The translations under genes and the position numbers were made by a program. DNA of 28,473 nt from IMG/VR virus record IMGVR_UViG_3300043436_002316, positions 1-28,473 of that record. The stretch is one strand, 5' to 3'. The DNA is from a virus. Positions 1-28,473 of the stretch are shown one piece after another. The stretch's first letter is position 1. Each line of letters opens with the position of its first letter. The notes below the pieces were generated by a model. It searched no databases, was not told the origin of the DNA, and saw only the letters and a program-made list of their open reading frames with translations.

Positions 1-361
1 TGCAGCTATCGTCAATCCCCACACTGATATAATATTTGGATTTTCTAATACTACTTTGTAAAATTTCGCAGTTTTTTACAGCACAATAGGTAAATTTTTG
101 ATCAACAACATCCTGCTGTAATTCCCTTGCGATATCATTGGTCCATACCTCTTTAAGATCAGCAAAGTCTAGAATATTACCTACAGGTATAGGTAACCAT
201 CCACCACAATCACATACAAAACAATCTCCTCGAAGGTCGATGCTTAGTGATTTAAATGGATTATGGCAATAATTTTCTGTAATAGGTTTTGGTAAGTCTG
301 CACCCCTGGGACTTGATCTAAGGATAAACTTGACCATTGGGGTCAATAGCTTTTCTATCAT
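1..361 (-). CDS. SPASM-like / radical SAM-type protein, N-terminal part (cut by window edge)
   Basis: This gene was read by hand from ATG at 361 and stays open to the window edge, giving 120 residues. The ATG overlaps the TAA of the upstream sulfotransferase gene (TAATG), which supports the start. Cysteines lie at residues 32, 47, 50, 52, 93, 98 and 120. The stretch with C47, C50 and C52 followed by GGW and, soon after, GN resembles an auxiliary-cluster (SPASM/twitch) domain. The last visible residues, VGIDDSC, look like the lead-in to a radical SAM CxxxCxxC motif, whose other cysteines would lie outside the window. If so, the SPASM-like part comes before the core, the reverse of the usual order. 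The substrate is unknown. Coupling to a sulfotransferase suggests a modification pathway. The fold call is inferred from motif spacing only. Confidence 0.55.
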   Translation of the reverse strand, partial: MIEKLLTPMVKFILRSSPRGADLPKPITENYCHNPFKSLSIDLRGDCFVCDCGGWLPIPVGNILDFADLKEVWTNDIARELQQDVVDQKFTYCAVKNCEILQSSIRKSKYYISVGIDDSC

Positions 362-987
362 TACATACCTTTATAAAATTTTACTGAATCAATCAATTGA
401 TAATCCGGTTCAAAGTAAGATTTAATTTGATTTAGGTATTTAGGTTCAGTTAACTTGTCTTTAAAAAATTTCTTAAAGTTGCGTCTAACGGGTTCAAGGT
501 CACTAACGTGCTTTTTTTCTATATCAGTGAAAGTATTGCTAATGCCGTGGCCAGATAAGAATTGGCTAAACAACGGTTGATAGTTGTTGTCAAACATAAA
601 GTACACACAATTCTCGGGATCTAATCCTTCTAAGAAATATGTTTGTCTTTCAGTGTGATCGTCAAATGCCACTTTATCAAAAATAATATCACACACAGCT
701 GAGTTAAAACTATCTGTTGACAAGTCTCTATGATACAAATAAAAGAATTCTGCAATGCCCGATACCCAACGATCAATTGGGTCTCTGAGTACCACCAATG
801 GCTTTTTATGATATAGATTATCGAGATGATAGTTATAACATTCCCATTGGTGACTTATTAATGCCACTTTAGTCCAAGACGTGGCATTTTTAGGAATGTT
901 GACATACATAAGATCAATGTTGGGATGACTCCAACACTCACCAAATATATGTCCTCTTGCCTGATGATAATTTAAAAAGCGTGTCAC
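361..987 (-). CDS. Sulfotransferase-like protein (PAPS-dependent family)
   Basis: This 208-residue protein has the two PAPS-binding signatures of sulfotransferases. The 5'-phosphosulfate loop is VNIPKNATSWTK (residues 29-40), and the 3'-phosphate site is VVLRDPIDRWVSG (about 65-77). The family transfers sulfate from PAPS to a hydroxyl or amine of a glycan or small molecule; the acceptor cannot be read from the sequence. The start is GTG (985-987), and it overlaps the clamp stop as GTGA, so translation is probably coupled to the clamp gene. It is followed directly by the truncated radical-SAM-like gene. Phage sulfotransferases may modify surface glycans, virion parts or host metabolites, but that role is inference. 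Confidence 0.75.
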   Translation of the reverse strand: MTRFLNYHQARGHIFGECWSHPNIDLMYVNIPKNATSWTKVALISHQWECYNYHLDNLYHKKPLVVLRDPIDRWVSGIAEFFYLYHRDLSTDSFNSAVCDIIFDKVAFDDHTERQTYFLEGLDPENCVYFMFDNNYQPLFSQFLSGHGISNTFTDIEKKHVSDLEPVRRNFKKFFKDKLTEPKYLNQIKSYFEPDYQLIDSVKFYKGM

Positions 988-1718
988 TTAGATTGAGCTG
1001 GCAGTTTATATTGATATACTGCTAAACCTGAGTCTACTGTGATTTCTGCAACACCCTCGTCACTGATCTTAAAAGTTTTGTCGCCCGGCAAACTAAAAAT
1101 ACTGTTAACCACATTCAATGGCCAGAACAGTTGTTTAGATAACGACCCGCCGCAATGGTCAGAGAACACAAAACTTCCGGCGTGACTTGCAACATCGCCA
1201 AAATAGAATTTTAAGTTACCATCTTCTGTTTTAGTAGAAAATGCTGTAGCGTCTGAGTGTGCTTGGCTTTGGAATTTTAGTTTTTGAATACTGGCAGCAG
1301 TAGGTACAATCTCAACGCCCCATTTAACTGGCTTCATCTTGACGTTTTTAAGTTGATCGTTAATAACTGCGGTGCTCATAAAACGGTAGTTGTTTTTAAA
1401 GTCACCTGTTTTGTTTTCAAAATCGATTCCGGACAACGATGTTACGTCTCCGTCTACTCGTTTACTGACAGTGATTTTAGCACCGTCTTTGTATTCCGGA
1501 ATGTTAAGGATAGTGTTTAATCTATCCAAGTTGGGCATACCAAACACCCCAACAAAATCTGCAAGTGGTACTTTGAATTCTGCATCTAGAATTACAGTTT
1601 TAGTAGCTTGGTCGAACGCATTAACTGTGGTAGATTCGGCAGTGCCGGTAATCTTAATCATATTAATGACGCCAAGGCCGTGTGTATGTTGAACAATGTC
1701 TAATAGATAGTCGCGCAT
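984..1718 (-). CDS. 45: DNA polymerase sliding clamp, T4 gp45-like
   Basis: This 244-residue protein fits the processivity clamp of T4-like phages, a trimeric ring that tethers the polymerase to DNA and in T4 also activates late transcription. T4 gp45 is 228 residues, so the length fits. Recognisable features are the N-terminal helix LLDIVQHTHGLG, then the AEFKVP and FVGVFGMPNLDRL segment and the C-terminal beta strands. The call rests on resemblance and context, not on catalytic motifs. ATG 1718 is preceded by GGAG at a 10-nt spacing. A near-perfect sigma70 promoter lies just upstream, so the clamp can be expressed independently of the polymerase and methyltransferase genes before it. No clamp loader (gp44/62) is in this window. 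Confidence 0.83.
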   Translation of the reverse strand: MRDYLLDIVQHTHGLGVINMIKITGTAESTTVNAFDQATKTVILDAEFKVPLADFVGVFGMPNLDRLNTILNIPEYKDGAKITVSKRVDGDVTSLSGIDFENKTGDFKNNYRFMSTAVINDQLKNVKMKPVKWGVEIVPTAASIQKLKFQSQAHSDATAFSTKTEDGNLKFYFGDVASHAGSFVFSDHCGGSLSKQLFWPLNVVNSIFSLPGDKTFKISDEGVAEITVDSGLAVYQYKLPAQSK

Positions 1719-1742
1719 TTAATTTAATCTCCGTATGAAGTA

Positions 1743-1771
1743 ATTATATAGATGTATGTGGTAGAAGTCAA
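1743..1771 (-). promoter_or_regulatory. Sigma70-type promoter of the sliding clamp gene
   Basis: On the minus strand, TTGACT (1771-1766), a 17-bp spacer and TATAAT (1748-1743). It overlaps the stop codon of the methyltransferase gene. The expected transcript start is near 1736, giving a short leader that carries CGGAGATTAAA before the ATG at 1718. Confidence 0.8.
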
Positions 1772-2706
1772 TATGTAATAGGACGCAATTCGCCCAAGAC
1801 TTGGTGGGCTTTTACAGTTGCAAGCACGCCGGGCTTTTGAATCTCAACCCAACTAACTCCCAATGTATCAAGTATATCTTCGGTATGTGTGATTTTAAAT
1901 CCAATACTTTCACACAACGGTAACAACATACTTTTTGGTATGTAACTCATAAAATAACTTTCTGCATAAGCGGCACCAAACTGTGTGTCGCCATTATTAT
2001 AGCTAAACATAAAGGTACCACCGGGTCTAAGCAAGTTATAAGTTGTTTTTAAATACTGTTTAACTGTATCTAAGCTTAGATAATTTATATGGTTCCACGA
2101 AAATATAAAACCAAATTGATTTGCGGGCAACACAGTTAAGTCGTGATCTTTAGCTAGGTAGACTCTAACACGACGTCGGTATTCTTCAGTAAAGTTTTTA
2201 ACAGCACTTTCTGTGAATTCTCTATAGAAGTCTACTAGATAAAGTGGATCGGCTGCAACCAAGTATTCAGTCCATTCGCCATCTCTGCACCCAATCTCCA
2301 GTGCCGGGTATTTCCAGTTGGTATAAAACTGAATACGATATGCAACACGATTCCTTAATTCTTCAGACAAAGGCATTACACGTACTGCACGACTGTTTTC
2401 AACATCGTTATAGCTTAACTCAATTTCGTAGTTTTCGGTAAAGAAGTGTTTGCTACTACCCAATATACGCTGATTGATAACACCGACGATATTATTAAAT
2501 TGATCTTGACTTAGTTTCAACGAATTATAAATTTCGTGTAAGTTTGTGGTCAATGAACTAATTTCGTTTTTAATTTCAATATCGTCAGTGGAGTTTTTAA
2601 CATTACACAGGTCGGTATCTAGTACGTCTAATCCGGTAGTAATTGGAGCCGGATCAAACGCTCTAGTAACACTGGCACGAAGGGCAACTAATTCTGATAA
2701 TTTCAT
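1768..2706 (-). CDS. Class I SAM-dependent methyltransferase with helical N-terminal region
   Basis: This 312-residue protein has a Rossmann methyltransferase domain in its second half. The SAM-binding motif I is ALEIGCRDGEW (135-145), an acidic strand-2 end is seen at LVDF (157-160), and LLRPGGTFMFSYNN (225-238) is the typical post-motif strand. The first 115 residues look largely helical and contain no recognised domain; they may bind the target or a partner. ATG 2706 overlaps the polymerase stop (TAATG), so the gene is translationally coupled to DNA polymerase. The substrate is unknown: there is no DPPY/NPPY motif, so there is no sign of an adenine- or N4-cytosine-DNA methyltransferase. 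Small-molecule, glycan or protein methylation are all possible. Confidence 0.8.
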   Translation of the reverse strand: MKLSELVALRASVTRAFDPAPITTGLDVLDTDLCNVKNSTDDIEIKNEISSLTTNLHEIYNSLKLSQDQFNNIVGVINQRILGSSKHFFTENYEIELSYNDVENSRAVRVMPLSEELRNRVAYRIQFYTNWKYPALEIGCRDGEWTEYLVAADPLYLVDFYREFTESAVKNFTEEYRRRVRVYLAKDHDLTVLPANQFGFIFSWNHINYLSLDTVKQYLKTTYNLLRPGGTFMFSYNNGDTQFGAAYAESYFMSYIPKSMLLPLCESIGFKITHTEDILDTLGVSWVEIQKPGVLATVKAHQVLGELRPITY

Positions 2707-5372
2707 TATTCAAAACTAAACAAGCTGTCAAACGTAGTTTTAATATCAGTGCTTTCTGATATCTTCCATTCCAGAACACCCAATAAGTTTTCTACTTTTT
2801 GATCAACAATTGTTGACTCCATATTATCATCATCAAACGGCAACTCTTTAAACCAAGTTGGTATATGTGATTCGTCAGTTGGATACGCTACACTAGTATA
2901 CCCAACAGGATTATCTTTGACCTTGCATACAATAACTTTCATGCCGTCAACGATGTTCATTGAATAGTTGTCGCCGTGCATACGTTTAAGGTTGTTCCAG
3001 TTCATTGCAGCTCTTACGTGTCCGGGCATATTTGCCCTTCCTAGTTTAGTCTCTTCGGCAGTATACTTGGTCAAGTTGTTTACACGTTTAGGTGTGCCCT
3101 TTTCCCAAGCCGGACGTTCAGCAAAAGCCAATTTAAACTCTTTAACTTTGTTGATGACAGTTTGTTTAACATCGCCTGTACCGGTTAGCACAATCATTAG
3201 AATTTCGCTTAAAAACTCTTGCACTACCTTGGGAGTATCTGACCGCTTGAGGTCTAGTCCCATTGCTTTAACTTTACCGGGCTTGCCGGCAACGTCTAGT
3301 CTATGTCCCTCTAAGTCATAAATCAATACAGCATAACGCTTTTTCTTAATAAACAACCCTTTACTAGCAATTAGTTCGCGACCGCCTTTGATGATCTCAC
3401 CCATATCTCTTGGGCAATGACAAGCACGTTCCATAAATGCCGGAAAGCTGTTGTTTACACTATCCCCGATAGTATCATACAGTTGGACACAGATGTCTTT
3501 GTTCCATTCCATCCGTCCTGTTTTTATTTCTTCTTCGAGCGCCGGGTACGCCGAGAAGTAGACAGAATCTGTGTCACCGTAGATGATAGACGAGCCAACG
3601 TGATCATAACTGCCCGTGATGGCTTCGTTGACGTGCGCATCCATGTGCTTTGCGATAATGCGGCCTGTAAGCGTTGTGCTCTGCCCAATACGTTGATCGA
3701 AAAACCGGCACCCTGGATTGAGGATTGCCCCATAAAGAGAGTTGAGATTAATTTTTTTGACGAGCTGTCTTTTGTCCCAGAACGCTGTATCTTCCGGAGA
3801 TGTTGCGGCTTTTTTCTTAACTTGCATTTCTGTTCTTTCAGCATACCACCTTTCCAATAGTCCGGGAATAATACCCTTTATGTCGTGTCTAAATAGCGTA
3901 CCATTAGCACTAAATGTCCAAGGTTGATTGCTATCAAAAATCAAACGCCAAACGTCCTTGGCACTCATTACATCGCTTGATCCGTCTTGCCAGTCAATGG
4001 TAAGTTCGGTACCAATCTCGCCATTCATTACTGCTTGATACTCAAGGGTGCCGAACATATTTTCCCAAGCATCAGCAAATGATGATCCTGCTGTGATTTT
4101 TTCTTGTATATAATGATCTGTCATTATTGGACGGAGCTGTCCAACAATCGTTTCCGGGCCCATATTAAGAGCGCGGATTGCTGAAGGGTAGAGCGAGTTG
4201 ATGTCGATGGCTCCGATATACTCGTGAATCCCTTTTTTAGGGTAAGCAACATAGGCACCTGCCGCTTGTGTGTCTCCTTTGTCATCTCTAGATCTCCGGT
4301 TAGGTACTACCATCCCACGACTGTGGGCTTCGTTAATAATAGCTTGCTCGGTTACTGCCACTGCACCCATTGTGGTTTGTAGCAGTACAGTATTATCGTG
4401 TGCCAGTTCGTTGGCTAGATCCAGAAATCTTAGTTTCTTATCTAGTTTAGCCAACAGCATAGTATCTTGTCTGTTATATTCAATGAACTCTTTAAAGTCT
4501 TTATTGTATAATTGATCTAATGTACCTTCGTATTGTAACTTACGTTCATCGAGCTCGTATTCGCCAATAGCATCTAGAGAATAGCTATGACGTTCTTCGT
4601 ATGTGTATTTGCGGTACAGTTGCATATAGTCCATATGCACACGACCAATCAAATCGAATGTTAAGTTTTCTGCACCAAAGCGTTCAAATGTACGTTGCTT
4701 GGGAAATTGTCCCCATAGGCATAATCTGCGAGTATCATCTTTTGATAACACACGAGTGATACGCATAGTAATATACGGAATATCGAATCCCTCTGAGTTC
4801 CAGCCTGATAGTATATCCGCATCGTCTATTAGGTCCAGGAATGTATTAAGCATATCCTCTTCACGTTCAAACAAGAAGCAATTATCAAATTTGTCACAGA
4901 CTTCTTGTGCAGTATCCCAAGAATAAGTCTTGGGAGGAACTACTAGTGTAACCATTTTATCTAGCCAATCCATATACACTGAAATGGCAGTTACTGGATT
5001 AAACGGATCTTCGGGTTTACTAAATCCTCGTTCGGGATCAAAGTCGACCTCAATGTCAAAAAATGCTGTTTGTAATTTTGGTGAATTAGCACCTAAATAG
5101 TTTTCTTCGAGACAACGAAAGATTGGATTGACATCACTTTCCCAAAGCTTCTTGCCGGAGTTTACTCTGAGTTCTTTATGAAATTCTTTGCCGTTTCTAC
5201 TAGAAAAACGCGATACTGGTGTATCGTATATGGTACGGAATTTTCCGCGTGGGTCATCGTAATAAAAAACATAGTTTGCTGGATACTCTCGGTATACCCT
5301 CTCACCGTTAGCTCTTTCTACCACGTGTATGCGATCTTTTTCTCGATCAAATAGTGCATCTATGTAACTCAA
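2706..5372 (-). CDS. 43: DNA polymerase, family B, T4 gp43-like
   Basis: This is the replicative polymerase with proofreading, 888 residues against 898 for T4 gp43. The 3'-5' exonuclease motifs are FFDIEVDFD (D106, E108), WNSEGFDIPY (D197) and YNRQDT (D303). The polymerase motifs are A, DINSLYPS (390-397); B, KKINLNSLYG (539-548); and C, YGDTDS (598-603). All catalytic acidic residues are present. The C-terminus, TTFDSLFSFE, resembles the clamp-binding tail of T4/RB69 gp43. The start is TTG (5370-5372), with AAGGAG at 6-nt spacing. No better in-frame start was seen, because the nearest upstream ATG is in another frame. The leader carries a strong promoter and a hairpin that may repress translation. 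The methyltransferase is coupled downstream. Confidence 0.97.
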   Translation of the reverse strand: MSYIDALFDREKDRIHVVERANGERVYREYPANYVFYYDDPRGKFRTIYDTPVSRFSSRNGKEFHKELRVNSGKKLWESDVNPIFRCLEENYLGANSPKLQTAFFDIEVDFDPERGFSKPEDPFNPVTAISVYMDWLDKMVTLVVPPKTYSWDTAQEVCDKFDNCFLFEREEDMLNTFLDLIDDADILSGWNSEGFDIPYITMRITRVLSKDDTRRLCLWGQFPKQRTFERFGAENLTFDLIGRVHMDYMQLYRKYTYEERHSYSLDAIGEYELDERKLQYEGTLDQLYNKDFKEFIEYNRQDTMLLAKLDKKLRFLDLANELAHDNTVLLQTTMGAVAVTEQAIINEAHSRGMVVPNRRSRDDKGDTQAAGAYVAYPKKGIHEYIGAIDINSLYPSAIRALNMGPETIVGQLRPIMTDHYIQEKITAGSSFADAWENMFGTLEYQAVMNGEIGTELTIDWQDGSSDVMSAKDVWRLIFDSNQPWTFSANGTLFRHDIKGIIPGLLERWYAERTEMQVKKKAATSPEDTAFWDKRQLVKKINLNSLYGAILNPGCRFFDQRIGQSTTLTGRIIAKHMDAHVNEAITGSYDHVGSSIIYGDTDSVYFSAYPALEEEIKTGRMEWNKDICVQLYDTIGDSVNNSFPAFMERACHCPRDMGEIIKGGRELIASKGLFIKKKRYAVLIYDLEGHRLDVAGKPGKVKAMGLDLKRSDTPKVVQEFLSEILMIVLTGTGDVKQTVINKVKEFKLAFAERPAWEKGTPKRVNNLTKYTAEETKLGRANMPGHVRAAMNWNNLKRMHGDNYSMNIVDGMKVIVCKVKDNPVGYTSVAYPTDESHIPTWFKELPFDDDNMESTIVDQKVENLLGVLEWKISESTDIKTTFDSLFSFE

Positions 5373-5404
5373 AAACTTCTCCTTATGTCATTTTTAGCTG
5401 ACAT
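5369..5404 (-). CDS. Possible 11-codon leader ORF of the polymerase gene
   Basis: ATG at 5404-5402 opens an 11-codon frame, MSAKNDIRRSF. Its TGA stop overlaps the TTG start of the polymerase gene (TTGA). It lies in another frame and begins inside the candidate operator hairpin. The weak AAGAG before its ATG could serve as a ribosome site. It could couple translation to the polymerase or be chance. Confidence 0.25.
   Translation of the reverse strand: MSAKNDIRRSF
5385..5404 (-). promoter_or_regulatory. Candidate translational operator hairpin of the DNA polymerase gene
   Basis: In the mRNA sense, ATGTCA pairs with TGACAT (6 bp) around the 8-nt loop GCTAAAAA. TAAGGAGAAG and the TTG start follow at once. 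T4 gp43 represses its own translation by binding a hairpin with an 8-nt loop directly upstream of the gene 43 ribosome site. The geometry matches, but the loop sequence differs from T4 (AAUAACUC). Confidence 0.5.
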
Positions 5405-5455
5405 TGCTCTTCATGCTCTTACAGTGAGCGACTCTTACTAATAATTATCTGTTTT

Positions 5456-5484
5456 ATTATAGAGAGTAAATATTACTATGTCAA
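5456..5484 (-). promoter_or_regulatory. Consensus sigma70 promoter of the DNA polymerase gene
   Basis: On the minus strand, TTGACA (5484-5479), a 17-bp spacer and TATAAT (5461-5456), a perfect consensus match. Transcription would start near 5449, leaving a leader of about 77 nt with the operator-like hairpin. The -35 box overlaps the first codons of the divergent SGNH-like gene. Confidence 0.85.
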
Positions 5485-6110
5485 ACTTTTCAAGAATAAT
5501 TTCGTTTGGTTCAAGTCCGATAATAAATTTAATGGGCATAAAAACATTTCCAAATCTGATTGCAGAACACATTGGTGTTGAATATCTATGCCAGGGTAAA
5601 CCTGCTAGCGGTAATGGCAAAATTGTTAGAAGACTTATTAATCAAGAGTACGCAAATGATTTTGTAATAGTGTCGTGGTCCTCTGTTCGCCGGTACGAAT
5701 TTAAAACTGCTGGCGGCTGGAGAACGTATACACCTGTAAGTAAGGGAAATAGTTTCACAAAAGAATGGTTTGCTGGGCCCGGTAATTTAGAATATACTGA
5801 AGTGTTTATGTCTTTAAAAGATATAATACTTGGACAGCAATTTTTGACTGCTAGAAATATACCTTATTTGTTTGTAATGGACAACAGTGAAATCTCTGCC
5901 AGCTGGACCTACAGGGACAGTAAAGATCCCTATATAGAAAATATTAAAAGTATTATCGACTGGAATAAATTTTTATTTTTTGATGGGCAAGGATTTAAAG
6001 AATGGGCAACAGAAAATAATTACCCATATGTAGGAACTCATCCAGGTAACGAAGCACACGTTGCCGCTGCTGATTACCTAATGAACAAGATTGATTTTAA
6101 CTTACAATAA
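5478..6110 (+). CDS. SGNH/GDSL hydrolase-like protein (the only plus-strand gene)
   Basis: This 210-residue protein resembles the SGNH-like proteins common in marine T4-like phages. An N-terminal ISFGSSP segment sits where the family has its nucleophile-serine block. It is followed by a FPNLIAEHIGVEYLCQGKPA region, VIVSWSSVRR (block III-like) and C-terminal THPGNEAHVAAADYL (the His block). The Asp usually found two or three residues before the catalytic His is not evident (VGTH), so hydrolase activity is uncertain. The start ATG lies within the -35 box of the divergent polymerase promoter. The weak AGAGAG upstream is about 11 nt from the ATG. The 3' end overlaps the convergent membrane-protein gene by 14 bp. 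No clear plus-strand promoter was found. Confidence 0.65.
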   Translation: MSNFSRIISFGSSPIINLMGIKTFPNLIAEHIGVEYLCQGKPASGNGKIVRRLINQEYANDFVIVSWSSVRRYEFKTAGGWRTYTPVSKGNSFTKEWFAGPGNLEYTEVFMSLKDIILGQQFLTARNIPYLFVMDNSEISASWTYRDSKDPYIENIKSIIDWNKFLFFDGQGFKEWATENNYPYVGTHPGNEAHVAAADYLMNKIDFNLQ

Positions 6111-6402
6111 TTAATCGAACTAACGCTATTAAATCAATTGTCATTAATAATAGATAGTTGGACAACATACCAAAGCTGCCACGAGTCCAGCTAGCCCAAG
6201 TAAAAATAGCACACTGAACAATGAACAATGGGTATAAAATAAAAAATGGTGGATGCGGCAAAGTGATGCCCATCCAGGCAGCACATATAATACTCATTAC
6301 CCAAGCAGTAATTTCTAGTGTGAAACGGACAGGATGTGATTCAAAGTCTGCCCGCATCCAATCTTGTGTTGAGCGTAGCCACCCACCAAATGCTCCTATC
6401 AC
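6097..6402 (-). CDS. Small membrane protein, about three transmembrane segments
   Basis: This 101-residue protein starts with an amphipathic stretch (GGWLRSTQDWMRADFESHP). Hydrophobic segments follow at about 26-46, 51-69 and 79-99, so it should be an inner-membrane protein. From memory, similar proteins occur beside dsbA-type genes in marine T4-like phages, with no known function. The start is GTG (6400-6402), overlapping the dsbA stop as GTGA, which indicates coupled translation. Its 3' end overlaps the convergent SGNH-like gene. It lacks holin hallmarks, and a better holin candidate lies in the lysis block. Possible roles in superinfection exclusion or membrane attachment of replication are speculation. 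Confidence 0.7.
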   Translation of the reverse strand: MIGAFGGWLRSTQDWMRADFESHPVRFTLEITAWVMSIICAAWMGITLPHPPFFILYPLFIVQCAIFTWASWTRGSFGMLSNYLLLMTIDLIALVRLIIVS

Positions 6403-6659
6403 AGAGTACGACCCACAGTTTCTAGAATTGTATTCAATTCTTCGTGATCGGCATTAGTGTCGCCTAGCTTAGATTTCTGTGCAATCTTAATGGCTTTTTT
6501 CAAAATGGCTGGTTTAATTTCCATTTCTTCTGCAACGGCCTTAACAGTATCGTTAAGTCCTGCATTTAGATCTTCGATTTCTTGCAATACACCCACACCC
6601 TCATTGATAATCTGAGTAAGTTTGGCTTTTTGTTCTGAACTGAACATACGTGCTGACAT
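6399..6659 (-). CDS. dsbA: DsbA-like double-stranded DNA-binding protein (late transcription)
   Basis: This 86-residue, mostly helical protein matches the T4 DsbA type in length (T4 DsbA is 89 residues). Its characteristic central stretch runs GLNDTVKAVAEEMEIKPAIL followed by KKAIKIAQKSK, with an N-terminal helix containing QKAKLTQIINEGVGVLQEIEDL. T4 DsbA binds dsDNA near late promoters and is not the disulfide oxidoreductase of the same name. The start ATG 6659 has AGGAG at suitable spacing, and a sigma70-like promoter lies just upstream. Its stop is coupled to the membrane protein gene. Identification is from remembered family sequence patterns and length. Confidence 0.72.
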   Translation of the reverse strand: MSARMFSSEQKAKLTQIINEGVGVLQEIEDLNAGLNDTVKAVAEEMEIKPAILKKAIKIAQKSKLGDTNADHEELNTILETVGRTL

Positions 6660-6682
6660 AGTAACTCCTAGTTGAAAAATAC

Positions 6683-6710
6683 ATTATACACTACTTATTT
6701 GAAATAACAA
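6683..6710 (-). promoter_or_regulatory. Sigma70-like promoter of dsbA
   Basis: On the minus strand, TTGTTA (6710-6705), a 16-bp spacer and TATAAT (6688-6683). It lies just upstream of the AGGAG and ATG of dsbA. The -35 match is weaker than at the other promoters of this type in the window. Confidence 0.65.
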
Positions 6711-6732
6711 GAGCAATTGATAAAAGTCCCGC

Positions 6733-6798
6733 TTACTTTATACGGGGCACACCACGCGGTGCAGTGAAATCTCGCGGACGCCTATACCGTTCCGTCAA
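6733..6798 (-). CDS. Possible 21-aa basic peptide
   Basis: TTG at 6798 opens 21 codons ending at TAA 6733. AGGA lies 5 nt before the TTG. The peptide is strongly basic (TERYRRPRDFTAPRGVPRIK after the start). The region is richer in G and C than its surroundings, and the arginine codons look like real coding. It could also be the continuation of the previous tiny ORF in another frame. The 6660-6886 stretch holds only this ORF, the one at 6819-6887 and the dsbA promoter. Confidence 0.3.
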   Translation of the reverse strand: MTERYRRPRDFTAPRGVPRIK

Positions 6799-6818
6799 AC
6801 GGATCCTAAGGTGGATTC

Positions 6819-6887
6819 TTATGTTGGTGCGTATGGATTACGTTTATAGTCGCTGTCTACCGGCAACTCAGGGTAAACAGGATACAT
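6819..6887 (-). CDS. Possible 22-aa peptide coupled to the lipoprotein gene
   Basis: ATG 6887-6885 overlaps the TAA of the lipoprotein gene (TAATG), the same coupling used at the polymerase/methyltransferase junction. AAGGA lies about 10 nt before the ATG. The frame codes for 22 residues beginning MYPVYPELPVDSDYKRNPYA, Pro/Tyr-rich like the lipoprotein before it. No function is known. A frameshift could once have joined it to the basic peptide downstream. Confidence 0.4.
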   Translation of the reverse strand: MYPVYPELPVDSDYKRNPYAPT

Positions 6888-7126
6888 TATCTACAGGTCC
6901 TTACACTATGGTAAGATCCATTGTATCTATTATGTCGTGTTTCGTAGTAGCAATATGGTCTGCGTGGCGGAACTACATAAACTGGACGTGGTTGAATATA
7001 AACAGGACGTGGTTGAATATAAACAGGTGCCGGTGATACGTAAATTGGACGTGGTTGAACGTACATTGGATCATATACTGCGCATCCAGACAGCAATAAT
7101 AAAGGTATTAAAATTAATTTTTTCAT
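6887..7126 (-). CDS. Small Pro/Tyr-repeat lipoprotein
   Basis: This 79-residue protein starts with a lipoprotein signal, MKKLILIPLLLLSGCAVYDP. The lipobox is LSGC, so the mature protein would begin at Cys15 and be acylated. The middle is a heptad-like repeat of PxYxxPR type (PRPIYVSPAPVYIQPRPVYI and on). The C-terminus has a short segment, rich in Tyr, His and Arg, with two cysteines. Asp is not at +2 (Ala is), so outer-membrane sorting is likely in a Gram-negative host. ATG 7126 overlaps the metallopeptidase stop (ATGA). Short phage lipoproteins of this kind can block receptors or superinfecting phage, but that is only a possibility here. Confidence 0.75.
   Translation of the reverse strand: MKKLILIPLLLLSGCAVYDPMYVQPRPIYVSPAPVYIQPRPVYIQPRPVYVVPPRRPYCYYETRHNRYNGSYHSVRTCR
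6984..7067 (-). repeat. 21-bp tandem repeat inside the lipoprotein gene
   Basis: Two identical 21-bp units (6984-7004 and 7005-7025) begin GGACGTGGTTGAATATAAAC on the plus strand. A diverged unit (7026-7046) and a partly matching fourth (7047-7067) follow. The period is 7 codons, so copy-number changes would keep the frame. Confidence 0.85.
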
Positions 7127-8031
7127 TTCTTTTTCCCTTGGCGCATATTAATTTGCCAGTGTGCTAATTGTTTCTTTCTTGAGCTAGCTGTGTCGCTGCT
7201 ACGAATTTTCTTTAATTGTGCTATAGTAACACCCTTGGGTATGCCGTGTCTACGACTATCGCCTTTATCTTGCGGATTCTTTCCATCTGCAAAGTTTTCT
7301 TCTAGAGCATCTTCTTTGCTATGATTATAGTGACGCATTATAATGCCAGCTTCGCTGTTAGCTTCATTTTCTTCTGAACTGCCAGTCTCGCCCGATTTGT
7401 CGTTTATTCGCCCATCGAGTTCTTGTTTATAGTGTACTAGTTCGTGTGCTAGTGTTCGGAATACATCATTTTGATGCCTGCCTGCAATAACTACTTCAAT
7501 TTTTCCGTTAGTATAATGCCCAAATGTATTCTCAAGAGAGTTTTGTAGAAATTTAATTTCTGGCAATTGATCTAGCTCTAGATATTCTTTTACAAAATCT
7601 AAGAATTCATTTATCTTATCTTTGGATATTTGATCCTCAGTTATAGGACCACCTACTACCCAAGCATCGCAGGTTCTTAGACTTGCACATTTAAATTTCA
7701 AGAACTTGCAGTATCCTAAATCGCCTGCTTCAATTGTTGAGGCTGGATCATTGTCACTGCCAATACCCTGTGCTATACACTTGAGCATTTCTTCACTCTT
7801 GTCAAACGCTGCACAATTACCACAAAGGCTTTTCTTGGCTTCGCTAACATCGTCTAATTGCCACATTTGTACTTTTTTTGCCCAAAACTTTTCGTTAGGC
7901 TCCAGTGGATTTAGTGGACCGTACCCTTGTTCATTGATGGCCTTTTGGCGATTTTTAATATTAATATTAATGTCTTGGGTTGCCAATGGGCACTTTTTAG
8001 CGGCCTCGATTAAAAAATCTTTAGCTCTCAT
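7123..8031 (-). CDS. Zinc metallopeptidase with N-terminal cysteine-cluster domain
   Basis: I chose ATG 8031 (302 residues), 2 nt after the stop of the previous gene; a longer frame to 8103 would run into that gene. The N-terminus MRAKDFLIEA resembles T4 capsid-targeting peptides, with LIE|A as a possible prohead-protease site. Cysteines at 70, 73, 85, 108, 115 and 121 form a metal-site-like cluster. C70xxC73xxF, GYC108xxF and C121DAW recall high-potential iron-sulfur proteins, though a zinc site is equally possible. The peptidase motif is HELVH (196-200), with a third-ligand Glu probably in EENEANSEAG (220-229). The C-terminal tail RHGIPK...AHWQINMR (261-296) looks like a separate conserved module. 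Location and substrate are unknown. The gene ends coupled to the lipoprotein. Confidence 0.75.
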   Translation of the reverse strand: MRAKDFLIEAAKKCPLATQDININIKNRQKAINEQGYGPLNPLEPNEKFWAKKVQMWQLDDVSEAKKSLCGNCAAFDKSEEMLKCIAQGIGSDNDPASTIEAGDLGYCKFLKFKCASLRTCDAWVVGGPITEDQISKDKINEFLDFVKEYLELDQLPEIKFLQNSLENTFGHYTNGKIEVVIAGRHQNDVFRTLAHELVHYKQELDGRINDKSGETGSSEENEANSEAGIIMRHYNHSKEDALEENFADGKNPQDKGDSRRHGIPKGVTIAQLKKIRSSDTASSRKKQLAHWQINMRQGKKK

Positions 8032-8033
8032 AA

Positions 8034-10628
8034 TTATCTCATTACCGGTACAACTGATATTTCGGTCATATCGGAGTCCCTGGGTCCATTTTGTTGTAGC
8101 CACTGCGATGCTACTCGGTTAGCATCACGTTGACTGTTGCCAATGCCGCCAAATGTATACAATACTTGGTTGGTGTCACCGTCGCGTATTTCCCATTGGC
8201 CAGTGAACTCATTGCCAGCAGCTGGGAAATTCTGAGGTTCCGACACAATTGGTGAACCACTGTCCCAACTGGCTGGTGGTTCCTGGAAGTTCTGTGCTAT
8301 GTCAATGCCAATGTCTGGTATTGATGTACCACTAGGAGCAGCACGTAATTCTTCAGGAGACAATGACGCTATACTGTCCAAATAAACTGATCTACGTTCA
8401 ATACCACGTGCGGTAGTCCAACGACGAGCAGCTTCGATTGCGTCTCCGGTGGTTCCGGCAGAGAATCTATACAGTACAGGGCCTACACCTTCGTTGCCTT
8501 CTCTACGTCTCAGCACAAAATTGCCACGAGGATCGTCTGGTACTGGTGCGTTGAGTTGATCAGTTGCCGGAGTCTGTGTGGCCGGTGTGCTATCTGCTGG
8601 CCCCAGTGGTGTTGCTGACCAGCCTCGAGCACGATAAAAAGCTTCTGGTGTGTCGGACGTGGATGTGTTTAAATTCCAGCGGCTTCTGGCCTGATCCATA
8701 GCTTCCAGCTCAGTGTCCGCTTCTACTTCAATGCCCTGAGATTGATAAGGTGATTCGCTGGAACCTTTGACTAACCATTTGAGTTTTCCGCTGCCTGGCG
8801 CAACTGGTACTGCTCTGTACGCATCATCGGGATTCATAGTATCGTTGTATTCTTGTTTGGCCAATTTGATGGCTTCTTCTGCTGATGCGGCCATGAGTGT
8901 GATGGTGGCACGTCCATTGGGATGAGTCACTCGCCACTGAATCTTTTCTTTGGGTGGATTTTTAGCAACTTCACGACCGTACTGTAGCTGTTTAAGAAAA
9001 CCTTTGAGTGCTGACTTAGGCAACTCGCCAGCAACATAACGACTGAATATACTGATAGCATCGTTGTCTGCACCGGGCAAGACTTCTGTACGCTTGGTAC
9101 CAGTACGGGGATCCACAGTCTGTTGTGTTTTAACATCGGTTAGCATCTTGTACAGTTTCTTGGCATATTCTGCTTTTTCGGCTGCGGGATCCATGGCAAT
9201 GTTAGTGGCACGAGCATAACGTAAGAGTGTATTCTGTATCTTGTCCATATCCTCGAAGTAGTTGCTGCCGCCTGCTGAACGGAATTCAATATAGTTGGTC
9301 TTGGGATTGATTGATGTATATTTGCCAAATCCTGACGGCTGTGCTAATGCCCGCGACGCAAATTGATTTAAATGTTTACGCATAGTACCAAGAACTTCTT
9401 CGACATTAACCTTGCCTTTCTTTTCGCGAATTTTGCTGACAGCACTCTTGGCATAAGTATTGGCTTCTCTACCAAACTGTTGCAACACATATTCGTCGCC
9501 TAAGAACAAGGCCAATTTGGTATAATCTAATAGATCAGATCCATGGTCTGGCATACTAACACTCATATGGAAGCCAGTTGAGCTGTTGGCGTATGCGCCA
9601 TTGTCTTCAGCCCACTCAAAAAACTTAGGCAAGATTTCCAATGTCTGACTAAGCGGCATTGGGGGACTAACGATCTCCACAGGCATATTACCGGGCTCGT
9701 CTCCATCTAAGCTGCCATCTGGTTCAAAGATCCAAGTCGTATCGTCACGTCGAGCTGAATGATACCCAGATGCCACTGTGGTTTTAACCCCCAGGGCCTT
9801 GCTCAAGCTACTGGCCAAATCTCCAGCTGCTTCGGGATCGTATCCATCTTCACTGCTGTTACCGGTGGTGGTCCAGTGGGGCCATTCAAAGTCAAAATTG
9901 TTGCCAACATCGCTCATATAACGCCAACCACGAGCTCTTAACCAATCGCTTTCATCAGCGAATTGGTAGGAGTTTTCGCGAAATTCTTCTAATGCTGAGT
10001 CGTAATCACTGTTTTGTTCTTCTATGGCATCTGTGACACGCAGTTCTAACTGTTCTTTTACTCCGAGTTGGGCTTCATTGTATTTCTCAACTAACTCAGC
10101 ATCGGCAGCAGTTCCTTTTCCTGCCACACGTCGTTCCATGGCTGCGTCGACTTCGCGAATTTCATCAGCAGTCAGTTCTAGTTCGTCCTTGAGATATTCT
10201 TCAATCTGACGGTCTTCGTTCCAGTCGTTTTCTACAATCCAGTTTTCGATGAGGGTTTGCTGCTCATCCGTCCATTCTGTATGTATTTGCTCGTCGTGCC
10301 ATTCAAACCAATCTTGTTCTAATTCACTGCGGTGCATTTGATAACTGCGGGATCTGGGATTGCTGTCGATACCGGCCATGTCTCCGTTACTAAAGAAATA
10401 CATGATCCCGTCAATGTCGTCTGCACGTTGATCCTGCTCGTAGTCGGGCTCCATTTCACCACTGTCGTCGCTGTTGCCATTAACACCAGTGAACACCAAC
10501 TCAGCTTCAAAGCCGGCCATCATACCTTTGGCAGCAGGACTGGCAGCAAATTGTCGTAGGTTACTTGGGCCCATACGAATTTCGTTTAGCGTGTCTTCGG
10601 GTAATATACGAATTTCATTATATCTCAT
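8034..10628 (-). CDS. Amidoligase-like protein with four C-terminal repeats
   Basis: This 864-residue protein has the layout of the amidoligase (COOH-NH2 ligase, glutamine-synthetase-like fold) family. GFEAE (39-43) lies near the start, WIFEPDGSL (299-307) and EIVSPP (318-323) follow, STGFHMSVS (350-358) has the family His, and YIEFRSAGG (446-454) closes the domain. A long acidic helical insertion (about 100-230) separates the first motif from the rest. Family members ligate amino acids or polyamines to carboxyl groups; the substrate here is unknown. The C-terminus carries four related units of about 50-60 residues (near 563-608, 616-675, 703-752 and 810-863), each a W/L-x-V strand followed by an A-rich helix, joined by Pro/Ala/Thr linkers. 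ATG overlaps the previous stop (ATGA). Confidence 0.65.
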   Translation of the reverse strand: MRYNEIRILPEDTLNEIRMGPSNLRQFAASPAAKGMMAGFEAELVFTGVNGNSDDSGEMEPDYEQDQRADDIDGIMYFFSNGDMAGIDSNPRSRSYQMHRSELEQDWFEWHDEQIHTEWTDEQQTLIENWIVENDWNEDRQIEEYLKDELELTADEIREVDAAMERRVAGKGTAADAELVEKYNEAQLGVKEQLELRVTDAIEEQNSDYDSALEEFRENSYQFADESDWLRARGWRYMSDVGNNFDFEWPHWTTTGNSSEDGYDPEAAGDLASSLSKALGVKTTVASGYHSARRDDTTWIFEPDGSLDGDEPGNMPVEIVSPPMPLSQTLEILPKFFEWAEDNGAYANSSTGFHMSVSMPDHGSDLLDYTKLALFLGDEYVLQQFGREANTYAKSAVSKIREKKGKVNVEEVLGTMRKHLNQFASRALAQPSGFGKYTSINPKTNYIEFRSAGGSNYFEDMDKIQNTLLRYARATNIAMDPAAEKAEYAKKLYKMLTDVKTQQTVDPRTGTKRTEVLPGADNDAISIFSRYVAGELPKSALKGFLKQLQYGREVAKNPPKEKIQWRVTHPNGRATITLMAASAEEAIKLAKQEYNDTMNPDDAYRAVPVAPGSGKLKWLVKGSSESPYQSQGIEVEADTELEAMDQARSRWNLNTSTSDTPEAFYRARGWSATPLGPADSTPATQTPATDQLNAPVPDDPRGNFVLRRREGNEGVGPVLYRFSAGTTGDAIEAARRWTTARGIERRSVYLDSIASLSPEELRAAPSGTSIPDIGIDIAQNFQEPPASWDSGSPIVSEPQNFPAAGNEFTGQWEIRDGDTNQVLYTFGGIGNSQRDANRVASQWLQQNGPRDSDMTEISVVPVMR

Positions 10629-11320
10629 ATGCTTAATTCTCTATCTTGTTTTCTAATGTACTCAGTATTTAATTGATTTATATACCCAAGGTTACGTAAA
10701 ACTTTAAATGCTAAATTTTCTGTTCCGAATTCCCCAGCATTGTCTAGGCCAGAGCGACGCATTTTTCTAATTTTTGTCATTAGACGTTTAATATCGTCGG
10801 CATCATTGGATTCAATTGCTGAATTAATTTGTTTAATTAAGCCGTTGACTTTTTGATTTATGGCAGTATCGTTAATGCCGGGAGGATTATACTCGGGCTT
10901 TTTAATCCATTTATCGTCTAATAGACTATACATACCTGCACTAACTGGCGGTTGTTCTATGTCTTCGACATATAGTTCTGCTTCGTGTCCGTGTATGGTA
11001 ATGTCGTGCGTGTCATTCCATATCTTTTTCTTGGCCTGATAAAATGCTTCGGCTAGATCATCGCATTGTAAGTTGCTATACTTGGTTACTATATGTAGAT
11101 CAAAATCTGAGAATTTAGTCCAGTTGTAATTGGCCATACTGCCAGTTAGTACCACATCTAACACTTGAAAATTTGGAATTTCTAAATAGCCAACAAACTT
11201 CTTTGCTATTTGTAATAATTTAATTTGTACGTCGGGACGTAAGATTCCGTTATCCCACGTAATGGGACTTAAGGTTTCGTGGTAAGCAATATTGCCCCGT
11301 ACATAATCGTTTGCTTTCAT
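10625..11320 (-). CDS. Nucleotidyltransferase-fold protein
   Basis: This 231-residue protein has the pol-beta-type nucleotidyltransferase signature: LTGSMANYNWTKFSDFDLHI, with GS at 60-61 and the metal-binding acids at D72 and D74. The third acid is probably in the HEAELYVED segment. The C-terminal third is helical and basic. The family transfers NMPs to proteins, RNA or small molecules, including the MNT toxin-antitoxin partners, but no HEPN partner lies beside it. It sits between Dps and the amidoligase with ATGA overlaps on both sides, so the three genes are translated together. No prohead-protease-like site is obvious at its N-terminus. Confidence 0.75.
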   Translation of the reverse strand: MKANDYVRGNIAYHETLSPITWDNGILRPDVQIKLLQIAKKFVGYLEIPNFQVLDVVLTGSMANYNWTKFSDFDLHIVTKYSNLQCDDLAEAFYQAKKKIWNDTHDITIHGHEAELYVEDIEQPPVSAGMYSLLDDKWIKKPEYNPPGINDTAINQKVNGLIKQINSAIESNDADDIKRLMTKIRKMRRSGLDNAGEFGTENLAFKVLRNLGYINQLNTEYIRKQDRELSI

Positions 11321-11751
11321 TTTGCAGTAGCACGTAACATCCAGCTATGCTTTCTGTAAGCATCCATACGATCGGCAATAAAGCTACTAAACCCGTGCTC
11401 GCCGTTAACTTCGGCAATGTCGTACACACGCTTTAATACTTTAACCATATTATCTGAATCTTGCAATAATTCCAACACCATTTGTTCTGCTGGAGGTACA
11501 CTAGTTTCGTCTTCGATTATACTTAACATACTAAAACGGCTGTTTGATCCGGGTGCATATGCACCTAGCGCACGTATTTTTTCTGCAAAAGTATCAATGT
11601 TGCCGTAGACTTCTTCGTAAATTGTGCCAAACAAATCGTGTAGCTCTTGAAAGAACATTCCTTCCACATTCCAGTGAAAGTACTGCGCCTTCAAATAAAA
11701 AGTATATTCGCTGGCAAAGGCTATTTTAGCCGCTTTAACTAATTCGTTCAT
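11317..11751 (-). CDS. dps: Dps-like ferritin-family protein
   Basis: This 144-residue protein fits the Dps/miniferritin family, which forms 12-mers that oxidise and store iron and often protect DNA. The core motif is YFHWNVEGMFFQELHDLF, and D53 and E57 follow at the ferroxidase spacing, ahead of RALG. The last helix contains DRMDAYRKHSWMLRA. Against the E. coli Dps ferroxidase set (H51, H63, D67, D78, E82), the equivalents are H26, H38, Gly42, D53 and E57, so one acidic ligand is missing. The N-terminus is short, without a lysine-rich DNA-binding tail. It sits in an operon with putative head proteins (ATGA overlaps on both sides). It may protect phage DNA or act on host iron; this is inference. 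Confidence 0.88.
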   Translation of the reverse strand: MNELVKAAKIAFASEYTFYLKAQYFHWNVEGMFFQELHDLFGTIYEEVYGNIDTFAEKIRALGAYAPGSNSRFSMLSIIEDETSVPPAEQMVLELLQDSDNMVKVLKRVYDIAEVNGEHGFSSFIADRMDAYRKHSWMLRATAK

Positions 11752-14306
11752 ATATCGTATCCTGCTCTGCGCATTTCTGCTAATCTATACTCAATTAATC
11801 TATTTAGGCGACGATCTTCAACGCTTTCGTTTGACCATTGATTGTTTTCGCTGCTCCAGGCATTTTGTCCATCGTGCCAGCTATCTTCGTCAACACCTTT
11901 TGTCTTTCTTTCAGCAGCACCACGTGCAGCTAGTCGTTTGCCTAGGGCTGTTAATTGTTCTTTGGACCACTTCTCGTCCTTGTGCTTGGCGGCCATTTTT
12001 GCTAGTGCATTCTGAACAGCAGGGGTATCCATTTCGTTGCGTTCGGCTTCTACAGCAACAACAGGTTTAACTGTAGGGCGAGTGTTGGCATTCTTACCAC
12101 TGATAGTACTGGCTTTCCCACCTCGAAGTGTACCAATGTGTTTACTTCCTAAACTAGTTCCGGGGTAACGCGGGCCTTTATTTGGTTTAACTTGGGTAAT
12201 TGCGCCACCACGTGCTAAGAAGTCATTGACGTCATCTTCTTTAACTGACTGTTCGCCGATTTGTGCTAAGAATTTACTTGCTGGATCAACTTCTATAGTA
12301 TCGTCTACCATACCGGGAATAGATTTCCAAGTTGGAACATATACTGTGGCTGCTGTACCATCCACAGCAATAACTTCTGCCGGTTGACCTTTATACAGTA
12401 CTTGAGCGCCGATGTTGACCACATCCATGATGCCTTCTGCTACATCTTTACTCTGACTTTGAAGATGATCAGCAAGCGTCTGTGCTGCTTGCTGTGGATT
12501 TACTTCATACATGTCTAATAAATCAGTTAGTGGATCGTTGGATGAATCATTACTTTCCATGTCAAACTCAGCAGCAATAGTTTCATATGCATCAAAATAA
12601 TCATCGTCGTCTTCAGGATCAAATTGATCAAGATATGCTCGTGCGTCCTTAAGCATTTCTAGTGCAGCAGGAATCGAAACGTTATTTCTTGCTTCTGTGA
12701 CACCTTTATCATCATAGCTGCCAATTTCTGTTTCAGCATGCTCCTGGGCGTCGTCCAATGTGCGGAACCATTGCGGAGCAATTTGCCCCTTCATCTGTCC
12801 TGTGCCACGTGCTGTGTACCGTCCCTTACCGGTGTTAAAATATACATTATACTCTGCGCCGCGATGTTCTAATCGGTTGGCATCACTGTGACCTGCTTCT
12901 GCCACATCTTTTTGTTTGTCCCATTCTTTGTCAGTTTTAACATTGTATTCTTTGCCGCCTGCGCCAATATCACTGACTCTAGTACCAATTGATTTATTGG
13001 TTTTAACTACAGCAGGATTTCTAAATGCACCAGTCGGTGCTCTACGACCGCCTTTTTCCCAACTTACTTCTTCGTCGCCGTACATGCTGCCTTCCGCCAC
13101 ACCCTGTTCTGCAACATCTGATTGTAGCTCTGATGCTGGCCAGCTGATGTAGCTCTTGCCGTGCTCGTCGCCGGACATTACCACAAATACACCAGGCTCA
13201 TCTTCGTAGCCTTCGTCCTGTCCAATTTCCCAACCAGCTGCCATTAGCACTTGTTCTACCCGAGGATCTTCGTCACCCTGATACCATTTGGCAGCCAACT
13301 GTCGTAGTGTGTCCTCATCAAATCCATCATCACCATCATCGCCACCACCTGAATCGCTGGGTGCGAATTCTGTTAAACGGCCTTCTGAGATAGCCGACTT
13401 TAACTCTGCTAGTGCTTCCGCTGCTGTATCGAATCCCACGGCATCGTAACTACCGTCGTACAGTTTGACATAATACTGACCATTGCCGGGACTGGCTTCG
13501 GCGTCGATACCAATCTCGCCAATAGGCTTGCCGCCCTTCTTTACAACACGTATTGTTTTGTCGCCCCGATGACGCATAACATCTGGTTTACCAGCTTCCG
13601 CTACACCTCGAATTGCGGGACTTAAATTACCACGCTTGGCTTGTTCCAAGTCCCGGGTGCCGTGAATTTCAGCATCATACTTTTCAGCCCAGACATTCAA
13701 TTGATCCACGTTCTTAAAAGTCTTATGCCAAGTCTTACGATCCATGCCACGAACACCGTGTGCTTCAATGGTGTGACCTTGAGCAGTCTCAGCCACGTCT
13801 TGGTCAATGACTAAACGCAATGCTGTGCCGGGTATGTTGTTTGCCTGGCCGCCATCGTCTAAATCAATGTAATAACTTTTTGCGGCACCTTTGAATGAGC
13901 CATGTTTAATTTCTCTGATCCATCCAGTTTTGCCTGCATCGGGGCCTTTGACAATCTTTACCTTCTTGGCCAATCCCTTGCCTTCCGCCACACCTTCGTC
14001 ATAATGATTGGGCTGTGCTTCACGTTCGGCCTGACCCGATTCCCACTGTGCATATTCTTTAGTGTCTTTCTTGTAAGGATTAAAATCATAGCCTGGTCGA
14101 GCACTCCACCCCTGCTCATAAGGATCGTTTTTGTCTGGGCCGATGCCCTCTTCAACTGGCACACAATTGTTTACACGTACACCACCTTTAACTTTAGTTT
14201 TAGGGTTACCAATTTTTTTACCTTTCCAGCACTTAGGGTCTAGTCTGGTCTTGGTTGCTTTTGCTTCATCGATAGTTAATGGAGCGACTATGTCGTGTAA
14301 AAACAT
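11748..14306 (-). CDS. Modular protein with repeated prohead-protease-like sites (putative head polyprotein)
   Basis: I do not recognise this 852-residue protein as a whole. [VI]-x-E followed by G or A occurs after residues 14 (IDE), 53 (VEE), 108, 237, 308 (ISE), 405, 470, 538 (VTE) and 624, with further VAE at 173 (then T) and 400. T4 gp21 cleaves at (L/I)xE before A/G, so these look like processing sites between small domains. Segments include a basic Cys-containing module (15-53), an RMF-like stretch with QGW, NPY and W88 (54-108), SH3/KOW-like modules (109-173 and 625 on), two related modules (238-308 and 471-538) and acidic spacers (309-405, 539-624). The N-terminus, up to IDEA, resembles a capsid-targeting peptide. 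TAATG and ATGA couple it to its neighbours. Confidence 0.6.
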   Translation of the reverse strand: MFLHDIVAPLTIDEAKATKTRLDPKCWKGKKIGNPKTKVKGGVRVNNCVPVEEGIGPDKNDPYEQGWSARPGYDFNPYKKDTKEYAQWESGQAEREAQPNHYDEGVAEGKGLAKKVKIVKGPDAGKTGWIREIKHGSFKGAAKSYYIDLDDGGQANNIPGTALRLVIDQDVAETAQGHTIEAHGVRGMDRKTWHKTFKNVDQLNVWAEKYDAEIHGTRDLEQAKRGNLSPAIRGVAEAGKPDVMRHRGDKTIRVVKKGGKPIGEIGIDAEASPGNGQYYVKLYDGSYDAVGFDTAAEALAELKSAISEGRLTEFAPSDSGGGDDGDDGFDEDTLRQLAAKWYQGDEDPRVEQVLMAAGWEIGQDEGYEDEPGVFVVMSGDEHGKSYISWPASELQSDVAEQGVAEGSMYGDEEVSWEKGGRRAPTGAFRNPAVVKTNKSIGTRVSDIGAGGKEYNVKTDKEWDKQKDVAEAGHSDANRLEHRGAEYNVYFNTGKGRYTARGTGQMKGQIAPQWFRTLDDAQEHAETEIGSYDDKGVTEARNNVSIPAALEMLKDARAYLDQFDPEDDDDYFDAYETIAAEFDMESNDSSNDPLTDLLDMYEVNPQQAAQTLADHLQSQSKDVAEGIMDVVNIGAQVLYKGQPAEVIAVDGTAATVYVPTWKSIPGMVDDTIEVDPASKFLAQIGEQSVKEDDVNDFLARGGAITQVKPNKGPRYPGTSLGSKHIGTLRGGKASTISGKNANTRPTVKPVVAVEAERNEMDTPAVQNALAKMAAKHKDEKWSKEQLTALGKRLAARGAAERKTKGVDEDSWHDGQNAWSSENNQWSNESVEDRRLNRLIEYRLAEMRRAGYDI

Positions 14307-14842
14307 TATTGGGTTCCACCTTGTTTAGTTTTTCTAATTAGTGCTGTTAGAGCGTTAATTGTATTCGGGTCGCCCTGGTCAATTAACTGTCCTAATTCTT
14401 GGCCCATACCAGTAGTAATTTTCATATCGGTTGGATTTTTTGGTTCAGTGGGGTCTTTAGTTAGAGATTTAGCAGCTTGGCCGATACTTGGAATATTTAC
14501 TCCAGCCGACTTTAATTTGTTTAAGGCATCTTGTGTATTTTTAATTTCTGCTGCTTGTGTAGCTGGATCTTCTTTGTCGGCAGCATTTGCAGTGCCCGCT
14601 GTGCTGGTGTTGGATGCACCAAATTCTGCCAAATAGGATTCCCACCCTTCTCTTATTTCTTTTTCAATACCCTCATTTGCTCCTACTAAGCGTCCTTTAA
14701 ACGGATGCTCGCCAGATTTTTTAGGGGTGGCCTTTTCTGTTCCGCGCACTTGATCCCCAGGTTTCTGTCCAACTCTTTGTCCAGCAAACTTATTGCCCTC
14801 ATTGAGGTTGTTTAAAGTTTGTAATATTTTATAAATGTCCAT
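14306..14842 (-). CDS. Putative head/scaffold-type protein, unknown
   Basis: This 178-residue hydrophilic protein is not a family I recognise. The N-terminus, MDIYKILQTLNNLNEGNK, ends in LNE|G, a match to the T4 prohead-protease consensus. A second NE|G occurs in VGANEGIEKE. The region after this site is basic and Gly/Lys-rich. A low-complexity Ala/Thr stretch follows, then a helical C-terminal half (TQAAEIKNTQDALNKLKS and on to KTKQGGTQ). TAATG junctions on both sides tie it to the RMF-like protein and the modular protein. The combination of N-terminal site, helical content and position suggests a head core or internal protein; that is inference from context. Confidence 0.5.
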   Translation of the reverse strand: MDIYKILQTLNNLNEGNKFAGQRVGQKPGDQVRGTEKATPKKSGEHPFKGRLVGANEGIEKEIREGWESYLAEFGASNTSTAGTANAADKEDPATQAAEIKNTQDALNKLKSAGVNIPSIGQAAKSLTKDPTEPKNPTDMKITTGMGQELGQLIDQGDPNTINALTALIRKTKQGGTQ

Positions 14843-15453
14843 TATTTCTTAACCTTAACTGGACCGCCTCGTGTTTGCATATTGCTATAACCTTGCTGTT
14901 TTTTACGCAATTCTTTTTGAGACATTCCGCCACTTAGTTCCCCAACAACTGCGGCCACTGAACCTGCGCTACTAGCACCTGCACTGGCATTTTCTGCTAG
15001 TTGCTTTGCGCCTGCTCCAAGTCCTTTAACCCAATCTCTGGATTCTGGTGATCCATAATCATATGGATTATTACCTTCTGATAATCCACGAACGCCCGAC
15101 TGAAAGCCTTGTTTAAATGCCGCAGGAATTGATTCTGTTACTTCTAATTCGATTAGTTTATTATATCTGCTCTCAGCAATATCTTCAGAAAATGCCGGTA
15201 GTTGGTCTCTCTTGCCCATTTCGTGTTGGCTAACAATATAATCCATAACACCAACTAACATTGATTTTGCTACAGCAATCTTTTCTTGAGCCCACTCGGG
15301 GAAGTTTTCATTGCTACCAGTGGCTTTATCGAGTCCCTTGGCTACACGTACAATTGTGTGTAGATTATTCTTAATCATACCAGCTTCGTCGTTGTATTCG
15401 TACTGATCAACTGACTCGTTAACTGTTTTGTTGATAAAATCGTTTGTTTTCAT
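14842..15453 (-). CDS. Protein with RMF-like segment and prohead-protease-like sites
   Basis: This 203-residue protein is unknown as a whole. Sites of the [LIV]xE|[SG] type are VNE|S near residue 13, IAE|S, VTE|S and LSE|G. The segment AFKQGFQSGVRGLSEG followed by NPYDYGSPESRDWVKG keeps the layout of ribosome modulation factor: a Gly-rich helix, a Pro-Tyr centre and a Trp-Gly helix. E. coli RMF dimerises 70S ribosomes into inactive 100S. A helical module with PEWAQEKIAVAKSML comes before it, and the C-terminus is Ala/Gly/Ser-rich then basic. The start ATG 15453 has CTGGAA upstream, and an AATAAATA late-type promoter lies 22 nt before it. The function call is speculative; the processing motifs are visible. 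Confidence 0.5.
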   Translation of the reverse strand: MKTNDFINKTVNESVDQYEYNDEAGMIKNNLHTIVRVAKGLDKATGSNENFPEWAQEKIAVAKSMLVGVMDYIVSQHEMGKRDQLPAFSEDIAESRYNKLIELEVTESIPAAFKQGFQSGVRGLSEGNNPYDYGSPESRDWVKGLGAGAKQLAENASAGASSAGSVAAVVGELSGGMSQKELRKKQQGYSNMQTRGGPVKVKK

Positions 15454-15475
15454 AGCATTTATTCCAGATTAATAG

Positions 15476-15483
15476 TATTTATT
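15476..15483 (-). promoter_or_regulatory. Late-type promoter AATAAATA
   Basis: AATAAATA (15483-15476, minus strand) differs by one base from the T4 late promoter TATAAATA. It overlaps the stop of the preceding gene and lies 22 nt before the ATG of the RMF-like protein gene, leaving room for a short leader with CTGGAA. Confidence 0.45.
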
Positions 15484-15754
15484 AGACTGTAACAAAGTCG
15501 AATGAACTTGATCGTCCATCCAACGTTACATTTTTAGTTCTTATAGTACCGCTAGTGCCTACTTGTTCGACACGCAAATTATGCTGCCCGGGCAATAAAT
15601 GTACTACTATATTTTCTTTAATGTACATATCGTGTCCTAACCAAACAAAGTCTCGTTCGGTTAGTAAATCGCTGTCTACATAAACTCGGTAGCGAGGATG
15701 TGCATCACTCCAGCTGGCATAAACATCCACAGTAAGGTGATGCTCTTTTACCAT
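15482..15754 (-). CDS. Small beta-sandwich protein, CBM-like
   Basis: This 90-residue protein is almost all beta by pattern, with alternating hydrophobics in HLTVDVYASW, RYRVYVDSD, FVWLGHDMYI, ENIVVHLLPGQHNLRVEQ and the C-terminal strands. This resembles the small carbohydrate-binding-module-like domains seen in T4-like phages, with a tyrosine-rich strand face and an acidic loop. No enzyme motif is present. It begins 2 nt after the nucleotidylyltransferase stop, so the two are co-translated. A larger protein of similar style is encoded on the other side of that gene (16720-17181). It may be a virion surface decoration or a sugar-binding part; this is inference. Confidence 0.55.
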   Translation of the reverse strand: MVKEHHLTVDVYASWSDAHPRYRVYVDSDLLTERDFVWLGHDMYIKENIVVHLLPGQHNLRVEQVGTSGTIRTKNVTLDGRSSSFDFVTV

Positions 15755-15756
15755 TT

Positions 15757-16689
15757 TTATTTGCCACCTTTTATTAGGTGCATTGCCTTCATATTCTTTG
15801 CCGGGGTATCGGGGTGTACATCTACAGTTAGACTGGTTTTGTATCTAGGATCATTCTTTTGCTTTGCTGTGGCAATTTGTCCCACTCCAGCAGCTTCTTC
15901 GGATATTTTGTTATTTCTAACTTGATCCTTTAGTGCAATAATTTCATCACGTAACTGTGCAAGTTCGGTGATTATATTTGCACGGCTTTCTGCTAGCTCG
16001 CCGGCGGCCTTGGGCATCTTAGGAGATTTATTAGGTTTAGGTGCCGGCGCAGCCGGGGTTGGTGCAGCAGATAGTTTGCTGTTCATTATTTGTTCAGCTT
16101 CTTGTGTATATTTGCCAAACAAGTCACCTACTATAGCCTGTCTTGTTTTTTCGTCAGCAGCTTTATATTGGGCTCTAAGCTCACTTGCAGACTGCATAGG
16201 TTTACCTAGTACGCTAAACTGAAAAGTTGGTACTGTTAATATGTAACCGTGTTGGTCCATATTCTCGGTTTGCTTGATATCTTTTAGTGGTTGAAAATAT
16301 GGTGGAGTACCGTCTTTCTTGGGAGCAAAACTAAAACGAGGATCTTCGGCCATATCCTTTTCGCTGACTGCAAAAATGACTACAGTATTAGCAGGATTAG
16401 CTATAGGAATTTGTCCCGACGCCAGTACGTTTTGAATATTATAAGGTTGTGTTGATTGAATAATCCTGTCACTAGGAACCCCGGTAAGCTGCATAAAATA
16501 TGCTTTTTCTGAGAAACTAAAAGGGGATTTTTCGTTGTCTGTTTTATTACTAGTAGCAATAAAAACGTTATTACGGCCAAATTTGGTTGTTAACCATTCA
16601 TATACTGCGTGATGGCCTTTATGAAAGGGTTGAAATCTTCCGGGGTATATTACAAGTAGTTGTGATTCGGCTAATTCGGAAATAAACAT
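15757..16689 (-). CDS. HxGH nucleotidylyltransferase with processed-looking ends
   Basis: This 310-residue protein has a cytidylyltransferase-like (NMN/FMN adenylyltransferase-type) domain: YPGRFQPFHKGH with HKGH at 23-26, a central Rossmann region, and SASELRAQ (167-174) in place of the usual ISSTxxR. It could make NAD or activate another small molecule with ATP or CTP. The N-terminus, MFISELAES, ends in LAE|S, and the same LAE|S recurs at 232-235. There a Pro/Ala/Lys linker (207-230) separates the enzyme from a coiled-coil region and a C-terminal module (DPRYKTSLTVDVHPDTPAKN). Both sites resemble prohead-protease cuts, so the enzyme could be packaged and released from its tail. The start ATG lies in a hairpin. 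Confidence 0.7.
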   Translation of the reverse strand: MFISELAESQLLVIYPGRFQPFHKGHHAVYEWLTTKFGRNNVFIATSNKTDNEKSPFSFSEKAYFMQLTGVPSDRIIQSTQPYNIQNVLASGQIPIANPANTVVIFAVSEKDMAEDPRFSFAPKKDGTPPYFQPLKDIKQTENMDQHGYILTVPTFQFSVLGKPMQSASELRAQYKAADEKTRQAIVGDLFGKYTQEAEQIMNSKLSAAPTPAAPAPKPNKSPKMPKAAGELAESRANIITELAQLRDEIIALKDQVRNNKISEEAAGVGQIATAKQKNDPRYKTSLTVDVHPDTPAKNMKAMHLIKGGK

Positions 16690-16712
16690 AGTAATAGGCT
16701 CTCTATTACTAT
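16688..16712 (-). promoter_or_regulatory. Hairpin over the start codon of the nucleotidylyltransferase gene
   Basis: A perfect 10-bp inverted repeat (ATAGTAATAG / CTATTACTAT in mRNA sense) has a 5-nt loop, AGAGC. The 3' arm ends in the AT of the ATG start, and the only Shine-Dalgarno-like bases (AGAG) are in the loop. CTAAATA lies just upstream (16718-16712); if that is the promoter, the transcript would start inside the hairpin and lose it. Confidence 0.5.
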
Positions 16713-16719
16713 ATTTAGT

Positions 16720-17181
16720 TTAAATATTTTCCAACAGCCAAATGTAAAAAGGGCTTTCGAACTGTAATGTCCACTTACCGTTCCAGCCTAGGTCGATACA
16801 GTTATCTAAAGTAGGACGAGCAGGATCGTTCCCAACATATATGCTTTTTGTGTAGATTAAGCTGCCTAGGTCGATTTCCTCAACTTCTATGCTTTTGATA
16901 TGCAGTAACATATCTTTAACAATAGTAAAATCTTCCCGGGTATCATCATCTTTGACTGTGTCTTGGTTTGTTTTATTTTCCAGTGCCACAGTTAAAGATG
17001 CTGTTGATCCTTCGGCTACTTCTGCATTGAATTCTATGTAAAAAACTTCTTCCGATGCAGCAGTAACACTAGCCGACTGAACAATAACAGAGTCGTTGAT
17101 ATATACTGAATAAACTGGTTGTTTGTCCCAGTATGTACCAGCAAGACCCAACTTGAAATGCAGCTTTTCTACTGTAGACAT
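16720..17181 (-). CDS. Beta-sandwich protein, CBM-like (virion-associated?)
   Basis: This 153-residue protein has a beta-rich pattern typical of small carbohydrate-binding-like domains in T4-like phages. It begins with LHFKLGLAGTYWDKQPVYSV and SVIVQSASV strands. An acidic insertion (KDDDTREDFT) then leads to IVKDMLLHIKSIEVEEIDLG. The conserved-looking C-terminus has WNGKWTLQFESPFYIWLLEN. No catalytic motif is seen. It begins 1 nt after the TAA of the glycosyltransferase gene. It is similar in style to the 90-aa protein at 15482-15754, with the nucleotidylyltransferase between them. Its role is unknown; binding to sugars is a guess. Confidence 0.55.
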   Translation of the reverse strand: MSTVEKLHFKLGLAGTYWDKQPVYSVYINDSVIVQSASVTAASEEVFYIEFNAEVAEGSTASLTVALENKTNQDTVKDDDTREDFTIVKDMLLHIKSIEVEEIDLGSLIYTKSIYVGNDPARPTLDNCIDLGWNGKWTLQFESPFYIWLLENI

Positions 17182-17182
17182 A

Positions 17183-18058
17183 TTAGCTTGCAGGTTGAAC
17201 TTCTAAGGGTTTGTCCAGCTTGGCACCCTGTGCTGCCAGTGTATCCTCAATGATACCCATTGATCCACGCTTACCGATTGCAATCTTGTCGAGATCACCT
17301 GCGTATTCATAATGCCCAACGTGGTTCAACAAGACTTTACTGTGTGCCCAGATCTCACCACCTAGTTCTTGCCAGCGACGGCAGAATAACCAGTCTTCTG
17401 ACAAATAATGTCCGCGCTCGTCGATCTTACAATCAAAGATTGAGTACATCATTGGCTCGTATTGCTTGCCTAGGCCCACATCATCAACGTACTTGCACTC
17501 TGGGTGGGCTTTAATCAACTGCTCGTATACTGCACGTTTGAACAACAAGAAACCTGTACCCATTGTATCTACTGTAAAGATATCGCCTTGAATCTTGGTT
17601 TGAGGTTTAAGATTAATAACATAGCTAACTGGCAATGCTTTTTTGGGGTATAAGCCTCCAATAACTTCTTTATCGTATGCAATCATTTGCAGAATTGATT
17701 CGGGTTGGAAACGAATATCTGCATCAATGAACATAAAATGAGTGGCAACAGGATTAGTCATCATTTTAGCCATCAAGTTGTTACGAGCACGAGTAACCAA
17801 TGATTCATTGACCATGGTATCTAAGCTCCAATTAAGTCCAGCCTGCTGTGCTAGCAGAGTAAAACGTAAAAAGCTGGTCATTGTGGGCTCGCTAACCATC
17901 CCACCATAACAAGGAATACCGATGTGCAAATGCACTTTACTAAAATCAAAAGGAGTGCCTTGTTGCTGAACTTGTACCGTCTGTGCTTGTTTTTGTTTAG
18001 CTGCCGCTGCTTTAATTAAATTGACTGCATCATTTTGACTAATTTTTTTGTCACTCAT
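17183..18058 (-). CDS. Glycosyltransferase, GT-A type
   Basis: This 291-residue protein has a GT-A fold pattern. The chain starts with VHLHIGIPCYGG (42-53) after a Gln-rich leader, and LVTRARNNLMAKM (87-99) follows. The nucleotide-sugar/metal motif is FIDADIRF (DxD at 112-114). The acceptor-side segment is SEDWLFCRRWQELGGEIWAH (ED motif). Such enzymes transfer a sugar from a nucleotide-sugar donor, and T4-like phages use them on DNA bases, virion proteins or host surface. The substrate here cannot be read. It is encoded between a 54-aa protein and beta-sandwich proteins. The initiator region has weak ribosome-site bases (AGGTGA, 18064-18069). Confidence 0.82.
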   Translation of the reverse strand: MSDKKISQNDAVNLIKAAAAKQKQAQTVQVQQQGTPFDFSKVHLHIGIPCYGGMVSEPTMTSFLRFTLLAQQAGLNWSLDTMVNESLVTRARNNLMAKMMTNPVATHFMFIDADIRFQPESILQMIAYDKEVIGGLYPKKALPVSYVINLKPQTKIQGDIFTVDTMGTGFLLFKRAVYEQLIKAHPECKYVDDVGLGKQYEPMMYSIFDCKIDERGHYLSEDWLFCRRWQELGGEIWAHSKVLLNHVGHYEYAGDLDKIAIGKRGSMGIIEDTLAAQGAKLDKPLEVQPAS

Positions 18059-18081
18059 TGAAATTTCACCTGTTAGATTGA

Positions 18082-18246
18082 TTAAGGGATTTGAATTTCC
18101 ACAAGTGCACCTGCACCTGCTAATTCTTGTAATACTGCTTCTAAACTTACTACTGCATCGGCTGTTAAAAGAATATCTTCTGCCTGATCGTCTTTTAATA
18201 GTTTACTAATTTTAACTATTAATACTTTTTCTTGCATCTTGGCCAT
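18082..18246 (-). CDS. Conserved-looking 54-aa protein
   Basis: This short gene was found by reading the gap between 18058 and 18272. ATG 18246 is preceded by AAGGAGG, the best ribosome site in the window. It codes for 54 residues beginning MAKMQEKVLIVKISKLLKDD and ending LVEIQIP, then TAA at 18082. The protein looks like a beta strand, a helix pair and a final strand. I do not recognise the family. A late-type AATAAATA lies 26 nt upstream of the ATG, so it is probably expressed with late genes together with the glycosyltransferase that follows. Confidence 0.8.
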   Translation of the reverse strand: MAKMQEKVLIVKISKLLKDDQAEDILLTADAVVSLEAVLQELAGAGALVEIQIP

Positions 18247-18271
18247 AACAGCCTCCTTATATAATATGCTA

Positions 18272-19018
18272 TTATTTATTTGGCATTACAACCAGCTCAT
18301 GATAAATTGAGATAGCACCGGGTGCTATCAAATGGATAAAACTGTTTATACCTAAATCATTTGTATAGTAATAACTGTTCCATAAAAATCCGCTAGTATT
18401 TGATAAACTACGCTTAGTCCCGGCCGGGACTCGAACAGTATCATCTCCTAAATTATTAAGATAGTTGAGAATATTGGTTTTTGTCTCAATGGAATATCTC
18501 CCATCGTGTAATAATACTTTATATCGATAACCCAGATCAGTTTTTCTAATGATTCCGCCGGCATTTAATACATCGATTGCAGCAATGTCTTGCGGTCCAG
18601 TCATTGATTCTAAGTATAGAGGATTATTTAACAGATAAGTGTCTACTATATGTTTAAGTGTATCCTCCGATTCGGCATAAATTTGCAATCTGGGTTCTTC
18701 AATTCGAAACTTAATGTTTAAAGATTTATCTTGCTGCTTTATCTGTTGTAAAATTTCTAAGAAATCAAAATCAACATCTTTTAAAGGATCGATTGCTTTG
18801 CCATATATTGACCCACTGGTCCAGATACCAATATTTTCTGACAAAAATTTTCGGACGTCGATGTCATCCCGTATAGATCTTTTGGAATTAATAGATCGTG
18901 CACCTGGCGCATAAACACACAGTCGATACAAATATTGACTGAAATATTTTTTAGCGGTGTGCTCTACAGTAATTTTAGGATTGCACTGAATCCAGTATGA
19001 TGTATCCATTGCTATCAA
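18272..19018 (-). CDS. Unknown 248-aa protein overlapping clpA
   Basis: I do not recognise this protein. The frame overlaps the clpA 3' end by 44 bp. The longest start is TTG at 19018; ATG at 19009 (MDTSYWIQ) is also likely, and neither has a good ribosome site. The protein mixes helices and strands. Visible segments are IGIWTSGSIYGKAIDPLKDV (possibly nucleotidyltransferase-like: SGS, then DVDFDF), an R/K-rich middle, and a C-terminal FLWNSYYYTNDLGINSFIHL stretch followed by an aromatic, hydrophobic end. The SGS...DVDFD pattern loosely resembles a pol-beta nucleotidyltransferase metal site, but spacing is long and this is tentative. Transcription is presumably with dnaJ-clpA. Confidence 0.55.
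   Translation of the reverse strand: MIAMDTSYWIQCNPKITVEHTAKKYFSQYLYRLCVYAPGARSINSKRSIRDDIDVRKFLSENIGIWTSGSIYGKAIDPLKDVDFDFLEILQQIKQQDKSLNIKFRIEEPRLQIYAESEDTLKHIVDTYLLNNPLYLESMTGPQDIAAIDVLNAGGIIRKTDLGYRYKVLLHDGRYSIETKTNILNYLNNLGDDTVRVPAGTKRSLSNTSGFLWNSYYYTNDLGINSFIHLIAPGAISIYHELVVMPNK
18273..18280 (-). promoter_or_regulatory. Late-type promoter AATAAATA
   Basis: AATAAATA (18280-18273, minus strand) overlaps the stop of the 248-aa gene. It lies 15 nt upstream of the AAGGAGG of the 54-aa gene. It is one base off the T4 late consensus. Confidence 0.5.
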
Positions 19019-21260
19019 TTATAGGTGTTGAGGGTATATATTGCCCTAGTGAGTCAAAGACAAATTCTTGATCGTAATCAACTTCGATTACTGTATTAAC
19101 AGGAATGTTCTCAAACAGTATTTTCTTGCTGAGCGGTACTTTGATTAGATCATTGATTTTACGACTCAGTGGTCTTGCGCCCATCTTCTTGTCATATCCC
19201 ACTTCAACTAAGTGGTCAATTGCCGATTCGGTTAACCGAATCTTAATAGACTTTTCGCTTAACAAATCATTGACTTCGCTGATAAACTTACTGACAATTT
19301 TACGAATACTTACAGCATCGAGTTTATTAAACTTGCAAATGCCATCTAATCGATTACGGAATTCGGGTTTAAAGAACTCTTTGACTGCTTTGTCATCTTC
19401 GGCAGTTTTTTGTAACTCCCTGCCAAATCCAATGTTATTCTGCTCGTTTGCTGATGCACCCAAGTTGCTGGTAAGAATAATAATAGCATTACGTGCATCT
19501 GCTTTTTTACCGTTTGAACTAGTAACTGTGCCTTCGTCCATTAGCTGCAATAGAATATTATTAATGTCTGGATGCGCTTTTTCAATTTCGTCAAACAAAA
19601 TAATACAGTTGGGATTCTTCTCAATATCGCTAATAAGCAGGCCGCCGCCCAAGTTGCTATCATCGTATCCAACATAGCCAGGTGGCGCCCCAATCAATTT
19701 GGCCAGGGCGTGTTTTTCCTGATATTCGCTCATATCATATCGCACCAGCTTCATTCCCATACCCTCTGCTAATAGCTTTGCTAGCTCAGTCTTACCAGTG
19801 CCAGTTGGACCCAAAAACAAGAAGTTACCAATGGGTTTGTTTAGTGCCTTTAATCCTGCCCTGGCAACATAAATCTTTTCAAGAACGGTATCAATAACCT
19901 GGTCTTGACCAAACAATTTTTGTTTAATTGTATCTTCAAGATTAACCAGACTCTTAGTACTTTCGCTACCAATTTGCTCTGCAGGAATTTTTGTAAATTT
20001 ACTGATAATATCCACAATGTGGCTTTTACGAACTGTCCAGTCGATTGCATTGATCTTAAGCTTTGCTGAGGCAGTATCAATAAGATCGATAGCCTTGTCG
20101 GGTAACCGTTTGTCTGGTTGATAACGTACACTTAGATCAACTGCAACTTCAATGGCTTCGTCACTGATTTTACCACCGTGGAATTTTTCAAAGTATTCAC
20201 GTAGGCCTTTGAGGATTTCCTTGGCCACCTGAGGAGTTGGCTCTTCAATGGTCATACGGCAAAACCTACGCATCAGTGCGCGATCCTTTTCGAAGCTTTG
20301 TGTATATTCTTCCCAGGTTGTGCTGGCAATAACTTTGAGTTGCCCTTTGGTCAGTGCAGGCTTGATCATATTAGCAAAGTCAACGGAACTATTGCTACCC
20401 GACCCGGCGCCACGCATTTGGTGCGCTTCGTCGATGAATAGAATACATTTGCCTTTGGCCTGTAACGCACCAATGACTTCTTTAAATTTTTCTTCAAACT
20501 CGCCGCGATACTTTGATCCAGCAAGCAATGAGCCAATGTCCAAGTTGAATACTGTATAATCTTTTAAATATTTTGGAACTTGCCCATTTACAATGTTACG
20601 TGCAAGTCCTTCTGCAATAGCAGTCTTACCGACACCAGCATCACCGACCATAAGAATGTTTGACTTATTCCGTTTAGCAAGAACCTGCGCAATTTCGTCT
20701 AGTTCATATTCCCTGCCTACCACTGGATCAATTTTTCCTTCTTTGGCCTGAACGTTCAGATTCTCGCAGTACTCTTTGAGAATTTCGTCGGCACGTACCC
20801 CGCCGTTATTACGACCCCGTTTAGTTTCTACATAGTTTTCTTGATAGAATTCAGTTAGCTGACTACGCTCCATTCCATATTTGATAAAGAAGTAGCTGGC
20901 ATAGCTGTTTGTTTCGTTACTGATACTAAGAAAAATATCAAGTATTTGAATGTAATTACGTCCGCTAAACAAGACCTGAGTAAACGCACGGTTAAACACA
21001 CGTTCAAGACTGTGTGTTTTCTTGGGTGCGTGATCATTGTCGTTATTTACAATATAGGTTTGTTTTTGCAAATAGTCTTCAAGATCGGCAATTAGCGCAT
21101 CGACGTCAACACCAAATGATAAAAGCAAATCATTAAAGGGTTTATAGGTAACTAATCCGTATGCAAGATGCTCAATGGTCACATACTCGTGACTTAGTCG
21201 TTTACTAACTTCAGTTGCGTTAAGAATAACTTGTTCAATTTCGGGGTTATGTTGTATCAT
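18975..21260 (-). CDS. clpA: ClpA/ClpC-type AAA+ unfoldase
   Basis: This 761-residue HSP100 protein unfolds proteins with ATP. It has a Clp N-domain (about 1-145) and AAA1 with Walker A GDAGVGKT (206-213), Walker B ILFIDEA (273-279) and pore loop KYRG (250-253). AAA2 has GPTGTGKT (484-491), IILFDEIE (553-560), pore loop GYVGY (528-532) and RNRLD (635-639). The roughly 120-residue middle domain of ClpB is absent, so it is ClpA/C-like. An IGF tripeptide at 610-612, at the position of the ClpA IGL loop, should dock on ClpP; no phage clpP is in the window, so host ClpP is the likely partner. It starts 8 nt after dnaJ. AATAAATA and the lack of a clear ribosome site before ATG 21260 are odd. Confidence 0.93.
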   Translation of the reverse strand: MIQHNPEIEQVILNATEVSKRLSHEYVTIEHLAYGLVTYKPFNDLLLSFGVDVDALIADLEDYLQKQTYIVNNDNDHAPKKTHSLERVFNRAFTQVLFSGRNYIQILDIFLSISNETNSYASYFFIKYGMERSQLTEFYQENYVETKRGRNNGGVRADEILKEYCENLNVQAKEGKIDPVVGREYELDEIAQVLAKRNKSNILMVGDAGVGKTAIAEGLARNIVNGQVPKYLKDYTVFNLDIGSLLAGSKYRGEFEEKFKEVIGALQAKGKCILFIDEAHQMRGAGSGSNSSVDFANMIKPALTKGQLKVIASTTWEEYTQSFEKDRALMRRFCRMTIEEPTPQVAKEILKGLREYFEKFHGGKISDEAIEVAVDLSVRYQPDKRLPDKAIDLIDTASAKLKINAIDWTVRKSHIVDIISKFTKIPAEQIGSESTKSLVNLEDTIKQKLFGQDQVIDTVLEKIYVARAGLKALNKPIGNFLFLGPTGTGKTELAKLLAEGMGMKLVRYDMSEYQEKHALAKLIGAPPGYVGYDDSNLGGGLLISDIEKNPNCIILFDEIEKAHPDINNILLQLMDEGTVTSSNGKKADARNAIIILTSNLGASANEQNNIGFGRELQKTAEDDKAVKEFFKPEFRNRLDGICKFNKLDAVSIRKIVSKFISEVNDLLSEKSIKIRLTESAIDHLVEVGYDKKMGARPLSRKINDLIKVPLSKKILFENIPVNTVIEVDYDQEFVFDSLGQYIPSTPIIDSNGYIILDSVQS

Positions 21261-21265
21261 AAAAA

Positions 21266-21273
21266 TATTTATT
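21266..21273 (-). promoter_or_regulatory. AATAAATA motif just before clpA (possible late promoter)
   Basis: AATAAATA (21273-21266, minus strand) contains the dnaJ stop and lies only 5 nt before the clpA ATG. A transcript from it would have almost no leader. It may be a chance A/T-rich junction. Confidence 0.3.
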
Positions 21274-22102
21274 GGTTGTTAATTAGTGAACGAATAGTTT
21301 CGATTTGAATACTAGATAAATTTTGCGGTATCGAAACACGCACTTCTGCAAACAAGTCTCCTTGGTTGTCGGAGTTCATTTGATACAGTCCTTGCTTGGG
21401 TATTCTGAATTTAACACCGGGCTGTGTCCCGGCCGGAATATTAATAACAAATGCCTTGCCATCTAAACCTGTAATAGTTTCTTCTCCTCCTGCGATTGCT
21501 ACTAAACAGTTTACATTAATTTGTGTATATAGGTCAATGTTATTGACTAAAAATCCTTCAGCACCGTGTACTGCAAAATGAACATATAAATCTCCTCTAG
21601 GTAGAGTGTTGAATAGATTATCCCCTAGGCCGGTGTATTTTATTTGTGTACCGTTAGTAATTCCGCGTGGTATATTAACTTCAATTGTTTGTCTTTCCCC
21701 GTTGGAAGTTTGGACGCTGACTGCTTTGGATTGTGCAGATAGTGTGCTTACCAGTGGTAGAGGAATTTCGATTCTGAGATCTTTATTTCTTCTCTGCTGT
21801 CGCACTGGACCAAACGGATCGCTGCTAAAACTAAAACCGAAATTTTTAAATATTTCATTGATGTCACCGTGCCCAGATCTCGTATGCCAATGAAACTGGG
21901 AGTCGTTGGGATTGCCTCCCATATCGTACTGCTGTTTTTTTGCAGGATCACTTAATGTATCGTATGCTGCTTGTATTTCTTGAAACTTAGCTGTGTTGCC
22001 ACCTTTGTCGGGATGATGTTGGCTAGCCAGTTTACGATATGCTCGTTTGATTTCTTCTTGGGAAGAGCCATTGGTCACACCTAAAATTTCATAATAGTTC
22101 AT
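21269..22102 (-). CDS. dnaJ: DnaJ-like co-chaperone, class B (no zinc finger)
   Basis: This 277-residue J-protein has an N-terminal J-domain with MNYYEILGV and the HPD motif (30-32), needed to stimulate DnaK ATPase. A short Gly/Phe/His linker (about 65-100) follows, then two substrate-binding beta domains (LRIEIPLPL and on; DLYVHFAVHG; NIPAGTQPG). No CxxCxGxG zinc repeats are present, so it resembles CbpA/DnaJ class II. It probably redirects host DnaK and feeds substrates to the ClpA unfoldase encoded next. ATG 22102 lies 6 nt downstream of the -10 box with no ribosome site, so the mRNA may be leaderless. Confidence 0.93.
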   Translation of the reverse strand: MNYYEILGVTNGSSQEEIKRAYRKLASQHHPDKGGNTAKFQEIQAAYDTLSDPAKKQQYDMGGNPNDSQFHWHTRSGHGDINEIFKNFGFSFSSDPFGPVRQQRRNKDLRIEIPLPLVSTLSAQSKAVSVQTSNGERQTIEVNIPRGITNGTQIKYTGLGDNLFNTLPRGDLYVHFAVHGAEGFLVNNIDLYTQINVNCLVAIAGGEETITGLDGKAFVINIPAGTQPGVKFRIPKQGLYQMNSDNQGDLFAEVRVSIPQNLSSIQIETIRSLINNQ

Positions 22103-22108
22103 AGAGTT

Positions 22109-22137
22109 ATTATACGTGAAAAAGCCGGTAGAGTCAA
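22109..22137 (-). promoter_or_regulatory. Sigma70 promoter of dnaJ-clpA, with the -35 box in a terminator loop
   Basis: On the minus strand, TTGACT (22137-22132), a 17-bp spacer and TATAAT (22114-22109). The -35 hexamer lies inside the 7-nt loop of the terminator at 22121-22149. The expected start is at or next to the A of the dnaJ ATG (22102). Confidence 0.8.
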
Positions 22138-22149
22138 ACTACCGGCTTT
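22121..22149 (-). terminator. Rho-independent terminator after the small secreted-protein gene
   Basis: AAAGCCGGTAG (22121-22131) pairs perfectly with CTACCGGCTTT (22139-22149) around a 7-nt loop. On the minus strand the second arm runs into a T-tract (CTTTTT). It lies 17 nt past the stop of the 77-aa gene and should end the lysis-block transcript. Confidence 0.88.
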
Positions 22150-22165
22150 GTTTTGGCTAAAGAAA

Positions 22166-22399
22166 TTACTTCTTAGGTGGTGTCTTAGGGACTTCTGTGC
22201 CTTCGGCTTTCTTGTGTACTTTGATAGTACGACACGACTGCTTGTTGCTACCATCCTTGTTCTTTACAACTTTGCCATCTTTGCCTTTTACATCTGTGCA
22301 TACTTGTTTAGTCTTAGGACCCTCCGTAGCGGCAGCAGTTTGTGCCTGTGCTGCGAACATAGTTAATCCCAGTGTGATTGCTAGTAATATTTTTTTCAT
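22166..22399 (-). CDS. Small secreted protein, 77 aa
   Basis: The N-terminus, MKKILLAITLGLTMFAAQAQ, is a clear sec signal with cleavage likely after AQA. The mature part, about 58 residues, is very basic (Lys-rich) and hydrophilic, with two cysteines (VCTDV and QSCRT) that could form a disulfide in the periplasm. I do not recognise the family. A similar style is seen in small secreted proteins of Burkholderiales, which is a weak hint of host origin. ATG 22399 has AAGGAT at good spacing, and the preceding stop lies in the same TTTAAGGAT. It ends before a strong terminator and is the last gene of the lysis block transcript. Confidence 0.7.
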   Translation of the reverse strand: MKKILLAITLGLTMFAAQAQTAAATEGPKTKQVCTDVKGKDGKVVKNKDGSNKQSCRTIKVHKKAEGTEVPKTPPKK

Positions 22400-22408
22400 T
22401 TTTAATCC

Positions 22409-22930
22409 TTAAATTGCTGGAAATTGCGGTTGTGCTGGGCCAGGTTTGCCCGAACTACTCATAAATGTTGGTGCAGGACCTGCGTTAAACCCGTTGTTTG
22501 ATTGGCCAAATCCGCCTGTGCTCATACTGTTTCCGCCTAACGGCACATTACCAAACCCATTGCTCATTGGGGACTGACCAAACCCACCTGGTGCAGAACC
22601 AAACCCACCCGGCGAAGAACCAAATCCTGCATTATTATTGTTAGCACCGTTCATTTTTTCTTGTGTACGACCAAATGCAGCAATACCAAGTACAGCACCC
22701 ATTGCAATGTGAAATAATCCAGCACCAGCTAAGGTAATCGGTTGCCATTGTGTAGTTACATTACCGCCGTGTGCAGCCTGTATAAGACTCCATAGTATAG
22801 GGAATAGCACAAAATCAGTAGTACATACAAGCATATACATCCATCCCATCATGGGACGCCACTTGCTGTTCATCCAATCTTCTTTTTTCTTTTCGCTTGC
22901 GCTCATTACTTTAGTTTCTACTTCTGACAT
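22409..22930 (-). CDS. Holin-like membrane protein with Gly/Phe/Asn-rich tail
   Basis: The ATG at 22930 is preferred, since AAGGAG lies 6-7 nt before it; a longer frame to 22951 would add seven residues before that ribosome site. The 173-residue protein begins with a charged N-terminus, then RPMMGWMYMLVCTTDFVLFP and WQPITLAGAGLFHIAMGAVL, which resemble the 3-TM phage holins of the GTA-holin type. Only two or three hydrophobic segments are clear. The C-terminal half is low-complexity Gly/Phe/Asn/Pro (GFG repeats), unusual for a holin. It lies with the endolysin and spanins, so a holin role is likely. A late-type TGTAAATA lies upstream. Confidence 0.65.
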   Translation of the reverse strand: MSEVETKVMSASEKKKEDWMNSKWRPMMGWMYMLVCTTDFVLFPILWSLIQAAHGGNVTTQWQPITLAGAGLFHIAMGAVLGIAAFGRTQEKMNGANNNNAGFGSSPGGFGSAPGGFGQSPMSNGFGNVPLGGNSMSTGGFGQSNNGFNAGPAPTFMSSSGKPGPAQPQFPAI

Positions 22931-22963
22931 AAATCGCTCCTTGATAATCAAACTTTGTTATTA

Positions 22964-22971
22964 TATTTACA
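22964..22971 (-). promoter_or_regulatory. Possible late-type promoter TGTAAATA before the holin gene
   Basis: TGTAAATA (22971-22964, minus strand) is two bases off TATAAATA and lies 33 nt before the holin ATG at 22930. An overlapping TATAAT (ATATAATAAC) offers an alternative -10 box, but no good -35 was seen. Confidence 0.35.
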
Positions 22972-23224
22972 CTGCCTTAGCCAGCATTAATAGCCCGTTA
23001 ATAATAGTGTTTAATTTTTGTTTATAAGCCATTTGGCTCATTTCTTGTACAATTTCTAACTGTCTTTGTACATCTAATAGTATTTCACCTAGTTCGCTTG
23101 TACTTAATTGCCCTGCCTGCGCCTGCTGAGATATTTGTGCTATGTAATTAGCAGCATTTGCAAAGGTAGGATCCCCGCAATTTAATAGTTCAGCAAGGTG
23201 GTGGTTAATTTCATCAAAATTCAT
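22967..23224 (-). CDS. Small helical protein in the lysis block, unknown
   Basis: This 85-residue protein is almost entirely alpha-helical: NFDEINHHLAELLN, FANAANYIAQISQQAQ, TSELGEILLDVQRQLEIVQE and NTIINGLLMLAKAV. It has no signal peptide or transmembrane helix, so it is probably cytoplasmic, with possible coiled-coil dimerisation. I do not recognise the family. ATG 23224 overlaps the lipoprotein stop (ATGA). The holin follows after a 36-nt gap. An antiholin or chaperone-like role would fit the position but has no sequence support. Confidence 0.6.
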   Translation of the reverse strand: MNFDEINHHLAELLNCGDPTFANAANYIAQISQQAQAGQLSTSELGEILLDVQRQLEIVQEMSQMAYKQKLNTIINGLLMLAKAV

Positions 23225-23628
23225 CGTGGTCGTCTCCCTAGTACGTGCTGTATGGTTGATGAACTATTTTCGATACTACCAAATTTAAGTTTGCAATAAG
23301 TTGTGCTTATTTGTGTTGATTTGGTATAACGATCTTTTAAGTCTTGGGCTATTTTGTTTAGCTCCTGACTTGCAGCATAACTGTTTTTGTTATGTGGTAT
23401 TTTTTGGCTGTAATTTTCAAACAGTTGAGTTTGTCCTGCAATAGCTATTGCATTTTGTTTGCTGCTTACAGCATCATCACATTTATCTTTGTATGCAGCA
23501 GCATCGGTCCGTATCACCGTAATTAATTTGTACTCACTGGGATCAAATGGGGTCATAAAAAATGCGTCCCATACTGCACACCCACTTAGTGTGGCCAGTA
23601 ATACAACTGATATAGCAATCTTACGCAT
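23221..23628 (-). CDS. Lipoprotein in the lysis block, unknown
   Basis: The N-terminus, MRKIAISVVLLATLSGCAVW, has an LSGC lipobox, so the mature 119-residue lipoprotein is probably attached to the outer membrane. The rest contains helices with four further hydrophilic stretches and two cysteines (KCDDAV, YCKLK) that could form a disulfide. It has a basic C-terminus (RRPR). The ribosome site AAAGGAG lies 8 nt before ATG 23628. It lies between the o-spanin and a small helical protein. It could be an additional spanin subunit or a superinfection-exclusion lipoprotein; nothing in the sequence decides this. Confidence 0.65.
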   Translation of the reverse strand: MRKIAISVVLLATLSGCAVWDAFFMTPFDPSEYKLITVIRTDAAAYKDKCDDAVSSKQNAIAIAGQTQLFENYSQKIPHNKNSYAASQELNKIAQDLKDRYTKSTQISTTYCKLKFGSIENSSSTIQHVLGRRPR

Positions 23629-23639
23629 CCTTCGCTCCT

Positions 23640-23906
23640 TTACTTGACAGAGTCAAATATTTCTTTTTGTTTTGTGTACCATTCAATCCAAGTTTCGACT
23701 TTTATTTCGCACTCGTGGAACCTAGAATAATTGTCCGTTACAATAATTAATACTTCGCTAAGTTTGTCAGTTGGGGAAACTTCCTTGAGAGTGTTGCATC
23801 CAGTTTTTAAACTTGGAGGTATTTCTGGGAAATTACGTTTAACTGGAGTAGACACACATCCAACAAGAAGTAAAAAAGCAGGTAACAAAATTAATAAACG
23901 TTTCAT
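23640..23906 (-). CDS. Rz1-like outer-membrane spanin lipoprotein
   Basis: This 88-residue protein has a lipoprotein signal with VGC lipobox (MKRLLILLPAFLLLVGCVST). A short periplasmic part follows with two or three cysteines, an early Pro segment (FPEIPPSL) and a conserved-looking NYSRFHECEIKVETWIEWY. The lipoprotein signal, small size and position directly after a coiled-coil membrane protein and endolysin fit an o-spanin. ATG 23906 overlaps the i-spanin stop (ATGA), so the two are translated together. Spanins fuse inner and outer membranes at the final step of lysis in Gram-negative hosts. Confidence 0.75.
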   Translation of the reverse strand: MKRLLILLPAFLLLVGCVSTPVKRNFPEIPPSLKTGCNTLKEVSPTDKLSEVLIIVTDNYSRFHECEIKVETWIEWYTKQKEIFDSVK

Positions 23907-24361
23907 TTTTTATCTCCAGCCGTAACTGGTTTCTTTGATGCATCATTGAGTATGGTAATAACTTCTGGTTCAATTTTGCACACGCGATCTATTTTCTCGG
24001 CACTCTTTCTTATGTTGCTTCTAGTCACGTACTTGATCTGATTAACTATTTGTACGCGGTCAACGTATACTGTTTCAATGACGGTGTTAGTCTCTGCAGA
24101 TTTGATTTCTGCAACTCGAACTTTCTCTTCTAATTCGGCAACACGAGCTTTCCATTTTGCTTCGTTGGCTAACCCGCCCTCTATCCATAGTGCTAGCACG
24201 GTTACTAGTATGCCCACTACTTTAATAGGTAAACTATATGTGCTAACAAAAGGAACGGCTTTTAAAAATGTGGCAGCAACAATGGCCAATATGCCTACTG
24301 CTAAAATAAGATGCCATATCCAGTCCGGCAGTAGACTCAGCATCCATTGAATTTGCCACAT
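23903..24361 (-). CDS. Rz-like inner-membrane spanin (i-spanin)
   Basis: This 152-residue protein has two N-terminal hydrophobic segments (about 13-33 and 45-62). A charged coiled-coil region follows (AKWKARVAELEEKVRVAEIK), then a hydrophilic C-terminal part. A classical Rz has one transmembrane anchor, so the two anchors are unusual and place both ends on the same side. The coiled coil, one gene past the endolysin and overlapping the Rz1-like lipoprotein, supports the i-spanin role. The start ATG 24361 is 2 nt after the endolysin stop. It could instead be a structural membrane protein; spanin is the best reading. Confidence 0.65.
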   Translation of the reverse strand: MWQIQWMLSLLPDWIWHLILAVGILAIVAATFLKAVPFVSTYSLPIKVVGILVTVLALWIEGGLANEAKWKARVAELEEKVRVAEIKSAETNTVIETVYVDRVQIVNQIKYVTRSNIRKSAEKIDRVCKIEPEVITILNDASKKPVTAGDKK

Positions 24362-24363
24362 AA

Positions 24364-24993
24364 TTAGTGTGCTCCGAGAACGTGTAGTGCGTGATTGTAG
24401 TGCTTGATGCGATCATCTAATCCAATGGTTCCACCGTTGATACGTTTGGTCATTGTTAGAATGTCTCCTGTGTCTGCAAATTGATTTAGGTTGTTTGTTT
24501 CCCAGAACCAACAGGCTGACTGTACAGCACCTTCAAATGTTTGTAAGAACTCAGGGATTTGTTCTACAGGGGTTTCGATTGATTCTGCAAAACGTGTGTA
24601 GTTGTCCTTACCTGTTAATTGTATCAGACCTTTACCAGCATAAGCCCAACCATCGCCTGACGCTTCGGGCCCATTGCCCATACGGTTGGCATATGCTCGA
24701 TTGGCAATTGCCTGTGGTTTTTGTGCATACTGATTGGCAATTTCTGCTGTAGGGAAATGCCTTGGCCACACTTTTGTTAAAGATGCAGCACGATAGTTTA
24801 AATTTTCTTGTAGTAAGCGGAAGTTACCTGACTCGTGTGCGCATTGTGCAATAAATGAAGCCACACGCTGCGGTGTATTAATTTCATATTCGGGTAATAG
24901 TTGACACAATGCATTATACCATTGTTCAACGTATTGGTTACCCGGGATCATTTGTGCTAATTGGTCTTGCCTAAATTCGAATGTAAACGCCAT
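24364..24993 (-). CDS. Endolysin, GH19 chitinase-type lysozyme
   Basis: This 209-residue protein is a glycoside hydrolase family 19 endolysin that cleaves peptidoglycan glycan chains. The catalytic acids are in AHESGNF (E54) and near LLQENLNY (E63). The signature YAGKGLIQLTGKDNY (118-132) with WFWETNN is typical of phage GH19 enzymes. There is no signal peptide, so it needs the holin to reach the wall. ATG 24993 has TAGGAGG upstream; the TAG of the glycosyltransferase-like gene lies inside that ribosome site. The spanin gene follows 2 nt later. Confidence 0.92.
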   Translation of the reverse strand: MAFTFEFRQDQLAQMIPGNQYVEQWYNALCQLLPEYEINTPQRVASFIAQCAHESGNFRLLQENLNYRAASLTKVWPRHFPTAEIANQYAQKPQAIANRAYANRMGNGPEASGDGWAYAGKGLIQLTGKDNYTRFAESIETPVEQIPEFLQTFEGAVQSACWFWETNNLNQFADTGDILTMTKRINGGTIGLDDRIKHYNHALHVLGAH

Positions 24994-25003
24994 TGCGTGC
25001 CTC

Positions 25004-25876
25004 CTAATAGAACTTACAAGTATTTAGTCTGTTAATGGTTTCTAAATCCAGTACTATTAATTGTTTTTCTATTAGAAAGCTGGCCCACTTTTTGCATTGG
25101 GACTCAGTGAGTTTACTGTATGCACGACGATGTATACTTGCAGTTAGAACACGATCGTTACTGATTAAATTACTATAAATTTCATCAAAATTGTCAGCTT
25201 CCCAATCCGCTATGTTTACAGCATCATAATAACGGGTGTTATTATACAAATGCTTGTAGTCATTGTGCTTAGACCGCACATATCCAGAGTACAAATGAAA
25301 TTCTGTTATTAAATTGGGATACCGCACATTTGTTTGAAACCATTCAATGAATCCAGGTATTTCGTCTATCATATCTCGCACACTGGTAGATTCAAACAAG
25401 AAAGGAACACCAGCAGGGCCAATGATGTCAGGCATACGCACATTGTAGTACTGTTCCACAAACTGTTGACTTGATTTAAAATGTGGACTAATACCTGCAC
25501 TGCCGACACAGGGTTTACCATATGCATCAAATAGTTTATTTGTGTCCAGTGGTTGTATGAACCAGGTTTTAGCATCCAGCACCATTGCCCACTTGCTACT
25601 GGATTCAGAAGCTGCTAAAAGTTTTAATAATTGTTGATTTTCCCACCCATTGATACGACTAACGTAGTTGTAGCTGCTATAGGGTTTGATCTTTACTTTG
25701 TGTTGGTGACTCTTCCACCAAGCAGAATCAATTAGCGATGCAACATTATCTTTGTCGTTAACAATAACGGTTATAGAATTAATATTGTTGTCGCTGATAT
25801 ATTTGTGTATACTCTCGGCTTGAATTCGCAGGAGATTTAGTTCCTCCTGGAACACCACTGTGATTAGATCTAACAT
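25004..25876 (-). CDS. Glycosyltransferase-like protein (DUF6492-type)
   Basis: This 290-residue protein resembles the DUF6492 glycosyltransferase-like family. The N-terminus LDLITVVFQEELNLLRIQAE forms the first Rossmann strand and helix. NGWENQQLLKLLAA then leads to KWAMVLDAKTWFIQP; the LDAK may take the place of a DxD nucleotide-sugar site. A C-terminal GYVRSKHNDYKH segment follows. The motif is degenerate, so the activity is uncertain. No signal peptide is present, so it should act in the cytoplasm. It lies between two acidic unknown proteins and the endolysin. ATG 25876 is 6 nt after the preceding stop, in an A/T-rich junction without a strong ribosome site. The substrate is unknown. Confidence 0.6.
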   Translation of the reverse strand: MLDLITVVFQEELNLLRIQAESIHKYISDNNINSITVIVNDKDNVASLIDSAWWKSHQHKVKIKPYSSYNYVSRINGWENQQLLKLLAASESSSKWAMVLDAKTWFIQPLDTNKLFDAYGKPCVGSAGISPHFKSSQQFVEQYYNVRMPDIIGPAGVPFLFESTSVRDMIDEIPGFIEWFQTNVRYPNLITEFHLYSGYVRSKHNDYKHLYNNTRYYDAVNIADWEADNFDEIYSNLISNDRVLTASIHRRAYSKLTESQCKKWASFLIEKQLIVLDLETINRLNTCKFY

Positions 25877-25882
25877 TAAATT

Positions 25883-26431
25883 TTAACGAATAATACCGGC
25901 TAAGTTTCTTAGGCTTTCTGTGTAATCGTTCTTTGGAGCTTTAGTACTAACAGGCAGTCCGGCTGCTGTTTTAAGATCATCGATGGTCTGATGACCATAT
26001 TGTCTATCATATGCTTCAGGGGTCAACGGAATCAGTTCTTTAAGTGCTTCTAGACTTAAAGTCTTTTCTTTACGAGCCTTGAAATATCTAACACGCCAGT
26101 CATCCATTGTTTGCTGGGTCAAGTTGAATAGGTCTTCCATTAAATCTATAATATTTTCAGGTGCATCTTTGGCACGATCCAGTTCAACAAACACAATATA
26201 ACTGCCATCTTCCATTTCACCGGAACTGAGATCGGCATCAACAACCCACTCGTAGCCTTTTTCAATAAATGCTACCAAGTCCACTGCTGGTTCTTTACTG
26301 TCTACTTTAAAACTTAAAACAATAATGTCTTGATCGTCGCCTAGTTTACTACGAAATTCATCTATGTGTAGTTCGGGGTGTATTAAGCGAGCTAGGTCTC
26401 CGCTTTCTAAGCCTTCAAATAAATTATGCAT
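25883..26431 (-). CDS. Acidic protein of unknown function
   Basis: The ATG at 26431 (MHNLFEGLESGD) is preferred; it overlaps the end of the previous gene by 8 bp, and a longer frame to 26530 would lie wholly inside that gene. The resulting 182-residue protein is acidic, with alternating strands and helices: QDIIVLSFKVD, AFIEKGYEWVVDAD, GSYIVFVELDR, DDWRVRYFKA. This looks like a small alpha/beta domain with a helical C-terminus. I do not know the function. From memory, similar acidic proteins occur in the structural region of marine T4-like phages, paired with the gene before it, so a virion or assembly role is possible. Confidence 0.6.
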   Translation of the reverse strand: MHNLFEGLESGDLARLIHPELHIDEFRSKLGDDQDIIVLSFKVDSKEPAVDLVAFIEKGYEWVVDADLSSGEMEDGSYIVFVELDRAKDAPENIIDLMEDLFNLTQQTMDDWRVRYFKARKEKTLSLEALKELIPLTPEAYDRQYGHQTIDDLKTAAGLPVSTKAPKNDYTESLRNLAGIIR

Positions 26432-26966
26432 TTGGTGGAAGTTCTCCTGCCTGTTGTGCAACAATTGCACCTTGCTGAATTTCGTCATCAGCACCTGTTT
26501 CGTAAGCCTGTTCAATATCTTCCATATCAACAGTACCGGACTCTAATTCAAGTGCGCCTTGCTCAATGTCGGACATTAATTTGCGCGGCATAACAATTTC
26601 AACTAGCCACACTGGACTACGCTTCATTTTAGGAACTTTAGTCCCTGGCTTAAAATCGTTTGGTGTTTTTACTTCTGCTGGATGCTCGAAGAAATCCTCT
26701 TTAAATATAACTTCGCAGTCGTATTCTGTTAGGCGAGCGGCACCTTTAGGATTGGGCATTTTTTTGTAAGGCCACATAAAAGTGCATTTGATAAAGTATT
26801 TTTCGTATATGGGACCTTCAACAAGTTCGCCCTGTTTCCAGTTTTCAAACGCATACAGATCGAGTTCATCTAGTACACGCTCAAAATCTAGCAGTGAGGA
26901 CACCGCTGAATCCGTCATGAAAATCTCTTTAGTATTGTTTAGTAGGTCTCTGATATTTGCTGGCAT
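26424..26966 (-). CDS. Conserved-looking phage protein, unknown
   Basis: This 180-residue protein starts MPANIRDLLNNTKEIFMTDS. A basic, proline-containing middle follows (MWPYKKMPNPKGA, GTKVPKMKRSP). The acidic C-terminus (about 135-175) has repeated GALELESG-type turns. The first 60 residues are helical, and the middle has strands such as VWLVEIVMPRKL. I do not recognise a domain. The alternating charge and the pairing with the overlapping downstream gene suggest a complex of the two. A late-type GATAAATA lies 9 nt before ATG 26966, which points to late, structural-class expression. The gene begins right after a transcription terminator. Confidence 0.6.
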   Translation of the reverse strand: MPANIRDLLNNTKEIFMTDSAVSSLLDFERVLDELDLYAFENWKQGELVEGPIYEKYFIKCTFMWPYKKMPNPKGAARLTEYDCEVIFKEDFFEHPAEVKTPNDFKPGTKVPKMKRSPVWLVEIVMPRKLMSDIEQGALELESGTVDMEDIEQAYETGADDEIQQGAIVAQQAGELPPNA

Positions 26967-26974
26967 AGTGTAAT

Positions 26975-26982
26975 TATTTATC
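26975..26982 (-). promoter_or_regulatory. Late-type promoter GATAAATA
   Basis: GATAAATA (26982-26975, minus strand) is one base off TATAAATA. It sits 8-9 nt before the ATG of the 180-aa gene and directly after the terminator at 26990-27015. A transcript from it would have a very short leader. Confidence 0.45.
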
Positions 26983-26989
26983 AGAATAA

Positions 26990-27015
26990 TGCCCAGCAGT
27001 GGAATATGCCGGGCA
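26990..27015 (-). terminator. Putative terminator after tctC
   Basis: On the minus strand TGCCCGGCA pairs with TGCTGGGCA (9 bp, one G-T) around the loop TATTCCAC, followed by T-rich TTATTCT. It lies 20 nt after the tctC stop and separates tctC from the late-type gene pair. Confidence 0.6.
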
Positions 27016-27035
27016 CGTATTATATACTACTATAA

Positions 27036-27947
27036 TTATTGATCTATCTTAACGCCAACAGTTAAACTGGTCCAAGTAGCATTTTGATCATCCCACCAAG
27101 CTTTGAGTTTATTAGCTGGTACACGCACTGGCTTGCAATAATCTATTGCATAAGATGCTCTTACTTTTTGGGCAGTTTCGGCCTCTAATAGAATCTCTCG
27201 AATCTCTGCTGCTTTTTTGTCGTTCCAGCTTCTAGGTACCATTAGCACGGATGTAGTATTCATTTTAGTTAGCACCTGCGGGAATCCTTGACTAGCTAGT
27301 GTAGGATACTTTCCTACTGGTTCATCACCAGTAGTACCTAGAATATTTAATTTTACTTTAGCATTTTCGCCAGTCCATTTCTCTTGGTCACTTACAAAAC
27401 CTACTACAAAATCAATTTGTCCACCAACTGTGGCCAGGATTGCATCAGTTGTAGATTTAAAAGGAACAATGGTCATATCTTTATAATTCTTTTGAATTTG
27501 CAATGCTGTTAAATGACTAACAACACCAAGGCCACTTGTTCCAATAGTTAGCGGTTTATCCTTAGGTACTTCGTTCCAGCTGCGATACTTGACACTAGCC
27601 ACGCTAAATGGTACGCTACATTGAGTCATTAACCCCCTAAATTCGTGTACATCATAACTTTGGGTAGGGTAAAAGTTTGGGCGTAGCCAATATGCACCTG
27701 ATGTTTGGAAAATAGTGTTTGGTGCATTTTTTACAAAGTTAAATGCAATAACTTGTCCTGCGCCCGGACGAACGTCAAAAACAAAATGATATTTGTCCTG
27801 TATTTTATTTGCTTCTTCAGTTAATGTTCTACTGTAGTTTGCAAAGTTGTCACTTGCACTAAATCCGTAGATGATGGTAATTGTTTCCTTTGCGGTTGCA
27901 GATAGTGCAACCATTGACAGTAATAATGCGGTTAAAAGTTTTTTCAT
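27036..27947 (-). CDS. tctC: Bug/TctC-family periplasmic solute-binding protein
   Basis: This 303-residue protein is a tripartite tricarboxylate transporter receptor (TctC/Bug type). A sec signal MKKLLTALLLSMVALSATA leads to KETITIIYGFS. Characteristic features follow: RPGAGQVIAFNFV, IGTSGLGVVSHLTALQ (the GSxGxG-type loop), VPFKSTTDAILATVGGQIDF and a C-terminal lobe with LMVPRSW. Family members bind citrate, dicarboxylates, aromatics or amino acids and deliver them to TctA/TctB. No tctA or tctB is seen here, so it would have to use host permeases. The length is near the usual 320. The promoter is consensus-like and the leader resembles that of the clamp gene, so it appears to be a phage-controlled metabolic gene. 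Confidence 0.9.
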   Translation of the reverse strand: MKKLLTALLLSMVALSATAKETITIIYGFSASDNFANYSRTLTEEANKIQDKYHFVFDVRPGAGQVIAFNFVKNAPNTIFQTSGAYWLRPNFYPTQSYDVHEFRGLMTQCSVPFSVASVKYRSWNEVPKDKPLTIGTSGLGVVSHLTALQIQKNYKDMTIVPFKSTTDAILATVGGQIDFVVGFVSDQEKWTGENAKVKLNILGTTGDEPVGKYPTLASQGFPQVLTKMNTTSVLMVPRSWNDKKAAEIREILLEAETAQKVRASYAIDYCKPVRVPANKLKAWWDDQNATWTSLTVGVKIDQ

Positions 27948-27967
27948 TGTTTAATCTCCGATGTTAA

Positions 27968-27996
27968 ATTATATATAAGTAGCCAATGGGTGTCAA
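27968..27996 (-). promoter_or_regulatory. Consensus sigma70 promoter of tctC
   Basis: On the minus strand, TTGACA (27996-27991), a 17-bp spacer and TATAAT (27973-27968), both hexamers perfect. The leader carries TCGGAGATTAAA before ATG 27947, like the clamp leader CGGAGATTAAA. Confidence 0.85.
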
Positions 27997-28020
27997 CCAA
28001 GGGCAGAGTTTGTTACTAAT

Positions 28021-28473
28021 TTATTTTGCTATGACAATTTCTTTATTGAATTTTTGTCTCAGATCCTTTATTAAAGATATGCTTTGATCGAAATGTTGCT
28101 GAGCAGTAATACCAATAAATTGTGGAGGAACAAATCCACTAATTTTCTTTATTTCAATTTCGCCAATGTCTGTTGTTGCTTTAGTTAATATTTCTCCTAA
28201 CTTAATGCGTTTGTCTTTGGGCATTTGGATGTTAGCAACTACAATATTAAGAACAGACGGAGCTGTTATCCCTTGTTCTTTAAGGGTAAGTACGTTGGGA
28301 TAATCAGCAAACCGTTTAGAACAACTAACTGCTAGCATACGCATATCTTTATTCTTGTCTTTAAAATTTTCGTATACTTCGGGCTTGTCAATTCCAAAAT
28401 TGACTCCGTTGTTGCCTACCATGTTTACTACAGCATCGTAGTTCGACTTGAATGGTACTAGCTTTACAGGAAT
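28021..28473 (-). CDS. Second TctC-like solute-binding protein, C-terminal part (cut by window edge)
   Basis: The frame is open from the window edge to TAA at 28021, so about 150 residues are visible; an internal ATG at 28422 is not the start. VKLVPFKSNYDAVVNMVGNN matches the conserved VPFK...G segment of TctC proteins. The rest (RMLAVSCSKRFADYPNVLTL, NIVVANIQMPKDKR) matches their C-terminal lobe. It differs clearly from the neighbour at 27036-27947 and is therefore a paralogue, not a recent copy. The tail (KDLRQKFNKEIVIAK) is shorter than that of the neighbour. No terminator was evident before the next promoter. The ligand is unknown. Confidence 0.85.
   Translation of the reverse strand: MPVKLVPFKSNYDAVVNMVGNNGVNFGIDKPEVYENFKDKNKDMRMLAVSCSKRFADYPNVLTLKEQGITAPSVLNIVVANIQMPKDKRIKLGEILTKATTDIGEIEIKKISGFVPPQFIGITAQQHFDQSISLIKDLRQKFNKEIVIAK

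Follow-up and report, generated by a model that had tools for sequence, protein, structure and literature searches.

In T4, the internal proteins IPI, IPII and IPIII and the protein Alt are head cargo that bear a short N-terminal targeting propeptide, the capsid-targeting sequence (CTS) in IPIII (PMC9026906), and are cut after a hydrophobic-x-Glu motif by gp21, whose specificity has been described as L/I-x-E (PMC9026906); each gene yields one mature protein. The T4 proteins gp22, gp67 and gp68 hold multiple gp21-type sites per chain; these proteins are conserved scaffolds, and most of their fragments leave the head. Head proteins of the giant phages SPN3US and phiKZ (PMC10052503, PMC5694885) are ejection cargo cut C-terminal to Glu by gp245/gp175, and the cuts mapped in SPN3US are nearly all removals of N-terminal propeptides at an AxE motif. 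Phages and conjugative elements also encode polyvalent proteins (PMC5512222), which are multidomain, mosaic and thought to be delivered together with DNA; release of their domains by proteolysis has been proposed, and they embed a peptidase domain (MPTase).

We analysed a 28,473-nucleotide viral stretch (the window; IMG/VR record IMGVR_UViG_3300043436_002316) encoding an 852-aa protein, P0001, that resembles each of these systems and departs from each. Like the T4 internal proteins and Alt, P0001 joins a short N-terminal propeptide to hydrophobic-x-Glu sites, with a gp21-type protease in its relatives, but its internal sites number about 10 and its modules are exchangeable. It shares the multiple sites and enriched motif of gp22, gp67 and gp68, whereas its modules are mosaic, several of them folded, and vary in presence and absence. 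Its candidate cuts also follow Glu, as in SPN3US and phiKZ, but are mostly internal. Many mosaic domains in one chain, the mark of polyvalent proteins, are likewise found in P0001; however, no embedded MPTase or known polyvalent domain was detected in P0001 (Pfam, PHROGs and NCBIfam) or in 55 relatives (Pfam and PHROGs), and the sites fit a prohead protease acting in trans. We conclude that P0001 is probably a head-cargo polyprotein whose exchangeable modules would be released by the prohead protease acting in trans, with both packaging and cleavage inferred (Table 1).

Table 1. Features of the polyprotein gene and other candidate cargo genes, in window coordinates (↓, candidate cut)
Feature	Coordinates	Strand	Remarks
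Polyprotein gene, 852 aa (P0001)	11748..14306	minus	start at 14306, read 14306→11748; nine [VI]xE↓G/A sites
Putative capsid-targeting propeptide at the N-terminus, MFLHDIVAPLTIDE (aa 1-14)	14265..14306	minus	first junction TIDE↓AKAT
Module 1 (aa 15-53), CWKGKKIGNPKTKVKGGVRVNNCV Cys module	14148..14264	minus	ends PVEE↓G; 76 matches in related loci
Module 2 (aa 54-108)	13983..14147	minus	ends GVAE↓G; end-to-end in L233, 69% identity, between other modules
Module 3 (aa 109-173), KOW/SH3 domain	13788..13982	minus	ends DVAE↓T; PF00467, E = 0.0023
Module 4 (aa 174-237)	13596..13787	minus	ends GVAE↓A; end-to-end in L201, 78% identity
Module 5 (aa 238-308)	13383..13595	minus	ends AISE↓G, then LTE↓F at 313; L212 copy, 89% identity
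Module 6 (aa 309-405), FAP..GWEIGQDEG domain	13092..13382	minus	edges LTE↓F (313), VAE↓Q (400), VAE↓G (405)
Module 7 (aa 406-470), DKEWDKQK module	12897..13091	minus	ends DVAE↓A
Module 8 (aa 471-538)	12693..12896	minus	ends GVTE↓A; no homologue found
Module 9 (aa 539-624), AYLDQFDPEDDDDY module	12435..12692	minus	ends DVAE↓G; copies in L004/L289, 89% identity
Module 10 (aa 625-690)	12237..12434	minus	ends SVKE↓D; no homologue found
Module 11 (aa 691-852), SutA-RBD-like segment at start, then C-terminal tail	11748..12236	minus	
Neighbouring ORF (MDIYKILQTLNNLNE↓G...), a candidate cargo gene	14306..14842	minus	[VIL]xE[GAS] at 15 and 65 vs 0.49 expected
Neighbouring ORF (MKTNDFINKTVNE↓S...), a candidate cargo gene, RMF-like	14842..15453	minus	four sites (expected, 0.83)
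Neighbouring ORF (MFISELAE↓S...), a candidate cargo gene for a nucleotidylyltransferase	15757..16689	minus	PF01467, E = 7e-8; site at residue 8
Candidate cargo ORF: CTS-like N-terminus MRAKDFLIE↓A, metallopeptidase motif HELVH	7123..8031	minus	start codon inferred

An earlier note on this DNA had claimed nine [VI]xE sites before G or A in P0001, and all were present (after residues 14, 53, 108, 237, 308, 405, 470, 538 and 624). Composition-preserving shuffles (n = 5000) held a mean of 1.57 and a maximum of 7, so that 0/5000 reached nine, and xVAE[GA] occurred five times against 0.10 expected. Because the motif was chosen post hoc and the wider [VIL]xE[GAS] gave only a modest P of 0.0023 in a composition Poisson test of this single protein, most of the weight falls on the relatives. 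Comparison with these placed further module edges at or near VAE↓T (173), LTE↓F (313), VAE↓Q (400) and VKE↓D (690); P1' therefore extends beyond the G/A of the original claim, and the 129-residue interval split at 173 is really two modules. The cysteines (residues 26 and 48), the KOW/SH3 domain, whose fold matched Spt5 KOW domains, and the acidic stretches described earlier were all borne out. The RMF-like module was absent from P0001, the PF04957 match (E = 6e-4, below cut-off) lying in a neighbouring ORF, and supposed paired related modules found no support (modules 5 and 8, E = 0.33). The SutA-RBD-like segment (aa 690-759) matched PF20661 (E = 2e-6), and three further copies matched it too; no match reached the curated cut-off. 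P0001 had no match among cultured phage records (tblastn) or PDB sequences.

Among 127 non-redundant proteins from related uncultured T4-like phages, [VIL]xE[GAS] occurred 587 times where 212 were expected; control patterns with altered spacing or substitutions stayed at 0.5-1.2x. Segments of P0001 bounded by sites recurred end-to-end in other proteins and in other orders: the module 4 copy in L201 stands N-terminal to module 3, and the module 9 copies in L004 and L289 lie between GIEE↓A and GVAE↓G. Module 1 also had weak matches in cyanophages, whereas no homologues of modules 8 and 10 were found among related loci. [VIL]xE lay exactly at the left edge of module 3 in 15/15 non-redundant copies and at the right edge of module 7 in 23/31 (within 4 residues in 29/31), against a background of 1.8%; at the right edge of module 6, a site lay within 4 residues in 43/46 non-redundant copies, and the listed left edges of this module read [LIV]-x-E↓FAP. 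Across sites, P3 and P1 were near-constant and P2 and P1' variable. In 28 module indels, sites lay within 8 residues of both ends in 61% (null 10%, null maximum 32%), as in the clean insertion DVSE↓[79 aa]↓ACWTGYK. These per-module and indel tests supersede a cruder one, in which BLAST matches ended within 5 residues of a site in 16.7% of cases versus 9.2%, a significant but weak excess. Homologues thus keep the xE junctions and shuffle modules between them, the opposite of the junction loss against which the earlier proposal was to be judged. The short motif does give false positives, such as the VAEGxNLYF repeat of a tail fibre; this context (VAEGxNLYFTNARAR) belongs to a tail-fibre-like protein of L078, and the P0001 sites stand in others. 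That the sites reflect only chance or the composition of an Ala/Glu/Gly-rich, low-complexity protein is extremely improbable: the motif is short and its single-protein P modest, but the shuffles and spacing controls, on which we rejected this origin, and the exact edges in independent copies and at indels all argue against it.

Structures were predicted for two sub-regions, because a 57-row full-length alignment misplaced fragments. Every tested site was predicted to lie at or beyond a domain edge or in a low-confidence linker, in line with the earlier suggestion that the segments are separate small domains. The models gave a domain at aa 249-310 (module 5) and a fold at aa 326-402 (module 6), with no confident fold for module 7; some modules were predicted to be disordered and acidic. 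A Foldseek search with the model of modules 5-6 returned no significant match. In P0001, hydrophobic-x-Glu sites are above chance and in predicted flexible segments. If only the N-terminal propeptide were removed and the multidomain remainder packaged intact, much as for polyvalent proteins, P0001 would follow the precedents of SPN3US, in which 13/14 mapped sites take off N-terminal propeptides (PMC10052503), and of T4 Alt and the internal proteins, which are trimmed at their ends (PMC9026906); yet conservation of the internal sites at module edges holds whatever their context, and the sites fall in flexible linkers, which makes this very unlikely.

P0001 begins with a short peptide ending in a gp21-type site (MFLHDIVAPLTIDE↓A), a putative capsid-targeting sequence that resembles the one in T4 IPIII. 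In L006, L008 and L014, the same module 1 is preceded by MKSNEFITE↓, MRITEIITE↓ and MKINEILSE↓, and CTS-like N-termini were found in 71/111 module-bearing ORFs compared with 193/820 in the background. The gp21-like protease sought after the earlier note was absent from the 28-kb window, which is a fragment, but an S77/gp21 protease was present in 17/18 large relatives with gp23, the exception being truncated beside gp23; one example of gp21 in a relative lies at L076:6184-6819. Tail fibre apart, the scaffold gp22 was the most motif-enriched protein of the relatives (11 and 14 sites in two genomes versus about 2 expected), with polyproteins and gp21 next. It conserves V[AR]E↓[GA] in 5/5 cases, and gp23 conserves [LI]xE near its mature N-terminus. 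P3 of the internal P0001 sites is mostly Val, whereas T4 gp21 sites have L/I; since the conserved gp22 sites carry Val, the relatives' protease presumably accepts it there.

P0001 could instead be sacrificial, an extra scaffold or core filler chopped by gp21 like gp22, gp67 and gp68, its fragments leaving the head and its modules having no role in delivery. T4 core proteins are indeed cut into many, mostly exiting, fragments (PMC9026906), some P0001 segments are disordered and acidic, and the motif [IL][RK]KL[AS]GL at the C-terminus of gp22 recurs in one polyprotein subfamily. By analogy with T4, the P0001 fragments might be expelled. The pool of modules and candidate cargo, however, includes folded enzyme- or regulator-like domains (KOW, HicA, GNAT, nucleotidylyltransferase and LysM), and rapid module turnover resembles adaptive cargo; we regard the sacrificial role as improbable. 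The LRKLAGL motif was discarded as a mark of all cargo, being confined to that one subfamily (4/121).

Many junctions unexpectedly shared a DNA linker of about 18 nt with sharp edges (CAAGGTGTGGCGGAAGGC), its exact 18-mer occurring in at least 120 viral stretches. Codons at VAE junctions were strongly conserved (Ala GCG 58% versus 6%; Val GTG 44% versus 16%). Together with module gain and loss at the joints, these features could mean that the linker is purely a crossover point for domain shuffling in proteins that stay intact, its likeness to a protease site being incidental. We consider that unlikely, as all copies (101/101) are read in one frame, always QGVAEG; junctions without the linker (LNE↓FAP, VDE↓G, VSE↓A and ISE↓A) still keep V/I/L at P3 and Glu at P1; non-linker sites also take clean insertions; and the motif is enriched in unshuffled gp22, gp21 and N-terminal propeptides. 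The shared linker nevertheless allows part of the conservation to be put down to recombination instead of a protease. Since the linker is shared and in frame, module recombination may be a further function of the joint, and we tentatively raise the possibility, which we would not favour at present, that it is dual-purpose, about 18 bp encoding a prohead-protease site and a crossover for exchanging cargo cassettes between phages.

The proposal that one precursor is cut into many head proteins or peptides draws support from shuffling, the relatives' protease and sites at domain edges. Under the cargo-polyprotein model, the propeptide would, like the T4 sequence, bring the entire chain into the core of the prohead; once the shell has assembled, the gp21-type S77 protease would cut after the Glu of [V/I/L]-x-E in flexible linkers and free about 10-13 small proteins and peptides, among them the KOW/SH3 domain, the Cys module and the SutA-RBD-like segment. 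We infer that the pieces would be retained with the DNA in the mature head and enter the next host on ejection; their probable targets there are host transcription, translation or defence. Modules may be exchanged between phages at the joints, because such short stretches are portable and leave the modules unaffected. In Pseudomonas phage PA5oct, a homologue of the N-terminal 300 aa of one polyprotein subfamily is annotated as a virion protein by ESI-MS/MS; it is only mildly enriched in sites (4 versus 1.5). Cultured phages whose proteins carry a homologous polyprotein head are Sinorhizobium phage Phosso (XYS97569.1, 976 aa, encoded beside the large terminase), Vibrio phage 2.275.O (NVP2275O_003) and PA5oct (EST35_0206 and EST35_0203). 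Cargo polyproteins cut by a prohead protease were not found described in the open-access papers searched, which does not prove their absence.

If this model is correct, a single targeting signal, together with the head protease, lets jumbo T4-like phages of natural waters load interchangeable sets of proteins; such a delivery polyprotein would parallel the polyproteins of RNA viruses. The model would then explain many mosaic proteins now called 'hypothetical' and provide a modular route for loading proteins into T4-type capsids, and in silico cutting at [VIL]xE joints would offer a simple rule for finding hundreds of unknown injected phage effectors. The shared DNA linker makes shuffling of phage protein domains directly testable, and a dual-purpose joint, if real, would amount to a system of in-frame domain cassettes for proteins that the capsid delivers.

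All nine [VI]xE sites before Gly or Ala that the earlier note had described in the 852-aa window protein were present where it had placed them; shuffled versions of the protein averaged 1.57 such sites and reached nine in 0 of 5,000 trials. The window (28,473 bases, from IMG/VR) represents a fragment of a T4-like phage and encodes a family-B DNA polymerase ~51% identical to that of Sinorhizobium phage Phosso and 48% identical to that of Agrobacterium phage Atu_ph07, both of which have genomes >460 kb. Searching viral contigs with the full-length window protein and four of its modules (the pieces between sites, numbered from the N terminus) yielded 127 non-redundant module-bearing proteins (median length 595 aa, longest 1,488 aa), across which [VIL]xE[GAS] occurred 587 times versus 212 expected. 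The Asp-for-Glu version occurred 141 times versus 211 expected, and control patterns with altered spacing, aromatic or basic P3, or Gln or Lys at P1 gave ratios of 0.5–1.2. When all ORFs of two large relatives (285 and 367 kb) were ranked by site enrichment, the gp22 scaffold came first bar one tail fibre (11 versus 2.0 and 14 versus 2.2), followed by the polyproteins and, slightly lower, by the prohead protease gp21 itself; T4 gp22 is a substrate cut by gp21 at several sites (PMC9026906). We rejected as a motif-scan false positive a tail-fibre-like protein (L078:1284-5138), whose VAEGxNLYFTNARAR repeat mimics the protease motif.

In individual searches with the pieces obtained by splitting the window protein at its sites, modules 2, 3, 4, 5, 7 and 9 matched other proteins almost end to end (piece residues 2–55, 1–65, 2–64, 2–71, 1–65 and 3–86, respectively). 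Shuffling among homologues, a check that the earlier note had proposed, was borne out: modules 3-4 of the window are ordered 4...3 in L201, and other viral contigs carry 11-2-6 (L233), 7-5 (L135) or 6-1 (L243). For module 3, [VI]xE lay exactly at the left joint in 15 of 15 copies with differing upstream neighbours, and for module 7 the right-edge site was exact in 23 of 31 copies and at most four residues away in 29, compared with background frequencies in the same proteins of 1.8% (exact) and 15% (within four residues). Module 1 was less clean, with a site at most four residues away in 18 of 30 copies on the left and 15 of 32 on the right, where many copies terminate the protein. In alignments by module rather than motif, the P1 Glu and P3 residue (mostly Val, also Ile or Leu) were near-constant, and P2 and P1′ variable. 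The proposed restriction to Gly or Ala after the cut failed: every listed copy of the module 6 left edge reads L/I/V-x-E/FAP (final slash, proposed cut), so P1′ is not confined to small residues. By these sequence comparisons, the pieces constitute modules bounded by the sites. Related pairs yielded 28 distinct module indels, of which 61% had [VILM]xE at most eight residues from both ends (null 10%, maximum 32% in 500 trials); for example, DEDVSE/ACWTGYK in L185 corresponds to DEDVSE/(79 aa)/ACWTGYK in L183, and RGGISE/ASGYIP in L174 to RGGISE/(109 aa)/ASGYIP in L161.

Joints reading VAE are also conserved as DNA: the P2 Ala codon is GCG in 58% and the P3 Val codon GTG in 44%, compared with 6% and 16%, respectively, in the remainder of these genes. 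The conserved tract, CAAGGTGTGGCGGAAGGC (QGVAEG), is ~18 nt long and sharply bounded. An identical 18-mer was detected in at least 120 viral-contig stretches, and 101 of 101 copies examined were read in the same ORF frame. Many uncultured phages have it at module joints, including L368 (four copies), L301 and L351. This conservation indicates that some joints, at the least, were propagated as DNA, and the joint may also serve for recombination. Joints without VAE lacked the tract. Because conservation at the protein level extends to non-linker joints, gp22 and propeptides, the protease motif is arguably the broader constraint.

AlphaFold2 models of residues 230–480 and 100–240, with alignments of module copies as input, predicted ordered domains at ~249–310, 326–402 and 112–168; confidence was low outside these domains, and module 4 was modelled without alignment support. 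Because the site regions have pLDDT <50 outside the ordered domains (230–248, 311–325, 403–480, 100–111, 169–184 and most of 215–240), the tested sites are all predicted to lie at or past domain edges. The idea of separate small domains thus stood for the ordered segments, and module 7 lacked a confident fold. The suggested KOW/SH3-like piece was recovered as module 3, which matches Spt5 and ribosomal-protein KOW/SH3 domains (best E 0.009; TM up to 0.78 on the target structure). A segment like the RNA-polymerase-binding domain of SutA opens module 11 (E 2e-6), with three further copies, all below the curated cut-off. Other polyproteins, from a pool of 55 relatives, contain HicA (toxin), GNAT, LysM and nucleotidylyltransferase domains.

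The window protein begins MFLHDIVAPLTIDE/AKATKTRLDPKC, and the same sequence downstream of the first site is preceded by MKSNEFITE/, MRITEIITE/ and MKINEILSE/ in L006, L008 and L014, N termini that resemble the T4 capsid-targeting sequence MKTYQEFIAE/A. A ten-residue targeting sequence is described for T4 IPIII (PMC9026906). [VILF]xE fell within the first ~20 residues of 71 of 111 module-bearing ORFs having a start, versus 193 of 820 ORFs in the two large genomes ranked above. Neighbouring window ORFs start similarly, and a head-cargo cluster probably occupies this region. A domain resembling the HELVH ORF also lies within the L021 polyprotein. Strict sites were absent from the amidoligase-like and Dps/ferritin-like genes.

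Proposed polyprotein gene of the window and its neighbours
Feature	Position	Strand	Start or remark
Polyprotein, 852 aa	11748-14306	minus
HELVH metallopeptidase-motif ORF	7123-8031	minus	MRAKDFLIE/A, CTS-like
RMF-like ORF	14842-15453		MKTNDFINKTVNE/S
Neighbour ORF			MDIYKILQTLNNLNE/G
Nucleotidylyltransferase ORF			MFISELAE/S
Amidoligase-like gene	8034-10628		just downstream of polyprotein
Dps/ferritin-like gene	11317-11751		just downstream of polyprotein

The S77/gp21 protease family was present in 17 of 18 large relatives having gp23, the exception having gp23 only 224 bases from the contig end, and was found in 0 of 8 large records without gp23. Five head regions share the order portal, acidic core protein, gp21, gp22, gp23. 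The relatives keep [LI]xE/ beside the likely mature N terminus of gp23, V[AR]E/[GA] in gp22 (5 of 5) and candidate autocleavage sites at both ends of gp21. Since T4 gp21 specificity is described as L/I-x-E (PMC9026906), acceptance of Val at P3 is an extension that we infer from gp22.

The window protein had no match in cultured phages. The N-terminal ~300 aa of the L018 polyprotein subfamily have protein homologues in Pseudomonas phages PA5oct and MIJ3, Vibrio phage 2.275.O and Phosso, and PA5oct EST35_0206 carries a structural-protein annotation based on ESI-MS/MS. Sites numbered nine versus 1.6 expected in the Vibrio homologue, seven versus 4.0 in that of Phosso (976 aa) and only four versus 1.5 in that of PA5oct. 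By homology, this ties the polyprotein class, not the exact window protein, to the virion. A C-terminal [IL][RK][KR]L[AS]G[LI] motif that may serve as a signal for docking to the core is common to the gp22 scaffold (L076–L080) and one polyprotein subfamily (L018, L022, L068, L135; Phosso XYS97569.1). An ASAGASSAG stretch is present in both the RMF-like neighbour and PA5oct EST35_0203 (L415:355-1851), an ESI-MS/MS-annotated virion protein.

Together, the putative targeting propeptide, protease-type edge joints, exchange at joints, protease in relatives and virion-associated relatives are best explained by a candidate cargo polyprotein, for which we propose processing by the prohead protease. 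The protease would process the packaged chain in trans, and the fragments would be kept in the head and then ejected. Polyvalent proteins are already known (PMC5512222), as are T4 gp22/gp67 fragmentation and T4 CTS cargo; an open-access literature search found no description of a mosaic cargo polyprotein that a prohead protease cuts in trans.
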